Positions 1-64,000 of a stretch of 64,000 nt of DNA are shown one piece after another. Both the position numbers and the translations under genes were made by a program. The notes beneath the pieces were generated by a model, which did no database searches, was not told the DNA's origin, and saw only the letters and a program-made list of their open reading frames with translations. Source of the stretch: an uncultured Mycoplasmatota bacterium (GTDB lineage Bacteria; Bacillota_I; Bacilli_A; Izemoplasmatales; Izemoplasmataceae); NCBI GenBank assembly GCA_913062645.1, contig CAJXVW010000001.1, positions 186,001-250,000 on the forward strand. Reading direction: 5' to 3'. Positions within the stretch are counted from its first letter, which is position 1. Each line of letters opens with the position of its first letter.

Positions 1-1
1 C

Positions 2-271
2 CTCTATGCGACCATTGCCTGGCTGACGCCCAACGGTCGATGGAAGCATCTGGTCTGGATTCCCGTCGCGGCGGTCTTGTTCGATTATGTCGAAAACACG
101 TTCGCGACGATTTTGATGGCGATTCATCCACGTGAATCAATGGCGGCGTTCGTCGGTTTGTTCCTAGGAACCTTCCTGAAATGGACCACGCTCGGGTTGT
201 CCTTCGTTGTAGCGTTGGTCCTATTGATCTTGCGCATCGTACGTGGCAAACCATTGAAGGAGATCAACTGA
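2..271 (+). CDS. C-terminal part of a membrane protein (cut by window start)
   Basis: The reading frame is open from base 2 to a TGA at 269-271, giving about 89 residues with no start in view. It contains two hydrophobic stretches: residues 17-28 and, more clearly, residues about 50-82, which hold a long Val/Leu/Ile-rich segment. It ends in a short basic tail (RIVRGKPLKEIN), so it is probably an integral membrane protein with a cytoplasmic C-terminus. Its TGA overlaps the ATG of the acylphosphatase gene by one base, which suggests translational coupling. The family is not recognisable from the fragment. Confidence 0.6.
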   Translation, partial: LYATIAWLTPNGRWKHLVWIPVAAVLFDYVENTFATILMAIHPRESMAAFVGLFLGTFLKWTTLGLSFVVALVLLILRIVRGKPLKEIN

Positions 272-549
272 TGGACATCATCACGCTGCGGTGGATTCTG
301 CACGGCCGTGTGCAGGGCGTCGGGATGCGGTTCTACGTCAATCGCACGGCTCCGAAGTTCGGGATCACCGGATATGTCAGGAATCGCTACGACGGAACCG
401 TCGAGATCCTCGCTCAGGCGACGGCGGCACGTTTGCACCAGTTTCAGGAACACCTCAAGACCCATGCCCCCGGGAACATCGAACGGATCATTCCCGAAGA
501 CGCGGGTGAGACGAAACCCTACCACAAATTTCAAATCAAGTTGTTCTAA
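271..549 (+). CDS. acyP: Acylphosphatase
   Basis: A 92-residue protein of the usual acylphosphatase length. It hydrolyses carboxyl-phosphate bonds of small acylphosphates in the cytosol. The phosphate-binding signature GRVQGVGMR lies near residues 13-21 (Arg21 is the expected catalytic Arg), and GYVRNRYDGTVEI at about 34-46 carries the catalytic Asn (Asn38). A longer reading frame exists upstream, but homology starts at the ATG at 271, which overlaps the previous stop codon. The gene is followed directly by a terminator. Confidence 0.95.
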   Translation: MDIITLRWILHGRVQGVGMRFYVNRTAPKFGITGYVRNRYDGTVEILAQATAARLHQFQEHLKTHAPGNIERIIPEDAGETKPYHKFQIKLF

Positions 550-550
550 A

Positions 551-577
551 AAAAGCCTTCCCGTCGGGGAAGGCTTT
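551..577. terminator. Bidirectional intrinsic terminator
   Basis: A GCCTTCCC/GGGGAAGGC stem with a 3-nt loop is flanked by A-run and T-run. It lies between the convergent acyP and beta-propeller genes and can serve both. Confidence 0.85.
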
Positions 578-584
578 TGTGTTG

Positions 585-3026
585 TCATTGGCCGTTGATG
601 TAATTGAGGATGTCGGTCGCACCGACATGCTCTTCGAGGACCTCGTTGCTCGAGATCACGAGCAGCGCGGGCACGGCGTCGACCAACGCGCCATCGGAAT
701 TGGCCACGAGGGACAGATTCAGGAAGTAGACTTCACCGAAATCTATGGCGTACTCGTAGATTTGCTCTTCGATGTCCTGACAGAAGTCGCAGTCGTTGCC
801 GTAGACATAGATGATGTACTCGTGTTCGCCCATCATCAGGGCTTCGTCCCAACTGTAGAGGTGGACGAACTCCGCAAACAGACCGTCGGTTCCGGTATCG
901 TCGGGAACGCATTCCCCATCCACCAGGACTGTTCCGTCGGTGCAGGTCACGTCAGGATCTACGGGTTCTTCCGGTTCGACTTCACCAGGGATGTCTTGTT
1001 CGCGGCTTTCGCCGATTTGGACCTGATTCAGGATCGTCGCCGGATCGGCGAGTGTCGAGACCATCACGAATTTGCTGCTGATGGTGTAGAGGTAGTCGCT
1101 GATGAATTTCGATTTGTACACGTAGGTGTCCCAGCTGTTGGCTTCGCTGTGTTCGACACGGGCGCGTTCGCTGATGGTGCCATCTTCCAGATCGAGATTG
1201 AGCACCAGGACGCCGGTCGTGTAGGACCATCGATAGTCGTTGTCATCGCTGCCGTAGGTATTCTCGGTGTAGGGAAGTGCGATGATGCCTTTGTCGAGCG
1301 ACACCAGCAAATCCTTGTGGTTGTAGACCGTCGAGGTCCACATGTAGCTTCCTTCGGAGTACGGATAGATGAGTTCGCTGGCGACGACGGCATTGGTCTT
1401 GTCGCTGACGTCATAGAGCGAGATCTTGAGACCTTGCGTTCCGCCTTCGTTGTCACCGTAGCCGATGCCGAGGATGAAGTCTTCGTTGATCGGCTGCAAA
1501 TAGTCGCTGAACCCGGGGATTTCAAGTTCGCTGAGTTTGGTCGGGTTGGTCGGGTCGGACAGGTCGATGACGTAGAACGGGTCGGTGCGGAGGAACGTCA
1601 CGACGTAGGCGTAGTCGCCGACGAAGCGGGTCGACTGGACGCTTTCACCCGGTTTTCCGAGGTGTTCGAGGGTGCTGATGATCTCGAGATCGAGATCAAG
1701 AACCATCAGGCGGTTGTTGATGTCGTCCTGCTCGGTACCCCACCACCACCAGTTGAACCCGGTGGTGACGATGCGGACGTATCCGTCCTTCTCGTCCATC
1801 GCGAACTGATCGAGCGCGACACCCGGAACGTCGCCGCTGGCGCCGAATGAGACGATCGCGTCATCGATGGCGATGCGGATGATCGAGGTCGTGATCTCAT
1901 AGGGATCCTCTTCGGGGACGTACTCTTCGTCATTGTCCGCAGCTTCTTCCATTTCCAGAAGTAGCGCATCGTTCCAGTTCCATTTGGTGCCGGTCAGATA
2001 GATGTTTTCGGTCGAGACATAGAGGTTGTAGCCACCTTCGCCAAGGATCACTTCGGTCGACACTTCGTTGGTGGCGAGATTGATGCCGTAGAAGGTCGTG
2101 AAGTTGTTGGGCTGGGTGCCTTCGACATAGAGGATGTCCTCGTAGGGAAGGGTCACTTCGGTGCCGTTGACATGATACGACGGGAGATAGTTGTCGATCG
2201 AGAAGTCGTAGTCGTCATATTCGGCAAGGTAGAAGGGAATGTACTCGTTGGTGACGAAATAGAGGGCGTCACCGATCTTCCGTGATCCGACAAAGTAGCC
2301 GGACAGTTCGAAGTGGTCTTCCAGTTCGAAGGTGTCCTTGTCGTACTCGTAAACATGGGTCGTGGTGTGATACTCGTAATACCGGCATTCGTAGTAGTCG
2401 TCTTCGGCGACGTCGCCGGTTTCGTCGGTGGAAGGTTCCTTGTCTTCGTAGTACTCGTCACAGGTGTAGTGATAGGAATTGCCAACCACCAGGAGACGTT
2501 CGTCGTCCACGTACATGCCGTTGAAGTAGAACCAGCTATTATTGTCGGCGAGTTCTTCAAAGGTGATTTCTTTGACAAGATCAAGGACTTCGATGCCGGA
2601 CTCAACGGTATAGGCGAGAACAATCTGGATTTTGTCGTAGTTCTGGATGTAGATGTACTTGCCGTCGGTGAGGACGTTGTCCATTTCATCCACACCGTCG
2701 ACCTGGTTGTTGGTTTCGCTGTAATCGTCGCTGCCGCGTTCGTCATTGGTCGGGGCATCGGCGCCTTCGGCGTCCATCGCGGTGTCTTCGACCATCATGT
2801 TCCAGCCCAACGCGCGGGTCAGGATCGACTGTTTGGCGCTGAAGTCAAGAAACAGATTGACGATGTCATCGGAGGACTGGAAGCTGCCTTCGCCGTGAAG
2901 GTCCTCGACGCAGACGCCGTTTTCCATGTGGAAACCGTCGCTGCAGTCCTCGGGATCTTCGTCTTGGAAGATGCCGCAACCCGTCAGAAAGACGAGGCTC
3001 AGAATCAAAATCAATATGCGTTTCAT
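585..3026 (-). CDS. Beta-propeller lipoprotein fused to a C-terminal thioredoxin-like domain
   Basis: An 813-residue protein with an AGGAGG site upstream of its ATG. The N-terminus is a lipoprotein signal (hydrophobic run then LTGCG, lipidated Cys about residue 17), so it should be anchored outside the membrane. Residues about 60-640 match the secreted C-terminal beta-propeller family (Beta_propel): Asn-Asn-Gln-Val-Asp-Gly-Val-Asp-Glu near the start and many short beta-strand repeats. Two C-x-x-G-x5-G-x-C-V modules (CSDGFHMENGVCV near residue 28 and CTDGTVLVDGECV near residue 690) flank the propeller. The last ~110 residues look thioredoxin-like, with a CDFC motif near residue 745. The propeller assignment is firm; a thiol-redox or sensing role for the tail is inference. 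Confidence 0.85.
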   Translation of the reverse strand: MKRILILILSLVFLTGCGIFQDEDPEDCSDGFHMENGVCVEDLHGEGSFQSSDDIVNLFLDFSAKQSILTRALGWNMMVEDTAMDAEGADAPTNDERGSDDYSETNNQVDGVDEMDNVLTDGKYIYIQNYDKIQIVLAYTVESGIEVLDLVKEITFEELADNNSWFYFNGMYVDDERLLVVGNSYHYTCDEYYEDKEPSTDETGDVAEDDYYECRYYEYHTTTHVYEYDKDTFELEDHFELSGYFVGSRKIGDALYFVTNEYIPFYLAEYDDYDFSIDNYLPSYHVNGTEVTLPYEDILYVEGTQPNNFTTFYGINLATNEVSTEVILGEGGYNLYVSTENIYLTGTKWNWNDALLLEMEEAADNDEEYVPEEDPYEITTSIIRIAIDDAIVSFGASGDVPGVALDQFAMDEKDGYVRIVTTGFNWWWWGTEQDDINNRLMVLDLDLEIISTLEHLGKPGESVQSTRFVGDYAYVVTFLRTDPFYVIDLSDPTNPTKLSELEIPGFSDYLQPINEDFILGIGYGDNEGGTQGLKISLYDVSDKTNAVVASELIYPYSEGSYMWTSTVYNHKDLLVSLDKGIIALPYTENTYGSDDNDYRWSYTTGVLVLNLDLEDGTISERARVEHSEANSWDTYVYKSKFISDYLYTISSKFVMVSTLADPATILNQVQIGESREQDIPGEVEPEEPVDPDVTCTDGTVLVDGECVPDDTGTDGLFAEFVHLYSWDEALMMGEHEYIIYVYGNDCDFCQDIEEQIYEYAIDFGEVYFLNLSLVANSDGALVDAVPALLVISSNEVLEEHVGATDILNYINGQ

Positions 3027-3084
3027 GGGATAACCTCCTACAGGTTGTTAATATGTGGAATCACATGTCTTGCTGTTCACTTAC

Positions 3085-3090
3085 ATTATA
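3085..3090 (-). promoter_or_regulatory. Possible -10 element for the beta-propeller lipoprotein
   Basis: Minus-strand TATAAT about 60 bases before the ATG at 3026. No good -35 is visible, so this is tentative. Confidence 0.4.
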
Positions 3091-3221
3091 TGACAATCCT
3101 GGGAAAATTGCACATCTCACATCCGAATTACAGATATTGCCGACTGAATTGCAGAAACTTGTTTGAAATTGGAGAATTGCCGCTTTGCTCATTGTATATA
3201 TGGAAAAGGAGTGTGAAGGAC

Positions 3222-4094
3222 ATGAAGAAATTTTTGGGAATCACCCTGGTGCTCCTGACCGCATTCGTGCTGGCAGGGTGCCAACAGGACGTCGATGCCG
3301 AAACCGGCGTGACATTGCTCGCCGTCGACATCAATCCATCGATCGAATTTGTTTTGGATGAAGATGACATTGTCGTAAGTTTTTCGTTTGGTAATGAAGA
3401 TGCGGAAATCGCCGCCGCCGATATCGATTTCATCGGCCTTCCATTTGACGAAGCGTTGGAACTGTTTCTGAACGCAGCGATGGAGACCGGGTACATCGAC
3501 ATCGAAACCAATGACAATACCGTCATCATCACCGTCGGCAACGAGAACGCCGCCAAAGAGGGCGAACTGCAGGAAAACGCAGAAGCCGCCGCGCTTGGTT
3601 TCCTCGAACAGCACCGCATCGGCGCTGCCGTGATGAACGGCAAGCTGGTCTATGACGAACTGGCTCAACTGGCCGAGGAACATGACATCTCAATCGGCAA
3701 GGTCCGAGTCATCCAAGCGTTGCTCGCCACCGATGAGACATTGACGTTCGACTCGTTTGTCGATGTGCCGATGAACGAACTGATGGATCAATTGGAAGAC
3801 GCCCATCAGGAACGCGTTCAGGCGTTTGTCGCCACCAAACAGGCGGACGCCATCGCCCTGAAACAACAACTGCAAAGCAATTATCAGGGCGCCTTGCAGC
3901 AACATCAGGAACGCGTTGCCAATGAAGAACTTCCAATCCCCAATTTCGCCGCCATCAAAACCGCCAATGAAGGCTTGCTTGATCAGTTGATGATCCAGTA
4001 CCAGCAAAAAGCGGACGAGATTCGCAATGACGCGATTGACGAGGTCGATCCCACTCAGTACACCCCCAAAAACAACAACCCGAATACGGACTAG
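3222..4094 (+). CDS. Lipoprotein with an RsgI-middle-domain-like module
   Basis: A 290-residue protein. The open frame runs much further upstream across the divergent lipoprotein gene, but the real start is the ATG at 3222: it has GGAGTGTGAAGGAC before it and begins a lipoprotein signal ending LAGCQ (Cys20). Residues about 30-125 (LLAVDINPSIEFVLDEDD, then GYIDIETNDNTVIITVGNEN) closely resemble the periplasmic/extracellular domain that follows the transmembrane helix in RsgI-type anti-sigma factors. There is no N-terminal anti-sigma domain. The C-terminal half (about 180-275) is Gln/Glu/Ala-rich and probably helical or coiled coil, and the tail is Asn/Pro-rich. Function is not known; a surface ligand-binding role is inferred from the RsgI relationship. 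Confidence 0.8.
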   Translation: MKKFLGITLVLLTAFVLAGCQQDVDAETGVTLLAVDINPSIEFVLDEDDIVVSFSFGNEDAEIAAADIDFIGLPFDEALELFLNAAMETGYIDIETNDNTVIITVGNENAAKEGELQENAEAAALGFLEQHRIGAAVMNGKLVYDELAQLAEEHDISIGKVRVIQALLATDETLTFDSFVDVPMNELMDQLEDAHQERVQAFVATKQADAIALKQQLQSNYQGALQQHQERVANEELPIPNFAAIKTANEGLLDQLMIQYQQKADEIRNDAIDEVDPTQYTPKNNNPNTD

Positions 4095-4105
4095 GAGTGA
4101 TTGTC

Positions 4106-4294
4106 ATGGCGTTGGCATACAACGCATTCATCATTTATCCCAGCGGATTCCTCTGGGGACTGATTGTCCTGATTACGGTGTTTGCGATTTTGTTTGGAAA
4201 GAAACCCATTCGTTTGAACCGCATCGCATGGTTCATCCTGATTCTCGCAATCCCGTTTTTCGGGGTCTTGTCCTATTGGATATTCGCCCGATGA
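4106..4294 (+). CDS. Small two-helix membrane protein, PLDc_N-like
   Basis: A 62-residue protein. AGGAG at 4093-4097 is best spaced for the ATG at 4106, not the in-frame GTG at 4097. It holds two transmembrane helices separated by KKPIRLNRIAW, and ends PFFGVLSYWIFAR. The pattern (helix, basic turn, x-x-W, helix with P-x-x-G-x-x-x-Y) is that of the PLDc_N domain, found at the N-terminus of cardiolipin synthases and as stand-alone small proteins. It sits 11 bases after the RsgI-like lipoprotein and is probably co-transcribed with it. Confidence 0.75.
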   Translation: MALAYNAFIIYPSGFLWGLIVLITVFAILFGKKPIRLNRIAWFILILAIPFFGVLSYWIFAR

Positions 4295-4295
4295 C

Positions 4296-4319
4296 AAGAC
4301 CGCTTCGGCGGTCTTTTTC
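4296..4319 (+). terminator. Intrinsic terminator
   Basis: AAGACCGC/GCGGTCTT stem with TTC-type loop, then a T-run, directly after the small membrane protein. Confidence 0.85.
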
Positions 4320-4326
4320 ATTACAA

Positions 4327-4359
4327 AACACCTCCGAATCGATTGGATCGGGAGGTGTT
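4327..4359 (-). terminator. Intrinsic terminator for the minus-strand gene at 4375-4680
   Basis: AACACCTCC and GGAGGTGTT pair around a 15-nt loop; read on the minus strand the stem is followed by TTTTG. It lies just past the stop at 4375. Confidence 0.65.
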
Positions 4360-4374
4360 GTTGTGCGTTCTGAA

Positions 4375-4680
4375 CTATTTGTGGAAACGTAAAACGACCA
4401 AGCCGTCGATTCCTTCATCGAAGTACGCCGTTCCCTGTTCGATGAAGTGGTCGTAGACGCGTTTGACAAGAGCGGGATCGTCGATGATGTCGACCGCCCA
4501 GACATCGTAGGTTTCCCCCTTCATGTCCAAGGTCATGTCAATCGTACCGTGTTCCTTGATGTATTTGATCTTGTCGGCGTATCCATAGGACAACGATACG
4601 AAGTCGCCATCCACGAGGGCATACGTGAAGATGCCCTTTTTGTTTCCATAGCGGAATTTCATCAAATTTGGTTTGCTCAT
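4375..4680 (-). CDS. Conserved hypothetical protein, possible split-barrel fold
   Basis: A 101-residue protein with AAGGAG seven bases before its ATG. There is no signal peptide or membrane segment. The alternating short beta-like segments (GIFTYALVDGDFVSLSYGYADK, then GTIDMTLDMKGETYDVWAVDIIDD) recall small FMN-binding split-barrel proteins (pyridoxamine-phosphate-oxidase or nitroreductase-like), but no diagnostic motif supports this. It is a single-gene unit with its own terminator. Treat as hypothetical. Confidence 0.7.
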   Translation of the reverse strand: MSKPNLMKFRYGNKKGIFTYALVDGDFVSLSYGYADKIKYIKEHGTIDMTLDMKGETYDVWAVDIIDDPALVKRVYDHFIEQGTAYFDEGIDGLVVLRFHK

Positions 4681-4861
4681 GGGTTGCTCCTTCGTCCGTT
4701 TGGATTCTTGTTCCTTTTCATTGTATCACGGCAAGCAGAGGTTTTTCAATCAAGAATACTTGTCGTGTCAAAGGTTATGTCAAAAATACCGCCTTCGGCG
4801 TGAACGATTCACCGAATTGTGATAGTATGGGTATGGAAAGTAGAACAACCGGAGGGATGTC

Positions 4862-5617
4862 ATGAAACTCGTCACATGGAATGTCAACGGCCTGCGGGCC
4901 GCCATCAAAAAAGGATTCGAAGATTTCTTCGCGGATATCGACGCCGATGTCATCTGCCTGCAGGAGACGAAAATGCAGGAAACCCAAAAACACTTCTCGT
5001 TCGAGGGGTATCACGAGTACTGGAACGATGCCGATAAGAAAGGCTATTCCGGAACGCTTGTGTACACCAAGAAAGAACCGTTGTCGGTGCGTCTCGGTCT
5101 GCCCGAAGATGGGGCTTACAATGACGAAGGACGCATCATCACCGTCGAGTACGATTCCGTGTATCTTGTCAACACCTACGTGCCCAATGTCAAACGCGAT
5201 CTGTCCCGGATTCCGTACCGGATGGAATACGAAGACCGCATGCGGGCATACCTCAACGACCTCAAGCAAACCAAACCGGTCATCCTGTGTGGCGATCTCA
5301 ACGTCGCCCACAATCCGATTGATCTGAAGAACGACAAGTCGAATGTCGGCAACGCCGGCTTCACCGACGAAGAACGCGGCAAGTTCAAGGAGTTGTTGGA
5401 CAGCGGCTTCATCGATTCGTTCCGGCACCTGTATCCCGACAAGGTCCAGTATACATGGTGGAGCTACATGTTCAACTCGCGCGCCAACAACACCGGCTGG
5501 CGGATCGACTATTTCATCCTGTCGGAGGACCTTGCCGACCGCATCGTTGATGTCACGATCCTCGATCAGGTGATGGGCAGCGACCACTGTCCGGTACAGC
5601 TTGAAATTGAATTGTAG
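4862..5617 (+). CDS. exoA: Exodeoxyribonuclease III (AP endonuclease)
   Basis: A 251-residue protein, the family's usual size, with GGAGGGATGTC directly before the ATG. It cleaves DNA at abasic sites and removes 3' blocking groups in base excision repair. Visible catalytic motifs in order: WNVNGLRAA (Asn7), CLQETK (metal-binding Glu), GDLNVAHNPIDL (Asp and Asn), WRIDYF, and the terminal GSDHCPV with the catalytic His. It is a single-gene unit closed by a palindromic terminator. Confidence 0.96.
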   Translation: MKLVTWNVNGLRAAIKKGFEDFFADIDADVICLQETKMQETQKHFSFEGYHEYWNDADKKGYSGTLVYTKKEPLSVRLGLPEDGAYNDEGRIITVEYDSVYLVNTYVPNVKRDLSRIPYRMEYEDRMRAYLNDLKQTKPVILCGDLNVAHNPIDLKNDKSNVGNAGFTDEERGKFKELLDSGFIDSFRHLYPDKVQYTWWSYMFNSRANNTGWRIDYFILSEDLADRIVDVTILDQVMGSDHCPVQLEIEL

Positions 5618-5637
5618 CAACGCTTGTTTAGAAAAAG

Positions 5638-5661
5638 ACCGTGCTTGCAAGCACGGTTTTC
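5638..5661 (+). terminator. Intrinsic terminator after exoA
   Basis: Perfect palindrome ACCGTGCTTG/CAAGCACGGT followed by TTTTC. Confidence 0.75.
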
Positions 5662-5714
5662 GATATCCGCAACATTGTCCAGTATAATGAGGATGAATGT
5701 CGAGGAGGAACACC

Positions 5715-7154
5715 ATGAACAAAACACTGGAACTGGAACACACCTATCTTGAACTACCCAGCGATTTGTACTCGTTTTTGGACGAGTCGACCTACAAGCA
5801 TGCGGAGCTGGTTCGGCTTAATCGGGAACTTGCATCCGAACTGAACGTTTCCCCCGAGTACCTGACGAGCGATGACGGCATCCGCTTTCTGACCGGACAG
5901 ACGGCCCATGCGCCGCTGTTCGCGCAGGCCTATGCCGGTCATCAGTACGGGTACTTCACGATGCTTGGCGATGGTCGCGCGATGGTCCTTGGCGAACGGG
6001 TCGTCGGTGATCGTCGTTACGATCTGCAACTCAAAGGATCGGGCAAGACACCGTACTCGCGCCGTGGCGACGGCAAAGCGACGATGGAATCGGTTCTGCG
6101 CGAGTATCTCATCAGCGCCGCGATGCATCATCTGGGGGTCCCAACCACCCGCAGTCTGGCGGTGCTCAAAACGGGGGAACGCGTCCTTCGTGAGGACATT
6201 CACGACGGCGCCATTCTCGTTCGTGTGGCACAGAGCCACATCCGCATCGGCACCTTCGAATACGCACGTGGACGCGGCGATCTCGATTTGCTGCGGCAGC
6301 TTGCCGATTACACCATCCAACGCCATGTGCCGGCCTTGATGGAGGACAATGACAAGTATCTTGCGCTGTTCCGCGAAGTCGTCCGACGCCAGGCCGAACT
6401 GATCGCCAAATGGCAATCGCTTGGATTCGTCCATGGTGTCATGAACACCGACAACATGTTGCTGTCCGGAGAAACGATTGACTACGGACCGTGCGCGTTT
6501 CTGGATGCCTATGCACCCAAGACATCGTTCAGTTCCATCGATCGCAACGGACGTTACGCCTATTTCCGGCAACCATTCATCGCCTCGTGGAATCTATCCC
6601 GCTTGGCGGGGGCGCTGGTCCCCCTGATCCACGAGTCGGAAACATTGGCCGTGCAACTGCTCAATAAGGAGCTCGAACTGTTCGCCACCTACTATCAGAC
6701 GGCCTACGACCGGAGGATGGCCTACAAGATCGGCATCGTCGAACCGTCGGTGACCAGCAGACAGCTCATCGAGGATCTGCTTGAACTGATGGAAGCGACC
6801 AACGCCGATTTCACCAACACCTTCCGTCACCTCACGAATGGTACAACGAGTGCCCTTGCTTTTGCCGATTCGCAGGCGGGACGCACATGGATCAAGACAT
6901 GGCAACATCATCTCTCCACCCAAACCGGACATTACGATCCAACCCAGCTGATGCGCCAGCACAATCCGGCGATCATACCCCGCAATCAGCTCGTCGACGC
7001 CGTCGTCAAAGAAGCTGCCAAGGGCGATATGAAACGCTTTGATGCGTTGTATGATCTACTTAAAACACCGTACGATCACAATCGCATCTACGACATGCAG
7101 TACCTCGAGCCACTCCGTCCCGGCGAGTCATTCGTCACCTATTGCGGAACGTGA
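5715..7154 (+). CDS. selO: Protein adenylyltransferase SelO (YdiU/UPF0061)
   Basis: A 479-residue pseudokinase-fold enzyme that transfers AMP from ATP to Ser/Thr/Tyr of target proteins. The start at 5715 follows GAGGAGG at 5703-5709; the ATG 18 bases upstream lacks a site. Family motifs: GSGKTPYSRRGDG at about 108-120 (ATP site), HGVMNTDNM at about 238-246, and DYGPCAFLDAY just after. The protein ends YCGT, where many relatives carry selenocysteine or Cys near the C-terminus; here it is an ordinary TGC Cys codon. A TATAAT at 5683-5688 is the likely -10. Redox control through the terminal Cys is known for the family and inferred here. Confidence 0.95.
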   Translation: MNKTLELEHTYLELPSDLYSFLDESTYKHAELVRLNRELASELNVSPEYLTSDDGIRFLTGQTAHAPLFAQAYAGHQYGYFTMLGDGRAMVLGERVVGDRRYDLQLKGSGKTPYSRRGDGKATMESVLREYLISAAMHHLGVPTTRSLAVLKTGERVLREDIHDGAILVRVAQSHIRIGTFEYARGRGDLDLLRQLADYTIQRHVPALMEDNDKYLALFREVVRRQAELIAKWQSLGFVHGVMNTDNMLLSGETIDYGPCAFLDAYAPKTSFSSIDRNGRYAYFRQPFIASWNLSRLAGALVPLIHESETLAVQLLNKELELFATYYQTAYDRRMAYKIGIVEPSVTSRQLIEDLLELMEATNADFTNTFRHLTNGTTSALAFADSQAGRTWIKTWQHHLSTQTGHYDPTQLMRQHNPAIIPRNQLVDAVVKEAAKGDMKRFDALYDLLKTPYDHNRIYDMQYLEPLRPGESFVTYCGT

Positions 7155-7164
7155 ACACCTGTTT

Positions 7165-7192
7165 GCGAGCGAACCTTTGGTCGCTCGCTTTC
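7165..7192 (+). terminator. Intrinsic terminator after selO
   Basis: GCGAGCGA/TCGCTCGC stem, 8-nt loop, then TTTCTT. Confidence 0.75.
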
Positions 7193-7262
7193 TTGTATTC
7201 AAGACTATGTTTTTCAAGACAAAAATGATACACTATTGATAGACGGTTCAAGGAGTGAGACC

Positions 7263-10200
7263 ATGGCTCTCAAGAAGAACAAATTACTCGAAGCGCTCGA
7301 CGAGCTGCGGGACATCATCAAGGAAGAAGAACGACTTCAGAAGGGTCGTGCACCATTGGTGTGCAACGACGACACGCTGAAGGCGATCGCCACGGCACGG
7401 CCGCTCAAAGTGAGCGATTTTTTGGCGATTCCCGGTGTCGGCCGCGTCTTCATGGATCGTTATGCGAGTCGCTTTTTGGCGGTCGTCCAATCGTTTCAGA
7501 GCGATTCCGTGCGCGAAGTCAAAGTCTCGAAAACGGCTTACAAGGTCCTGGATCACTACAAGGACCGCCTGACCAACATCAGCCGCCGCAATCCCAACTT
7601 GTACATGGGCAAGACCGTCAAACGGCGCAGTTTCGATCTCGCCGCACTCGGGCTTGACATGGAACTGATCCGCTTTCTCACCAACAAGCGGACGACGACC
7701 TTGCCACTTCGGTTCGAAGCAAGCTACGATGGTGAACTCAAGGAGCGTCACGTGACGACGCTCTACCGGGAAACCAACAAGGATGAAAAAGAAACCGGAT
7801 CCTACGATCTCTACATCGCCTATCCGTATGTGGAGGGAGTGTTCGCCCGCGACTCGTTCGCAATCAAGGCACCGCTTCTCTATTTTCCGGTGAAACTCGT
7901 TCGCGAAGGACGCGATTTCAAGATTGTCAAGGACAAGGACAAAGACATCCTGTACAACCGTGACTTGTTGTTGGCGACGTCCAAGATGGAACAGAGCGAC
8001 GTCGATTCCAACGCACCGTTTCTGAGTGAGTTCGATCTCAAGACCCTGCAGACGACGGTCATTCCGTTTTATGCCAACAACGGCATCAATATCACCAAGG
8101 ACCACGTGGACTTCACGTTCGAACCCTATCCCAACTTGCTCAAGGATCAGTTCGTCAAACGCCGTCGTGGCCAGTTCGCAATCAAGGAATACGTCACGAT
8201 CGGCCGCTACAAACTCTATTCTTCGATGATTCAGAAAGACATGACGAAGATTCTTGAAGCGAGTCGCTACAACGACCTGTTGGAGGGACTCATCGAGGAG
8301 AGTCATCTCTATGATAAGGAAAAGGACGTGGTGTATCAGATCGACAGCGCCAAAGTCGATGAAACGCGCCTGTCCTACATCAATGAACTGAACTATGCAC
8401 AGGAAAAAGTCATCGATCTAGTCAATGACAATCAGAAACTCGTCATCTGGGGGCCGCCGGGAACCGGCAAGTCGCAAACGATCACGAGCTTGATCGCCTC
8501 CGCCGTGTTGAAAGGCGAGAACGTCTTGGTCGTCAGTGAAAAGAAGGTCGCACTGGACGTCATCTATTCCCGGCTGAAGGGTGCGTCGCGGTACGCGATG
8601 TTCATCGACGATGCCGACAACAAACAGGAGTTCTATCAGAAACTGGCTGAGTTCCTCAGCCCGATTCCGCCGCAACGAACGATGAACAACGATGTCTATC
8701 GACTCGAAGAAGACATCGCCGAGATTCTGGAAACCATGGACAAGTCGCTTGATCTCTTGTACAATCACACGATTCAGGATGTTCCGATGCACCGTCTGTA
8801 TGAACGTTATGTCAAGGACAAGGACGTCATACAGGAACTGACGCCCAAGCGCGTCCACAAGATGTTTCTGGACACCTTCGGAACGATCGTGTTTGATGAC
8901 CTGGCTGTGATCGAAAAGACCTTTGGGTCGCGAGCCAGTCTGAGGGACTACCTGGGATATCAAATGATGCTCGAACGGTATCCGCTGCTGGCCAAACTGG
9001 AAACCAAGATCAGTCGCTCCAATCGCATCGAGTTTCAGGAGTTCGACGAGGCCTACCAACGGCTTCATGAAGATTTGAAACACACTTGGATCTTCGGTCG
9101 TGGACGCAAGAAACGAGCGTTCATGGAACAACACAAGAAAGCCATCTTGTACCTGACCCGGAGATCACGGATCGATCGGGCGTATTTCAAACTGCTCTTC
9201 AAGGATCCCACGCTGCATCGTTATCTGGTCGACAATCTGGCCAAACTGCACAAACTGAAACGTCGTCACGACGATCTGTCGGCGAATGAACGCCTCTATC
9301 TGAACATGCTGTTGCACCATCCCAAACTGGCCGGCCAAGACGATGTTGCAAGTCTGTCGTCCTATCTGTTTGATGCACTTTACACCGGCTATTTGGAAGA
9401 CTTCCGCGCCAACAACCAGCAATACCTCTACATATTCGACAACTATCGCGACAAACAACTCGAACTGGAACACCTGATCCAAGACAAACATCAGGTGACC
9501 ATCGAGTCGTTTGCGATGGAGCTGTACAAACACGCTCTCAACTTCACCAATTCACGTCGCATCATGGACATCAAACGCGTTTTGGAAACCAATCGGAAAC
9601 CAAGTGTCAAGGCGTTCATCGACATCTTCCAAGTGGAACTGATGAACAACATCCGGGTCTGGATGATGACTCCCGAAGTCGTCAGTGCGATCATTCCGCT
9701 CGTCTACGGCATGTTCGATCTCGTCATCTTCGACGAGGCATCGCAGATGTACGTGGAAAAAGGCATTCCCGCGATCTATCGCGCCAAGAAGGTCATTATT
9801 GCCGGCGACACCAAACAGTTGCGCCCATCCTCGCTCGGCATCGGTCGATTGGACGACGAGGACGAGTATTTCGAAGACGATGTCCTCGGCGACATCTCGA
9901 TGGATGCGAAAAGCCTTCTTGACCTGGCGCGATACCGCTACGATGAAACGATTCTGAATTATCACTATCGCTCGCAATATGAGGAACTGATCGCCTTTTC
10001 CAATTATGCGTTTTACGAGGGCAAACTGATCGTCTCACCCAATCAGTCGATCAGTCCGACGCCACCGATCGAGTATGTTCACGTCAAGGACGGCACGTTC
10101 ATCAAACGCCGCAATGAAGTGGAAGCCGCCGCCGTCATCCGCTTGTTGCGCAAGATCTTCCGGGAGCGCGAACACAACGAAACGATCGGTGTCATCACCT

Positions 10201-10982
10201 TCAACAGCACCCAGCGTGATGAAATCGAAAACAAGATCGATGAAGAATTGTTCAAACGAGGCAAGTATCAGAAACTGTTTGAAACCGAGTTGTTCCGCAA
10301 GGACGACGGGGAGGATAAGAGCTTGTTCGTCAAGAACATCGAGAACGTACAGGGTGACGAACGGGACATCATCATCTTTTCGATGGGCTATGGACGCGAC
10401 GAATCCGGCGTCGTCCATCGTCGCTTCGGATGGCTCAACAATGACGGGGGACAGAATCGGCTCAATGTCGCGATCAGCCGCGCCAAGAAGAAAATCTACT
10501 TCGTCAGCAGTCTCCATCCCGAAGAACTCAAGGTCGAGGACCTCAAAAGCACCGGACCGAAACTGCTCAAGGATTACATGCGGTATTGCTACTACGTGTC
10601 CAACGGCAAATCCGACATGGCCCGCCAGGTGCTTCAGGATTTGCACAAGACCGAACAGTATGACACGGAAGAACAATTGTCCAATCTCGTTCAGGATGTC
10701 AAACGCCGCCTCGAACGCGGCAACTACGAAGTTCGTACGTCAATCGGCATCGGCAAGTATTCGATCAATCTGGCACTGTACGATCCCGCGACCGACACCT
10801 ACAAGCTCGGCGTCATCTGCGATGTCGATCCGTTCGGCGAAGTCGACGCCAGACGTGATCTGTTTCATCAGGAGAAATATCTCCGCGCTCGCAATTGGAC
10901 CGTGTATCGCGTATTCGCGGCGAACTGGTACACCGATGCCAACCAAGAAATGCGCAACATCAGAGAACTGTTGAAAGAATAG
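7263..10982 (+). CDS. HRDC domain - SF1 helicase - restriction-endonuclease-fold fusion
   Basis: A 1239-residue cytosolic protein. AAGGAG at 7249-7254 points to the ATG at 7263 rather than the earlier in-frame start. Residues about 5-80 form an HRDC-like domain (SDFLAIPGVGRVFMDRY). The helicase core has Walker A GPPGTGKSQT near 396, DEASQM near 823, GDTKQLRP, NYHYRSQYEELI near 898, NVQGDERDIIIFSMGYG near 1030 and RLNVAISRAKKKIYF. These are superfamily 1 motifs of the DUF4011/Dna2-like group. The last ~100 residues have the look of the nuclease-fold tail common in this family (REase_MTES_1575 type). Related proteins occur both in general repair and in defence islands; nothing nearby marks this as defence. 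A DUF2804 gene follows 15 bases downstream. Confidence 0.88.
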   Translation: MALKKNKLLEALDELRDIIKEEERLQKGRAPLVCNDDTLKAIATARPLKVSDFLAIPGVGRVFMDRYASRFLAVVQSFQSDSVREVKVSKTAYKVLDHYKDRLTNISRRNPNLYMGKTVKRRSFDLAALGLDMELIRFLTNKRTTTLPLRFEASYDGELKERHVTTLYRETNKDEKETGSYDLYIAYPYVEGVFARDSFAIKAPLLYFPVKLVREGRDFKIVKDKDKDILYNRDLLLATSKMEQSDVDSNAPFLSEFDLKTLQTTVIPFYANNGINITKDHVDFTFEPYPNLLKDQFVKRRRGQFAIKEYVTIGRYKLYSSMIQKDMTKILEASRYNDLLEGLIEESHLYDKEKDVVYQIDSAKVDETRLSYINELNYAQEKVIDLVNDNQKLVIWGPPGTGKSQTITSLIASAVLKGENVLVVSEKKVALDVIYSRLKGASRYAMFIDDADNKQEFYQKLAEFLSPIPPQRTMNNDVYRLEEDIAEILETMDKSLDLLYNHTIQDVPMHRLYERYVKDKDVIQELTPKRVHKMFLDTFGTIVFDDLAVIEKTFGSRASLRDYLGYQMMLERYPLLAKLETKISRSNRIEFQEFDEAYQRLHEDLKHTWIFGRGRKKRAFMEQHKKAILYLTRRSRIDRAYFKLLFKDPTLHRYLVDNLAKLHKLKRRHDDLSANERLYLNMLLHHPKLAGQDDVASLSSYLFDALYTGYLEDFRANNQQYLYIFDNYRDKQLELEHLIQDKHQVTIESFAMELYKHALNFTNSRRIMDIKRVLETNRKPSVKAFIDIFQVELMNNIRVWMMTPEVVSAIIPLVYGMFDLVIFDEASQMYVEKGIPAIYRAKKVIIAGDTKQLRPSSLGIGRLDDEDEYFEDDVLGDISMDAKSLLDLARYRYDETILNYHYRSQYEELIAFSNYAFYEGKLIVSPNQSISPTPPIEYVHVKDGTFIKRRNEVEAAAVIRLLRKIFREREHNETIGVITFNSTQRDEIENKIDEELFKRGKYQKLFETELFRKDDGEDKSLFVKNIENVQGDERDIIIFSMGYGRDESGVVHRRFGWLNNDGGQNRLNVAISRAKKKIYFVSSLHPEELKVEDLKSTGPKLLKDYMRYCYYVSNGKSDMARQVLQDLHKTEQYDTEEQLSNLVQDVKRRLERGNYEVRTSIGIGKYSINLALYDPATDTYKLGVICDVDPFGEVDARRDLFHQEKYLRARNWTVYRVFAANWYTDANQEMRNIRELLKE

Positions 10983-10997
10983 AAAGGACGTGATTCG

Positions 10998-12026
10998 ATG
11001 CAACATCGCATCACCACGCCCGGACCGCTGCACGACGATCAGGGCCGCGTGCGCGAACCGGGATACGCCACCGATCCGCTTCTTCAGTATGACCGCAAAC
11101 GTATCAAGGCATCGCGACTCCGAATCAAGGAGTGGGACTACTACATCGTCATGAACGACGATTATGGCGTCGCCTTCACCGTGGCTGACAACGCTTATCT
11201 GGGTTTCGTCAGTGTCACCTTCTTCGATTTCAAACAACCGATGCATGTCACCGCCAGCAAGATGAAGATCCTTCCATTGGGTCGCTTCGGCATGCCTGCG
11301 AGTTCACAAACCGGCGATGTCATCTACCAGGACAAACGCTGGTATGTCGCATTCCGACATCATGGCGATCATCGTATCTTGGATGCGGAGATTCGCGGGT
11401 TCTACAATCATAAAGAACTCAAAGTGCATTTCGAGTTGACGGATGAACCCGATGACTCGATGGTGATTGCCACCCCCTTTGATACCAATCCCAAGGCATT
11501 TTATTACAACCGCAAGATCAACGCGATGACGGCGAAGGGATTCGCCATCTTCGACGGCAAGCGGATCGAGTTCAAGAACAACACCTTCGGAACACTGGAT
11601 TGGGGCCGTGGTGTCTGGACCTATGATAACACCTGGTACTGGGGCAGTGCCTCGGGCATCGTCGATGGAAAATCCTTCGGCTTCAATGTCGGCTACGGCT
11701 TCGGCGACACCAGCGCCGCCACCGAGAACATGGTGTTTGTCGACGGGGTCGCTCACAAACTGGATGCGGTGACCTTCGAGATTCCGACCAAGGACGGCGA
11801 GGATGATTTTCTGAGCCCATGGCGGTTCACATCCAGCGACGGACGATTCGAACTCGACTTCGAGCCGATTCACGATCGCGCCGACAAGATCAACGTGCTG
11901 TTTCTCGTGTCCGATCAGCATCAGACGTTCGGGCGGTTCAACGGCACCGTCACACTGGATGACGGGCGTGTGCTCAACATCAAGAATCTACTTGGCTTCG
12001 CCGAGAAAGTCCACAACAAATGGTGA
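10998..12026 (+). CDS. DUF2804 domain-containing protein
   Basis: A 342-residue protein with AAAGGACGTG before the ATG. It matches the DUF2804 family over nearly its full length: the N-terminal RITTPGPLHDDQGRVREPGYA, the central NTFGTLDWGRGVWTYDNTWYWGSASG, and the acidic beta-rich C-terminal half. No signal peptide. The family's biochemical role is not established; its beta-rich sequence suggests a lipocalin-like or jelly-roll fold, which is inference. It is probably co-transcribed with the helicase gene. Confidence 0.88.
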   Translation: MQHRITTPGPLHDDQGRVREPGYATDPLLQYDRKRIKASRLRIKEWDYYIVMNDDYGVAFTVADNAYLGFVSVTFFDFKQPMHVTASKMKILPLGRFGMPASSQTGDVIYQDKRWYVAFRHHGDHRILDAEIRGFYNHKELKVHFELTDEPDDSMVIATPFDTNPKAFYYNRKINAMTAKGFAIFDGKRIEFKNNTFGTLDWGRGVWTYDNTWYWGSASGIVDGKSFGFNVGYGFGDTSAATENMVFVDGVAHKLDAVTFEIPTKDGEDDFLSPWRFTSSDGRFELDFEPIHDRADKINVLFLVSDQHQTFGRFNGTVTLDDGRVLNIKNLLGFAEKVHNKW

Positions 12027-12051
12027 CGACCACTGTGCGATGTGGTATACT
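12023..12051 (+). promoter_or_regulatory. Promoter of uppP (extended -10)
   Basis: TG-G-TATACT at 12043-12051, with a weak GTGACG at 12023-12028 as -35 and 17-base spacing. It overlaps the 3' end of the DUF2804 gene. Confidence 0.6.
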
Positions 12052-12080
12052 GATACAAAACGGCAACAAGAGGTGATCAC

Positions 12081-12902
12081 ATGACGTTCTGGGACATCAT
12101 CAAGACCATCATCATCGGCATCGTTGAAGGCATCACCGAATGGCTTCCAATCAGCAGCACCGGCCACATGATTCTCGTTGAGGAATGGATCGGGCTGAAT
12201 GTGTCGGACGCGTTTTGGGAGATGTTTCTCGTCGTCATTCAACTGGGGGCGATTCTCGCTGTCGTGGTTCTCTTTTTCCACAAGTTGAATCCATTTGCGC
12301 CATCGAAATCAACCAGTGAAAAACGGGCAACATGGGACATTTGGTTCAAGGTCGCCGTCGGCGTGTTGCCGGCAGCGGTACTCGGGCTGTTGCTCGACGA
12401 CTGGCTCAACGAAACGCTTTACAATTACATCACCGTCGCCATCATGCTGGTCGTCTATGGAGTATTGTTCATTCTAGTCGAACGCCACAACGAGAACAAG
12501 GAACCGACCATCGACTCGTTTGCGACATTGTCGTATAAGACGGCGCTGTTCATCGGGTTCTTCCAAGTACTCAGTCTGATTCCGGGAACGTCGCGCAGCG
12601 GTGCGACGATTCTGGGAGCGATTGTACTCGGCACATCGCGGCACATCGCGGCCGAGTTCTCGTTCTTCCTGTCGATTCCCGTGATGTTCGGTGCAAGTGC
12701 GCTCAAACTGTACAAGTTCGGTTTTGTGTTCACCACCGATGAAGTGATCATTCTGCTGGTCGGCATGATCACGGCGTTCTTGGTGTCGATCCTCGCCATC
12801 AAGTTCCTGCTTGGTTACATCAAAAAACATGATTTCCGCGTGTTCGGATGGTACCGGATTGTCCTTGGCGCGATTGTCATATTGTATTTCCTGATTGCTT
12901 AA
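12081..12902 (+). CDS. uppP: Undecaprenyl-diphosphatase UppP (BacA)
   Basis: A 273-residue polytopic membrane enzyme that dephosphorylates undecaprenyl pyrophosphate to recycle the lipid carrier for peptidoglycan and other envelope polymers. AAGAGGTGATCAC precedes the ATG. Signature motifs: [18 protein letters not shown] at about 13-30 (catalytic Glu, Ser and His region) and [10 protein letters not shown] near 170 (catalytic Arg). About eight hydrophobic segments are visible. The presence of this gene implies a cell with a murein or glycopolymer pathway. Confidence 0.96.
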
Positions 12903-12930
12903 AACACCTTGCACGCGCAAGGTGTTTTTT
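12903..12930 (+). terminator. Intrinsic terminator after uppP
   Basis: AACACCTTGC/GCAAGGTGTT stem, ACGC loop, six T. Confidence 0.88.
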
Positions 12931-12938
12931 ATGATTTG

Positions 12939-12947
12939 TGGTATAAT
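12939..12947 (+). promoter_or_regulatory. Extended -10 promoter of pncA-pncB
   Basis: TG-G-TATAAT, 31 bases before the pncA ATG; no clear -35 because the uppP terminator occupies that position. Confidence 0.65.
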
Positions 12948-12977
12948 GGTGGTGACAAAACACATTGAGGTGATAGC

Positions 12978-13505
12978 ATGAAACAATGTCTGATTGTCGT
13001 TGATTTTCAAAACGACTTCATCGATGGCGCGCTGGGATTTGAAGGCGCCATCGACATCAAGGAACCGATTCTCAAGAAGATCCGGAACGCCAAGCAACAA
13101 GGGCACGACATCTTGTATACGATCGACACCCACAAGGACGATTATCTGGAGACCGAAGAAGGGCACAACCTGCCTGTTATTCATTGCGTCGAAGGGACGC
13201 ACGGTCATCAGATCGAAGCCGATGTTCAGGCGGAGATTCGTGACGAGGACAAACAGTTCGTCAAATACACGTTCCCATCCTTGGAACTTGGTACGTATTT
13301 GAAGGACAAGGATTACGATGAAATCGAACTGGTCGGACTGGTGTCGAACATCTGTGTCCTATCCAACGCCGTGATCGCCAAAAGCGCATTGCCCAATGCC
13401 CACATCAAAGTCGATGCCAAGGCAACGGCGAGTTTTGACAAAGACATCCACGAGAAAGCACTGGACGTGATGGAGGGCCTGCACATCGAGGTCACCAATC
13501 GATGA
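12978..13505 (+). CDS. pncA: Nicotinamidase (cysteine hydrolase family)
   Basis: A 175-residue isochorismatase-fold amidohydrolase converting nicotinamide to nicotinate. The catalytic triad is visible: Asp in VVDFQNDF (about residue 8-10), Lys in VKYTFPS (about 95) and Cys in SNICVLSNAV (about 118). TIDTHKDDY supplies the Asp and His of the metal site. TTGAGGTGATAGC precedes the ATG. The stop overlaps the next gene's start as ATGA, so pncA and pncB are coupled and together return nicotinamide to NAD through nicotinate mononucleotide. Confidence 0.93.
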   Translation: MKQCLIVVDFQNDFIDGALGFEGAIDIKEPILKKIRNAKQQGHDILYTIDTHKDDYLETEEGHNLPVIHCVEGTHGHQIEADVQAEIRDEDKQFVKYTFPSLELGTYLKDKDYDEIELVGLVSNICVLSNAVIAKSALPNAHIKVDAKATASFDKDIHEKALDVMEGLHIEVTNR

Positions 13506-14938
13506 TCGCTTACAATCCCGCGATGTTGGTTGACTTTTACGAACTGACCATGGCGCAGGGATACTTCGATGCCGGCAAGCAAGATCAAATCGCCCATTTC
13601 GATCTGTTTTTCCGCCGTGTTCCCGATGATGGCGGATACGCCATCTTCGCGGGACGGGAGCGCATTGTGGATGTTGTGAAGTCGTTTCATTTCAACGACG
13701 ATGACATCACTTATTTGCGTTCGCGCGGGTTGTTCACCGAGGAGTTCCTGGCCTATTTACGAAATCTTCGCTTCACCGGTGACATCCGGGCCATGAACGA
13801 AGGCACGGTGATGTTTCCGAACGAGCCGATTCTGACGGTGCGGGCACCGATCATCGAAGCCCAGTTGTTGGAAACGGTCTTGCTGCAAGCCATGAATCAT
13901 CAGAGTCTGATCGCCACCAAGGCATCCCGCATCAAACGGGCTGCTGATGGGCGACTGGTTCTGGAGTTCGGGGCCCGTCGTGCCCATGGTGCCAGTGCGA
14001 GCATCGATGGCGCACGAGCTGCCTACATTGGAGGCGTCGACGCCACCAGCAACACCGTCGCCGATCAGTGGTACGGTGTCAAGGCGCTCGGGACGATGGC
14101 GCATTCGTGGATTCAACTGTTTGACACCGAGTACGAAGCATTCGCCGCGTATGCGCGGAGTTATCCGGATGCCAGCACCTTTTTGGTCGATACCTACGAC
14201 ACTTTGAACAGTGGCGTACCCAACGCCATTCGGGTGATCCAGGAAGAACTGATACCCAAAGGAGCTACCAATTATGCGATTCGCATCGATTCCGGCGACT
14301 TGTCCTACCTCGCCAAAGAAGCACGGAAACAACTCGATGCGGCCGGTTTGACGGAGTGTCGCATCGTTGCCAGCAATGCGCTTGATGAACATCTGATCCG
14401 TTCTTTGGTACAAAACGGCGCGCCGATCGATATTTTCGGCGTCGGCGAACGCTTGATCACCGCAAAGAGCGATCCGGTATTCGGCGCCGTGTACAAACTC
14501 GTTGCCGTGGAAGAAGAGGGGACAATCGTACCCAAAATCAAACTGAGCGACAATGTTGCCAAGATCACGACACCAGCAGTCAAGAATCTATATCGCATCT
14601 ATGGCGAAAGCCATCATGCGGAGGCCGATTTCATCACGCTTTACGATGAGACGATCGATGCCACGAAACCGTTGGAAATATTCGATCCTCATGATACCTG
14701 GAAAACCAAAACCTTCACAAACTACCGCATCGAAGCGTTGCTTCATCCGGTGTTTGAACAAGGCGTGTTCGTCGGCAAACGCCCAGCGCTTGATGACATC
14801 CGCAGCCACGCGGCAACGCAGCTCGATGAGCTCTGGGACGAGGTGCGCCGATTCGACCATCCGCACCGGTATTACGTCGACTTGTCCAAGAAATTATGGA
14901 CGCTCAAGGACCGTTTGATCCACGACCATCGAAAATGA
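13502..14938 (+). CDS. pncB: Nicotinate phosphoribosyltransferase
   Basis: A 478-residue enzyme, usual size, joining nicotinate and PRPP to nicotinate mononucleotide. Motifs: MLVDFYELTMAQGYF at the N-terminus, LEFGARRAHGASAS near residue 155 with the family's basic cluster, GTMAHSWIQLFD near 198 (the phosphorylated His in this family), and VDTYDTLNSGVPNAI near 228. It starts inside the pncA stop codon (4-base overlap). No terminator is obvious before the tRNA-Pro promoters. Confidence 0.95.
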   Translation: MIAYNPAMLVDFYELTMAQGYFDAGKQDQIAHFDLFFRRVPDDGGYAIFAGRERIVDVVKSFHFNDDDITYLRSRGLFTEEFLAYLRNLRFTGDIRAMNEGTVMFPNEPILTVRAPIIEAQLLETVLLQAMNHQSLIATKASRIKRAADGRLVLEFGARRAHGASASIDGARAAYIGGVDATSNTVADQWYGVKALGTMAHSWIQLFDTEYEAFAAYARSYPDASTFLVDTYDTLNSGVPNAIRVIQEELIPKGATNYAIRIDSGDLSYLAKEARKQLDAAGLTECRIVASNALDEHLIRSLVQNGAPIDIFGVGERLITAKSDPVFGAVYKLVAVEEEGTIVPKIKLSDNVAKITTPAVKNLYRIYGESHHAEADFITLYDETIDATKPLEIFDPHDTWKTKTFTNYRIEALLHPVFEQGVFVGKRPALDDIRSHAATQLDELWDEVRRFDHPHRYYVDLSKKLWTLKDRLIHDHRK

Positions 14939-14966
14939 ACATTTTGCTTTCAAATGGGACAAGATA

Positions 14967-14975
14967 TGTTATAAT
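14967..14975 (+). promoter_or_regulatory. Upstream extended -10 promoter before tRNA-Pro
   Basis: TG-T-TATAAT about 90 bases before the tRNA. It gives a second possible start for the tRNA transcript. Confidence 0.5.
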
Positions 14976-15040
14976 GATAGCACCGCGCCAAGATGTTACC
15001 AAAAAAACCGTCGAAAGGACTACTCAAACGACGACTGGTT

Positions 15041-15049
15041 TGGTATAAT
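15041..15049 (+). promoter_or_regulatory. Promoter of tRNA-Pro
   Basis: TG-G-TATAAT ending 16 bases before the mature tRNA 5' end; extended -10 with no convincing -35. Confidence 0.7.
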
Positions 15050-15065
15050 GGGTGTGGCAACGTGT

Positions 15066-15142
15066 CGGGGCGTAGCTTAGCTTGGTAGAGCGCTTGGCTG
15101 GGGGCCAAGAGGTCGCAGGTTCAAATCCTGTCGCTCCGACCA
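15066..15142 (+). tRNA. tRNA-Pro (anticodon GGG)
   Basis: A 77-nt cloverleaf with encoded CCA. The acceptor stem CGGGGCG/CGCTCCG has one G-T pair. D stem GCTT/GAGC, anticodon stem CTTGG/CCAAG with loop CTGGGGG (anticodon GGG, G37), and T arm GCAGG-TTCAAAT-CCTGT. The C1-G72 pair is the usual bacterial tRNA-Pro identity feature. Confidence 0.96.
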
Positions 15143-15158
15143 TTTTTATTTTCTGGGG

Positions 15159-15923
15159 ATGATTGCAGTGGTGCAGTTCGTACGACAGTTCCTCATCGAT
15201 GGCTTCGAACGCGGAGACTACACCTATGGTACGCTCCACGTTGTTTCGATTGCGTTGATGCTGGTGTCGATCCCCCTGCTTGTGCTTCATTACCGCAAAC
15301 AAACCGAAGAGGTGGTTCGGCGGGATCTTGTGATCCTCGCCTGGATTACGCTCTTTTTCTATATCATCCGACGCGGGGTTGAAGTGTATCAAGGTAAGCC
15401 GCTGGTAGAAGCGTATTGGCCGTTTTATCTGTGCAACGTCAATACCGTCGGACTGTCGCTGCTACTGATCTTCGACATTCGCAAGGGCCGGGATTTCTTC
15501 TTGGTCACCGGCATGAGTGGCGCCATCTTGATGTTCGTGGTGCCCGAAGGGGTCTTCAATGATCGTTATCTGACACTTCAAATTTTCGAAAGTCTGCTGT
15601 CGCACTACATGATTTTCATCGTCCCGATCATCCTTTTCACGACGCGCCGTCACGACCTGGACGTACGCAACGCCTGGCAGGCTGTCCTAGGCTTGTTGCT
15701 GGTCTTGTTCAATGTCGAGTTCCTGCAAGAACTCGTGACCGGCCGGTATGTCGATTATTTGTTCTTGTCGGGACCGATCGATTTGTCGCTTTGGGGGATT
15801 CCCCAAGTGTTCGTGATGTTGTTCCTGGCGATACTCTATGTGTACCTTGTATACGCGCTTGATTACGTGTTCACCGGTCGCTGGATTCTGAGTTCCACCG
15901 AACCACTCCGCAAGAAGGGCTGA
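15159..15923 (+). CDS. TIGR02206/YwaF-family integral membrane protein
   Basis: A 254-residue protein with about six or seven transmembrane helices. The sequence YGTLHVVSIALMLVSIPLL, then YWPFYLCNVNTVGLSLLLI and ESLLSHYMIFIVPIILF, fits the YwaF family, whose function is uncharacterised. It begins 16 bases after tRNA-Pro, with only a weak site (TGGGG) before the ATG, so it may be read from the tRNA promoter. Its stop codon lies in the terminator loop. Confidence 0.8.
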   Translation: MIAVVQFVRQFLIDGFERGDYTYGTLHVVSIALMLVSIPLLVLHYRKQTEEVVRRDLVILAWITLFFYIIRRGVEVYQGKPLVEAYWPFYLCNVNTVGLSLLLIFDIRKGRDFFLVTGMSGAILMFVVPEGVFNDRYLTLQIFESLLSHYMIFIVPIILFTTRRHDLDVRNAWQAVLGLLLVLFNVEFLQELVTGRYVDYLFLSGPIDLSLWGIPQVFVMLFLAILYVYLVYALDYVFTGRWILSSTEPLRKKG

Positions 15924-15935
15924 TGCCCTTTTTTT
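15915..15935 (+). terminator. Intrinsic terminator
   Basis: AAGGGC/GCCCTT stem with TGAT loop, then a seven-T run; the loop contains the stop codon of the membrane protein gene. Confidence 0.85.
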
Positions 15936-16016
15936 CATATTTTCACAAAAATGGTTTGTATGAAAATCGAATTTGGAGTACCATAAGATTATAATGAGTG
16001 ATGTATGGGAGGTCAC

Positions 16017-16535
16017 ATGGACAAAGTAAAACGCATCAAATCGTGGTTGTTCGTCATCTATTTTCTGTTGTTGTTCGTTCCGGTCTTCAAAGTTCCGACA
16101 ATCATCGGAACCATCAATGTCGATGTCAGCGAATCGAATGCCGGCACGTTCTTCGTGTTGTTTTTCATCGCGGTGACACTGATTTCACTCGTCACCGTCA
16201 ATTACCTGCCGAAGTACGGCAACATTGTCGAGTACGTGTTTGCGGTATCGGTGGTCTTGATGATCGGGTTCCTCATCATCGGCATGACTCAGAACAATTA
16301 CCAGTTCGCACTGTCATTCTATCTGCAGATCGTTGTTCTCGGGGTCTTTGTCACCGTCAAGTTCGCACCGGATCAGGCCATCAAAGGCTACGACGCTCTG
16401 GCTGGCGTATGGGGCAAGATTCGTGAAACACTCGAAGGACTGGCACCTGATGTTGGAGCAGAAGAACCCGTTGCAGAAGCACCGCAGGAACCAGACGAAG
16501 TTCCGGTCGAAGACGACGACATCCGATACGAGTAA
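16017..16535 (+). CDS. Four-helix membrane protein with acidic tail, hypothetical
   Basis: A 172-residue protein. GGGAGG at 16007-16012 selects the ATG at 16017 over an ATG 12 bases earlier that would overlap the site. Hydrophobic segments are at about 9-26, 42-62, 68-88 and 95-112. A soluble tail from about 115 ends in an acidic, proline-rich stretch (EEPVAEAPQEPDEVPVEDDD). No family is recognised. It is a single-gene unit with terminators on both sides. Confidence 0.75.
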   Translation: MDKVKRIKSWLFVIYFLLLFVPVFKVPTIIGTINVDVSESNAGTFFVLFFIAVTLISLVTVNYLPKYGNIVEYVFAVSVVLMIGFLIIGMTQNNYQFALSFYLQIVVLGVFVTVKFAPDQAIKGYDALAGVWGKIRETLEGLAPDVGAEEPVAEAPQEPDEVPVEDDDIRYE

Positions 16536-16558
16536 AAAGGCCGGTTCGGCCTTTTTTC
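16535..16558 (+). terminator. Intrinsic terminator
   Basis: AAAAGGCCG/CGGCCTTTT stem followed by a T-run. Confidence 0.88.
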
Positions 16559-16594
16559 TTTTTGGTGTGAGAAACTCCACAGGATCGAAAAACG

Positions 16595-16603
16595 TGATAT
16601 AAT
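16595..16603 (+). promoter_or_regulatory. Extended -10 promoter of the cupin gene
   Basis: TG-A-TATAAT, 29 bases before the ATG at 16633. Confidence 0.6.
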
Positions 16604-16632
16604 GAAATCATCCCAACACGAAGGAGACTGTC

Positions 16633-16980
16633 ATGATCGTTGGACACATGAAAGATGTACCGGTAACAGAGATTGTCAACCCCCAGGTCAAAGACGTCAA
16701 CATGCAGGTGCTGGTGTCGCCCAATGAAGGATGGGATTCGCATGTGATGCGTGTGTTTGAAGTCGCTCCCGGGGGTCACACACCCAAGCATCAGCACCCC
16801 TGGCCGCACATCAACTACGTCATCGATGGCACCGGTGATCTGATGGTCGCCGGCACCCATTACGAAATCACCGCCGGTTCCTATGCGTATGTTCCACAGG
16901 ACACGCTGCATCAGTTCAAAAGTGTCGGTGATGTCCCGCTCAAGTTCATCTGCATCGTTCCGACAATCGGCCACAAATGA
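16633..16980 (+). CDS. Small single-domain cupin protein
   Basis: A 115-residue beta-barrel protein with AAGGAGACTGTC before the ATG. Cupin motif 1 reads GGHTPKHQHPWPHINYVIDGTG (about 49-70). It has three metal-type His residues, but Ile-Asp where the usual Glu lies. Motif 2 reads YAYVPQDTLHQFKSVG near 82-97 with the fourth His. It probably binds a divalent metal. Cupins of this size serve as small enzymes or sugar/ligand binders, and the substrate cannot be read from sequence. Confidence 0.85.
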   Translation: MIVGHMKDVPVTEIVNPQVKDVNMQVLVSPNEGWDSHVMRVFEVAPGGHTPKHQHPWPHINYVIDGTGDLMVAGTHYEITAGSYAYVPQDTLHQFKSVGDVPLKFICIVPTIGHK

Positions 16981-17010
16981 AAACAGCACCCCGCTCAGGG
17001 TGCTGTTTTT
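16980..17010. terminator. Bidirectional terminator between cupin and MFS genes
   Basis: AAAACAGCACCC/GGGTGCTGTTTT stem; the minus-strand MFS stop codon (16995-16997) lies in the loop region. Confidence 0.85.
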
Positions 17011-18161
17011 TGGTTCGGTGGGGATTCGATGAGAGCGATGATCAGACCGATGACGGCGAGTCCCGCCATCAGCAAGAACAAGCTCTGATAGGTGAACCAG
17101 TTGACGATGCTGCCGCCCAGAGCGTTGCCGATCAGGGCGCCGAATCCGTAGGCGGTGAACATCAGTCCATAATTCTTCGAGTAATCGGCTTTACCGAACA
17201 GGCGAATCGTCGCACTTGGTGCGAGCGACAACCAGCCGCCGAAGTTCAGATAGATGATCAGGAAGACGACGATGAAGACGATGCTTGATGTGGAAAACAG
17301 ATAGAACAGCAACGACACAACGATCAGTGAGGCATAGGACAAGGTCGCCGACAGGCGGAATCCGATCCGATCGTTGAGATAACCGAACAGCGGGCGTCCG
17401 ACGCCGTTGAAAATGGAGAACACGCCCAGGAAGAAGGCCGCTTCCGTTTCGGAAAGCATTGCGACATCGACACCGATGTTGGCGGTCAGACCGATGATCG
17501 TCAGACCGATGAAGGTTCCGATGAAGAACAGACCATAGACACGGTAGAATTGTTTGTCTTTCAGGATTGGATAGGTGATTCGTTCCATCTGTTTGGGTTG
17601 ATTGTCAATCGGGATCAGTAGAATCGAGAAGACGAACAGGACGACGATGTAGACGAGACCGAGGATCAGGAACGTTGCTGCCAGACCGGACGCCTCCAAG
17701 AGCGCTCGTACGATCGGCGCAAAGAGTAGTGGAGACAGACCGAAGCCGATCAGGGTGATGCCCGTCAAGAGACCCGGTCGCGGATGATTGAGCTGCGCGA
17801 CGACCCGTAGCGGCAAGCCATAGAGAATGCCGATCCCACTACCGATCATGACACCGTAGGTCAGGGAGATTCCCAATAGACCGCCGGTTGCCGATGCCAG
17901 CAAAAAGCCACCGCTGATGAGCGCCGTACCAAAGAATGCGATCAAAGTCGTCGAGTACCGTTGGTACCAGATGCCGCCGATCGCCATGAATAAGGCATAG
18001 AAGAACAGCACCAGCATGAATGGGATGCCGCTTTCGAACTTGTTCAAACCATACAGTTGCTCGATTTCAATGCGGAAGATCGAATAACTGTAAACGATCC
18101 CCAGAAGCAACATCATCATCGTCCCGATGATGACATAGAGGTAGATTTTCTTGTTTGTCAT
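16995..18161 (-). CDS. OFA-type MFS transporter
   Basis: A 388-residue, 12-helix major facilitator protein. The start (MTNKKIYLYVIIGTMMMLLLGIVYSYSIFR) and the segment LTYGVMIGSGIGILYGLPLRVVAQLNHPRPGLLTGITLIGFGLSP match the oxalate/formate antiporter (OFA) family, which moves small organic anions. The substrate is unknown. It lies 9 bases after zupT and is the last gene of a minus-strand unit (kinase-like, zupT, MFS). Confidence 0.85.
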   Translation of the reverse strand: MTNKKIYLYVIIGTMMMLLLGIVYSYSIFRIEIEQLYGLNKFESGIPFMLVLFFYALFMAIGGIWYQRYSTTLIAFFGTALISGGFLLASATGGLLGISLTYGVMIGSGIGILYGLPLRVVAQLNHPRPGLLTGITLIGFGLSPLLFAPIVRALLEASGLAATFLILGLVYIVVLFVFSILLIPIDNQPKQMERITYPILKDKQFYRVYGLFFIGTFIGLTIIGLTANIGVDVAMLSETEAAFFLGVFSIFNGVGRPLFGYLNDRIGFRLSATLSYASLIVVSLLFYLFSTSSIVFIVVFLIIYLNFGGWLSLAPSATIRLFGKADYSKNYGLMFTAYGFGALIGNALGGSIVNWFTYQSLFLLMAGLAVIGLIIALIESPPNQKTAP

Positions 18162-18170
18162 CCAATCACC

Positions 18171-18980
18171 CTAAGCGAACAGAACCAACGATGAAGCCAT
18201 CACGATCATGCCAGCGATCAAGCCACCGATGGCGATGTGGTGTTTGCCGTATTTTTCTGCCGTCGGAAGGAGTTCATCCAGCGAGATGTACACCATGATG
18301 CCGGCTACTCCTGCGAACACGATGCCGAACAGTGCATCGGTGATGAAGGCGCGCAGGACGAAGAATCCAATCAACGCACCGATCGGTTCCGCCAGACCAC
18401 TCAAAAAGGAATAGCCGAATGCTTTTCTGCGACTGCCGGTGGCGTAGTAGATCGGGACACTGACACTGATCCCTTCGGGAATGTTGTGAATGGCGATGGC
18501 GACGGCGATGCTGATCCCCAGCGTCGGGTCTTGAATCGCACCGATGAAGGTCGCGAGACCTTCGGGAAAGTTGTGGATGGCGATGGCGAGTGCGCTGAAT
18601 AGTCCCATCCGCAGCAGCGAACGTTTTTTCTGTTCGCTGTCTTCCATGTCGTCGACGTCACGGATTTCATGGGGGTTTTCCGCATCGGGCACGAATTTGT
18701 CAATTGCGGCAATCAACGCGATGCCGCCGAAGAATGACAGGGTAGTGATCAGATAACCAAGACTGGCATTGTCAAAATGGGTCTCGAGTGAGTCCCGTGC
18801 TTTGACGAAAATTTCGATCATTGATACATAAATCATCACGCCTGCACTGAATCCCAGCGCGCCGGATAAAAATCCCGGCTTCATGCTTTTCTGATAGAAC
18901 GCGATGAGGCTTCCGATGCCGGTGGAGAGTCCGGCGAACAAGGTTAAACCAAGGGCGAATAATATGGTTCCAGTTTCCAT
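18171..18980 (-). CDS. zupT: ZIP-family divalent metal transporter
   Basis: A 269-residue, eight-helix importer of zinc and other divalent metals. Signature helices: SALAIAIHNFPEGLATF and AVAIAIHNIPEGISVSVPIYYATGS, each with the metal-binding HN-x-PEG motif, and LSGLAEPIGALIGFF. A short acidic loop (residues about 104-118) replaces the His-rich loop of eukaryotic ZIPs. GGAGGTACAAC precedes the ATG. It lies between a kinase-like gene (25-base gap) and the MFS gene. Confidence 0.92.
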   Translation of the reverse strand: METGTILFALGLTLFAGLSTGIGSLIAFYQKSMKPGFLSGALGFSAGVMIYVSMIEIFVKARDSLETHFDNASLGYLITTLSFFGGIALIAAIDKFVPDAENPHEIRDVDDMEDSEQKKRSLLRMGLFSALAIAIHNFPEGLATFIGAIQDPTLGISIAVAIAIHNIPEGISVSVPIYYATGSRRKAFGYSFLSGLAEPIGALIGFFVLRAFITDALFGIVFAGVAGIMVYISLDELLPTAEKYGKHHIAIGGLIAGMIVMASSLVLFA

Positions 18981-19005
18981 GTTGTACCTCCAAAAAGAAA
19001 ATCGA

Positions 19006-19914
19006 TTATTGTGGTTGAGTTGACAGTTGATTGAGGAGCGTTCGCCAGGCCGTTATCCATGACAATTGTTGATCCATCAGTTGATCGTGGAACGAATCAG
19101 TGCCATGACGGAGTCCGATGGCGGCGATGATTTCCATGTGACGCAGGGGCAAGTATGCCAACATGCCGGACACAAAGTCTTGCTTTGCTATGGTTTGGAA
19201 GAGTGCTTTGGTCCGCTGGAAATCAGCTGGTTGGAAATGATTGAAGTGGGACGTGTCAAAACAGGTCGCAAGGTCATTGTGCGGATGACCAATACCAACG
19301 CTGTCGAAGTCGATGATCATCAATTGTCCGTCGTTACGGCGAATCAGATTGCCGGTATGGAAATCACCGTGCACAACGCCGCGAGGCAAATGACGAACAC
19401 GATGGTACATGTCACGAAGAACCGTGTTCACTTGATCAACATACTTTGGATCAAGTCGTTCCTGATTCGCGAACTCTTCAAACAGATTCACGTAATACAT
19501 CTCGTTGCGTTCAACGAGTGGTAGCGTATAGCTTGCCAATGCGTGGTGAAGGGTCTCTGCCAATGTCAGGATGATGGTCCGATCGGCTGTCCGATCCACC
19601 GGCGATCCATCGATGTAATCCATCAGAAAACCGACATAGGATTCATCGTCGATCAACAGATCCGTCACAAGTTCACCGGCTATGGAAACGTGAACCACAG
19701 GTGCGATGTCACTTGTTCTTGCGACGTGGTCTTGCACGTGGGCACTCTTGACGCAAACGGTATTCCAAGAAGCCGGATACACTTTGAAACAGAGCGTCCT
19801 GGTCGCGGTATGTAAGCGAAACACCAATCCGATCATCTCACGGATGTGTTCGATCGACGTGATGTCAATGCCATATGCGTTTTCCAACTCACGTAACAGA
19901 ATCTCTTCTCTCAT
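19006..19914 (-). CDS. Aminoglycoside-phosphotransferase-fold kinase
   Basis: A 302-residue protein. GAGGGG eight bases upstream supports the ATG at 19914 over one 60 bases earlier. The kinase motifs are visible: VFRLHTATRTLCFKVYP (Lys in the N-lobe, about residue 45), GVVHGDFHTGNLIRR near 180 (catalytic loop, Asp and Asn) and LMIIDFDSVGIGHPHNDLA near 200 (metal-binding Asp). This is the APH/homoserine-kinase-II/RdoA fold. The small-molecule or protein substrate cannot be told from sequence. First gene of the minus-strand unit that continues to zupT and MFS. Confidence 0.85.
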   Translation of the reverse strand: MREEILLRELENAYGIDITSIEHIREMIGLVFRLHTATRTLCFKVYPASWNTVCVKSAHVQDHVARTSDIAPVVHVSIAGELVTDLLIDDESYVGFLMDYIDGSPVDRTADRTIILTLAETLHHALASYTLPLVERNEMYYVNLFEEFANQERLDPKYVDQVNTVLRDMYHRVRHLPRGVVHGDFHTGNLIRRNDGQLMIIDFDSVGIGHPHNDLATCFDTSHFNHFQPADFQRTKALFQTIAKQDFVSGMLAYLPLRHMEIIAAIGLRHGTDSFHDQLMDQQLSWITAWRTLLNQLSTQPQ

Positions 19915-19932
19915 GATAATCCCCTCGTAATC

Positions 19933-19938
19933 ATTATA
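19933..19938 (-). promoter_or_regulatory. Possible -10 for the kinase-zupT-MFS unit
   Basis: Minus-strand TATAAT 19 bases before the kinase ATG; no good -35. Confidence 0.4.
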
Positions 19939-19989
19939 TAGGATTTGGCCGACAAATGCACTCGTATGCACCAATTTTCAGCAAGCATC

Positions 19990-20018
19990 TTGACAAATAC
20001 GACATCCCTCGTTATACT
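19990..20018 (+). promoter_or_regulatory. Promoter of the T-box/trpB transcript
   Basis: Consensus TTGACA at 19990-19995, 17-base spacer, TATACT at 20013-20018. Confidence 0.85.
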
Positions 20019-20029
20019 ATTCACAAATC

Positions 20030-20275
20030 GTCAAGCAGAAGTGAGTAGACATGAATCGTTCTGTCAAGAGAGTCAGTGGTTGGTGCGAACTGATCGGAAC
20101 AACATCGTCGAATGGATCTGTGAGAGGGTGCCGGAACAATAGTATGGCATCACGGGAGCTCCCGTTACCGAGCTAGGATATGTTGGTATCCGAACGAGGG
20201 TTTTTCAACCGAACAAGAGGTGGCACCACGTCATTGACGTCCTCTGCGCAAGTTTTGCGCAGGGGATTTTTTTAT
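20030..20275 (+). promoter_or_regulatory. T-box leader, tRNA-Trp specificity
   Basis: A leader of about 250 nt between the promoter and trpB has the parts of a T-box. The stem I region contains AATGGATC, in which TGG at 20113-20115 fits a Trp specifier. The antiterminator core AGAGGTGGCACCACG lies at 20216-20230. An intrinsic terminator, CCTCTGCGCAA/TTGCGCAGGGG plus a T-run, lies at 20241-20273. Uncharged tRNA-Trp would pair with the T-box bulge, stabilise the antiterminator and allow transcription of trpB. The T-box class is clear; the exact specifier loop is read by eye. Confidence 0.9.
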
Positions 20276-20376
20276 AGGAAAGGAGGCTTCGCCATGGGAC
20301 ATTGAAAGAATCGAAACAGCATTGAACCGCACCAACCGTCCATCCACCATACTATGAAAACAAAGGAGACAACATC

Positions 20377-21543
20377 ATGGAATTTCAATTTGGAGAATTT
20401 GGCGGGCAATTCGTACCTCCCCAGGTCGCAGCCGCCTTGCAGGAACTCGAAGAAGCATTTTTGGAAGCCATTCAAGATCCGGAATTTGACAAGGAGTTTC
20501 GTCATTATCTGAAACATTATGTCGGGCGCCCTTCGCCCCTCTATTACGCACGCAATCTGAGTGAAAAGCTCGGTGGTGCGAAAATCTATCTCAAACGGGA
20601 AGATCTCAATCACACCGGCGCTCACAAAATCAACAATACCGTCGGTCAGATTCTGTTGGCCAAACGCATGGGCAAGAGCAAAGTCATCGCCGAAACCGGT
20701 GCCGGTCAGCACGGCGTGGCGACCGCCACCGCTGCAGCCATGTTCGGCATGGACTGCGAAATCTTCCAGGGTGCGATCGACATGGAACGACAGCGCCTCA
20801 ACGTATTCCGCATGGAAATGCTCGGTGCCAAAGTGACCGGTGTGACACAAGGAACGAAGACCCTTGCCGACGCCGTCGATTATGCGATCAATGAATGGAT
20901 CAAACGGATTGATGATACGTTCTATCTGCTTGGCAGTGCCGTCGGACCACATCCGTATCCGACGATCGTTCGCTACTTCCAGAAAGTCATCGGCGAAGAA
21001 GCCAAACAACAGATCATCGAACAGGAAGGTCGACTTCCGGATTATCTCGTCGCCTGTGTCGGTGGTGGTTCGAACGCGATCGGACTGTTCGCTGATTTCC
21101 TTGATGACGAAGACGTTCGCATCATCGGGGTCGAAGCAGCTGGCAAGGGACTCGAAACCAAGGACCATGCCGCGACCTTGACACTCGGCAAGGAGACGGT
21201 CATTCATGGCATGCGCACGAAGTCCGTTGTAGATGACGATGGCAACATCAGTCCCGTCTACTCGATCAGCGCCGGACTGGACTACCCCGGTGTCGGTCCG
21301 GAACATGCGTTCCTGCAGTTCACCAAACGGGCAACATATGCGGCTGCGACCGATAAAGAAGCGGTTGACGCGTTTTTGGAATTGTCTCAAGTCGAAGGCA
21401 TCATACCCGCGATTGAATCGTCGCATGCGGTCGCCCATGCCATTAAACTGGCTCCGACGCTACCGAAAGATCAGATCATTCTGATCAACCTCAGTGGACG
21501 CGGCGACAAGGATGTTGAAGCAATCGAACACTATCTGAAATAA
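20377..21543 (+). CDS. trpB: Tryptophan synthase beta chain (orphan)
   Basis: A 388-residue PLP enzyme, TrpB1-type, joining indole and serine to tryptophan. The PLP lysine lies in HTGAHKINN near residue 86; [13 protein letters not shown] near 108 and [12 protein letters not shown] near 230 (phosphate-binding loop) are present. AAAGGAGACAACATC precedes the ATG. No trpA or other trp gene is adjacent: upstream is a kinase on the other strand, downstream a GNAT-like gene with its own promoter. Under the Trp T-box it probably salvages indole, which is inference. Confidence 0.96.
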
Positions 21544-21547
21544 TATG

Positions 21548-21576
21548 GATGAGCACGGATTTTCGTGCTCATCTTG
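21548..21576 (+). terminator. Hairpin terminator after trpB
   Basis: GATGAGCACG/CGTGCTCATC stem with a 6-nt loop; the following T-run is poor (TTGCATTTC). Confidence 0.6.
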
Positions 21577-21584
21577 CATTTCAA

Positions 21585-21593
21585 TGATATAAT
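21585..21593 (+). promoter_or_regulatory. Extended -10 promoter of the gene at 21620
   Basis: TG-A-TATAAT 26 bases before the ATG; no -35. Confidence 0.55.
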
Positions 21594-21619
21594 CGTATTG
21601 ACGACAAGGAGTTGATGAG

Positions 21620-22882
21620 ATGAATCCGTTACAAATCATGAGCGAGTGGCATCTGGACACGTCCAAACCACGCGTCCAAGAGATTCTATCTTCATATTCC
21701 GTGGAGGATGGGGTCCTTGATGTCATGGCGGATCTCGATCTGATCGTGTCGATATGCGATTTGCATCCTGATGTGATACGTGAGTTGCGTCGATACTGGG
21801 TGGACCATCAACCTTCCACTTCGGTGGCGGCGATGATTCTGCTCGTGCGCGGGCTCGTGGTGGAACATGCCCACCCGTCCGAATGGCTTGTCAATCAGGA
21901 ACCGTATCGGGATGGTGAGACCGAACGTCATGCCGCGGTATTGTCATTGCTTGCGATTGCCGCTCATCAGGTGCGACGGTTCCGGAAGATGAATCTCGAT
22001 GAACAACACATCACGTTCAATCTTGGGCATCTGAAGAACTATATCAACAATCATTACGACAGCCATGGAACGATCGGATCGGGAAACTACACATGGTGTC
22101 TGTATCTGGCGTCGATCGGATTGATTCATCTTCACACACTGCACTTCATGCATCACGTCTTCACCGATCGTTGCGTATTGTTTCGCCATCGTCGATCACA
22201 CCGCCTGATCATGCTGGCCCTTGACGGCATTGAGGTTCGCCAGGACGGTCAGTTCGAGGGCGTAAACGATTCTCATGATTATTGGTTTACCACAACATAC
22301 CAGGAGACCGAGACATGTTACCAAGGATACCGCGTCAACCCGTATGGAGCGATTACCGATCGCGTCATGGAACTGAACAGGAGCGAGTATGATGTGGTGT
22401 TGAAACCAGGCGATGCGACCATTGATTATCACATTCCGACAGGTCCCGGATACAACCTCGACGATGTGAAACAATCTTTTCGTGAGGCCGTTTCATTTTT
22501 CTCCAAACTCTATCCACAGTACGATTACCGGGCATTTTGGTGCGTGTCGTGGCTCAGTTCACCACAAATTCCATTGTTCGTATCAAAGCAGCAGGGAAAC
22601 ATATTTCAGATCAATCAACAGTCTTACACATTCCCAGCGATGCACGGACAGGAAAGCATACTGGAGTTTGTCTTTCACGACAAACACGCCGACATCCGGA
22701 CGTTGCAACCAACAACCACGTTGGAACACGACATTGTGACATATCTTCTCGATGGACATACCATCAACTGTGGGATTTTCCTGTTTCCCCTCGAGGATCT
22801 CGAAGCATTTGGCACATCACCTTATCGAAGCGAAACCGATTGGCAAGAGTTTCAGTCCTTACAAAAAAATAGAACTCCGTGA
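21620..22882 (+). CDS. GNAT-like acyltransferase-domain protein (NAT_N/GNAT_C type)
   Basis: A 420-residue soluble protein with AAGGAGTTGATGAG before the ATG. The C-terminal half follows the pattern of the GNAT_C family: LDGIEVRQDGQFEGVNDSHD, ETCYQGYRVNPYGAI, VVLKPGDATIDYHIPTGPGYNLDDVKQSFREA and FWCVSWLSSPQIPLF. The N-terminal half has the helical NAT_N character. Such proteins are annotated as acyltransferase-domain proteins of unknown substrate. It is a single-gene unit whose stop lies inside a terminator shared with the next, convergent operon. Confidence 0.75.
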   Translation: MNPLQIMSEWHLDTSKPRVQEILSSYSVEDGVLDVMADLDLIVSICDLHPDVIRELRRYWVDHQPSTSVAAMILLVRGLVVEHAHPSEWLVNQEPYRDGETERHAAVLSLLAIAAHQVRRFRKMNLDEQHITFNLGHLKNYINNHYDSHGTIGSGNYTWCLYLASIGLIHLHTLHFMHHVFTDRCVLFRHRRSHRLIMLALDGIEVRQDGQFEGVNDSHDYWFTTTYQETETCYQGYRVNPYGAITDRVMELNRSEYDVVLKPGDATIDYHIPTGPGYNLDDVKQSFREAVSFFSKLYPQYDYRAFWCVSWLSSPQIPLFVSKQQGNIFQINQQSYTFPAMHGQESILEFVFHDKHADIRTLQPTTTLEHDIVTYLLDGHTINCGIFLFPLEDLEAFGTSPYRSETDWQEFQSLQKNRTP

Positions 22883-22898
22883 CGGAGTTCTATTTTTT
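22864..22898. terminator. Bidirectional terminator
   Basis: AAAAAATAGAACTCCG/CGGAGTTCTATTTTTT, a 16-bp stem with a TGA loop. The stop codons of both convergent genes lie inside it. Confidence 0.92.
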
Positions 22899-23126
22899 AC
22901 TGAGAATGGCAACGATGTCGTCGGGGCGAAGAACCCGCCCGGCACTCACAACCTGCTCGTCGATGACAAGTCCGGGGGTGCTGAGGATGCCGTAGGATGC
23001 GATGTCGGCATAATCCGTGACCTTGACGATGTCGGCTTCAAGACCGAGTTGGTCGAGAGCCTGTTGCGTGTGCTTGACGAGTCGTCGACAGTTGGGACAA
23101 CCGGAACCGAGAATTTTGATGACCAT
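22890..23126 (-). CDS. Small thioredoxin-fold protein (redox-active disulfide protein 2 type)
   Basis: A 78-residue protein with TAGGAGGTAGTCTC before the ATG. The active site GSGCPNCRR (CPNC, residues 10-13) and the cis-Pro segment GILSTPGLVIDEQVVSAG are those of the minimal archaeal/bacterial thioredoxin-like family that often accompanies DUF318-type permeases. It is the last gene of the arsR/permease/thioredoxin unit. The open frame continues far upstream through the permease gene, but that extension is a shadow. Confidence 0.9.
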   Translation of the reverse strand: MVIKILGSGCPNCRRLVKHTQQALDQLGLEADIVKVTDYADIASYGILSTPGLVIDEQVVSAGRVLRPDDIVAILSKK

Positions 23127-23137
23127 GAGACTACCTC

Positions 23138-24148
23138 CTAGAATATGAATGATATGGCGTTGAACAGATAACCGATGATGAGAATGCCGATGGTAACCAC
23201 GGTGATGAACGTAATCAGCAGACGTTTCTTGATGACGTTGGACAACAACACCATCGATGGAATGGACAGCGTCGTGACGGCCATCATGAACGCCAGCACG
23301 GTGCCGACGCCGATGCCTTTCAAGAGAAGCGCTTCGGCAATCGGGATGGTGCCGAAGATGTCGGCGTACATGGGAATCGCCAGGACGGTCGCGATGGCGA
23401 CGTTGAAGAAGTTGTCGGAACCGAGAATCCATTGAATCACCCGAGCGGGTATGGCGTTGTGAATGATGGCACCGATGGCCACCCCGATCAGAATGTAGAT
23501 CCACACCCGACGAATGATGTCCTTCACCTGATCGAACGCATAGCGACGACGATCGCTTGTGGTGAGTTCGAATGCCGCAACGGTCGAGACAGGGGCATCT
23601 GGAACCGGTTTGGCATGATCTTTGATTTTCGTTTCCATGTTCATGCGCTGGATCACCGCACCACCGACCACGGCGAGCAGGATGCCAACCACGACATAGA
23701 CAAGTGCGATTTCCCAACCGAGAAAACTCATCAGGATCAGAAACGATGCGAGATCCACAAGCGGTGATGAAATCAGGAAACTGAAGGTGACACCAAGCGG
23801 CAGTCCCGCCTTCGTGAAACCGATGAAAATCGGGATGCTGGAACAGGAGCAAAACGGCGTCAACGTGCCAAACAGCGCACCCAGGATATTACCGCGGATG
23901 CCGTGGTATTTGGCTAATATCCGACGGGTCCGTTCGGGTGGAAAATAACTCTGAATGTACGATAGAATGAAGATGAGAATGCTCAGCAACAGGAAAATCT
24001 TGATCGTATCGTAAAGGAAGAACTGGACGATGCCGGTCGCTGTCCAATCGGTATTCAATCCAATCATGTCGACCAACAGCCAACGGATGAACTCGTCCAG
24101 CCATGTCATCCGCAACAACAGATCGTTCAAGGTTTCAAACAGCGTCAT
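23138..24148 (-). CDS. DUF318/YraQ-type permease (ArsP-like)
   Basis: A 336-residue membrane protein with about eight helices. AGGTGATGTG precedes the ATG at 24148. GALFGTLTPFCSCSSIPIFIGFTKAGLP near residue 93 carries the CSCSS motif typical of the family, repeated in topology by AIPMYADIFGTIPIAEALLLKGIGVG near 260. Relatives export organoarsenicals or are of unknown substrate. Here it sits between an ArsR-type regulator (4-base gap) and a small thioredoxin (11-base gap), so a metalloid or thiol-linked substrate is a fair guess only. Confidence 0.88.
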   Translation of the reverse strand: MTLFETLNDLLLRMTWLDEFIRWLLVDMIGLNTDWTATGIVQFFLYDTIKIFLLLSILIFILSYIQSYFPPERTRRILAKYHGIRGNILGALFGTLTPFCSCSSIPIFIGFTKAGLPLGVTFSFLISSPLVDLASFLILMSFLGWEIALVYVVVGILLAVVGGAVIQRMNMETKIKDHAKPVPDAPVSTVAAFELTTSDRRRYAFDQVKDIIRRVWIYILIGVAIGAIIHNAIPARVIQWILGSDNFFNVAIATVLAIPMYADIFGTIPIAEALLLKGIGVGTVLAFMMAVTTLSIPSMVLLSNVIKKRLLITFITVVTIGILIIGYLFNAISFIF

Positions 24149-24152
24149 CACA

Positions 24153-24482
24153 TCACCTCGTACACACGAAAGATTCAATCATTCGCAGGTTATCCTGGTC
24201 GGCATTGAATACCGCATCGGTGGTGTGTCGCGCAATCCAATCGAGCAGTTCCGGAAATTCCGGCAAGTCGCGATTCAGCGAATAGTAAACATACTGTTCG
24301 TTGCGATTGGCAACAACGATGTCCGATGTACGGAGACGAGCGATGTGACGTGATATTTTCGGTTGTGACAACCCGGTGATTTCAACCATCTCACAGACAC
24401 AAAGTTGTTGCTGGTGGAGTAATGTTACAATCCGAAGGCGTGTTTCATCGCCAAGTGATTTGAATAGTTCAACGAGATTCAT
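24153..24482 (-). CDS. ArsR-family transcriptional regulator
   Basis: A 109-residue winged-helix repressor. LFKSLGDETRLRIVTLL is the family N-terminal motif; LCVCEMVEITGLSQPKISRHIARLR holds the recognition helix and a C-x-C pair (CVC, residues about 28-30) at the place of the metal(loid)-sensing cysteines of ArsR/SmtB proteins. AAGGAGTTGGGCCC precedes the ATG. It probably represses its own operon through the palindromes just upstream. Confidence 0.93.
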   Translation of the reverse strand: MNLVELFKSLGDETRLRIVTLLHQQQLCVCEMVEITGLSQPKISRHIARLRTSDIVVANRNEQYVYYSLNRDLPEFPELLDWIARHTTDAVFNADQDNLRMIESFVCTR

Positions 24483-24497
24483 GGGCCCAACTCCTTA

Positions 24498-24524
24498 CCA
24501 TATATGGAAATGCATATATACGCA
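24498..24524. promoter_or_regulatory. Candidate ArsR operator
   Basis: Two adjacent AT-rich palindromes lie just before the arsR-type gene: CCATATATGG at 24498-24507 and TGCATATATACGCA (one mismatch) at 24511-24524. Position and symmetry suit an ArsR/SmtB dimer site overlapping the promoter. Confidence 0.55.
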
Positions 24525-24687
24525 TACACTGACATTCTAGCATGGTCCAAACAAGAATGCAATCACATTTTCCACGGGTATCAAATGTCCATCGATACCA
24601 TTTTCCTAACGCGAGTGTTGTGATGCGATAGGTCATAAGCATTATCGATGGATGATGGCACCGACAATCTGTGCACCCTCAAATTTG

Positions 24688-24720
24688 AAAAAGAAGTCAT
24701 CGCTGGATGACTTCTTTTTT
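24688..24720. terminator. Bidirectional terminator-like hairpin
   Basis: AAAAGAAGTCATC/GATGACTTCTTTT stem with GCTG loop and T-runs on both strands. It closes the minus-strand MATE gene. The 236 bases between arsR and MATE hold otherwise only the arsR-side operator/promoter. Confidence 0.88.
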
Positions 24721-26095
24721 ATGCGGGTTCGACCGTAAGGTTGTTGATCCAACGTCCCGAACGAACGCGATGGAACAAAATCAGGAACTTGATGATTTCC
24801 TCAACATTGACAAAGACGACGATCCAGACCAGCGGCAGATTCGTAAAATAAGCCAAGGCGAAGGCCAAGGGGACACCGTAGATCCACAGCACGCCGAGTT
24901 CGGCATACATCGAATATTTGGTGTCGCCGCCGGCACGCAGCGTGCCAACAACGAAAATCGCATTGAGAAATTTGATCGGGGCATAGATCGCATACACGCG
25001 GAGAATCACCGTGACCGTTGATGCTACCTCTGCACTGATCCCGTCGAACAACGGGACGATCACGGGAGCGAGTGCGAAGAGGATGCTGCCGAGCACCAAT
25101 CCGAACACGAGACCCAGCTTGCGGAAGCGTCGTTCCCAGGAACGAGCTGTGGCAAGATCGTTTTCACCCAACTGCTTGCCGAGCATGACGGCTGTGGCGT
25201 TGGCGACGGCAATCGTCGCAACCCAGAACAGTGAATTGATTTGATTGGACAGGTAGATGCTGCCGACTTCCTTGTCGCCAATGAGGCCATAGGCGATCAC
25301 GTACATCGTCATTGCCAGACCCCAAAAACTTTCATTGATGACGACCGGCAGAACGGTTTTGAACAATTTCCGTAGAAACGCGGTTGTGATGGTTCGATAG
25401 TGGCGAAGTTGGACGCGCAGTTCCGGACTTCGATTGAAACAGAGATAGAGGATGGATGCCAGTGCCATGGTCGCACTCGATATCATTGTTGCCGTCGCAG
25501 CACCGCTAACGCCCATCTCCGGAAATCCCCAACGGCCGTGGATCAGCACGTAGTTGAGTCCGGTGTTTAGTACGATGCCACCGGCTTGAATGATGCTGAC
25601 GACGATTACTTTCTGCACGCTTCTGGCAAGCATGCTGATGGAGAACGCGATGGTCGAAGACAAAAACGCAAAACTGGCGATCGTAACGTAGTCGATGCCA
25701 AGATTGATGACGTTCTGATTTGGTGATTCGCTCATGTTGAACAGACTGATGATTTGTCGGGGGACAAGTTGGGCAAGAAACAGAAACACCACTGCAATCG
25801 CCAAACCGCTGGTGATCGCGACCAAGAAAGTCCGCGATATGTTGTCATGTTCGTGCGCTCCATAATACTGTGCGATGAAGATGCCGAAGCCCGACATCAG
25901 ACCGAACTGGATCATGAACAGAACCATCATGAATTGCGATCCGATGCCGACCGCCGCTAGCGCGTCATCGCCTAGGGATGTCACCATGAAGGTATCGACG
26001 ATGCCGAGCAGCGATCCCAATAATTGCGTAAAAAAGATTGGTATTGCCAATCGTAACAACAACTGGTAGAATTGTCTGGGGCTGGTCTCGGTCAT
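24719..26095 (-). CDS. MATE-family efflux transporter
   Basis: A 458-residue, 12-helix multidrug/cation antiporter. Two ATG codons are adjacent; AGGAG is well spaced only for the second (26095). The two-fold MATE pattern is seen: LAIPIFFTQLLGSLLGIVDTFMVTSLGDDALAAVGIG at the start, and LFKTVLPVVINESFWGLAMTMYVIAYGLIGDKEVGSIYLSNQ in the second half. Substrate unknown. Single-gene unit. Confidence 0.93.
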   Translation of the reverse strand: MTETSPRQFYQLLLRLAIPIFFTQLLGSLLGIVDTFMVTSLGDDALAAVGIGSQFMMVLFMIQFGLMSGFGIFIAQYYGAHEHDNISRTFLVAITSGLAIAVVFLFLAQLVPRQIISLFNMSESPNQNVINLGIDYVTIASFAFLSSTIAFSISMLARSVQKVIVVSIIQAGGIVLNTGLNYVLIHGRWGFPEMGVSGAATATMISSATMALASILYLCFNRSPELRVQLRHYRTITTAFLRKLFKTVLPVVINESFWGLAMTMYVIAYGLIGDKEVGSIYLSNQINSLFWVATIAVANATAVMLGKQLGENDLATARSWERRFRKLGLVFGLVLGSILFALAPVIVPLFDGISAEVASTVTVILRVYAIYAPIKFLNAIFVVGTLRAGGDTKYSMYAELGVLWIYGVPLAFALAYFTNLPLVWIVVFVNVEEIIKFLILFHRVRSGRWINNLTVEPA

Positions 26096-26197
26096 CATGG
26101 GCTCCTGGATGGTGAAGTCATAACGCAATCATTATACTGGTTCTGTGTGGAAAAGTCCATCACCAATGACCAAAATCCAATGATTCAACCAAAACCG

Positions 26198-26225
26198 ATG
26201 ACAAACACCATGGATTTGATATAAT
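26198..26225 (+). promoter_or_regulatory. Promoter of guaC
   Basis: ATGACA at 26198-26203, 16-base spacer, then TG-A-TATAAT at 26217-26225. Confidence 0.7.
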
Positions 26226-26254
26226 GAAAGTAGATGACACAAGGAGGTTCCATC

Positions 26255-27328
26255 ATGCGCATGGAAAGTGATATCAAACTCGATTTCAAGGACGTTCTGA
26301 TTCGACCGAAACGCTCCAATCTGAGCAGTCGCAAACAAGTCAGTCTGGAACGGACCTATCATTTCAAACACAGTGGCAGAAGCTGGACCGGCATCCCGAT
26401 CATGGCCGCCAACATGGATGGTGTCGGTACCTTCGGCATTGCCAAAGAGCTGCAGAAGCACAACCTCTTCACCTGCTTGGTGAAGAGCTATGAACCAGAT
26501 GATTTTGATACCACCGAGCTCCATCCCGAGTATGTCGCAATCAGCACCGGCATCGGTAAGAAAGACTACGATCGACTGCGTCGGATTTTGAGTGCCTATC
26601 CGGATTTCCGTTTCATCTGCATCGACGTCGCCAACGGCTATTCCGAAGCGTTCGGTGATTTCGTGGAGAAAGTTCGCAAGGACTATCCCGATCACACGAT
26701 CATCGCCGGCAACGTCGTCACCGCCGACATGACCCAGGAACTGGTGTTGCGTGGTGCCGACATCATCAAAGTCGGCATTGGTCCGGGCAGTGTCTGTACG
26801 ACGCGCATTCAGACCGGCGTCGGGTACCCGCAGTTGTCCGCGATCATGGAATGCGCCGATGCGGCTCATGGACTTGGTGCGCAGATCATCGCCGATGGTG
26901 GATGCACGAGTCCCGGTGATGTCGCCAAGGCGTTTGGCGCGGGAGCCGATTTCGTCATGCTGGGTGGAATGTTCGCGGGACACGACGAGGGCGGCGGCCA
27001 CCTCATCACCGAAACCTACTTGACGGGACGCTACAACGAAGCCAAACAACAACCCGAGTACGACAAGAAGACGTTTGTCGAATTCTATGGCATGTCGAGT
27101 GAGACGGCGATGGACAAGCATCATGGCGGAGTTGCCGATTACCGCAGCAGCGAAGGACGCACCGTGCGGATCCCGTATCGCGGTGAGGTCCAAAGAACGA
27201 TTCAGAACATCCTGGGTGGGCTGCGTTCAACGTGTACGTACGTCGGTGCGCCGACCTTGAAACAACTGTCCAAATGCACGACGTTCGTTCGTGTGACCAA
27301 ACAATACAATGACGTATTCGAGGAATGA
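26255..27328 (+). CDS. guaC: GMP reductase
   Basis: A 357-residue TIM-barrel enzyme of the IMPDH/GMPR family, reducing GMP to IMP with NADPH. AAGGAGG at 26241-26247 supports the ATG at 26255 (a second ATG lies two codons on). Catalytic loop [11 protein letters not shown] near residue 175 contains the active Cys; [18 protein letters not shown] and [33 protein letters not shown] are also seen. There are no CBS domains, and the C-terminal lid fits GuaC rather than IMPDH. Single-gene unit. Confidence 0.96.
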
Positions 27329-27355
27329 AACCCGTCGGTTTCATTCTTTTTTTTT
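27323..27355 (+). terminator. Intrinsic terminator after guaC
   Basis: GAATGAAACC/GGTTTCATTC stem, CGTC loop, nine-T run; it overlaps the guaC stop. Confidence 0.92.
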
Positions 27356-27480
27356 GAAATCAATGGAATATTCACAGGTAATTCAAAAGTTTTTAAAATG
27401 CTTGTGATATAATGATTATAAGTATTAGGTGATAAAATAATACATGAATACATATAGGTGTTACTGAAAGGAAGTTGGAT

Positions 27481-30400
27481 ATGCCCACAAACCTAGGATA
27501 TGAAGAACTGACGTTATACTTTAACATCGCGTTCTTCGCCATCATCGGACTTGGTTTTCTGATCGGCTATATCAGGGGGTTCCGGAAGTCACTGTACTCG
27601 TTTATCGTGACATTGATTTTCTACGCCCTCTTTTTTGCTACCATAGAAGCCGTTGTCAACCAGCTGTGGATCACGCCGCTGCCATTCGCGTTCGAACCGC
27701 TTGCGGGAGTTCTACCGGAACTCGCCGGCGTTCAGACAATCGGCGAAGCGGTATTCGAGTTGCTCGAGTCTTATCTTGGTGAAACGCTGGGTGATACGAT
27801 GACCAATGTGCAGTTCGTCGCATTCGTCACCGGCATCGCACAGTTTGTCGTCAAGCTCGTGTACACGATCTTGTACTTCACCGTTGGCCAGCTGATCTAC
27901 AAAATCCTGATGGGAATCATCCGCTTGTTGTTCTTCAGCAAGAACGCCCAGATGGATGCCCACAAGCAGGCCAAGCGCCAAGTCAGGAAGATGAAGCTCA
28001 AAAAACGCGACATCAAGCGAATGAAAAAAGAAGTTCGCATGGAATGGAAGAAGATGTCCCGCAAGGAACGCAAGGCGCGTGACAAAGAACTTCGCAAGTT
28101 CCGCAAGAAAAAACGCAACAAGAAGGAAGTCTTCGACAATCGCGAACTCTTGGATAACCTGAACAAACCCAGCCGTCAACCACTGATGGGCGCACTGTTT
28201 GGTGCGGCCAAAGGTGCCGTCAGCGCATACATCACCCTGATTCTTCTGGGTGGCATGATGAGCATGATGGGCAGTCTCTTGACGGTCTTACCCGAAGACG
28301 ATACGACCGTGACCCGGGAAACGATCGAACAGATCTATCTCATGAACGATCCGATGTATGTCGTCGACAGCGAGCCGTCGTTGCAACCGCTCGCCAGCCC
28401 GTTCGATGTTCCGCCCGAGCTGGAAAGCCAACTCGACATGGCGCGCAACATGGTGGACGCATTCAATGACAACCTGTTTGTCCAAAACGCATCCAGCCTC
28501 ACCTATAATGGTGAGGAATATGGCGCTCCCGTGGAAATGCACTTGTATCTGTTCGACACCGTGTTGTCGTTCAATTTCAACGAGGAGCGAATCATGCTCC
28601 GCAACGAACTCGATGTCATGGGCGACACGGCCGCTGTTCTGATGGACTCCGAGTTCATCGACACCAATGACATCGCCGACATCCAGGCGACTGAAATCGT
28701 CGCCCTGTTTGACACCATATCGCAAAGCAAACTGATTACCAACATTCTGCCGCTCGGCATCGAGATCGGCAGTGAAATGTATGAAACCGACATTGAAGTT
28801 CCCGTTGATGAGCTGTATGAAATCGACTGGGAAAGCGAACTTCAAACGCTCGGTGCCGTCGCCGCCGTCGGCTTTGAACTGATCAACACCGCCGGCATCC
28901 TCAATGACGAAACCGATCTGACGACCGTCACCATCGACGGTACCGACGTGCGCGATCTGTTTGATTCGCTGGCGGACAGCGAGCTGGTGACGCTCGGCGC
29001 TTATGTCGCCGTTGAACCGCTGCTCAGTGAAGCTGGCGGCAACATCAGTGCGATCATCACCGTGCCGACCGATTTGGATTGGGGCGATGAGTTCCGCGCC
29101 TTTGGCGAAGTCGCCGAGTCCGTTCTCAACACCGGCATCACCGTCGGTGATCTGGAAAGTGGCGACCCGACGATTCTGATCGGCGCTTTGGCAGATCTTG
29201 ACTTTACCGTTCTACTCAACTCCAAAATCGTCACCAATGCACTTGTCAATGTCTTCAGCGGCCAGGCCGGCATCGAAGGGCTCGACATGATCGTCGTTCC
29301 CGACGGCATCGACTGGAACGACTTATTCGACGATGACGGCAATCTCGTAAATCCGGGTGAACTGCGCAACATCCTGGAAGCGTTCAACGCCATCACCGAT
29401 GTCGCCGGCGGATTCGATCTGGAGAATCTCGACTTGCAGTTGATTGCCGATTTTGATGAAGAAACCATCGACACCATTTTCGCATCACAGGTCCTTGTCG
29501 CGACAATCAGCACGTTCCTGCTCGACATGGATCTTGGTGATACTCCGTTGCTGATTCCGGACTCGGTATTGGATGAAGACGGGTACATCACCGCAACGGA
29601 ACTGAAGGCGGTGGCCAACTCAGCACGGGTTCTTGTCACCGATCTTGCTTGTGACGAAGGCGACACCGTTTGTGAAGAGACCGGATTCGACATCGCCAAA
29701 GCATTCGATCTGTCCGATACCTCGATCGATACGTTGACGACTTCGGACATCATCGGCGCGACCGTCGGTAATCTGATCATCGACAGCGGCGGTGACATTC
29801 TCACCGTTCCGCCGAGTGCGCTATCCACCATCAGTGTCGACGACGTCGATCAGGATGTCGTCAGCAAACAAGAAATCAAACGCGTTTTCCAAGCCGTCGG
29901 TGTACTTGGATTCACCGATCTCGACAACATGGCGTTCGACGCGTCGATCATTCAGAATCTCGGCCTTGCGGCCGATCCGACGACGTTGGATACCGACAAA
30001 TCGGACAAACTGTTCGCATCGAAAATTGTTCATGCAACCTTGTCCGACATGTTGTTTGAACAGGCAACGGGTGAAACCGCCGTTTTGAATGTACCATTCT
30101 ATGCCTCGGACAACACGACCGAAATCCGTGTCTTCAGCACCGAAGACCAGATCACTTACATCTCACTGGATGAACTGGAGAGCGTGCTTCAGGCATTGCT
30201 GTCGCTCGACATCAGCGACTTTGCCAATGTCGACAGCCTCGACCTTGGTCTGTTGCTTGACAACATCGACAGTTTGCTCGAATCGGCGATACTGCATGCA
30301 ACCATTTCCGAACAGGTCATCGACCTGTCGACCGATACGATTTCACTTCCCTATGTGGATGCGGACACCAATCTCATCCGCTTCCGCGTTGGTGACATCC

Positions 30401-33400
30401 TTGCCGGAACCGATACGGAATACATCGCCAAGACGGAAATTACCGCGGTCCTCGACGCCATGGAAGTGCTTGGCATCACCGAAGACATTAACAGCTTTGA
30501 CGGCAACGTCGACATCGCGTCGATTACTGCCGAAGAAGGCAACATCGCCATTCTCCTCGCGAGTGCGACGATTCACGCCACCATCTCCGATCAACTTCTC
30601 ACGTTGGTAAGCGATGGAACGCTGAGTGTACCGTATGTCGCAGCGAATGACACCGATGTTATCCGCGCTACCGTCGGCAACCCCGGCAAACAGACCGAAT
30701 ACATCGCCAAGACCGAAATCCAGGCCATGATCGACGCCCTCGAAGTGCTCGGCATCACCGAAGACATCAACACCTTCGACGGCAACGTCGACATCGCCTC
30801 GATCACATCCGACCCGGCCAACATCGCCACGCTGCTTGCCAGCGCGACGATCCACGCGACCATTTCCGACCAGTTGTTGCAACTGGAGGATGATGGTACC
30901 CTGGCCGTACCATACGTCAAATCCGATGGCGTTACCGACGTCCGCGTGACCGTGGGACCGGTCGGCAGCGAAACCGAATACATCACGAAATCAGAAATCG
31001 AAGCGATGGTCGATGCCCTTGAAGTGCTCGGCATCACCGAGGACATCAACACCTTCGACGGCAACGTCGACATCGCCTCCATCACATCGACACCAGGTAA
31101 CCTTGACACGTTGCTGCTTTCGGCGACGATTCACGCGACCATTTCCGACCAGTTGCTGCAGCTCGACACCGATGGTACCCTGGCCGTCCCGTTCCTGGCT
31201 GAAGACGACGCCACCGAGATTCGCGTCACGGTAGGTCCGGTCGGATTCGAAACCGAATACATCACCACCGATGAAATCAGTGCCATGGTCGATGCGCTCG
31301 AAGTGCTCGGCATCACCGACGACATCAATAGTTTTGACGGCAACGTCGACATCGCCTCGATCACTTCGACCGAAGGCAACATCGACATCCTGCTGTCAAG
31401 TGCAACGATCCAGGCGACCATTTCCGATCAGTTGTTCCAACTGGATACCGATGGTACGTTGGCGGTTCCGTATTTCGCGGAAGACGGCACTACGGAAATC
31501 CGCATCACCGTAGGTGACGCTCTCGCCGGAACCGATACCGAATACATCCTCGCCACCGAAATCAGTGCGATGGTGGACGCCCTCGAAGTGCTCGGCATCA
31601 CCGAAGACATCAACACCTTCGACGGTAATGTCGACATCGCCTCGATCACATCCGAAGAAGGCAATCTTGCCATTCTGTTGGCGAGCGCCACCATTCAGGC
31701 GACCATCTCCGATCAACTATTGCAACTTGATGTGGATGGCACCCTCGCCGTACCGTTCTTCGCCGAAGACGGCACCACCGAAATCCGCATCACGGTTGGT
31801 GACGCGTTGGCCGGAACCGATACCGAATACATTCTCTCGACCGAAATCACCGCCATGGTGGATGCGCTTGAAGTACTTGGCATTACCGAAGACATCAACA
31901 CCTTCGACGGCAACGTCGACATCGCTTCGATCACATCCGAAGACGGCAACATCGACATTTTGCTTGCCAGTGCGACGATCCAGGCAACGATTTCCGATCA
32001 ACTCCTGCAACTCGATGTGGACGGCACCCTCGCCGTACCGTTCTTCGCCGATGATGACAGCACCGAAATCCGTGTCACCGTTGGCGATGCCTTGGCTGGA
32101 ACCGATACCGAGTACATCATTGCGGTGGAAATCACCGCGCTTGTCGATTCTCTTGAAGTGCTCGGCATCACCGACGACATCAACACCTTCGACGGCAACG
32201 TCGACATCGCATCCATCACCTCCACCGAAGGCAACATCGACATCCTGTTGGCCAGTTCCACCATCCAGGCGACCATCTCGCAACAATTGATCGATCTGGA
32301 CATCGCTGGCACGATTTCCCTTCCGTTCGTGGAAGAGGACGGTCTGACGGCCGTTCGCATCAGCGTTGGCGATGCACTCGCCGGCACCGATACCGAATAC
32401 ATCACCGGTGATGAAATCACCGCGCTCGTCGACGCGCTCGAAGTGCTCGGCATCACCGATGACATCAACACCTTCGACGGCAACGTCGATATCGCCACCG
32501 TAACATCGCAACCTGGCAATGTCGACATCCTGTTGACAAGTTCCACCATTCAGGCGACCATCTCCGAACAGTTGATCGAACTGGACGTTGCCGGTACGCT
32601 TGACGTGCCGTTCCTCGCCGACGACGGAACCACGGACATCCGTGTCACCGTCGGTCCAGGCGGCAGCGAAACCGAATACGTTGTGAAAACCGAAATCAGC
32701 GCCCTTGTCGACGCCCTCGACATTCTCGGTCTGACAACCGGATTCGATACCTTCGACGGCAGCGTCGACATCGCGTCGATCACCGCCGAACCCGGCAATA
32801 CCGCAATCATGCTGGCCAGCGCTTCGATTCAGGCGACGATGTCCAAACAAATCGTTGATCTCGACGTAGCCGGCACCGTGGTCCTGCCGTTCCTCGAAGA
32901 AGACAACGCGACCGCTGTCCGCATCACCGTCGGCAGTGGCGCCACGGAAACGGAATACGTGTCGAAGACCGAACTGGAAGACATCATCAATGCGCTTGAC
33001 GTGCTCGGAATTACGTCGGACGTCAACAGCTTCGACGGCTCCGTCGATCTGAGTGTGCTCGCCACCGGCAGCAACTCCACGATCGTCCTGTCCTCCTCGA
33101 TGATTCAGGCGACCGTCTCCGAACAGGTCATCGATCTCGAGACGACCATCGTCACCACCGAGTTCGTGGTCCCGTATCTGGCGGACAATGACACGACCGA
33201 GGTTCGCTTCACCGTCGGCAGCGGCGCCACCGAAACGGAATACGTGCTCGCGGCGGAACTCGACGCGATGATCGACGGTCTCAACATTCTCGGCATCACC
33301 AACGTCGAAACCTTCGACGGTTCGATCGACCTCACCAACTTCTTTGACGAAACCAACCGCAATACACTTCTCACGTCATCGATCATGCAGGCGACCATTT

Positions 33401-35112
33401 CCGCTCAGTTGATTGATCTTGGCGACAGCGTGCTGCGCGTTCCGGTGCAAAGCATCAGCGCCGTCAACGTTCGCGTGGAAGTCGGCGACGCTCTCAGCGG
33501 CACCGACACCGAATACGTCACCAAAGATGAAATCGGCGCGATGTTCGAAGCGCTTGAAGTACTTGGCTTCAGTGACATCAACGACTTCAGCGGCACCATC
33601 GACCTCAACAACGTCTATGGCGAAACCAACCAAAACATCATTCTCGCCAGCGCCTCGATGCATGCGACGATCTCGAAACAGATCTTCGATCTCGCACCGG
33701 TCACGATTCAAATTCCCACGACCGACATCGACGGCATCAGCATCCAGGCGACCGTCAGTGGTACGAACTTCCTGACGGCCGACGAAATCAAAGGCATGAT
33801 CAATGCGCTCGAAGTGCTCGGTGTTGACAACATCACCACCTTCGACGGCACCTTCAGCCTTGCCAGCCTCAGCACCGGCGCGGCACAGGATACGCTCCTC
33901 TCGAGTGCCTCGATCCATCTCACCGTCACCAACAATCTCACCGGATTCGATGATTCGGTCCTGATCGTCCCGGCTTACAAGCAAGCGGGCGAAACACCGG
34001 GCAACGAAATCAAGCTCACCGTCAGCGGCAGCGAATTCGTCATCAAGGACGAAATCAAGTATCTGATCGACGCCTTCAACATCCTCGGCTTTTCCGACAT
34101 CGGCGGCGCGACGGAAATCAGTCTCTCCGGATTCTTCACCTCCAGCGACGATCTCCTGTTGTCCGCATCGATCCAGGCAACGGTCTCCGACAAGATGCTC
34201 AATGGCACCGGCGGCTCGCTCATCGTACCGGACACCAACGTCAACGATGCCACCACCATCCGCATCGTACAAACCGATGTTACCTACATCGAGGTTGACG
34301 AAATCAAGGCCACCTTGGACGGACTCGAAGCCATGGGTCTCACCGACTTCGGCAGCTTGTCGTTCAATCCGGCCACGATTTTCCTCGCCGACTTCAATGT
34401 GGTGCTCGCCAGCGCCAGCCTGCAGGCGACGATCTCCGACAACATTCTCGATCCGCTCACGTCCGGTGACGAAACGGAAGCGTATGGTACGACCAAACTT
34501 CTGGTTCCGACCTTCTTCCGCGAAGACATCACCGTTGCCAGTGCCAGCTCGAAACACATCGAGAAAACGGAACTGTTCAACCTGCTCACTGCGCTCGACA
34601 CCCTCGGCGTCAGCGACTTCGGAGGACTCAGCGGCAGCGCCGTCACCAGCATGACGGACGCCGATCTCGACACCTTGCTCACCAGCGGATCGATGCACAC
34701 CACGATCGACAACATGCTGCGCGGCAACGGAGCCTTGTCCTTCCCGACCCTCGCCGAAGCGGATCCCGATCCGGATTATCAGACGAACATCCTCACCAAA
34801 GTCGAACTCAAGGCGTTCATCAAAGCGACCAATACCGTCACCACCGGCGGCAGCTTCACGAGCGTCAGCTTCGACCTTACCCTGATGTCCGGTCTCAGCA
34901 CCGCCCAGCGCGAAATCGTCGTCGCATCGATGATCGTCCGCGATACGCTGACACCGTCGATCGAAACGATCGAAGCGGCTGCCTTGATCACGCCGGATCC
35001 ATCCGACGAATACGGCATCACCGCAACCGACTACATGAACGACGACACCGGAACGTTCCTCACCTACGACGACATTCTGCTCATTCTGGAACATTACTAC
35101 CCGGCGCCGTAA
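27481..35112 (+). CDS. Giant CvpA-like membrane protein with long tandem-repeat body
   Basis: A 2543-residue protein; AAAGGAAG at 27467-27474 supports the ATG at 27481 (a TTG lies 6 bases earlier). Residues about 10-60 and 110-150 are hydrophobic, with a CvpA-like start (FIGYIRGFRKSLYSFIV pattern). A strongly basic segment follows (about 155-225, rich in KK/RK), then another membrane segment at about 235-265. Everything after residue ~270 is acidic and Cys-poor. It is built from roughly twenty divergent units of about 90-95 residues, each with the core E-x-x-x-x-x-x-A-L-x-x-L-G-[IF]-x-x-x and LLASATIQATISDQL. No LPXTG or second anchor is seen; the C-terminus is YYPAP. The body is likely extracellular, which is inference. 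Function unknown. Confidence 0.88.
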   Translation: MPTNLGYEELTLYFNIAFFAIIGLGFLIGYIRGFRKSLYSFIVTLIFYALFFATIEAVVNQLWITPLPFAFEPLAGVLPELAGVQTIGEAVFELLESYLGETLGDTMTNVQFVAFVTGIAQFVVKLVYTILYFTVGQLIYKILMGIIRLLFFSKNAQMDAHKQAKRQVRKMKLKKRDIKRMKKEVRMEWKKMSRKERKARDKELRKFRKKKRNKKEVFDNRELLDNLNKPSRQPLMGALFGAAKGAVSAYITLILLGGMMSMMGSLLTVLPEDDTTVTRETIEQIYLMNDPMYVVDSEPSLQPLASPFDVPPELESQLDMARNMVDAFNDNLFVQNASSLTYNGEEYGAPVEMHLYLFDTVLSFNFNEERIMLRNELDVMGDTAAVLMDSEFIDTNDIADIQATEIVALFDTISQSKLITNILPLGIEIGSEMYETDIEVPVDELYEIDWESELQTLGAVAAVGFELINTAGILNDETDLTTVTIDGTDVRDLFDSLADSELVTLGAYVAVEPLLSEAGGNISAIITVPTDLDWGDEFRAFGEVAESVLNTGITVGDLESGDPTILIGALADLDFTVLLNSKIVTNALVNVFSGQAGIEGLDMIVVPDGIDWNDLFDDDGNLVNPGELRNILEAFNAITDVAGGFDLENLDLQLIADFDEETIDTIFASQVLVATISTFLLDMDLGDTPLLIPDSVLDEDGYITATELKAVANSARVLVTDLACDEGDTVCEETGFDIAKAFDLSDTSIDTLTTSDIIGATVGNLIIDSGGDILTVPPSALSTISVDDVDQDVVSKQEIKRVFQAVGVLGFTDLDNMAFDASIIQNLGLAADPTTLDTDKSDKLFASKIVHATLSDMLFEQATGETAVLNVPFYASDNTTEIRVFSTEDQITYISLDELESVLQALLSLDISDFANVDSLDLGLLLDNIDSLLESAILHATISEQVIDLSTDTISLPYVDADTNLIRFRVGDILAGTDTEYIAKTEITAVLDAMEVLGITEDINSFDGNVDIASITAEEGNIAILLASATIHATISDQLLTLVSDGTLSVPYVAANDTDVIRATVGNPGKQTEYIAKTEIQAMIDALEVLGITEDINTFDGNVDIASITSDPANIATLLASATIHATISDQLLQLEDDGTLAVPYVKSDGVTDVRVTVGPVGSETEYITKSEIEAMVDALEVLGITEDINTFDGNVDIASITSTPGNLDTLLLSATIHATISDQLLQLDTDGTLAVPFLAEDDATEIRVTVGPVGFETEYITTDEISAMVDALEVLGITDDINSFDGNVDIASITSTEGNIDILLSSATIQATISDQLFQLDTDGTLAVPYFAEDGTTEIRITVGDALAGTDTEYILATEISAMVDALEVLGITEDINTFDGNVDIASITSEEGNLAILLASATIQATISDQLLQLDVDGTLAVPFFAEDGTTEIRITVGDALAGTDTEYILSTEITAMVDALEVLGITEDINTFDGNVDIASITSEDGNIDILLASATIQATISDQLLQLDVDGTLAVPFFADDDSTEIRVTVGDALAGTDTEYIIAVEITALVDSLEVLGITDDINTFDGNVDIASITSTEGNIDILLASSTIQATISQQLIDLDIAGTISLPFVEEDGLTAVRISVGDALAGTDTEYITGDEITALVDALEVLGITDDINTFDGNVDIATVTSQPGNVDILLTSSTIQATISEQLIELDVAGTLDVPFLADDGTTDIRVTVGPGGSETEYVVKTEISALVDALDILGLTTGFDTFDGSVDIASITAEPGNTAIMLASASIQATMSKQIVDLDVAGTVVLPFLEEDNATAVRITVGSGATETEYVSKTELEDIINALDVLGITSDVNSFDGSVDLSVLATGSNSTIVLSSSMIQATVSEQVIDLETTIVTTEFVVPYLADNDTTEVRFTVGSGATETEYVLAAELDAMIDGLNILGITNVETFDGSIDLTNFFDETNRNTLLTSSIMQATISAQLIDLGDSVLRVPVQSISAVNVRVEVGDALSGTDTEYVTKDEIGAMFEALEVLGFSDINDFSGTIDLNNVYGETNQNIILASASMHATISKQIFDLAPVTIQIPTTDIDGISIQATVSGTNFLTADEIKGMINALEVLGVDNITTFDGTFSLASLSTGAAQDTLLSSASIHLTVTNNLTGFDDSVLIVPAYKQAGETPGNEIKLTVSGSEFVIKDEIKYLIDAFNILGFSDIGGATEISLSGFFTSSDDLLLSASIQATVSDKMLNGTGGSLIVPDTNVNDATTIRIVQTDVTYIEVDEIKATLDGLEAMGLTDFGSLSFNPATIFLADFNVVLASASLQATISDNILDPLTSGDETEAYGTTKLLVPTFFREDITVASASSKHIEKTELFNLLTALDTLGVSDFGGLSGSAVTSMTDADLDTLLTSGSMHTTIDNMLRGNGALSFPTLAEADPDPDYQTNILTKVELKAFIKATNTVTTGGSFTSVSFDLTLMSGLSTAQREIVVASMIVRDTLTPSIETIEAAALITPDPSDEYGITATDYMNDDTGTFLTYDDILLILEHYYPAP
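30463..32718 (+). repeat. Tandem coding repeats of 279/285 bp
   Basis: Eight in-frame units start at 30463, 30742, 31021, 31300, 31585, 31870, 32155 and 32440. The unit is 279 bp (93 codons) or 285 bp (95 codons), the difference being GSETEY-like versus ALAGTDTEY-like segments. Each contains EVLGIT[ED]DIN[TS]FDGNVDIA. These central copies are highly similar at DNA level; units on either side are recognisable only as protein. Confidence 0.93.
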
Positions 35113-35131
35113 GCACCAACGAAGCAACAAC

Positions 35132-35162
35132 AAAAGGCGACACATCACGTGTCGCCTTTTTT
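35132..35162 (+). terminator. Intrinsic terminator after the giant gene
   Basis: AAAAGGCGACAC stem pairing with GTGTCGCC and T-run; ATCAC loop. Confidence 0.92.
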
Positions 35163-35196
35163 CTGTGTTTGGGATGAAATTACCGCTTAAGTGTAT

Positions 35197-36372
35197 CTAA
35201 GTCGTCGTGTTTGATAGTCTTAAGCGTAAGAAATGGATGGTGAACAGTATCAGCAGAACACTCACAATGAGGATCAAAAACGGGTAATATCGGATCGACG
35301 TTTCCTGGAATGCCACACCGGCGAGTGGTGTCAATGCACCGAATCCGAGGTACCCGACGACCATCTGCAAGCTGGTGATTTTGGAACTGTGTTCGACGGG
35401 GAAATGTCGTTGGTTCATGAACATCATGTTCGGGAACACCGGACCGCTGCCGATGCCGAGCAGGGCGACTGCAACGAAGTAGTACCACTGGACTGTGGCG
35501 TTCATCGACAACAGGATGGCGGCAATCAGAATCATGACCTCACCGATCACAATCAGTCGATTCGGATGCAGTTTGTGTGATGCGGCACCGCTCACAATGC
35601 GCCCGACGGTGAGTGCCAGGAAGTACGTGGTCGTGAACAGGGCTGCGGTGGAACTGCTGACTCCGCGGATCATATAGAAGTAACTGGCGACGAACACCCC
35701 GGCGAGCGATTCGATGTGCACATAGAACAATACAATCGCCAGTGATGATTTTATGCCTTTCATATTCAAAAGAGTCATGGTCTTGATGTCTGAATGTTGT
35801 TCGTGTCGCTCCGCCGCGGGCTCGTGTTCCCACAGGCGATACGACAACAGGACGAAGAAAGCAATTGCAAGCAACACCAGACCGACAATGACATAACCGA
35901 TGCGCCAGGCACCGTCGCGCAGCGTGAGCGCCATCACCATCGGACCGAACGTGACACCGAGTCCCCAGAACGAATGAAGGTAGTTCATGTGACTGGCTTT
36001 GTAATAGCGAGCGATGTAGTGATTGAGTGACAAATCGATTGCCCCGGCACCGAATCCGAGCGGCATGGCGAGCAGAACCATCTGCCAGTAGTGCGTGACA
36101 CGACTCATCAATAGAATTGCCAGAGCCGTCAACAACACGCTGACGAACGTCACGGTCTTGGTTTCAAAGCGGCGCAACAGCCGTGGCGCATTGTACGTCG
36201 AAAAAATCGTCATCACGTAGGCGACCATCGTTGTTACCCCGATCGCTCCGAGCGGAACATCAAGATCGATACGGATCGTGTTCCAGGCGGAACCGACAAG
36301 GGCGTCAGGCAAACCGAGGGCTATGAAGACGAGATAAATAACGACAAGCAACAGGATGGTGTTTCGTTTCAT
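35197..36372 (-). CDS. MFS transporter
   Basis: A 391-residue, 12-helix major facilitator protein. The N-terminal LVFIALGLPDALVGSAWNTIRIDL and the segment PLGFGAGAIDLSLNHYIARYYKASHMNYLHSFWGLGVTFGPM resemble the fucose-permease-like/FPN-like MFS subgroup. AAGGTGATGCCCG precedes the ATG. The substrate cannot be inferred. No linked metabolic gene is adjacent. Confidence 0.88.
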   Translation of the reverse strand: MKRNTILLLVVIYLVFIALGLPDALVGSAWNTIRIDLDVPLGAIGVTTMVAYVMTIFSTYNAPRLLRRFETKTVTFVSVLLTALAILLMSRVTHYWQMVLLAMPLGFGAGAIDLSLNHYIARYYKASHMNYLHSFWGLGVTFGPMVMALTLRDGAWRIGYVIVGLVLLAIAFFVLLSYRLWEHEPAAERHEQHSDIKTMTLLNMKGIKSSLAIVLFYVHIESLAGVFVASYFYMIRGVSSSTAALFTTTYFLALTVGRIVSGAASHKLHPNRLIVIGEVMILIAAILLSMNATVQWYYFVAVALLGIGSGPVFPNMMFMNQRHFPVEHSSKITSLQMVVGYLGFGALTPLAGVAFQETSIRYYPFLILIVSVLLILFTIHFLRLRLSNTTT

Positions 36373-36428
36373 CGGGCATCACCTTGCTTCCACTACATAA
36401 AGTACAATAGATGTACCCTTTCTGTCAA

Positions 36429-36453
36429 TAAAAAAAGCAAAGCCAGACGGCTT
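36429..36453 (-). terminator. Terminator of the minus-strand GNAT gene
   Basis: On the minus strand AAGCC-GTCT-GGCTT is followed by TGC and seven T; a short stem, moderate strength. Confidence 0.65.
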
Positions 36454-36911
36454 CACTCTTTGAGGTATAGTGAGAAAATTTCTTGTGAATAGACGGTGCT
36501 GCCTTGTTTCTTATAGAAGTTCAAGGTCCGCTTTTCACTCTGATCGGCCATGCCCATGATGCGCAGCACACCGTGTTTGTCGCACCACGCTTTCAGTTCT
36601 TCAAACAACAGTGTACCATACCCTTTGCCACGGTATTCGCGATGGACGTGCATCTCGTTTAGCCAGACGTACTTGCCGGCGCTTTCCATGCCGATCGATA
36701 CGTTGAAGAAGACGAATCCGACCGGGTGTCCCGATTCGCTGATGACCATCAGTTTGACGTTCTCACTGCCGAGGGCCATCTTGATCGTGTCGACGATCTG
36801 TTCGTTGGTTTTTGGGGATCCGATGTACTCCATCTGATCCTGCAAGAGATGAATGATCTGGTTGTACTCCAAAAAATCCGTCATGGTTTCGACCATGTGT
36901 ATTTCGTGCAT
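36453..36911 (-). CDS. GNAT-family N-acetyltransferase
   Basis: A 152-residue protein with AAGGAGGTCGTTGC before the ATG. The acetyl-CoA motif A is VHREYRGKGYGTLLFEELKAW (Arg-x-x-Gly-x-Gly/Tyr-Gly near residues 94-101). It is preceded by the beta-strand YVWLNEMHV and followed by the motif-B segment IMGMADQSEKRTLNFYKKQGS. The acceptor substrate is unknown. Confidence 0.9.
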   Translation of the reverse strand: MHEIHMVETMTDFLEYNQIIHLLQDQMEYIGSPKTNEQIVDTIKMALGSENVKLMVISESGHPVGFVFFNVSIGMESAGKYVWLNEMHVHREYRGKGYGTLLFEELKAWCDKHGVLRIMGMADQSEKRTLNFYKKQGSTVYSQEIFSLYLKE

Positions 36912-36952
36912 GCAACGACCTCCTTATGTCTTTATCATAACAAATAATCCGG

Positions 36953-36982
36953 CGAAAAAAAAGACCGCATTTGAAATGCGGT
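36953..36982 (-). terminator. Terminator of the aminopeptidase gene
   Basis: Minus-strand GACCGCATTT/AAATGCGGTC hairpin followed by eight T. Confidence 0.88.
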
Positions 36983-36990
36983 CCAGCGGA

Positions 36991-38226
36991 TCAGATTACA
37001 AAGTTTCCATCTTTGAAGATTTGGACGGTGGAACCGTCTTGTTTGGTACCGACGATGTTCATGTCGGCGCTGCCGAACATGAAATCGCTGTGCGCCATCG
37101 AGTTGTTCGAACCGAGTTTGGCGAGTTCGTCGGGGGTCATGTTGGTTCCGCCTTGGACGTTCATCGGATACGCGCGTCCGAGAGCGAGATGACAGGAGGC
37201 ATTCTCGTCGAACAAGGTGTTGAAGAAGAGAATGTTCGCGTTTGAAATCGGAGAATCATGGCTGATCAGAGCGACTTCACCGAGATACGAGCTGCCTTCG
37301 TCGAACTCCAAGAGGTTCTTGAGAGCCTGTTTCTGTTTCTTGGCGTCGTAATCGACGACTTGTCCGTCTTTGAACTCCAGCCAGAAATCTTCAATGAGAT
37401 TGCCCTGGTAGTTGAGCGGTTTGGTTGCGACGACTTTGCCCTGAGTACCGAACTTGTACGGCATCGTGAAGTTTTCTTCGGTCGGGATGTTGGGATTGAA
37501 GTAGACACCCTGGGTGTTGTGTTCGCCACCACCGGCCCAGACATGATTCTCGACGAGTTCGACGATCAAATCGGTTCCGGCACTGTTTTGGAAGTGCAGT
37601 GACTTGAATTGGTGATCGTTGAGAATCTTGTTGTGCGCAAGCAAGCGTTCGTTGTGCTTTGCCCACTCGGCAATCGGATCGTTGTCTTTGGTGACGCGAG
37701 ATGCCTGAAGAATCGCATCCCACAATGCTTCGACGGCGTCTGCTTCATCGAGGTCGGGGAACACACGTTTGGCCCACACCGGATTGGGTGCGGCGACAAT
37801 CGTCCACTGTGCACGGTTGCCCATCATGTGTTCGCGATAGAAGTGAAGTGCGCGCATCGAGGCAATACCGGCTTTCTGGAGTTTCTCCGGATCAACATCC
37901 TGATTCAGACCGGGGATTGGAGAAGAGATGGATATGACGCATCCACCCGCATCGACAAATGTCTGATACTTCTGAATGAACCATTCGGGAATGTCCTGGA
38001 GATTCTCAATCGTGCGATGCAGGTATCCACTGTGGCTGACGTAATCGTCACTCCAGTTCACGGATACTTTTTTCGCCCCGGCGTCATAGGCGGCTTCGAC
38101 GATCAGACGAGCGAGCTCAACGGTATCGGTCGTAGCGTTCACCCATACTTCCTGATCGGGTTGTACGTTGGCGCCGACTTGAACCGCCAACGCGGCGAAT
38201 TTCTTCAATAAGTCTTGTTTTGGCAT
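36991..38226 (-). CDS. M29-family aminopeptidase (PepS/AmpS type)
   Basis: A 411-residue metallo-aminopeptidase that trims N-terminal residues from peptides in the cytosol. AAAGGAATG precedes the ATG at 38226; the open frame extends upstream without a ribosome site. M29 features: FAALAVQVGANVQPDQEVWVNATT at the N-terminus, NPNIPTEENFTMP near 250 (metal-binding Glu), SSYLGEVALISHDSPIS near 315 and NNSMAHSDFMFGSADMNIVG near 380 (His and Asp ligands). A minus-strand extended -10 (TG-T-TATAAT) lies at 38254-38261. Confidence 0.93.
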   Translation of the reverse strand: MPKQDLLKKFAALAVQVGANVQPDQEVWVNATTDTVELARLIVEAAYDAGAKKVSVNWSDDYVSHSGYLHRTIENLQDIPEWFIQKYQTFVDAGGCVISISSPIPGLNQDVDPEKLQKAGIASMRALHFYREHMMGNRAQWTIVAAPNPVWAKRVFPDLDEADAVEALWDAILQASRVTKDNDPIAEWAKHNERLLAHNKILNDHQFKSLHFQNSAGTDLIVELVENHVWAGGGEHNTQGVYFNPNIPTEENFTMPYKFGTQGKVVATKPLNYQGNLIEDFWLEFKDGQVVDYDAKKQKQALKNLLEFDEGSSYLGEVALISHDSPISNANILFFNTLFDENASCHLALGRAYPMNVQGGTNMTPDELAKLGSNNSMAHSDFMFGSADMNIVGTKQDGSTVQIFKDGNFVI

Positions 38227-38337
38227 GAAATCATTCCTTTCTTTTTCGTAACTATTATAACAAAGCGAGAACCATAATGAAATACACAATGTTGGCAATT
38301 TGTGTCATTTTGTTTACGCTGAGAGGCTCAAATTCGT

Positions 38338-38366
38338 TTGACAAAAGATGACAGCGAGTGTATAAT
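38338..38366 (+). promoter_or_regulatory. Consensus promoter of riboswitch 1
   Basis: TTGACA at 38338-38343, 17-base spacer, TATAAT at 38361-38366. Confidence 0.92.
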
Positions 38367-38400
38367 GCAAATGTATCAAGTCAAAACCATGGAATGCGAT

Positions 38401-38501
38401 CCATGGGTTGACATTTGATAAAGCCAAAGCTGGAGCGATCCAGTGACGGAAAACTACAGGGTCTCACGAAGACAGCCAGTTGCCTGATGACAAGCCCATG
38501 G
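38401..38501 (+). promoter_or_regulatory. Cyclic di-GMP-I (GEMM-I) type riboswitch 1
   Basis: The leader contains, in order, AAAGCCAAAGC; a CTGGA-GCGA-TCCAG hairpin closed by a GNRA tetraloop; GTGACGGAAAACTACAGGG; and GACAGCCAGTTGCC. This is the order and spacing of the GEMM-I aptamer (GGCAAA, GNRA-capped P2, GACGCAAAGC, tetraloop receptor, AGCCAG). Some core positions differ (GCCAAA for GGCAAA, GGAAAAC for GCAAAGC), so ligand preference needs checking. CCATGGG at 38401-38407 can pair either with CCATGG at 38387-38392 or with CCCATGG at 38495-38501, which abuts the ribosome site GGGAGGA. There is no terminator, so control is probably translational. Confidence 0.82.
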
Positions 38502-38513
38502 GGAGGAATCATT

Positions 38514-39020
38514 ATGAAACGCATTCTGATGTATCTGGTTTTGATGTTTTTTATTTCCCTTACCACGACGTATAGTTACACACAAGTCACCGCCGACAAT
38601 GAAGTGTACCTCGAGGACATTTCCGAGTTTTATCTCATCAACGAGCAACTGGTGTCCGGTCGGACCAGCAAGTTGGTCCCAACCGGTGTCATCCGAGCTG
38701 TCGGCGATGTCTATGAGATTGTTTATCAGTATGAACTGATTATCAAAGATGGAACTAAGTTGCAGTCGAAGGTGGATGATCTGATGTTCTCGGACTCCAC
38801 CGTGAGCAATCAGCAGTTGCGTGACACGTTCAACTTCCGATTCGATCAGACTGTTGTCGAATCGTTCACATACACTGGTGATTTGTTCGAAAAGCCAGTG
38901 GAAGCACAACGGGTGCTCGTAACTCTCCATGTCACGATGAATGCACCACAAACCTATGAACTCTATCGCCAGATTGCTGGCGGCAACCTGAATTTCGAAG
39001 TCTATTTCTATGTCATCTGA
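38514..39020 (+). CDS. Exported TasA/camelysin-like protein under riboswitch 1
   Basis: A 168-residue protein with GGGAGGA seven bases before the ATG. An N-terminal signal (MKRILMYLVLMFFISLTTTYSY) is followed by a beta-rich domain. Residues about 56-75 (KLVPTGVIRAVGDVYEIVYQYEL) align with NLVPEGYVFAVNDVEEVTLEYEV of the protein at 41391-41993, and the region after the signal (SYTQVT) aligns with AYWQDVT. It is therefore a paralogue whose AYW signature has lost the Trp. It is likely a secreted matrix or fibre subunit. This role is inferred from the relationship and from the neighbouring SipW enzymes. Confidence 0.78.
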   Translation: MKRILMYLVLMFFISLTTTYSYTQVTADNEVYLEDISEFYLINEQLVSGRTSKLVPTGVIRAVGDVYEIVYQYELIIKDGTKLQSKVDDLMFSDSTVSNQQLRDTFNFRFDQTVVESFTYTGDLFEKPVEAQRVLVTLHVTMNAPQTYELYRQIAGGNLNFEVYFYVI

Positions 39021-39078
39021 CCCAACAAAACTTACCGCTTAAACCTATCAAATTCGTTCTAAGACCTATCAAAACAGT

Positions 39079-39105
39079 AAAAAAGAGAGCTCAACTCTCT
39101 TTTTC
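39079..39105. terminator. Bidirectional terminator between the two c-di-GMP-linked units
   Basis: AAAAAGAGAG/CTCTCTTTTT stem with CTCAA loop; the minus-strand peptidase stop (39091-39093) lies in the loop. Confidence 0.85.
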
Positions 39106-39678
39106 TTTTGTGTTATCATGCGGCTCTTTGACAGTCTCTTTCGGACTCCGAATCAACTTCACAATGAAGTAGATGATGGTTCCGTTGATGGCCAACAGTC
39201 CGACGAAAATCGGATCGCGAAGCATCGAAATCAGGATGCCGGCTCTGGGGATCCGGAACTGGTACTTGCCGACGACATCGTCGATTTGAATCTCAATGGG
39301 ATTGCCTTGGCCATCCGTCCATTCATCATAGTCGTCCGGATCGGCGGTGGCCCCCTGTGTCTTGTAAATTTCATTTCCGGATCCGTCGACAAGCACATCA
39401 CCAACGTAATGTGTGACGAACCCATAGTCACCGAGTTCCGGGATGTGCGCCCGGAAGGTGATGATGTCACCGGTGTCGATGTCCTCTTCCTCGGCACGTG
39501 TGATGATGATCATGTCGTTGACGTTGATCACCGGTTCCATGCTTCTTGATACCACGACGAAGGTGCGAAACCCGAACCAGTTGATCGTCTGTTGCGGAAG
39601 CAGGACGCCAAGCAAAATGTATACCACCAGCAGTGCGCCCAGCAGGTATCCGAATATGGATAGGATTCGATTGGCCAT
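39091..39678 (-). CDS. SipW-type signal peptidase I (paralogue A)
   Basis: A 195-residue membrane peptidase of the ER/SipW subgroup (S26B). Helix one is at residues 8-28. The catalytic Ser lies in VVSRSMEPVINVNDMIII (about 45-47), the His is in FVTHYVGDV (about 88-90), which takes the place of Lys in ordinary bacterial SPase I, and VVGKYQFRIPRAGILISML is followed by a C-terminal helix (about 155-175). It would cleave AYW-type signals of the neighbouring exported proteins. It lies downstream of a second SipW paralogue, with a terminator-like hairpin between them. Confidence 0.9.
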   Translation of the reverse strand: MANRILSIFGYLLGALLVVYILLGVLLPQQTINWFGFRTFVVVSRSMEPVINVNDMIIITRAEEEDIDTGDIITFRAHIPELGDYGFVTHYVGDVLVDGSGNEIYKTQGATADPDDYDEWTDGQGNPIEIQIDDVVGKYQFRIPRAGILISMLRDPIFVGLLAINGTIIYFIVKLIRSPKETVKEPHDNTKEKES

Positions 39679-39712
39679 GCGACACCTCGCTTTCGATGTC
39701 TGGTTGGGGTAA

Positions 39713-39756
39713 GAAAAACAGAAGCATTCAACCCGATGATTGAAACTTCTGCTTGC
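39713..39756 (-). terminator. Hairpin between the two sipW-like genes
   Basis: Minus-strand AGCAGAAG...TTCAA / TTGAA...CTTCTG stem followed by TTTTTCTT. It should end or reduce transcription after the gene at 39785-40354. Confidence 0.65.
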
Positions 39757-39784
39757 TGTTACATGTTAATGATGACTGCAAATA

Positions 39785-40354
39785 TCAATCTTTGGATTCA
39801 GGTTCTGGAGTTGGCTCTTCCGCTTTTCCATTCTTGAGAAGGATTACAATGCCAACAATGACGCCGATGTTCACAACCATGGCAGCGATGCCGAAAGGGC
39901 TTTGTATGAATAAGACAATGGCTCCAATCCATGGAATATGGAAAGCATATTGTCCAAGAACATCGTCACCTGTTATTACCCAAGGGTCTGCAGTAACTTC
40001 ATCGTCTTCGTCGAAATATCGATGAGTTTGAATGTAGTAAGTGCCGTCATCCTCGCTGATGGAATAGATATAGTGTGTAACGACTTCACTTGAGCCATTG
40101 TAATCAATATCCGCATAAAAAGTGATGATATCTTCCTCATTCAAATCTTCAGAATCAAAATTAGTAACAATTATCAAATCGTTCACTTTTAGTTCGGGAT
40201 ACATGCTATCTGTTATAACAACATATGGTCGAAAACCAAATACTCTTACGGTCATTTCTGGTGCGATTAATTGTAACATAATGTAAAGAATTAAAAATGC
40301 CGCAACAACAAATGTAACCCCGAGTTTGATATTCTCTTTTGTGCTTTTCTTCAT
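39785..40354 (-). CDS. SipW-type signal peptidase I (paralogue B)
   Basis: A 189-residue S26B peptidase. Membrane helix at about 12-32; catalytic Ser in YVVITDSMYPELKVNDLIIV (about 50); catalytic His in EVVTHYIYSI (about 93); C-terminal GDDVLGQYAFHIPWIGAIVLFI and a second helix. It differs from paralogue A by DSMYP in place of RSMEP, and has an acidic, Pro-rich tail. Base composition here is clearly more AT-rich than in the flanking housekeeping genes. GCGAGGGATCCCAC precedes the ATG. Confidence 0.9.
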   Translation of the reverse strand: MKKSTKENIKLGVTFVVAAFLILYIMLQLIAPEMTVRVFGFRPYVVITDSMYPELKVNDLIIVTNFDSEDLNEEDIITFYADIDYNGSSEVVTHYIYSISEDDGTYYIQTHRYFDEDDEVTADPWVITGDDVLGQYAFHIPWIGAIVLFIQSPFGIAAMVVNIGVIVGIVILLKNGKAEEPTPEPESKD

Positions 40355-40390
40355 GTGGGATCCCTCGCTAATTGAAAGTCTACTAAATTA

Positions 40391-40399
40391 ATTATAGCA
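40391..40399 (-). promoter_or_regulatory. Extended -10 promoter of the sipW-like gene at 39785-40354
   Basis: Minus-strand TG-C-TATAAT about 37 bases before the ATG. It suggests that the peptidase can be made independently of the riboswitch-controlled transcript. Confidence 0.6.
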
Positions 40400-40408
40400 C
40401 AGGATAGA

Positions 40409-40434
40409 AAAATAGGCACGAATAATTTCGTGCC
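40409..40434 (-). terminator. Terminator after the CBM-like exported protein gene
   Basis: Minus-strand GGCACGAA/TTCGTGCC hairpin with ATTA loop and TATTTTTC. Confidence 0.8.
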
Positions 40435-40444
40435 CATGCTTTCA

Positions 40445-40750
40445 TCAAGTGAGTTGGGTCCAGTCTCTAGCCCAGCCACCCTCAACACCAGGTTCCCGAA
40501 GCAATCCGCTCTTCTTCGCTTCATATGTTATACCATTGTTCGTTACAATGTCGCCAATGTTGTATGAGGTGTTTGGATCGTACGGTGTTGTAAACGTCCA
40601 AGTGCCAGTGCTGATGGTGCGAGTAGTAGTGTTTGAAGAGGTGCTGATCCCACTAGCCCAGTACGCGTAGGTTGAATCTACAAACTGAGAAAGGGAAAAA
40701 ACCATGAGAAATATCATGGAGATGGTTAATAGTTTGCGCTTGAGTCTCAT
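40445..40750 (-). CDS. SipW-substrate protein with chitin-binding-like (CBM5/12) module
   Basis: A 101-residue exported protein. The signal ends STYAYWASGISTSSNTT, the AYW signature of SipW-dependent substrates. The C-terminal half, TTPYDPNTSYNIGDIVTNNGITYEAK and GGWARDWTQL, has the Y-x-x-G-D-x-V-x-x-x-G-x-x-Y-x-A ... W pattern of the small CBM5/12 chitin-binding module. It is a plausible polysaccharide-binding component of the matrix. The CBM match is by eye. It lies 42 bases after the gene at 40793 and ends at a terminator. Confidence 0.78.
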   Translation of the reverse strand: MRLKRKLLTISMIFLMVFSLSQFVDSTYAYWASGISTSSNTTTRTISTGTWTFTTPYDPNTSYNIGDIVTNNGITYEAKKSGLLREPGVEGGWARDWTQLT

Positions 40751-40792
40751 GGCTTCACCTCATTTCATGGAAGACTGAAATGTGTTAGATAA

Positions 40793-41317
40793 TTAGCTGG
40801 TTGCAGCAGCTGCAGTAAGTTCGAAGGTGAGGGTTACAGTTTCACCGGCAACGAGATTGTAGGTTGCTTGATCAGCAGGTTCGCTCATTGTAACGGTAAC
40901 GGTGATTGTAGTTCCCGTTCCTACTGTAGCAGTAACAGGACCGCCAGTAATGCTGAACAAACTGGATACATCGGTGCTGCCGCTATTAACGGCGCCAGTC
41001 AAGGCTGCGCTAACGCTCGTTTCGAGACCATCAGCGTCATCGGTTGCTCCAGTAACAGTAACATTGAAAGTGAACGATAACGAAGTGACTTCACCAGTAT
41101 CAGGAGTGATGTTGGAAGGGATCAGTGATCCAGTTCCATCCGAGTTGGTCGTGATAACTACGGAAGTAGCGATTGTGTCACCACTACCAATGGTGATGTT
41201 GCGATCAGTCGTAGCACTACTGGTTGAGATTCCAGCTGCCCAGTAGGCGAACGTTCCGGTGGTGACGGTGAAAGCGAGTAACAAGAGTAACAAGATTCCT
41301 AATTTTTTTGATTTCAT
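40793..41317 (-). CDS. SipW-substrate exported protein (Thr/Ser/Gly-rich)
   Basis: A 174-residue protein with AAGGAGAAAAAAATC before the ATG. The signal MKSKKLGILLLLLLAFTVTTGTFAYWAAGISTSSATT shares the AYWA-x-GISTSS stretch with the protein at 40445-40750. The mature part is Thr/Ser/Val-rich, predicted all-beta and Cys-free (SLSFTFNVTVTGATDD, TATVGTGTTITVTVTMSEP), like fibre-forming or camelysin/TasA-class proteins. Middle gene of the riboswitch-2 unit. Confidence 0.8.
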   Translation of the reverse strand: MKSKKLGILLLLLLAFTVTTGTFAYWAAGISTSSATTDRNITIGSGDTIATSVVITTNSDGTGSLIPSNITPDTGEVTSLSFTFNVTVTGATDDADGLETSVSAALTGAVNSGSTDVSSLFSITGGPVTATVGTGTTITVTVTMSEPADQATYNLVAGETVTLTFELTAAAATS

Positions 41318-41390
41318 GATTTTTTTCTCCTTATCCTTTTTTAATATTATTGGTTTGGTTGGATGTTCTATCTGTTAAAATTATTGCTAA

Positions 41391-41993
41391 TTATTGTTGC
41401 TGTGTTTCGGTTGCTTCCGGTTTCGCTTGGAGTTCGAATCCCAATGCGAATGATATGGTCTGACCCTTGATGGTTTCATAGGCTAAGACGGAGTCTTCGA
41501 CATTAACCCGTTCGCTGTCTAGATTGCGTTCCAATGCTTCGTCCGCGTCGATTGGTTCAATCAATCGTACGGTAACGGTAATGGTGATCGTATCATTATA
41601 TAAGTCCAGTACTGCTTGGCCTCCGTTGCCGAGGATCGAAATGTCCACCAGATGACTGTAGGTGTCTTGCTCATTTATAAGGATGTCATTGATGGTGATG
41701 TACAGATCGACGGTATTCAGCAATTCACGCGATACACTCACTTCATACTCCAAGGTTACCTCTTCGACGTCGTTCACGGCGAACACGTATCCTTCCGGAA
41801 CCAGATTCAGTTGTCCGACATCGGCGGAGATGTCGTCGACAATGATCTCGATCGGTTCGCCGATGGTGACGAGTTCGACATCCCTTGTGACCGTCACGTC
41901 CTGCCAGTAGGCGAGTGCGGAAGAGGATGTGAAGATGAATCCGACGAAGAGAAACGATAGCGTAGCAAGTTGTATGGCCTTTCGGCTTAACAC
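41391..41993 (-). CDS. TasA/camelysin-like SipW substrate under riboswitch 2
   Basis: A 200-residue protein starting with GTG at 41993, preceded by GAAGGAAGTGGTAAC. The signal ends SSSALAYWQDVTVT with the SipW AYW signature. The mature domain is beta-rich: a D-I-S-A-D-V-G-Q-L-N-L-V-P-E-G segment, AVNDVEEVTLEYEVSVSRELLN, and a C-terminal LAYETIKGQTISFALGFELQ. The tail is Glu/Thr/Gln-rich. It shares the LVP-x-G-x-x-x-AV-x-DV core with the protein at 38514-39020. First gene of the minus-strand unit and the probable main structural product. Confidence 0.82.
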   Translation of the reverse strand: MLSRKAIQLATLSFLFVGFIFTSSSALAYWQDVTVTRDVELVTIGEPIEIIVDDISADVGQLNLVPEGYVFAVNDVEEVTLEYEVSVSRELLNTVDLYITINDILINEQDTYSHLVDISILGNGGQAVLDLYNDTITITVTVRLIEPIDADEALERNLDSERVNVEDSVLAYETIKGQTISFALGFELQAKPEATETQQQ

Positions 41994-42015
41994 GTTACCA
42001 CTTCCTTCTCTTCTA

Positions 42016-42049
42016 ACAAAAATATCAGTGAGATCGTCTCACTGATATT
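42016..42049 (-). terminator. Riboswitch-controlled terminator
   Basis: Minus-strand AATATCAGTGAGA/TCTCACTGATATT, a 13-bp stem with a 3-nt loop followed by TTTTG. It lies between the aptamer and the GTG start, as expected of a transcriptional riboswitch. Confidence 0.88.
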
Positions 42050-42176
42050 GGTTGTCGGATGTGTTTGTCCTGTGATAACCAATTACCAATGAGCGATGCA
42101 CGATTGGTAACTGGCTGCCATTTTACAGGCCCTGTAGTTTTGCGAACCATGAATTTCTCCATGGGTTGCCTTTTCA
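42047..42176 (-). promoter_or_regulatory. Cyclic di-GMP-I (GEMM-I) type riboswitch 2
   Basis: On the minus strand: AAAAGGCAACCC; a CATGGA-GAAA-TTCATG hairpin with GNRA loop; GTTCGCAAAACTACAGGGCC; and GGCAGCCAGTTACC. This is the GEMM-I aptamer order, closer to consensus than riboswitch 1. The aptamer's 3' TTACCAAT (plus-strand 42103-42110) is complementary to ATTGGTAA (42083-42090). The following ATTGGTT (42077-42083) is complementary to AACCAAT at 42047-42053, which overlaps the terminator's 5' arm. These alternatives suggest that ligand binding frees an antiterminator, i.e. an ON switch (inference). Confidence 0.87.
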
Positions 42177-42208
42177 TTTTTGTGGGCACTACCCCACTGT
42201 GCACGTTG

Positions 42209-42237
42209 ATTATGCCACACATTTTGGGTCTTGTCAA
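42209..42237 (-). promoter_or_regulatory. Promoter of riboswitch 2
   Basis: Minus-strand TTGACA (42232-42237), 17-base spacer, CATAAT (42209-42214). Confidence 0.88.
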
Positions 42238-42240
42238 CAC

Positions 42241-42603
42241 TTTTACTCAAAATAGTCAATTTTTTTCAAAATCCAAAAATTTGCGTTTTTACCGCTCAAA
42301 TCGACCAAAAGTTCAGGATTAAGCACTCAAAATGAATATAGATTGTATGTTAACCGTTTTCATAAAACGAAGTGGTCAATATTTTTGGGGGTGGTGGAAA
42401 ATGTCTTAAAAAGGCCGTTTCCCACAAAAATTTTGAGCGCTTTAGAGTGAATGATTTCAAATTGATTAGTAGTTAGATAGCAAAACAAACAGTTTTTGTC
42501 TGTCACCGCTATGGTGCGTATGGCCTACCAGTAGGAAATGTTTTTTCTAAACAAACATTCGAAATTTTACAAAAAGCAATCAGCTTTTCGCATTCAAATC
42601 AAT
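42241..42603. other. AT-rich intergenic stretch
   Basis: About 360 bases without a convincing gene between the two divergent units. It holds A/T runs, a repeated ACTCAAAAT (near 42245 and 42332), and small hairpins near 42505-42535 (CACC/GGTG and CCTAC/GTAGG). An open frame from 42538 runs into amrS but lies before its promoter. No known RNA was recognised. Confidence 0.6.
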
Positions 42604-42606
42604 CGG

Positions 42607-42615
42607 TGGTACAAT
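42607..42615 (+). promoter_or_regulatory. Extended -10 promoter of the amr operon
   Basis: TG-G-TACAAT. A transcript starting about seven bases downstream would exclude all upstream ATG starts of the amrS frame. Confidence 0.6.
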
Positions 42616-42639
42616 GAAAGTGTGACGGTTGCATGGGAG

Positions 42640-43515
42640 GTGATTGAAATCGAAGCGAGATTATATGACAAGCTTGACAAACTGCGCGTACGATGCAATG
42701 TATGTAATCATCGTTGCATCATTGACAATGGATCGAGAGGAACGTGTGGTGTGCGGGAGAACCAGGATGGTATCTTGGTTGCCATGAATTATGGACGAAC
42801 TTCCGCCTTGAGAATCGATCCTATCGAGAAGAAACCACTCTATCATTTCATGCCAAACACCTGGACCTATTCGTTGTGCACGGTTGGATGCAACATGCAT
42901 TGCGAGTGGTGTCAGAACGCTTCGATCTCACAACAGTCGAAACCCAATCGTCAGATCTTAGGTGATTATATCACACCCGAGGTGCATGTGAAAAATGCTT
43001 TGCGCTTAAATTGTCCATCCATATCATTCACCTATACGGAACCAACCATATTCTTTGAATACGCGTTTGACATCATGCGACTGGCGAAGGAACATGACTT
43101 GAACACCGTATGGGTTACCAATGGGTACATGAGTAACGAGGTATTGGATGAGATCCTGCCGTTGTTGGATGCCGCAAACGTCGATTACAAAGGATCGGAA
43201 CAACGAATCTATGAAACCTATTGCGGCGGCACTTCCCAACCAATCCTGAACAACATCCGCCGCATGGTGGATGCGGGCGTGCATGTTGAAGTCACGACGC
43301 TGATCGTGCCTGGGGTGAACGATGAGTCCGCGCAACTCCGTCAGATTGCCACGGACATCGCCGCAATTGATCCGGCCATCCCTTGGCACATCAGTCGTTT
43401 TTTCCCCGCGCACCACATGAAAGATACGCCCAAGACACCATATGAAACGCTTCGTCTCGCCGAACGTTTCGGACGCGAAGCGGGACTAGAAACCATTCAT
43501 CTAGGAAATGTATAG
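42640..43515 (+). CDS. amrS: AmmeMemoRadiSam system radical SAM enzyme
   Basis: A radical SAM protein of about 290 residues. RVRCNVCNHRCIIDNGSRGTCGVREN near the N-terminus, and the cluster motif CTVGCNMHCEWCQN (C-x3-C-x2-C), fit the AmmeMemoRadiSam enzyme closely; FTYTEPTIFFEYAFD and HISRFFPAHHM also fit. The start is uncertain. Homologues begin just before EARLYDKL, where the frame has GTG (42640), ATT (42643) and ATC (42649) but no ATG. GGGAGG at 42636-42641 is spaced for ATC or ATT rather than GTG. The GTG is given as the nearest ordinary start. First gene of a four-gene operon. Confidence 0.85.
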   Translation: MIEIEARLYDKLDKLRVRCNVCNHRCIIDNGSRGTCGVRENQDGILVAMNYGRTSALRIDPIEKKPLYHFMPNTWTYSLCTVGCNMHCEWCQNASISQQSKPNRQILGDYITPEVHVKNALRLNCPSISFTYTEPTIFFEYAFDIMRLAKEHDLNTVWVTNGYMSNEVLDEILPLLDAANVDYKGSEQRIYETYCGGTSQPILNNIRRMVDAGVHVEVTTLIVPGVNDESAQLRQIATDIAAIDPAIPWHISRFFPAHHMKDTPKTPYETLRLAERFGREAGLETIHLGNV

Positions 43516-43529
43516 GAGGTAGAAACACC

Positions 43530-44912
43530 ATGCCAACTCTAGCTGGCTACATCGTGCCTCATCCGCCGTTGATCGTTCCGGCGGTGGGGCGGGGCGAAGA
43601 ACAAAAGATCCAAGCCACGATCGACGCATACCGACAAGTCGCACGCGAGATCGCCGAACTCGCCCCGGACGTGATCATTCTGAGTTCACCGCACGCAACG
43701 GCATACGGCGATTACTTTCATCTGGATCCTTCTCCGACACTCTCCGGATCTTTGACGATGTTTCGTGCCCCGCAAGTGTCAGCGAGCGTCGACAATGCAT
43801 TGGAACTTGTCGAACGCATCGCATCGGAGGCAACCGTACGAGACATCGCGCTGGGAACATTGGGTGACAAACATGCGCCATTGGATCACGGGGCGCTTGT
43901 ACCACTTCATTTCATTTTGCGCGAATACAAAGACTTTCAGATGGTAAGACTGAGTCCGTCCGGACTTCCGGCGATCGATCATTACCAAGTCGGCATGATG
44001 ATTCGCGATGTGATTCCCGAGGACTTGAACACGGTATGGGTAGCCAGTGGTGACTTGTCCCACAAGTTGAAAAAAGAGGGGCCTTACGGACTTGCTAAAG
44101 AAGGACCGGTGTTTGACAAACAAATTACCGAAGCGATGGCAAGCGGAGACTTCCAAACGTTCCTTGCGTTTGACACGGCATTCTGTCACAAGGCTGCCGA
44201 ATGCGGTCTCGGATCGTTCACGATGATGGCCGGCGCCTTCGATGGATACAGCCTGGAATCAAAACTTCTGTCGTACGAAGGACCATTTGGTGTAGGATAT
44301 GCCGTGGCATCGTTCAAACCGCTTGGTAAAGACGACAGTCGTTGTTTTCTAAAACACTATGTTGAGGAAAAACAAAACGAATTAGATACCCTTAAGAGCA
44401 AATCTGACGCGTATGTGAATCTTGCTCGAGCATCGTTGGAGCACTACATTCGCCACAACAAACCACTATCGATTCCCCGTGATCTACCTCGGGAAATGAC
44501 AAGTGAAAAGGCCGGGGTGTTCGTCTCGATTCGCAAGGATGGAAGACTGCGTGGATGCATCGGGACGATTCGTCCGACCACATCCAGCGTGGCCAAGGAG
44601 ATCATTGAAAATGCGATTAGTGCCGGAACCAGGGATTATCGGTTTTCGCCGATCAAGGAACGCGAGTTGAGTCGTCTCGAATACAGCGTCGATGTCTTGA
44701 TGCCACCCGAAGACATCGACAGCGAAGACCGACTGGATGTCACCAAATATGGTGTGATTGTTCGGTCGGGACATCGATCGGGATTGTTGCTACCCAACTT
44801 GGACGGCATCGATACGATTGAGGAACAAGTGCGCATCGCTCGCCAGAAAGCCGGCATTCGTGACGGTGAGTCCTATACATTGCAACGGTTTGAGGTCATA
44901 CGCCATCACTAA
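43530..44912 (+). CDS. amrA: Memo/LigB-like - AMMECR1 fusion of the AmmeMemoRadiSam system
   Basis: A 460-residue, two-domain protein with TAGGAGGTAGAAACACC before the ATG. Residues about 1-265 have the class III extradiol-dioxygenase/Memo fold (GYIVPHPPLIVPAVGRGEE, SSPHATAYGDYF, KHAPLDHGALVPLHF, WVASGDLSHKL with metal-type His residues). Residues about 285-460 are AMMECR1, with the signature GRLRGCIGTIRPTTSS and the ending RIARQKAGIRDGESYTLQRFEV. In many genomes these are separate genes. The reaction of the system is not something I can read from sequence. It lies 14 bases after amrS. Confidence 0.92.
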   Translation: MPTLAGYIVPHPPLIVPAVGRGEEQKIQATIDAYRQVAREIAELAPDVIILSSPHATAYGDYFHLDPSPTLSGSLTMFRAPQVSASVDNALELVERIASEATVRDIALGTLGDKHAPLDHGALVPLHFILREYKDFQMVRLSPSGLPAIDHYQVGMMIRDVIPEDLNTVWVASGDLSHKLKKEGPYGLAKEGPVFDKQITEAMASGDFQTFLAFDTAFCHKAAECGLGSFTMMAGAFDGYSLESKLLSYEGPFGVGYAVASFKPLGKDDSRCFLKHYVEEKQNELDTLKSKSDAYVNLARASLEHYIRHNKPLSIPRDLPREMTSEKAGVFVSIRKDGRLRGCIGTIRPTTSSVAKEIIENAISAGTRDYRFSPIKERELSRLEYSVDVLMPPEDIDSEDRLDVTKYGVIVRSGHRSGLLLPNLDGIDTIEEQVRIARQKAGIRDGESYTLQRFEVIRHH

Positions 44913-44927
44913 ATTCAGGAGGACATC

Positions 44928-46148
44928 ATGAAACGACATTACATCGGACTTGACGTACTGCGCGGCATCGGCATCTTCAGCGTGGTCGTATTGCACACGG
45001 CATTTTATTATTTCGACGGCATCTACGATTTGGATCTGTCCAATCCGCCAATAATCATCACGCTGATCGGGTTCATTTTGATGTTCGCGGGACTGTTCGC
45101 GATGATCAGCGGATTCGTGCATACCTTGCAGACGTATCGAAAAGTGGAAGAAAAATCCTACACATACAAAGACACGATGACATATGCGCTTTGGGCCGGA
45201 GTGTTCGTGCTGGTGGTAGCCTATCTGTATTTTCTGGTGACGGGTCCGGGCATCATCGATTTCGACAGCCGCAGCATGGATCAGAGCATCCTTGTCGAAC
45301 TGATCAACAGCGGACGATTCGTCTGGCCGTCGTTGGAACGGATTCTCTATGTCGACAGTCTCGTCATGATCGGTCTCAACATCATATTGCTGCAGGTGAT
45401 TCTGATCATCGGCATGAAATGGTTCACGTCGCACAAACGTCAGACTTGGTTTCTCTATGGAGCTGCGCTGGTCGTCCTGTTGATTTCTCTCGCGCGCATT
45501 CCTTTATATAATATCTACTTGGACGCACGCGACAACGAACAATATCTTCTGGTCTTGCTGCTCAACTGGATCGCCAACAAGAACAATCCGATCCTACCGT
45601 TTTTGTCCTTCGCCCTGTACGGTGGATGGATGATGCGGATGATCGCAGATCATGACAAACGTACCATCCGTCGAATCGTCATTCCCAATGCGATTGCTTA
45701 CATCGTCGTTGGTCTTGTCATATACTTGACGGCCGAAGAGACCATGCTCGAACGAGCGATTGATTATACCTGGTATGGGATCATGGTGTTCCAGATTGGT
45801 CTTTTTGAGCTGTTGATCCTGCTCTTTTTGCGATGGTATCAGACGGACCGGATGCAGTGGCACAGCAAATTTTTCTATCGTTTCGGCGTGGCCGGATTGA
45901 CGATCTTCTTCTTGGAACAGCTGGTATCCAGCGCATTCAAGAGAGTTCTGATTGCGATGAACCCCGATCTGTTTCTCGGCATTCCGATCTCCATCGTGCT
46001 GGGTTTGGTGCTGGCTGTTTTGTACGGTGTTTTCCTGATCTGGTGGCAGCGCCATGATTACCGCTACGGACTCGAGCACGCGTATGTCACATGGATGAAA
46101 CGACTGGGCGGAAGTGAAAAGGCCGTCAAACTGAAAGCGGACGAGTAA
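44928..46148 (+). CDS. Polytopic membrane acyltransferase (HGSNAT/DUF1624-like)
   Basis: A 406-residue protein with about ten to eleven transmembrane helices and CAGGAGGACATC before the ATG. The N-terminus HYIGLDVLRGIGIFSVVVLHTAFYY has the LD-x-x-RG-x-x-I-x-x-x-x-x-x-H motif of membrane acyltransferases, with His24 as the likely acyl-transfer residue. It closely follows amrA (15-base gap) and precedes an adenylate-forming enzyme by one base. It may therefore transfer an acyl group prepared by that enzyme to an envelope substrate; this is inference. Confidence 0.78.
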   Translation: MKRHYIGLDVLRGIGIFSVVVLHTAFYYFDGIYDLDLSNPPIIITLIGFILMFAGLFAMISGFVHTLQTYRKVEEKSYTYKDTMTYALWAGVFVLVVAYLYFLVTGPGIIDFDSRSMDQSILVELINSGRFVWPSLERILYVDSLVMIGLNIILLQVILIIGMKWFTSHKRQTWFLYGAALVVLLISLARIPLYNIYLDARDNEQYLLVLLLNWIANKNNPILPFLSFALYGGWMMRMIADHDKRTIRRIVIPNAIAYIVVGLVIYLTAEETMLERAIDYTWYGIMVFQIGLFELLILLFLRWYQTDRMQWHSKFFYRFGVAGLTIFFLEQLVSSAFKRVLIAMNPDLFLGIPISIVLGLVLAVLYGVFLIWWQRHDYRYGLEHAYVTWMKRLGGSEKAVKLKADE

Positions 46149-46149
46149 C

Positions 46150-47487
46150 GTGAATCCGTTTGTCGCGGTATGGGATTTTGTTCGGCTTGTCTGGCATCGC
46201 CGGTATCATAGCAAGAAGCGGATCCGATCCTATCAACTTCGCCAAATCAAGAAACTGTTTGCTCACGCCACCACACACAGTCCTTTTTATCGTCAACTGT
46301 ACCAGGGCCATGTCATTCACTCATGGGATGACGTCCACAACCTTCCCACCATCGACAAACAGACGATGATGGAACATTTTAGTGATTTGAACACTGTCGG
46401 TTTGAACAAGGATGATGTCATTTCCTATGCGGTTCAAAAAGAACGGGACAAGGATTTTTACGGGTATTACCAGGATCAATATGTGATCGGCCTCTCGAGC
46501 GGCACCAGTGGCAACAAGGGCATCTACATCACCCCCAAGGCGATGACGAAACGGTTGCCGGCGGTGTTTTTGGCCCGAAGCGGATTGCCGCTGTCGGCGC
46601 TGCCGTACCGCATCCTGTTTTTGCTGCGTGTGTTTTCACAAGGATTCGATGACATCAACGCACCACTTGTATCCCTCAAGTATCTGTCGACGATGGAACC
46701 ACTGGATGAGATTGTCACTGCCATCAATGACAACCGCATCAACATCCTGATGGCACCGCCGAGTCTGCTTCGCCAGTTGATCACCAAGGCCGATGAGATT
46801 ACCGTATCGCTCAAGCGCATCGTAACGTATGCCGAGGTGTTGTATCCGGATGACAAACAACGATTCGAATCCGTCTTCGCTACCAAAGTGATTGAAATCT
46901 ATCAAGCATCCGAAGGTCAGATTGCCAGCGCCTGCAAGGAAGGACATCTTCACATCAACGAAGATCTCGTGTATATTGAACTGTTTGATGAGGAAGGCAA
47001 TCGGATTGACACTCCCCATGTCAAAGGTCACCGCATGGTGCTAACGAACCTTGTCAATGTCGCGCAACCGTTGATACGGTATGAAATGAACGACATGATT
47101 GTGCTGGATGAACCCTGTCCGTGCGGATCGAAGTTCCGACGGATCGAACACGTTCTTGGGCGTCATGACGATTTGCTCTATTTCATGGATCAAAATGGAC
47201 AAACACGTTACATCTTCCCGGATTTGTTCGTCCGTTGGATCATTGTCTCGAGCGAAGCGATTCGTGAATTTCAAGTGCGACAACGTACCGTCGGTTCCGT
47301 CGAGATTACGATCGACATGATGGGTGAAGACGAGCGGATCATTCCCACGCTCACCTCCAAAATCAAACAGGAACTCCAAGCGTTTGATATCATTGAGAGC
47401 GAACTTGAAATCGTTCTTGCACCGATCAAACTCCCTGTCGACAAGAACAAGTTTAAGCGCTTCATCAATGAGATTGACAAGCAATGA
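46150..47487 (+). CDS. PaaK/CapK-type adenylate-forming enzyme
   Basis: A 445-residue protein starting with GTG one base after the previous stop, so translation is probably coupled. The ATP-binding P-loop is YVIGLSSGTSGNKGIYIT near 117-134; TYAEVLYPDDK near 228, YQASEGQIASACKEG near 255 and YEMNDMIVLDEPCPCGSKFRRIEHVLGRHDD near 308-338 fit phenylacetate-CoA-ligase-like/CapK proteins. The CPCG pair is typical. The acid substrate is unknown. Last gene of the amr operon. Confidence 0.85.
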   Translation: MNPFVAVWDFVRLVWHRRYHSKKRIRSYQLRQIKKLFAHATTHSPFYRQLYQGHVIHSWDDVHNLPTIDKQTMMEHFSDLNTVGLNKDDVISYAVQKERDKDFYGYYQDQYVIGLSSGTSGNKGIYITPKAMTKRLPAVFLARSGLPLSALPYRILFLLRVFSQGFDDINAPLVSLKYLSTMEPLDEIVTAINDNRINILMAPPSLLRQLITKADEITVSLKRIVTYAEVLYPDDKQRFESVFATKVIEIYQASEGQIASACKEGHLHINEDLVYIELFDEEGNRIDTPHVKGHRMVLTNLVNVAQPLIRYEMNDMIVLDEPCPCGSKFRRIEHVLGRHDDLLYFMDQNGQTRYIFPDLFVRWIIVSSEAIREFQVRQRTVGSVEITIDMMGEDERIIPTLTSKIKQELQAFDIIESELEIVLAPIKLPVDKNKFKRFINEIDKQ

Positions 47488-47490
47488 TGC

Positions 47491-47519
47491 TTGCAATGAC
47501 GCCTTGTCAGGAGTATAAT
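47491..47519 (+). promoter_or_regulatory. Promoter of the antiporter gene
   Basis: TTGCAA at 47491-47496, 17-base spacer, TATAAT at 47514-47519. It lies just after the stop of the adenylate-forming enzyme gene. Confidence 0.82.
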
Positions 47520-47554
47520 GTAAATAGAAAGTACGCTTTCTAATGACAGCCACG

Positions 47555-47589
47555 AAGGTGACTCGTATATCTTACGCAGTCACCTTTTT
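47555..47589 (+). terminator. Terminator-like hairpin in the antiporter 5' leader
   Basis: AAGGTGACT/AGTCACCTT stem with a 14-nt loop and five T, between the promoter and the ATG at 47609. A small GAAAG-TACG-CTTTC hairpin precedes it (47527-47540). The position suggests attenuation or an unrecognised small riboswitch. Confidence 0.7.
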
Positions 47590-47608
47590 GTATTCAGGAG
47601 ATGATGAC

Positions 47609-48850
47609 ATGTTGTTGATTGATGTTGTGAATGAATCCTATTCGATGTTGTTTGTCAATGTTGGGGCTGCCTTGTTGCTCGGCATGATTCTCGGACGTGT
47701 CGCCGAACGATTCCATTTGCCGAACGTCACCGGTTATCTGATCGCCGGATTGATTCTTGGTCCGATCTCCGGATTCCTAACCACGGAAGAACTCCAACAT
47801 TTGGAGTTCATTGGGGATCTCGCCCTCGGGTTCATCGCCTTCCAAGTCGGGAACGAACTGTGGATCGGCAAACTCAAAGAGACGGGTCGCAAGATTGTCA
47901 TCATCACCATCATTCAGGCGCTGTTCACCAGTGCCGTGGTGATTCTCGTGCTGATCTTGTTCACCGAGCCGGGAATCGCGTTGATGCTCGGTGCCATTGC
48001 CGCAGCGACTGCGCCGGCACCGATCATGATGTTGATCAGCAAGTACAAGACCAAAGGCGAACTGACGGACACGATCGTTCCGATTGTCGGCCTCGACGAC
48101 GCCGTTGGTGTGATCCTGTTTGGAATCCTTCTTTCCATCAGCATCGTGATTTCCGGAACCGGAGCCGCCAATGCCGATCCGATCCAATATCTGTTGCAAC
48201 CGCTCATCGAGATTGGTGAAAGCTTGTTGATTGGTGGCGGCATCGGATTGCTTGCAGGTTTTGCCATGCGTACGATGACTCAGTACGGCGAATCCAAGAT
48301 CAGCATTCTCGATACCATCGTCATCACGGTGTTCATCACTGTCGGACTGGCCTTGGTTCTGGATGCGTCTCCGATTCTGACACCGATGATCGCCGGAGCC
48401 GTCGTCACCAATCTCATCAACAAAGATACGTACAAACTGGAAGAATCGACAATCCGGTTTTTTGTACCACCACTGATGATTCTGTTTTTCACGTTGAGTG
48501 GTGCAAGACTCGAATTTAGTGTCTTACAAACCGCCGGCCTGTTGGGCCTGCTCTACATTGTCGGTCGCACCATCGGAAAATTCGGTGGCTGCTGGATTGG
48601 TACTTCCGTCGTGAAATCCTCACCGCACATCCGGTCCTATCTCGGGTTCGCAATGTTGCCGCAAAGTGGGGTTGCCATCGGACTAGCTATGGCTGCGTAT
48701 AACGCTCTGAAAGACAGTGTACCCGATCAAGCAGATACAATCCACAATATCACCTTGCTCAGTGTGTTCGTATTTGCATTGATTGGTCCGATACTTGTCA
48801 AGATGGCCTTCGATAGAACTGGTGAAACAAAAAAAAGCGCTACCGAGTAG
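47609..48850 (+). CDS. Kef/CPA2-type cation:proton antiporter
   Basis: A 413-residue, 12-13-helix membrane protein without a C-terminal TrkA-N domain. AGGAG at 47596-47600 supports the ATG at 47609 over the upstream open frame, which spans the leader hairpin. LLGMILGRVAERFHLPNVTGYLIAGLILGP at the N-terminus, and GAIAAATAPAPIMMLISKYKTKGELTDTIVPIVGLDDAVGVILFG with the ion-site Asp pair, are characteristic of Na+ or K+/H+ exchangers of the CPA2 family. Ion specificity is not readable. Confidence 0.92.
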   Translation: MLLIDVVNESYSMLFVNVGAALLLGMILGRVAERFHLPNVTGYLIAGLILGPISGFLTTEELQHLEFIGDLALGFIAFQVGNELWIGKLKETGRKIVIITIIQALFTSAVVILVLILFTEPGIALMLGAIAAATAPAPIMMLISKYKTKGELTDTIVPIVGLDDAVGVILFGILLSISIVISGTGAANADPIQYLLQPLIEIGESLLIGGGIGLLAGFAMRTMTQYGESKISILDTIVITVFITVGLALVLDASPILTPMIAGAVVTNLINKDTYKLEESTIRFFVPPLMILFFTLSGARLEFSVLQTAGLLGLLYIVGRTIGKFGGCWIGTSVVKSSPHIRSYLGFAMLPQSGVAIGLAMAAYNALKDSVPDQADTIHNITLLSVFVFALIGPILVKMAFDRTGETKKSATE

Positions 48851-48857
48851 CGCTTTT
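48833..48857. terminator. Bidirectional terminator
   Basis: AAAAGCGCTA/TAGCGCTTTT stem with CCGAG loop between the convergent antiporter and phn genes; it includes the antiporter stop. Confidence 0.88.
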
Positions 48858-48866
48858 ATGTTGCAA

Positions 48867-49712
48867 TTATTCGCCGGTTGTCAGTCGGGCGCGTAGGCGT
48901 GTTGAGATGAATTCAATCAGGAACACGACGGGGATGATGCCCCAAAGACAGACCGCGACAATGCCGAAGTTGAAACTCCCAAGAGCGTCAATCAGGGTAA
49001 ACCCAATGCCGCCGGCCCCGACCATGCCGAGGATGGTGGCGTTTTTGACGTTGATCTCGAATCGGTAAATTGCCGTCGACAGGAAACTGGCGGTGAGCTG
49101 CGGAATGATTCCGAAGCGGATCTTCTGCAAGGTGGTCGCACCGGTCGAATCCAATGCCTCGAGGATACCAGTGTCGATGTCCTCGATGACTTCGATGTAG
49201 AGTTTCGATATCATGCCAATGGACGACACGCTGATCGCGAGCACACCGGCAAGCGGGCCGCCTTGCACGCGGATGAACAAGATGCCCCAGATGAAGATCG
49301 GAACAGTACGGATCATCGTGATCACGGTGCTGCCGATGAACGATCCGACAGTACCGACGATGTTCTTGCTGGACAGAAACGCGAACGGGATCGAGATGAC
49401 CGCCCCCAGTACGGTACCGATGAAGGCGATCATGATTGTTTCATACATCAGGTACGGAACGGCGAACTTCTCCCAACTGAACAGGTACTTGGCAATGACC
49501 GGATTGTTCGGATTGCTGTCGGGCCAGAAGAAGAACTTGATGATGTTGAACACGACTTGCAGACCATTCTGGTTGACACCTTGGAACGAGATGGCCGAGA
49601 AGCTCCAGATGGCGAGTGCCAACACAATGGCCAAAGCGAACAATTTGCGGTGGATGGTCACAGGCGCCTGACGATAGGTCTCCAAAACGCTTTGTGATGC
49701 TTGATCATTCAT
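48867..49712 (-). CDS. phnE: Phosphonate-type ABC transporter permease (second PhnE)
   Basis: A 281-residue permease with about six helices and AAGGAGGTTGGGATAA before the ATG. The EAA loop region reads IEVIEDIDTGILEALDSTGATTLQKIRFGIIPQL, and VKNATILGMVGAGGIGFTLIDALG is the typical PhnE ending. It starts directly after the stop of the first permease gene, so the importer uses a PhnE heterodimer. It is longer at the N-terminus than PhnE1-type proteins of ~260 residues. Confidence 0.93.
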   Translation of the reverse strand: MNDQASQSVLETYRQAPVTIHRKLFALAIVLALAIWSFSAISFQGVNQNGLQVVFNIIKFFFWPDSNPNNPVIAKYLFSWEKFAVPYLMYETIMIAFIGTVLGAVISIPFAFLSSKNIVGTVGSFIGSTVITMIRTVPIFIWGILFIRVQGGPLAGVLAISVSSIGMISKLYIEVIEDIDTGILEALDSTGATTLQKIRFGIIPQLTASFLSTAIYRFEINVKNATILGMVGAGGIGFTLIDALGSFNFGIVAVCLWGIIPVVFLIEFISTRLRARLTTGE

Positions 49713-50561
49713 TTATCCCAACCTCCTTCTCAGATATCTGGAGGTGTTTTCAATGATGACGACGGTCACGAATATGAACAGGAGGATCACGATCGTGCGG
49801 TTATTTTGTGGCAAGTTCTTCATCGCATTGTCGAGATCGAAACCAATCCCGCCGGCACCGACATACCCAAGGATGGCGGCATAGCGGATGTTGATTTCGA
49901 AGGCATAGAGACTCAGCGAGTAAAAAATCGGATAAATCGCCGGCATCAAAGCCACGATGAAGGCCTTGATCTTCGACGCGCCCGTGGATTGGATCGCATG
50001 GTACGCTCCGAGATCGAGTGTCTCGATGCGTTCGTACAACATCTTGGAGACGATGCTGAACGTGAAGAGCGCGATGGCGATGGTTCCCGGCAATGCGCCA
50101 AGGAAGAATATCAATTTAAAAAACGAGGCGTAAATCAGGATCGGCAACGTCCGGAAGATGGAAAGCATGACGCGGACGGCACCGACGACATAACGGTTTT
50201 TGGTCAGGTTCTGACTGGCAAAATAAGCGGCTGGAAGAGCCAACAAGGAACCGATCAGACTGCCGAGGAAGGACATCTGAATGGTTTCGAAAATGGGATC
50301 CAGCACATAAGGCCAGTACGACCAGTCGACAGGGAAGAAACGTTTGACGATTCCGAACGGACCAAGTCGGAAGTTGAACACCCTGGCGATGACCGTGATG
50401 ATGGAGAAATCCGTTGCCCGTGCTGCAAAATAGAAAAACAGCACGAAGCCGATCAGGATGTATGGCATGATCGGTTTTGGTGGTACTACAACCGTATCGT
50501 TATCGGTTGTTATGGGTACCGGCACGAATATCGCTTTCAGTCGTTGCAACAGGTCTTTCAT
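49713..50561 (-). CDS. phnE: Phosphonate-type ABC transporter permease (first PhnE)
   Basis: A 282-residue permease. PFGIVKRFFPVDWSYWPYVLDPIFETIQMSFLGSLIGSLLALPAAYFAS and the EAA loop YERIETLDLGAYHAIQSTGASKIKAFIVALMPAI, then NIRYAAILGYVGAGGIGFDLDNAM, identify PhnE. It lies two bases after phnC and abuts the second phnE. It is a paralogue of that gene rather than a recent duplicate: the motifs match but most of the sequence differs. Confidence 0.93.
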   Translation of the reverse strand: MKDLLQRLKAIFVPVPITTDNDTVVVPPKPIMPYILIGFVLFFYFAARATDFSIITVIARVFNFRLGPFGIVKRFFPVDWSYWPYVLDPIFETIQMSFLGSLIGSLLALPAAYFASQNLTKNRYVVGAVRVMLSIFRTLPILIYASFFKLIFFLGALPGTIAIALFTFSIVSKMLYERIETLDLGAYHAIQSTGASKIKAFIVALMPAIYPIFYSLSLYAFEINIRYAAILGYVGAGGIGFDLDNAMKNLPQNNRTIVILLFIFVTVVIIENTSRYLRRRLG

Positions 50562-50563
50562 GA

Positions 50564-51349
50564 CTATTCGTCCATGATCATTTCATCGGTTAGGATGTCA
50601 TCGTCCGTCAGTTCACGACCATAAACCATTTTCAACAGGTCGTTGTCTACGTTCGATGAAGGTCCGTCATATACGATTTCTCCGCTGTTGATGCCGATGA
50701 CGCGATCGGCGTACTTGAGCGCCATGTCAACATGATGCATGTTGGCGATGACGGTGATGTTGAGTTCGGTGTTGACTTTTTTGAAGTCGGACATGACCTG
50801 GGTAGCGGTGATCGGATCGAGCGAGGCAACCGGTTCATCAGCGAGGATGATCTTGGGATCCTGAGCGATGGTACGGGCCAATGCCACGCGTTGCATCTGT
50901 CCGCCCGACAGCTGATCGGCACGGTTGTATGCTTTTTCCAGAATGCCGAGTTGTTCGAGGGCAGTGAGCGCCTTGATCTTGTCTTCTTTCTTGTATGCGC
51001 CGAAGAACGTCCGGAAAAATGACATCTCAGCCACACGGGCGGCGAGAACGTTCTTAATGACGGTTGTGCGCAGAATCAGGTTGAACGATTGAAAAATCAT
51101 GCCGATGCCACGGCGAAACTTGCGCAGTTCCTTGCCACGTAGTGTTGCATCGACGACGGTGTCGTTGACGATCAGTTCACCCGATGTGATGTCATGCATC
51201 TTGTTGATCAGACGAATGAGCGTCGATTTGCCGGCTCCGCTGAGACCAATGATGGCAATGAATTCACCTTGTTTGATTTCCAGGTCGACATGTTTGAGTG
51301 CCTCTACACCATTGGGGTAGATTTTGCCGACATCTTTGAATACTATCAT
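50564..51349 (-). CDS. phnC: Phosphonate-type ABC transporter ATP-binding protein
   Basis: A 261-residue ATPase. GAGGAGAGATACTC before the ATG at 51349 sets the start; the open frame runs 15 codons further up into the phnD terminator. Walker A GLSGAGKSTLIRLIN near 34-42, ABC signature QLSGGQMQRVALARTIAQDPKIILADEPVASLDP (Walker B at its end), and the H-loop IANMHHVDMA are present. FKDVGKIYPNGVEALKHVDLEI at the start is typical of PhnC. Confidence 0.95.
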   Translation of the reverse strand: MIVFKDVGKIYPNGVEALKHVDLEIKQGEFIAIIGLSGAGKSTLIRLINKMHDITSGELIVNDTVVDATLRGKELRKFRRGIGMIFQSFNLILRTTVIKNVLAARVAEMSFFRTFFGAYKKEDKIKALTALEQLGILEKAYNRADQLSGGQMQRVALARTIAQDPKIILADEPVASLDPITATQVMSDFKKVNTELNITVIANMHHVDMALKYADRVIGINSGEIVYDGPSSNVDNDLLKMVYGRELTDDDILTDEMIMDE

Positions 51350-51370
51350 GAGTATCTCTCCTCGTACTTG

Positions 51371-51403
51371 TAAAAAAAGGCTTGTCAGCGACAAGCCTTT
51401 TTT
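51371..51403 (-). terminator. Terminator between phnD and phnC
   Basis: Minus-strand GGCTTGTC/GACAAGCC hairpin followed by seven T. It should leave phnD in excess and let only part of the transcripts reach phnCEE. Confidence 0.88.
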
Positions 51404-51414
51404 TGTAGATCTCC

Positions 51415-52437
51415 TTAGTTACCGGCGAGTTCGGCAGCTGCTCTTGCAGCGTCATAGTCTTCGTCGGTGACTCTCGTGTATCCTTCGTGAGAGTAGACGG
51501 CCATGACTTCAAGTCCAGCGTCGGTTTCAGCGATGTTCAGGAATGCTTGTGTGATTGCTTCGATAATGTCAGCATCGAGGTTGAGGTTGCTGACGGAGAT
51601 GGTGTCATTCATGATGTTCGCGGTAACGCCGATGACATCGGTTTCTTCCCAAACGGTCGACGTTCTACCATATTCTCCAACCCATTCATCCGCATAGTCT
51701 CTACGGGCATCGGCGTAGATGGTGCCGACGTCACAGGTGCCGGTTGCGAGGCTGGCCATGGTGTCGCCATAACCACCGGTTTGGGTGACGACGCCTTCTA
51801 CGTCATCGAATGTTTTGTCGAAGGTTTCTTGCAGCCAGACGGCGGGATAGATGTAACCGCTCGACGAGGTGGCGCTACGTACGCACCAGTTCAAGTCTTT
51901 GACATCGTCCCAAACGAGAGCGGTGCCAGCGTTGACTTTGTCGGCGACGGTACGGGCGGCAGCACTGGTACCAGCGATGATCAATCCTTTGTAATAAGCG
52001 ACTTGATACTCACTGTCACCATCGGTGGCTACGCCATCGTTCCAGTCTTCAGCGTCCGAGCTGTCTTTGGTGAGACCAGCGCGGGTCGCGGCGAGAATGA
52101 CTTCAACCGGGCTGTCGGCTACGTCTTTGTATGCAACGTAGGTTCCGCCAGGCAGGAAGGCGATGTCGCCGGTTCCAGCGAGCAGAGCTTCACCAGCAGC
52201 TTCGTAAGTCGAGCTTACGAGAATTTCGACGCCGCCTACTTCATAACCGAGTTCAGCGAGTTCGTCTTCAAGCAGTTGCGCGAGAGGTTCGGTGATTTCC
52301 AGGATTTCATCTGCGGGACGAGACGGTACGAAATAGACAACCAGTGTCTGATCCGAGTAATCGGTTTCGCCCTCTTTACATGCAGAGAGTGCAAATACAG
52401 CAAAAGCAGCAACAAAAACTAACAGTAACTTTTTCAT
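51415..52437 (-). CDS. phnD: Phosphonate/phosphite-type ABC transporter binding lipoprotein
   Basis: A 340-residue lipoprotein (signal ending FALSACKEG, Cys20) with AAGGAGGATTT before the ATG. LVVYFVPSRPADEILEITEPLAQLLEDELAELGYEV and the central SATSSSGYIYPAVWLQETF with the ligand-binding S-x-S-G-Y fit the PhnD/PhoX-type binding proteins. GDIAFLPGGTYVAYKD is also family-like. The true ligand (phosphonate, phosphite or phosphate) is not set by sequence alone, and no C-P lyase or ptx gene is in the window. First gene of phnD-C-E-E. Confidence 0.93.
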   Translation of the reverse strand: MKKLLLVFVAAFAVFALSACKEGETDYSDQTLVVYFVPSRPADEILEITEPLAQLLEDELAELGYEVGGVEILVSSTYEAAGEALLAGTGDIAFLPGGTYVAYKDVADSPVEVILAATRAGLTKDSSDAEDWNDGVATDGDSEYQVAYYKGLIIAGTSAAARTVADKVNAGTALVWDDVKDLNWCVRSATSSSGYIYPAVWLQETFDKTFDDVEGVVTQTGGYGDTMASLATGTCDVGTIYADARRDYADEWVGEYGRTSTVWEETDVIGVTANIMNDTISVSNLNLDADIIEAITQAFLNIAETDAGLEVMAVYSHEGYTRVTDEDYDAARAAAELAGN

Positions 52438-52475
52438 AAATCCTCCTTATTTTGATGATTATATTTCATACTACC

Positions 52476-52484
52476 ATTGTAACA
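52476..52484 (-). promoter_or_regulatory. Possible promoter of phnD
   Basis: Minus-strand TG-T-TACAAT about 40 bases before the ATG; the -35 is unclear. Confidence 0.45.
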
Positions 52485-52622
52485 CTTTTCACATAAATTT
52501 GTAGTATTAATTTCATTTTTCATCATGTAAGCGATATCGGCAAATTAAGTCATACAGCCATTTTTGAAATTGTTATTAAACAAGAAACAGGGTGCGGACA
52601 TGTGCTGCCATTGTTTTGACAA

Positions 52623-52648
52623 CGTTAAGACCTAACAGATTCTTAACG
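52623..52648. promoter_or_regulatory. Inverted repeat between phnD and sodA
   Basis: CGTTAAGA and TCTTAACG form a perfect 8-bp inverted repeat with a 10-base spacer, about 95 bases before the sodA ATG and 185 before phnD. It is the only strong dyad in this 305-base divergent intergenic region and may be a regulator site. Confidence 0.5.
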
Positions 52649-52675
52649 AAATGCATTTTCCCACAAGCATAACCG

Positions 52676-52704
52676 TTGAGAAAATCGGTTCATTGTGAGA
52701 TAAT
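52676..52704 (+). promoter_or_regulatory. Promoter of sodA
   Basis: TTGAGA at 52676-52681, 17-base spacer, GATAAT at 52699-52704 preceded by TG-A. Confidence 0.78.
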
Positions 52705-52742
52705 GTAATTGGAAAAATTCTAAATACAAAGGAGAGATTTCA

Positions 52743-53345
52743 ATGGCACACAACTTACCAAAACTGGATTTTGCCTACGATGCGCTGGAACCATACATCG
52801 ACGCTCGTACGATGGAAATCCACCACACCAAACACCATCAAGGCTACATCAACAAATACGTCGCCGCACTCGAGGGTCATGCCGATCTTCTGGAAAAAGA
52901 CGTCGAAGATGTACTACGCAACCTCGATCTCGTCCCCGAAGCCAAACGCCAAGGCGTCATCAACAATGGTGGCGGCTATTACAACCATCGCTTGTTCTGG
53001 ACGATTCTGACCCCGAACAAAACCAACGCCTCGAGCGAATTGCTCGATGCCATCAACCGCGACTTCGGATCGCTCGACAACCTGAAAGAGGTTTTCGCCA
53101 AAGCCGCCGCAACTCGCTTCGGCAGCGGATGGGCTTGGCTCGTCAAAACCGCAGATGGCAAACTCGAAGTTACTTCGACGGCCAACCAGGATGCACCGTT
53201 CGCCGTCGGCACACCGATTCTCGGTCTCGACGTATGGGAACATGCATACTATCTCAACTACCAGAACCGTCGTCCCGACTACATTGAAAACTTCTGGAAC
53301 GTCGTCAACTGGGAACAAGTTTCCGAGTATTTCAAAAACGCGTAA
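52743..53345 (+). CDS. sodA: Superoxide dismutase, Mn-type
   Basis: A 200-residue cytosolic enzyme that dismutes superoxide. AAAGGAGAGATTTCA precedes the ATG. Metal ligands are visible: His27 ([11 protein letters not shown]), His82 ([11 protein letters not shown]), and the Asp and His of [13 protein letters not shown] near 164-168. The Gln in STANQDAP (near 148) is in the position typical of Mn enzymes; metal preference is inferred from this. Single-gene unit closed by a strong terminator. Confidence 0.96.
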
Positions 53346-53349
53346 TTCC

Positions 53350-53375
53350 AAAAAGCACTTCGGTGCTTTTTTTCT
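53350..53375 (+). terminator. Intrinsic terminator after sodA
   Basis: AAAAAGCAC/GTGCTTTTT stem with TTCG loop and T-run. Confidence 0.9.
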
Positions 53376-53424
53376 TGTCTCAATCCATATATAATAGAGG
53401 TGGAATCATGAAGGGACGTGCGCC

Positions 53425-53985
53425 ATGATACACATTCTCACCGGCATCGCCAAATCCGGCAAGACCACCCTGGCCAGATACATTCAACAACAGTTCCAAA
53501 TATCCTGTTTCGCGACTGACTATGTGATGATGATGCTCCACCTTGGGGAACCGGAGGAATCGTTTGACATCTGGGCCAGCGACTCGACCGTCGCCCGACA
53601 TCTCGAACCATATCTCAACGGTCTCATCGAAACGATGTTGGATCACGATGAGACGTTTCTGATCGAAGGAGTCCATTTCAACACCGATTTTGCCAGGAGG
53701 TTGCTCGACAAGCATCCGAATCGGATTCGCATTGTCTATCTCGGCTTCAAAGATGCCACCGTCCAGGACAAGGTGGCCGAACTCAACCGACATGCCACGG
53801 CTATTCCCAATCGGTGGTACAGCCACATGTCGGATGAGGAGTTTCAACACTTGATTGGCTACCTCGTCGCCGAGAGTCATCGTGTGTACAAAGAATGTCA
53901 AGAACTGGGACTCAAGTACATTGAGATCACCGATCTGATGGAACAGAAAGAAGACATTGTCCACAAACTGGGCATAAAAAAATGA
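53425..53985 (+). CDS. P-loop kinase-like protein
   Basis: A 186-residue protein. Walker A is GIAKSGKTTLA at residues 7-17; LIEGVHFNTDFARRL near 77 could provide the Walker B-like region, and RIRIVYLGFKDA and ELNRHATAIPNRWYSHMSDEEF follow. This order resembles small-molecule P-loop kinases of the 2-phosphoglycerate-kinase/zeta-toxin/AAA_33 group. There is no antitoxin-like partner, so a toxin role is not supported. The ribosome site is weak (AGGGACGTGCGCC). Confidence 0.72.
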   Translation: MIHILTGIAKSGKTTLARYIQQQFQISCFATDYVMMMLHLGEPEESFDIWASDSTVARHLEPYLNGLIETMLDHDETFLIEGVHFNTDFARRLLDKHPNRIRIVYLGFKDATVQDKVAELNRHATAIPNRWYSHMSDEEFQHLIGYLVAESHRVYKECQELGLKYIEITDLMEQKEDIVHKLGIKK

Positions 53986-54006
53986 GCGGATTCCGCTCAT
54001 TTTTTG
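53976..54006. terminator. Bidirectional terminator
   Basis: AAATGAGCGG/CCGCTCATTT stem with ATT loop and A/T runs; it includes the plus-strand stop. Confidence 0.9.
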
Positions 54007-54837
54007 TTAGTCGAATACGCGAGGGTCTTCATCCAATGCATCCAACATCGACAGTTGCTGGGACGTCAACTCTTGGTTCACTTGGGCATTGGACGTGATG
54101 TGTTCAATGGAAGATGCCTTGGTGATGGGGGCAAGTCCCTTCTGAACGACATACGCCAAGCACACCTGGGCTGGCGTCATGTCATTTTCGGCTGCGATCT
54201 GCTGCACCACGGGGTTGGGAAGCAAGTACCCGTTGCCCAGTGGCGAGTATGCTTGCAATGCGATGTTTTTGTCATTGCAATAGGTAACCAATGCATCGTC
54301 GGTCTTGCCGGCAAAGTAACCGATCTGGTTGACGTGCGGAACGATGTCGCAGTTGCTAAGGATATTGTCCAAGTCACGCTCGGTGAAGTTGCTCACACCG
54401 ATGGCGCAGACGCGTTCATCACGATACAGTTGTTCCAGTGTCTTGTACGCGGTCACGTTCTCTTCGAAATAGTCGCCCTCGGTTTCACCGAACGGTCGTG
54501 GCGCATTGATGATGTAGAGATCGAAGTACTCGATGCCGAGATTCTTCAAGGATCGTTCGAACATGCGGACGACGCCTTTTTCATGTTTGATGTGCGGTGG
54601 CTGTTTGCCGGTGATGAACAGTTCGTCACGCGGTACTCCGGAGTCGCGGATGGCACGGCCGACACTCGCTTCATTTTGGTAGACGATGGCGGTGTCGATG
54701 TGACGGAAACCGCACTTGAGGGCATGCAGCACGGCCTGGTAAGCGATCTCTCCGTCTTTGAGGTGCCAGGTTCCGAAACCTAGTACCGGCATGCGGACAT
54801 CGTTGGCGAGTTGGATGGTTTGGTTGATGGGATTCAT
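54007..54837 (-). CDS. Aldo/keto reductase with His-to-Asn at the catalytic position
   Basis: A 276-residue TIM-barrel NADPH oxidoreductase. CTAGGAGAGATACC precedes the ATG at 54837. The tetrad can be traced: Asp in RHIDTA, Tyr in VYQNE and Lys in FITGKQ. The segment usually reading L-I-H-x-P is YIINAPRPF, so the catalytic His appears to be Asn. VPHVNQIGYF, LQAYSPLGNGYL and PITKASSIEHITSNAQ are ordinary AKR motifs. It forms a unit with the upstream VOC gene. Activity may be altered or narrowed. Confidence 0.9.
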   Translation of the reverse strand: MNPINQTIQLANDVRMPVLGFGTWHLKDGEIAYQAVLHALKCGFRHIDTAIVYQNEASVGRAIRDSGVPRDELFITGKQPPHIKHEKGVVRMFERSLKNLGIEYFDLYIINAPRPFGETEGDYFEENVTAYKTLEQLYRDERVCAIGVSNFTERDLDNILSNCDIVPHVNQIGYFAGKTDDALVTYCNDKNIALQAYSPLGNGYLLPNPVVQQIAAENDMTPAQVCLAYVVQKGLAPITKASSIEHITSNAQVNQELTSQQLSMLDALDEDPRVFD

Positions 54838-54856
54838 GGTATCTCTCCTAGTTTGA

Positions 54857-55216
54857 TTATGGTTGATCATTCGCATCCATCATGTGCCACAGCTCGCCGG
54901 CTGGACCGATCAGGTGAAACGTGCGTCCATAGTCGGCGATGAAGATGTCACGGATGCGGGTTCCCGGATAGTCGGGAATCAATGCGGCGGCGCGTTCAAA
55001 CAACCGATCCAGATCGTCGACGAACATCTGAAGCATGAAGTTCTCCGCCCAGTCTTTGTTGTAGAAGTCCTGAAGGAAGAAGTTCTGTGTCGCGGTTCCG
55101 AAGTTGATCAGATCGTCGCCTTCCCAGATGATGTCGAAGCCAAGATCAAGATAGAACTGACGAGACGTGTCGAAGTCTTTGCTGGGCACGAATGTACGAA
55201 TCAGGCGTATGTTCAT
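54857..55216 (-). CDS. VOC/glyoxalase-fold protein
   Basis: A 119-residue protein with GGAGGTGGCAT before the ATG at 55216. RLIRTFVPSKDFDTSRQFYLDLGFDIIWEGDDLINFGT is the typical beta-alpha-beta start of the vicinal-oxygen-chelate fold, and TFHLIGPAGELWHMMD the usual end. Metal ligands of true glyoxalase I are not clearly conserved, so the function may be binding rather than catalysis. It is co-transcribed with the aldo/keto reductase 19 bases downstream. Confidence 0.85.
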   Translation of the reverse strand: MNIRLIRTFVPSKDFDTSRQFYLDLGFDIIWEGDDLINFGTATQNFFLQDFYNKDWAENFMLQMFVDDLDRLFERAAALIPDYPGTRIRDIFIADYGRTFHLIGPAGELWHMMDANDQP

Positions 55217-55348
55217 ATGCCACCTCCATGGATGATTACATAGTAGCACATGCATTGTACCTGTGCAATGAATGTGCCATCCAATCGGCATACATGCGTG
55301 AACGACATGAATGAGATGATCAAAGTTGTGGTGCAAACATCAGCTTTT

Positions 55349-55357
55349 TGGTACAAT
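55349..55357 (+). promoter_or_regulatory. Extended -10 promoter of the GDPD gene
   Basis: TG-G-TACAAT, 30 bases before the ATG at 55388. Confidence 0.6.
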
Positions 55358-55387
55358 GGTAGCAATGGTATCAAAGGAGGCATTCTT

Positions 55388-56353
55388 ATGAACGCATTGC
55401 GACGACTCGGCATTGTTCTCAGTGCCATCGTGATTCTGGCGCTGGTGCTCTTTGCCGCACCGAAACCGGATTACCCCAACGAGAATCCCTGGTTGGCCGC
55501 ATCCAATGACGGTCGTCCATTGGTGATGGCCCATGCCGGTGGTAAAGGAGTCTACCCCGACAACACGATGAAAGCATTCCAGTATGCGTACGACCTTGGT
55601 GTCGATGTGTTGGAGATGGATCTCCAAATGACGTTGGATCGGATTCTGGTTCTCCATCATGGTGACAACGGAACCGGGAAAACCACCGGCCAGACCAACT
55701 GCGATACGACCATCTGGACCGAAACATATCAGGATCTATACGACAGCTGCAACTTCGGTTATCATTACACCGATGACGCGGGACTGCAACCATACAAGGA
55801 CCTCAGTCATGACGCATGGGTTGCACAAGGTGTTCACCTTACCACATTGGAGTCCTTGTTTGCGGCGTTTGGAGACACCATATTATATAATATAGAAATA
55901 AAGGCGGACGCCGATGCCTGGCGAACCGATACGGCGGATGAACTGTTCGCACTCGTGGAAACATACGATCTGTTTGACGAAGTATTGGTTGCAACGGCGT
56001 TTCAGGACATCAGCGAGCACATCCTCGCCAACTACCCCGAACTGCAGCTTTCGACATCGTATGACGAAGCGCAACGGATGATACTGTCGGGGTACACGCT
56101 GACGAGTTCCTTCTATCGTCCAGGCGGATACGCCGCGCTTCAGATACCCACCAGCTCGGGCCTTCCGGTGATCGGGGATTTGAACCTCGCGACTAGATTG
56201 CTGATCGGCACCGCCCACCGTCACAACATGGCCGTTCATTATTGGACAATCAATGATGAAGCGGAGATGCGCCGGCTGATCGAACTCGGCGCGGATGGCA
56301 TCATCACGGATTATCCGGAACTTTTGATGGACATCTTGAACGAAACCGAATGA
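55388..56353 (+). CDS. Glycerophosphodiester phosphodiesterase family protein, membrane-anchored
   Basis: A 321-residue protein; AAAGGAGGCATTCTT sets the ATG at 55388. One N-terminal helix (residues 7-25) would tether it outside the membrane. The TIM-barrel GDPD motifs are present in a variant form: MAHAGGKGVYPDNTMKAF (usually H-R-G and P-E-N-T), DVLEMDLQMTLDRILVLHHGD, and the C-terminal AVHYWTINDEAEMRRLIELGADGIITDYPELL. It should release glycerol-phosphate or related products from lipids or teichoic-acid-like polymers. The changed catalytic Arg/Glu positions suggest a subfamily. Confidence 0.88.
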   Translation: MNALRRLGIVLSAIVILALVLFAAPKPDYPNENPWLAASNDGRPLVMAHAGGKGVYPDNTMKAFQYAYDLGVDVLEMDLQMTLDRILVLHHGDNGTGKTTGQTNCDTTIWTETYQDLYDSCNFGYHYTDDAGLQPYKDLSHDAWVAQGVHLTTLESLFAAFGDTILYNIEIKADADAWRTDTADELFALVETYDLFDEVLVATAFQDISEHILANYPELQLSTSYDEAQRMILSGYTLTSSFYRPGGYAALQIPTSSGLPVIGDLNLATRLLIGTAHRHNMAVHYWTINDEAEMRRLIELGADGIITDYPELLMDILNETE

Positions 56354-56376
56354 CCGTACCGATTGGTACGGTTTTA
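56353..56376 (+). terminator. Intrinsic terminator after the GDPD gene
   Basis: ACCGTACC/GGTACGGT stem with GATT loop and TTTATTG. Confidence 0.75.
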
Positions 56377-56485
56377 TTGTGTCCGAGTTCTTTAGCAACT
56401 TGAAGTGTGATACAATGAGACCGAAATAGGGTTGGCTGAACATCTTGTTCCAATCATCCCCCAAAATCTAACAAGAGGTGAAATT

Positions 56486-57316
56486 GTGAGTATCTTACAA
56501 GAAACGTACACCCTGAGCAATGGTGTCAAACTGCCCAAGATCGGATTTGGAACCTGGCAGATCAAGGAAGGCGAAGAGGCCTACAATAGCGTCATGACAG
56601 CGCTCAAGAACGGCTATCGTCACATCGACAGCGCCGAAGGCTATCGCAACGAAACGAGCGTCGGTCGGGCCGTTCGTGATTCCGGCATCCCCCGTGAAGA
56701 GATCTTTGTCACATCGAAATTGGAAAGTCACATCAAGACCTACGAAGGAGCCAAACAGGCGTTTGAAGAGACGATGGCCAATTTCGGCTTCGAGTATCTG
56801 GATCTGTTCCTGATCCACGCCCCCTGGCCATGGAGCGAGATGGGCAAGGAATGCGACGAAGGCAACCGTGAAGCATGGCGCGCCATGGAAGAGTTCTACA
56901 AGGCCGGTCGGATCAAAGCAATCGGCGTCTCGAACTTCGAACCGAAACATCTCGACAACATCATCGGCAATTGCGAGATCGTGCCGCATGTCAACCAGAT
57001 CGGTTACTTCATCGGTCTCGATCAATCGAAGACAATCGAGCACTGCAAGAAACACGACATCTTCGTCGAGGCGTATTCGCCGCTCGGGATCGGATACCTG
57101 CTCGACAACGAAGACATTCAGAAGGTCGCGAAGAAATACGACAAGTCGGCCGCTCAGATCTGCATCCGTTACCTCCTGCAAAAAGGGACGGCACCACTTC
57201 CCAAATCGACCCATGAACATCGCATCATTGAGAATGCCGATGTGGACTTTGATATCACCGCTGAAGACATGGCGTTCCTCGATACCATCAAGGGCGACCC
57301 GCGTCGCTGGGAATAA
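56486..57316 (+). CDS. Aldo/keto reductase with intact tetrad
   Basis: A 276-residue NADPH oxidoreductase, the same length as the gene at 54007-54837 and clearly its paralogue. The GTG at 56486 follows AAGAGGTGAAATT. Tetrad: Asp in RHIDSA, Tyr in EGYRNE, Lys in FVTSKLE, His in LFLIHAPWPW. NQIGYFIGL, VEAYSPLGIGYLLD and PLPKSTHEHRIIENADVDFD are AKR motifs. The substrate is unknown. AT-rich DNA without an obvious terminator separates it from the ABC genes. Confidence 0.93.
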   Translation: MSILQETYTLSNGVKLPKIGFGTWQIKEGEEAYNSVMTALKNGYRHIDSAEGYRNETSVGRAVRDSGIPREEIFVTSKLESHIKTYEGAKQAFEETMANFGFEYLDLFLIHAPWPWSEMGKECDEGNREAWRAMEEFYKAGRIKAIGVSNFEPKHLDNIIGNCEIVPHVNQIGYFIGLDQSKTIEHCKKHDIFVEAYSPLGIGYLLDNEDIQKVAKKYDKSAAQICIRYLLQKGTAPLPKSTHEHRIIENADVDFDITAEDMAFLDTIKGDPRRWE

Positions 57317-57392
57317 TAAAAGTCCATATTAGTTGAATATCAAGATATTTTTATTTATAATTATTGTAGAAAATTGAAAAGGAGTGTTTCTA

Positions 57393-58205
57393 GTGAAAAA
57401 ATTGTTACTGACCCTCGCATTAGGGCTGTTCGGTGTTCTGTTGAGCGCCTGCGGAACAAGTGAGGAAGACGTACTGCGAGTCGGAATGGACTTGCGCTAT
57501 CCCCCGTTTGAAACCGTTGACGAAGACAACGTACCCGAAGGCATCAGCGTTGACGTCGCTTACGCGTTCGGTGAATTCATCGGCCGCGAAGTGGAAATCG
57601 TAAACACCGATTTCGGTTCGATTATCCCTGCCATTCAGGCCGGTGAAATCGACATCGCGATCGCCTCGATGAGCATCACCGAAGAACGCGAGGAGTCCGT
57701 TGATTTCTCGAATCCGTACTTCTACTTCAAGATCATCTCGCTGGTGAACAAGGACTTCGCCGATACCAATGGCATCGATGAAGATTCCACCATTGAAGAT
57801 CTGCTTGCCGTCGAAGGTGCAGAGTATGTTGGTATCGCTTCACAGGTTTCCGTCACCATTCCGGAATCCTACGGCAAGACCGTTACCGAAGCAACCGATC
57901 TCGGTACTGCAGTGGAATCCGTCGCCCAAGGCACCGCGGACATTCTGCTGATGAGCGCCAACCCGGTTGTCGATGGACACCAAGCCAACCTGGACACCAC
58001 GATCGTCGTCTGGGATGCATTCGTATCCAGCCCGATCGGCATGGCCGTCGCCGAAGGCAACAGCGAACTGCTCGAACAAGCCAACGATTTCATCGCCACG
58101 TTCAATGACGATGGCGGACTGTACGAACAACTTTCAACGGATTGGGATGCCATCATCATAGAACGTCTGGGCCGCTACGGCTTGGAATTCTACATTAATG
58201 AGTAA
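57393..58205 (+). CDS. Amino-acid-type ABC transporter binding lipoprotein
   Basis: A 270-residue lipoprotein. AAAAGGAG at 57377-57384 is spaced for the GTG at 57393. The signal ends VLLSACGT (Cys20). LRVGMDLRYPPFETVDEDNVPEGISVDVAYAFGEFIGREVEIVNTDFGSIIPAIQAGEIDIAIASMSITEEREESVDFSNPYF is the classical family-3 solute-binding pattern for polar amino acids. It overlaps the permease gene by eight bases, and the three genes form one operon. The ligand is not readable. Confidence 0.94.
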   Translation: MKKLLLTLALGLFGVLLSACGTSEEDVLRVGMDLRYPPFETVDEDNVPEGISVDVAYAFGEFIGREVEIVNTDFGSIIPAIQAGEIDIAIASMSITEEREESVDFSNPYFYFKIISLVNKDFADTNGIDEDSTIEDLLAVEGAEYVGIASQVSVTIPESYGKTVTEATDLGTAVESVAQGTADILLMSANPVVDGHQANLDTTIVVWDAFVSSPIGMAVAEGNSELLEQANDFIATFNDDGGLYEQLSTDWDAIIIERLGRYGLEFYINE

Positions 58206-58926
58206 AATCCTATCCTATGCACTGGCAATTCTCACAATTGCGGCGTTTGTCGCAATTGTGATTTTGCGTCAGGCAACGGATTTCACACTGGATCCGTTCG
58301 CTCCTTATCAATCTCTCATCACCGATGGTATTCTCAATACCATTTACGTCTCGATCATATCGCTGCTCGGCAGTCTGGTACTGGGATTCGTCTTGTACCT
58401 GTTGTCGATCTCCAGATTCAAATACTTCGTTGCGCTTGATGACGTGTTCACTGAAATCATCTACGGCACTCCGCTGCTCGTTCTGATTGTCGTAAGTGCG
58501 TTCGTCATCGGCCCGGCATTCGGCACCTACAACCGCAATCTGATGGGCACGATCGCCATCATCATCTATATGACACCATATATGAAAAACGTCTACAAAT
58601 CTGCGTTTTCCAGCATCACCGGCGAACAGTACATGGCGATGGACCTGTTTGGGTTCACCCCGTTTCAACGCTATCGCTACATCATCATTCCCCAGGTCAT
58701 CCGTATTCTGATGCCGCCGATGATGAACAATTTCAGTTTGATCATCAAAGGCAGTGCGCTGCTCAACGTGCTGGCATATGGTGAGCTGTATTATGCGATT
58801 CGCGTCGCCCAGTCGAAAACCTTCGCGTTTGTGGAAGGTTACATCCTGATGTGGGCACTGTATCTGCTGATCACGATTCCGCTGTCCCAGCTGACGAAGT
58901 ACATCGAGCGGAGGTGGGCACTGTGA
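58198..58926 (+). CDS. Amino-acid-type ABC transporter permease
   Basis: A 242-residue permease with about five helices. The start overlaps the end of the binding-protein gene. TDGILNTIYVSIISLLGSLVLGFVLYLL and the EAA loop YMAMDLFGFTPFQRYRYIIIPQVIRILMPPMMNNFSLIIKGSALLNVLAYGEL match the HisM/GlnP family. Stop and next start overlap as GTGA. Confidence 0.93.
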   Translation: MSKILSYALAILTIAAFVAIVILRQATDFTLDPFAPYQSLITDGILNTIYVSIISLLGSLVLGFVLYLLSISRFKYFVALDDVFTEIIYGTPLLVLIVVSAFVIGPAFGTYNRNLMGTIAIIIYMTPYMKNVYKSAFSSITGEQYMAMDLFGFTPFQRYRYIIIPQVIRILMPPMMNNFSLIIKGSALLNVLAYGELYYAIRVAQSKTFAFVEGYILMWALYLLITIPLSQLTKYIERRWAL

Positions 58927-59627
58927 AAATAGAGTTGAAGAATCTATCGCACAGCTACGACGTCGAAGTACTTCATGATCTCAACTTCATCTTGGAAAAC
59001 TACAACTCCGTCGCCATCATCGGCGTCAGCGGCAGTGGCAAATCGACGCTGATCCGTCTGATGAGCGGTCTGGAAGATCCGACGACAGGCGAACTGTTCG
59101 TCGATGACTACTCGGTAAAGGATCCGGTCTATCGCAAGAAAGTCGGGTTCGTCTTCCAAAGCCACAACTTGTTCCCGCATCTGACGCTCAAGCGTAACAT
59201 CACCTTGGTGCTCGAAAAGACGCGTGACATCGAGAAGGAGCGAGCCGAGGAAATCGCCCTCAAATATCTGAAACTGCTGCATCTGGAAGACCAGGTCGAC
59301 AAACTGCCTCGCAACGTGTCGGGCGGACAAGCACAACGCGCCTCGATTGCCCGCGCACTTTCCATCGATCCCGAAGTCATCTTCCTCGATGAACCGACCA
59401 GTTCGCTCGATCCGATTCTCACACACGAAGTGTTGACGGCCGTCGAAGAGTTGCGTGATCTCGGCAAGCAGTTCATCTTTGTAACTCACGTCATGAGCTT
59501 CGTCAAGGACTTCGCCGATTACGTCATCTTCATGGATCAAGGCAACATCGTTGAACATGGTGTGCCGTCAATCCTTGACAATCCGTCATCCGAAGAACTC
59601 AAACAATTCATGCATCGCGTACGATAA
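58923..59627 (+). CDS. Amino-acid-type ABC transporter ATP-binding protein
   Basis: A 234-residue ATPase starting with GTG inside the permease stop, preceded by GGAGGTGGGCACT. Walker A GVSGSGKSTLIRLMSG near 34-42; FVFQSHNLFPHLTLKRNI Q-loop; signature NVSGGQAQRASIARALSIDPEVIFLDEPTSSLDP with Walker B; H-loop FVTHVMSF. It fits the GlnQ-type family. Last gene of the operon, with a terminator at its stop. Confidence 0.95.
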   Translation: MKIELKNLSHSYDVEVLHDLNFILENYNSVAIIGVSGSGKSTLIRLMSGLEDPTTGELFVDDYSVKDPVYRKKVGFVFQSHNLFPHLTLKRNITLVLEKTRDIEKERAEEIALKYLKLLHLEDQVDKLPRNVSGGQAQRASIARALSIDPEVIFLDEPTSSLDPILTHEVLTAVEELRDLGKQFIFVTHVMSFVKDFADYVIFMDQGNIVEHGVPSILDNPSSEELKQFMHRVR

Positions 59628-59648
59628 AAGGACATCATGTCCTTTTTT
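59626..59648 (+). terminator. Intrinsic terminator after the ABC operon
   Basis: AAAAGGACA/TGTCCTTTT stem with TCA loop and T-run. Confidence 0.88.
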
Positions 59649-59756
59649 TGTGGATGCATTCCCCGCAGCACATATTGTGCATGCCATGAACATTTGTGCG
59701 CAAATGAACTGGCGAGTTGAACGTTTTATGATACTATAAGGGTAGGAGGTGTTGTT

Positions 59757-60707
59757 ATGAAAAAGACAACTCTGTATCTATTGACAATCCTGTTCGGATT
59801 CTTGCTTGCGGCGTGTTCGCCGGAACAGATTTCCGACGCCATCGAAGACTGTCAAAACGATCCCGAATGTTATGAAATCGTCGATCAGGCAATTGAAGAA
59901 GAACTCGAAGCACGTGGCATCACCGGCGGCATCATGACCACCGATGAACTGACCGACGTGTATGACCTGATGAGCCAATATTATCTCGATACCGACAGCT
60001 TGTACACGTATGAGTTGTATCCGCTGTTCCTGTTGTATCTGAACGCGGCCCGCTGGCACAATCCCGATCAGGCCGATCTCGTCAATGAACTGGAACAGAA
60101 ACTGCATGCACTCTATGGACGTGACGAGTTCGTCAATGAACTGTTCAACTTTGAAGCCTTCAACGAGGATGACAAACAGTACGTCGTCGTGGATGATGTG
60201 CGTTACATCCTGTTCAAGACCGGACGCAACACCTTCCAGTATGAAGTCTACGCCGATCAGATTTACGTCTTCACCCTCGACACCGAACTCAACCGCGTGT
60301 ATCTGGATGAGGAACTTCTGAACATCGATACGAGCGTCGTGGATGATCTTCTGAATGGTGTGATTGCATTCGACAATGTGAACTTCACCGTGGACAACGA
60401 TGTCATCTACTATGATTTCGAATACGACGGATACTTGGTTGGCGCATACGATCTGACCACATACAATCGGTTTGAAGTCATCTTCTATCCGAATGGGTTC
60501 GACATCTACGAATACGACGGGTTGCTATCGCTTCGGTCGCGTATGGTAAACGAAGAGTTCGTCGGTACATTCACGGAGTTCATGACCTACATCACCGATC
60601 CCGAAACGATGTTCCCGAGTCAGTTCCGTCCCTTCATGGAAACACTCCAGAGTTACTATGACGGACGCACCATCGACTATCCGATTGACTTCACTCAGGA
60701 ATCCTGA
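59757..60707 (+). CDS. Lipoprotein of unknown function
   Basis: A 316-residue lipoprotein with TAGGAGGTGTTGTT before the ATG. The signal ends FLLAACSPE (Cys20). Immediately after it lie CQNDPECYEIVDQAIEEELEARG and a helical stretch rich in Leu/Tyr/Asp, then a beta-rich acidic domain (about 140-250: DVRYILFKTGRNTFQYEVYADQIYVFTLD, TVDNDVIYYDFEYDGYLVGAYDLTTY). No family is recognised. It is a single-gene unit and probably surface exposed. Confidence 0.8.
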   Translation: MKKTTLYLLTILFGFLLAACSPEQISDAIEDCQNDPECYEIVDQAIEEELEARGITGGIMTTDELTDVYDLMSQYYLDTDSLYTYELYPLFLLYLNAARWHNPDQADLVNELEQKLHALYGRDEFVNELFNFEAFNEDDKQYVVVDDVRYILFKTGRNTFQYEVYADQIYVFTLDTELNRVYLDEELLNIDTSVVDDLLNGVIAFDNVNFTVDNDVIYYDFEYDGYLVGAYDLTTYNRFEVIFYPNGFDIYEYDGLLSLRSRMVNEEFVGTFTEFMTYITDPETMFPSQFRPFMETLQSYYDGRTIDYPIDFTQES

Positions 60708-60708
60708 G

Positions 60709-60738
60709 AAACATCTCACTTGTTGAGATGTTTTTTTT
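60709..60738 (+). terminator. Intrinsic terminator
   Basis: AAACATCTCA/TGAGATGTTT stem and eight T. Confidence 0.88.
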
Positions 60739-60778
60739 ATATATAACTCTTTTCTTTTCCGAATTTTATGATAGAATA

Positions 60779-60784
60779 TATAAT
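60779..60784 (+). promoter_or_regulatory. -10 element for tRNA-Leu(GAG)
   Basis: TATAAT ending 16 bases before the tRNA; the -35 is weak. Confidence 0.5.
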
Positions 60785-60800
60785 AGACTGAAGGTCCGAA

Positions 60801-60886
60801 GCGGTTGTGGCGGAATGGCAGACGCGCTAGCTTGAGGGGCTAGTGTCCTCACGGACGTGCGGGTTCAAATCCCGCCAACCGCACCA
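60801..60886 (+). tRNA. tRNA-Leu (anticodon GAG)
   Basis: An 86-nt class II tRNA with encoded CCA. Acceptor GCGGTTG/CAACCGC, anticodon stem CTAGC/GCTAG with loop TTGAGGG (anticodon GAG), long variable arm (TGTCCTCACGGACGT), T arm CGGGTTCAAATCCCG. Confidence 0.97.
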
Positions 60887-60947
60887 GTTCGACATCAACG
60901 GCGCGATCCCTGCGATTGCGCCTTTGTATTTTCAAGGGAGGGTTATC

Positions 60948-61280
60948 ATGCAAGCGGATCGACTGGAACGTTTCACACGGGTGTTCCTCATTTTCACGAC
61001 AATCTACGTATCGGTGTTCGCGGTACTGTCGTTGCTCGGTATGTGGTTGCAGTCGGAAGCGATCATGATGGTGTTGGGGATTCTGCGCTTTGCCTACTTC
61101 GGGCCGATGATCTATCTGATCGTATTCGTCAACGGTGTGTTGCAGCTGGTTCAGCTGTTGACGCGGCGGACCAGAGCCAATCTGTTGCGGCTGATGCTGG
61201 CCGTCTTCGACGGTGTCCTCGTCATCGCGACCTTGCTCTTCATCTTCATCCAATTATCCGACGCCTTGAGCAGCTTTTGA
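60948..61280 (+). CDS. Small membrane protein, hypothetical
   Basis: A 110-residue protein between two tRNA-Leu genes. GGGAGGGTTATC precedes the ATG at 60948; the open frame upstream crosses the tRNA and is not coding. Three hydrophobic helices (about 10-30, 38-64, 80-105) surround a basic loop (TRRTRANLLR). No family is recognised. It is probably read from the tRNA promoter. Confidence 0.75.
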   Translation: MQADRLERFTRVFLIFTTIYVSVFAVLSLLGMWLQSEAIMMVLGILRFAYFGPMIYLIVFVNGVLQLVQLLTRRTRANLLRLMLAVFDGVLVIATLLFIFIQLSDALSSF

Positions 61281-61318
61281 GGTCGTCGCAAAAAAACGAA
61301 AATTTTGTGCTTCTTGAA

Positions 61319-61347
61319 TTGAATTTTTCAAGAATATGTTATATAAT
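61319..61347 (+). promoter_or_regulatory. Promoter of tRNA-Leu(CAG)
   Basis: TTGAAT at 61319-61324, 17-base spacer, TATAAT at 61342-61347. Confidence 0.78.
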
Positions 61348-61373
61348 GCTATGGACTGGCAAAGTCCACACCT

Positions 61374-61457
61374 GCGGTGGTGGCGGAATGGCAGACGCGC
61401 TGTCTTCAGGCGGCAGTGTCTTCGGACGTGTGGGTTCAACTCCCATCCACCGCACCA
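61374..61457 (+). tRNA. tRNA-Leu (anticodon CAG)
   Basis: An 84-nt class II tRNA with encoded CCA. Acceptor GCGGTGG/CCACCGC, anticodon stem CTGTC/GGCAG with loop TTCAGGC (anticodon CAG), variable arm with TTC loop, T arm TGGGTTCAACTCCCA. Confidence 0.96.
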
Positions 61458-61468
61458 TGTGTAAATGC

Positions 61469-61499
61469 AAGGTTCGCATTCATCGATGCGAACCTTTTT
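61469..61499 (+). terminator. Intrinsic terminator after tRNA-Leu(CAG)
   Basis: AAGGTTCGCAT/ATGCGAACCTT stem with TCATCG loop and five T. Confidence 0.88.
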
Positions 61500-61547
61500 G
61501 ATTGCCAACGTTTTCATACCATTTCACGTGGAAATTCAAAATGGAAA

Positions 61548-61556
61548 TGATATAAT
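61548..61556 (+). promoter_or_regulatory. Extended -10 promoter of the lactate permease gene
   Basis: TG-A-TATAAT only 18 bases before the ATG at 61575, giving a very short leader. Confidence 0.55.
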
Positions 61557-61574
61557 AACTCCGGAGGTGGAAGC

Positions 61575-63146
61575 ATGCTCGTACTGATTGCATTCTTGCC
61601 CATCGTATTACCGTTTCTGTTTCTGGTTGTTCTGAAGATGCCCGCGCGACGGGGGATGTCGTTGACATTCCTAGCCGTGTTTTTGGCTGCTTGGCTGGCA
61701 TGGGACATGGAACTGCTGGTGCTCGCGTCGTCGATTCTGCAGGGTCTTCACAAGGCCTTTGGCATCCTGATCATCTTGTTCGGCGCGATCATGATGATGA
61801 ACATCTTGAAATTGAATGGCGCGGTCGATCGGATCAATCACGGATTCAACAACTTGACGACCGACATGCGTCTGCAGGCGATCTTGATCGCATTCTTGTT
61901 CGGGGCGATCATCGAGGGTGTGGCCGGATTCGGCACACCGGCCGTGGTCGTCGCTCCACTCTTGGTCGCGCTGGGATTCCGTCCCTTGGCGGCTGCGACG
62001 CTAGCGCTCGTATCGAACAGCGTCCCGGTTCCGTTTGCGGCCGTTGGCACACCGGTTCAAATCGGACTGGGCAACATTTCAACGGACGTGGCGTTCTTTA
62101 ATGAAATCGCCTATACGATTACTTCACTCGAGTTCTTGTCGGGCGTGTTCATGCCGACCGTCGTCGTGTACATGTTGCTGCTATTTTTCGGTACGAACAC
62201 GACCAAGAAAGATTATCTTGAGATTCTGCCATGGACGCTGTTCATCGGGTTGACGTACTCGACCATCGCCTTTGTCATTGCCCGTACGCTCGGTTTCGAG
62301 TTCGTCACGATTGTCTCGTCGATCACGACGTTGCTGATTGCGACCGTGAGCATTCGTTACAACTTCCTTACTCCGAAACACCCCTGGCACAATGCCAGGA
62401 CGGACGAACCGGAGGAGATCGCCCACAGCGACATGCCGCTTTGGAAGGCTTGGGCGCCGTACGGAATCGTCATCTTGTTATTGGTCCTCAGTCGTGTTGT
62501 TGCCCCGATCAAATGGTTTTTCCAAAACGCCATTGATTTATCCTCATCTGATATTCTGGGCATCGATGGCATCGACAGCTCCCTGCAACTACTCTACTCG
62601 CCGGGGTTCATCCTGGTGCTCGCAGCGATTTTGGCCGTGTTCATTCAAAGGGCTTCCAAGCGAAACATCAAAATGGCAACGATGCGAAGCCTGAACAACG
62701 TCAAAGGCGCGGCACTGGCATTGGTGCCTACGTTGGCATTGGTGCAGATATTCTCCAATTCTGGCATCAATCTTTCGGATCTCGACAGCATGCCGATCTA
62801 CCTTGCGACGTTCCTCGGCGAACACTTGAACGGTATCTGGATTCTGTTGGCGCCATTTGTCGGCGAGTTGGGAAGTTTCATTACCGGCAGCGCCACGGTC
62901 AGCACGTTGACCTTCAGTCCGGTTCAGTATCAGATCGCGTTGCAGTATGGACTGAGTCCAGTGTTGATCCTCAGCCTTCAATTGATGGGTGGGGCCGCCG
63001 GCAACATGATCTGTGTTCACAATGTCGTCAGCGTCGGCGCCGTCGTCAAGACCGAAGGTCAGGAAGGTCTAATCATCAAAAAGACGATCTGGCCGGCGAT
63101 CTTGTATGGATTGTTGGCCGGATTCGCAGCGTTATTGTTATTTTGA
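61575..63146 (+). CDS. lctP: L-lactate permease (LctP family)
   Basis: A 523-residue transporter with about twelve to fourteen helices and GGAGGTGGAAGC before the ATG. ILIAFLFGAIIEGVAGFGTPAVVVAPLLVALGFRPLAAATLALVSNSVPVPFAAVGTPVQIGLGN is the hallmark of the lactate/glycolate permease family, and the C-terminal GELGSFITGSATVSTLTFSPVQYQIA and GAAGNMICVHNVVSVGAVV agree. Lactate is the usual substrate. No lactate dehydrogenase is adjacent. Confidence 0.94.
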   Translation: MLVLIAFLPIVLPFLFLVVLKMPARRGMSLTFLAVFLAAWLAWDMELLVLASSILQGLHKAFGILIILFGAIMMMNILKLNGAVDRINHGFNNLTTDMRLQAILIAFLFGAIIEGVAGFGTPAVVVAPLLVALGFRPLAAATLALVSNSVPVPFAAVGTPVQIGLGNISTDVAFFNEIAYTITSLEFLSGVFMPTVVVYMLLLFFGTNTTKKDYLEILPWTLFIGLTYSTIAFVIARTLGFEFVTIVSSITTLLIATVSIRYNFLTPKHPWHNARTDEPEEIAHSDMPLWKAWAPYGIVILLLVLSRVVAPIKWFFQNAIDLSSSDILGIDGIDSSLQLLYSPGFILVLAAILAVFIQRASKRNIKMATMRSLNNVKGAALALVPTLALVQIFSNSGINLSDLDSMPIYLATFLGEHLNGIWILLAPFVGELGSFITGSATVSTLTFSPVQYQIALQYGLSPVLILSLQLMGGAAGNMICVHNVVSVGAVVKTEGQEGLIIKKTIWPAILYGLLAGFAALLLF

Positions 63147-63150
63147 TTAG

Positions 63151-63177
63151 AGCGGATGATTCATCCGCTTTTCTTTT
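63151..63177 (+). terminator. Intrinsic terminator after lctP
   Basis: AGCGGATG/CATCCGCT stem with ATT loop and TTTCTTTT. Confidence 0.8.
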
Positions 63178-63189
63178 GGTAAAAATTTA

Positions 63190-63218
63190 TTGATATGATG
63201 GTAAAAAAATGGTAAAAT
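63190..63218 (+). promoter_or_regulatory. Promoter of the LacI-family regulator
   Basis: TTGATA at 63190-63195, 17-base spacer, TG-G-TAAAAT ending at 63218. The sequence TGGTAAAA occurs three times (near 63177, 63199 and 63210) and may be regulatory. Confidence 0.72.
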
Positions 63219-63226
63219 AGATGTAA

Positions 63227-64000
<774 letters not shown>

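Follow-up and report, generated by a model that had tools for sequence, protein, structure and literature searches.

A SipW-type locus of a wall-less bacterium as a probable c-di-GMP-driven exchange switch between exported surface proteins

In Clostridioides difficile, ZmpI/PPEP-1 is controlled by a class I c-di-GMP riboswitch of the OFF type and CD2831 by a class II riboswitch of the ON type (PMC6366702, PMC6447587). The locus described here, from a wall-less sediment bacterium, resembles that system in that adjoining surface-adhesion genes would be under opposite c-di-GMP riboswitch control. The C. difficile pair, however, consists of a protease and its adhesin substrate governed by two unrelated riboswitch classes, whereas both riboswitches of the present locus belong to class I, one being predicted as translational and the other as transcriptional, and the exported proteins of its two units are homologues of each other. 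In Bacillus thuringiensis the class I c-di-GMP riboswitch Bc2 turns on transcription of the adhesin gene cap (PMC6366702, PMC4933901), and the same mode is predicted for unit B of this locus; the Bc2 system comprises one switch and one collagen adhesin, without a SipW-type export set. Two class I c-di-GMP riboswitches with opposite responses occur in the one genome of Vibrio cholerae (PMC6366702). The same combination is predicted for the genome studied here. As far as is known, the class I riboswitches of V. cholerae sit at separate, unrelated loci.

The fibres of Bacillus subtilis TasA are built by donor-strand exchange (PMC9674648), and the regulators of tapA-sipW-tasA are SinR and AbrB (PMC2614493). 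No description of a c-di-GMP riboswitch at tapA-sipW-tasA was found in the literature, nor was any found by a literature search combining SipW with a c-di-GMP riboswitch. As in B. subtilis, a SipW-type peptidase is encoded here beside beta-rich, signal-bearing substrates; unlike tapA-sipW-tasA, the locus has a pair of peptidases and a CBM5/12 subunit among its four exported proteins, none of which matches TasA in sequence above the cut-off. Also similar is the sipW-bsaA matrix locus of Clostridium perfringens, where the gene of a SipW-type peptidase stands beside those of several matrix proteins homologous to one another; it is described as temperature-regulated, and no riboswitch was reported in that work (PMC7395162).

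Taken as a full mechanism, the locus probably lets c-di-GMP exchange one kind of exported surface protein for another: with unit B ON and unit A OFF, protein A should give way to a homologous set including the CBM5/12 subunit as c-di-GMP rises. A wider proposal, to which we give slightly less than an even chance, is that an opposite-sign class I pair (translational OFF, transcriptional ON) swaps homologous SipW-exported subunits in a wall-less cell, as a module kept across Izemoplasmatales and relatives, surface and mreB-EAL cytoskeleton being switched together. Wall-less relatives of the Mollicutes are rarely regarded as c-di-GMP organisms. If true, these readings would offer a direct, testable account of particle attachment by wall-less cells through RNA-selected homologous surface proteins, would supply natural ON/OFF pairs within one aptamer class that are useful for RNA engineering, and would connect a second messenger with an export set of the SipW type.

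Table 1. Features of the locus, numbered from the first letter of the window (the whole stretch of 64,000 nucleotides that was analysed)
Feature	Position	Strand	Basis
Unit A promoter	38338..38366	+	TTGACA-17-TATAAT, 12/12 consensus positions
5' hairpin (anti-P1), takes up 5' strand of aptamer basal helix P1	38374..38420	+	minimum-energy fold, free leader
Extended P1 5' strand CCATGGG	38401..38407	+	pairs with 38495-38501
c-di-GMP-I aptamer, unit A	38413..38487	+	RF01051 56.9 bits, E 1.8e-8, full length
Extended P1 3' strand CCCATGG (38495-38501) abutting Shine-Dalgarno GGAGG (38502-38506)	38495..38506	+	sequence; opening cost of start region up 3.8 kcal/mol with aptamer and P1 formed
Protein A, 168 aa, exported, B1 homologue, without AYW motif	38514..39020	+	
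Bidirectional terminator between convergent units A and B	39079..39105	both	terminator-like score on each strand
SipW-type signal peptidase 2, 195 aa	39091..39678	-	TIGR02228 64.8 bits
SipW-type signal peptidase 1, 189 aa	39785..40354	-	TIGR02228 60.7 bits
Predicted intrinsic terminator, B3 to peptidase 1	40412..40437	-	11 pairs then TTTTC
B3, 101 aa, AYW signal and CBM5/12 carbohydrate-binding module	40445..40750	-	PF02839
B2, 174 aa, AYW signal, Thr-rich beta protein	40793..41317	-	profile-profile with B1
B1, 200 aa, AYW signal, GTG start	41391..41993	-	
Unit B leader terminator	42021..42049	-	13 pairs then TTTGTT; stem probability 0.95 free, 0.03 aptamer held
Antiterminator, CUCAUUGGUAAUUGGUU (42093-42077) and AACCAAUAUCAGUGAG (42053-42038)	42038..42093	-	16 pairs, one bulge
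Anti-aptamer arm AUUGGUAAUUGG	42079..42090	-	12 pairs with aptamer 3' half CCAGUUACCAAU (42114-42103)
c-di-GMP-I aptamer, unit B	42103..42180	-	RF01051 48.2 bits, E 2.4e-6, full length
Unit B promoter	42209..42237	-	TTGACA-17-CATAAT with TG, 11/12

The sequence-only reading had proposed two consensus promoters, each followed by a GEMM-I RNA, and convergent units that share a terminator and encode two related exported proteins and two SipW-type peptidases; all of these were recovered (Table 1). Every other promoter-like site in the region scored 9/12. The related exported proteins are protein A and B1 (BLASTP 6e-5; profile-profile 98.4%, E 6.4e-15), and B2 was likewise connected to B1 (profile-profile 98.8%, E 7e-17). 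Proteins with the AYW signal exist as described, but their count was corrected to three, all in the minus unit (genes starting at 41993, 41317 and 40750), the plus-unit protein A having SYTQ there. B3 matched PF02839 (CBM5/12) marginally, with 26.4 bits against a cut-off of 26.2 and profile positions 2-22 of 44 covered; the same family was matched by 7/7 B3 homologues (best 7.1e-7). Two predicted terminators were found in addition to that of the earlier reading, one after the third AYW gene (40437-40412) and one within the minus leader (42049-42021).

Both aptamers span model positions 1-87 of 87 in RF01051 and exceed its gathering score of 35; this covariance-model comparison identifies the two leaders as c-di-GMP-I riboswitches. 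Some GEMM-I variants are known to sense cGAMP, having A at the position of G20 of Vc2, and a ligand such as cGAMP or another cyclic dinucleotide might be considered in place of c-di-GMP. This appears highly improbable, since model position 11 of the RF01051 alignment, a ligand-contacting site that corresponds to G20 of Vc2, is G in each aptamer, and since the genome encodes 12 GGDEF and 3 EAL domain proteins, with which it is probably able to make and degrade c-di-GMP.

In both leaders mutually exclusive helices are computed to couple the aptamer to the expression platform, and to be kept in relatives. The folding of the minus leader points to a transcriptional ON switch. In the free leader the anti-aptamer pairing has a probability of 0.99, and at the point of decision the terminator stem predominates in the free state and is almost lost in the bound state; the antiterminator was calculated at -19.2 kcal/mol versus -15.8 kcal/mol for the terminator hairpin. 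At low c-di-GMP the anti-aptamer hairpin would form, and next the terminator, leaving unit B off; at high c-di-GMP the bound aptamer would retain its 3' half, and the arm so freed would pair with the 5' arm of the terminator and permit read-through to B1, B2 and B3. At equilibrium the terminator of the full-length leader was back at 0.94 despite imposed aptamer pairs, so that the ON state demands a co-transcriptional decision; the folding calculations take no account of aptamer tertiary contacts or kinetics. Twenty of the 25 leaders compared for unit B use the 3' half of the aptamer itself as the 5' arm of the terminator, and four have a separate terminator. Native pairing of the arms scored -16.5 versus -14.65 for swapped arms, and was reached by 0 of 20,000 permutations.

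For the plus leader the calculations suggest a translational OFF switch. The distance between aptamer and start codon in unit A leaders is 22-29 nt, into which a terminator does not fit. The extended P1 strands of 12 such leaders gave a mean of -30.8 kcal/mol in the native combination versus -20.8 when swapped. With aptamer and P1 formed, the cost of opening the start region went up in 11/12 leaders (mean 3.8 kcal/mol), each of the 11 exceeding all 11 swapped-upstream controls (mean over all swaps 0.3), and only leader L088 was without effect. These values were obtained with enforced aptamer pairs; when the pairs were permitted but not enforced, no difference was seen. A hairpin comparable to anti-P1 lies ahead of the aptamer in most of the 12 leaders.

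The sequence-only reading had implied that c-di-GMP raises all exported proteins jointly, both riboswitches being ON. The clearly ON-like structure of unit B would agree with this, as would the ability of class I riboswitches to be ON, e.g. Bc2 of B. thuringiensis (PMC6366702), but the lack of room for a terminator in unit A and the hindered start region in most of its leaders make such an arrangement unlikely. The two c-di-GMP-I riboswitches, the dedicated SipW-type export set and the wide conservation are supported; the predicted opposite signs imply that the locus is not simply turned on. The folding results for the unit A leaders led us to reject plain ON control of the whole locus.

The copy in the window shows a shift of only 0.3 kcal/mol in the opening cost of the Shine-Dalgarno sequence, the effect falling on the whole start region, and its aptamer departs from the consensus at model positions 12/37, where C-G replaces G-C. 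Both features would be expected if in this genome the unit A riboswitch had decayed or become neutral, leaving only unit B under regulation. We regard this as quite improbable, because the unit A aptamer scores above that of unit B, the change at 12/37 is compensated and common to most related unit A aptamers, and the P1 strands are natively matched. With a functional OFF switch in unit A, the 5' hairpin would persist at low c-di-GMP, the ribosome site would be open and protein A would be made; at high c-di-GMP the bound aptamer would stabilise the extended P1, and the Shine-Dalgarno sequence and start codon would be folded away.

Both peptidases exceed the cut-off of 51.85 for TIGR02228, the archaeal/ER-type signal peptidase model, and pair their catalytic Ser with a His where other signal peptidases use Lys, S46 and H90 being invariant in 11 sequences. 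They are the only two SipW-type peptidases of the genome, which has a separate LepB-type peptidase, and thus the pair is not the housekeeping enzyme. Their scores lie far below the cut-off of 190 for the Bacillus SipW equivalog NF046067, and orthology to Bacillus SipW is therefore not claimed. The predicted terminator between B3 and peptidase 1 makes direct riboswitch control of the peptidase genes uncertain in this genome, and may uncouple them from unit B here; in most relatives examined this gap is too short for a terminator.

The relation of the exported proteins to TasA/camelysin gave no match above cut-off in Pfam and NCBIfam. Seven members across three alignments matched the SipW-dependent signal TIGR04088 weakly (best E 0.022), B3 itself reaching 12.4 bits, below the cut-off of 19; PF12389 (TasA/camelysin) stayed below cut-off, with one of nine B2 members at E 0.44, and sequence-profile comparison with solved structures returned no TasA structure and nothing relevant. 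Weak matches to SipW-dependent, TapA and BsaA families nevertheless recur among members. AlphaFold models were poor (pLDDT about 62) and showed Ig-like sandwiches at low confidence. In Foldseek the B1 model (pLDDT 62.6) had the TasA fibre 8aur at rank 2 (E 1.8e-3, TM only 0.3) and donor-strand pilins among its top matches, whereas the B2 model gave generic Ig-like matches only, 8aur not being among the best 50 listed. VIA-align also gave generic Ig-like matches only (Z <=6.5), TasA not being among the matches listed.

A relation to TasA/camelysin and the formation of a fibre are no more than plausible. Many surface proteins carry SipW-type signals, and the unit B proteins could be single adhesins or an S-layer-like coat for which these signals are a mere export route; the low-confidence sandwich models and the failure of every protein to pass a TasA/camelysin cut-off would fit. 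We consider this somewhat unlikely, as homologous subunits are co-made with a carbohydrate-binding one, like multi-subunit fibres, and as the Foldseek ranking of B1 and the recurrent weak family matches argue in the other direction. From what is known of these families, the B proteins would be exported by Sec, and the two SipW-type peptidases would remove their AYW signals; on the surface of the wall-less cell they would then probably form a carbohydrate-binding fibre or coat that serves adhesion.

A c-di-GMP-I aptamer lies directly upstream of B1 in 25/27 B1-related loci, and B1 relatives are present in 42 of 120 genomes. Within the order Izemoplasmatales, 46 of 117 SipW-type matches are <=5 kb from such a riboswitch (expected 1.5, a ~30-fold excess), and the convergent layout was found again in four relatives. 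The cultured relative Xianfuyuplasma coldseepsis zrk13 has this layout too (locus L076). Sequence comparison thus shows a module that is conserved in Izemoplasmatales and their relatives. Locus L094, on a contig of genome G018 with 60% GC and haloarchaeal-looking proteins, was left out of the comparisons because of probable contamination. No penicillin-binding transpeptidase was found in the genome. In Izemoplasmatales and relatives a triple mreB-EAL operon is also headed by c-di-GMP-I riboswitches.

Both leaders at the locus are full-length c-di-GMP-I aptamers scoring well over the Rfam threshold, as the sequence-only reading had proposed, and that reading also located both promoters, the convergent terminator and the peptidases correctly (see table). 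Unit A (plus strand) has one gene, for a 168-aa exported protein. In unit B (minus strand), the genes for the AYW-signal proteins B1, B2 and B3 are followed by those for two SipW-type peptidases that retain the conserved Ser and His. These are the only peptidases of their type in the genome (1.99 Mb, two contigs), which has one ordinary LepB besides, three c-di-GMP-I riboswitches in total, and 12 GGDEF and 3 EAL domains. The window spans C1:186001-250000 of this genome. BLASTP and profile–profile comparison showed A, B1 and B2 to be mutually homologous, and B3 contains a CBM5/12 module common to 7 of 7 homologues.

The arm 3' of the unit B aptamer can form 12 pairs with the 3' half of the aptamer itself and is followed by a terminator, with whose 5' side it can alternatively pair (16 pairs, -19.2 kcal/mol). 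The unconstrained fold gave the anti-aptamer hairpin at 0.99 and the terminator at 0.95; when the aptamer was held, the terminator stem stayed at or below 0.04 at all transcript lengths from the stem end through the U-run. At equilibrium with later sequence included the terminator re-forms, and the decision must therefore fall during transcription. Among the 25 unit B leaders, 20 use the aptamer's 3' half directly as the terminator's 5' arm, and 4 have a separate terminator. In these calculations the leader is built like a transcriptional ON switch.

The unit A aptamer lies only 22-29 bases from the start codon in all 12 leaders compared, which leaves no room for a terminator. The sequence 5' of it can form either a self-hairpin or an extended P1, the basal helix, with a strand running from the aptamer 3' end across the Shine-Dalgarno region into the first codons. 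Paired natively, these strands gave a mean of -30.8 kcal/mol versus -20.8 kcal/mol with the strands of other leaders (0 of 20,000 permutations). When the aptamer and its P1 pair were imposed, the start region became harder to open in 11 of 12 leaders, all but L088, and in the leader of the window the opening cost rose by 3.8 kcal/mol; upstream segments swapped among leaders had a mean effect of 0.3, and no swap matched the native effect in those 11. The predicted anatomy is that of a translational OFF switch.

Since one leader is of the ON type and the other of the OFF type, the two riboswitches should respond to the ligand with opposite sign, every statement on switching being derived from secondary-structure calculation: low c-di-GMP would favour protein A, and high c-di-GMP B1-B3. 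Clostridioides difficile likewise has opposed c-di-GMP riboswitches at neighbouring adhesion genes, class I OFF on zmpI and class II ON on CD2831 (PMC6366702, PMC6447587). Bacillus thuringiensis has a class I ON switch on an adhesin gene, and Vibrio cholerae carries a pair of class I switches that respond in opposite directions (PMC6366702). Matrix-protein export of the SipW type is known from Bacillus (PMC9674648) and Clostridium perfringens (PMC7395162); no description of a c-di-GMP riboswitch joined to such a module was found in the open-licence literature.

A B1 profile scan of public genomes gave 27 loci, in Izemoplasma/Izimaplasma, Acholeplasmataceae and other Mycoplasmatota records, and 25 of them have a c-di-GMP-I aptamer immediately preceding B1 in the same orientation. 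At L098 the sequence begins about 125 bases before the B1 match, too short for an aptamer; at L109 no aptamer match was found upstream of B1 although space suffices. At least 46 of the 117 SipW-type matches listed for the order lie within 5 kb of a listed riboswitch (1.5 expected under random placement), a lower bound, many assemblies being fragmented. L076, L083, L084 and L085 share the convergent layout with two riboswitches; L082, L088 and L091 have the same genes co-directional with up to three aptamers. Tandem aptamers, two or three, precede B-type operons in L088, L089, L090, L091 and L102. The contig of L094 (G018 contig C49), at 60% GC and with haloarchaeal-looking proteins, is a probable contaminant of a 1.4 Mb assembly from the same family. 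Xianfuyuplasma coldseepsis zrk13 is a wall-less deep-sea isolate (PMC8397711).

The B proteins most likely form a carbohydrate-binding fibre or coat; protein A may be an alternative subunit, a cap or an inhibitor. The proposed TasA/camelysin link comes from the peptidases being SipW-type, from the AYW signals, from weak recurring family matches and from one Foldseek rank, that of the TasA fibre structure 8aur, second of 1555 for B1 (TM about 0.3) with a model too poor to decide the fold (pLDDT 62). TasA was not among the matches listed for B2, whose model is likewise poor (pLDDT 62). A terminator is predicted between B3 and the first peptidase gene in the window's genome, versus a gap of about 20-30 bases in most relatives examined, so that in this genome the riboswitch probably controls the peptidases less tightly. 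Four relatives have, between or after the SipW-type genes, a third peptidase-like protein, absent from the window, in which the catalytic Ser and His appear by eye to be missing and which may be an inactive partner.

Coordinates of features (window positions unless a locus, L, or genome, G, is named; G000 is the window's own genome)
Feature	Position	Strand	Remark
Unit A promoter	38338	plus	
Unit B promoter	42237	minus	
Convergent terminator	39079-39105		
T-box leader	20022-20247		107.7 bits
Repeat protein	27475-35112		one open frame, 2545 aa
Third c-di-GMP-I riboswitch	L130 (G000:C1:299000-305500)		outside window, 73 bits
Second B1-like protein	L131 (G000:C1:129000-132500), 1212-1748		signal LLLFLVACEP
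Third peptidase-like protein	L083:6356-6949		
Third peptidase-like protein	L085:2540-3133		
Third peptidase-like protein	L084:5175-5753		
Third peptidase-like protein	L088:5262-5861		

The second B1-like protein has a lipoprotein-type signal and could tether the exported set to the membrane; its gene, without a riboswitch, is flanked by response-regulator-like and membrane sensor-like genes. The repeat protein has a membrane N-terminus and contains numerous degenerate repeats of the EITAMVDALEVLGITEDINTFDGNVDIASITS kind; proteins with a similar N-terminus (L080) or similar repeats (L076) occur near the module. The third riboswitch precedes three tandem mreB genes and an EAL protein gene, in a genome where no penicillin-binding transpeptidase was found; if true, it would be unusual for wall-less cells to place MreB filaments under c-di-GMP control. 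A riboswitch followed by mreB is also present in G003 (L079), G019 (L132) and G013 (L022).
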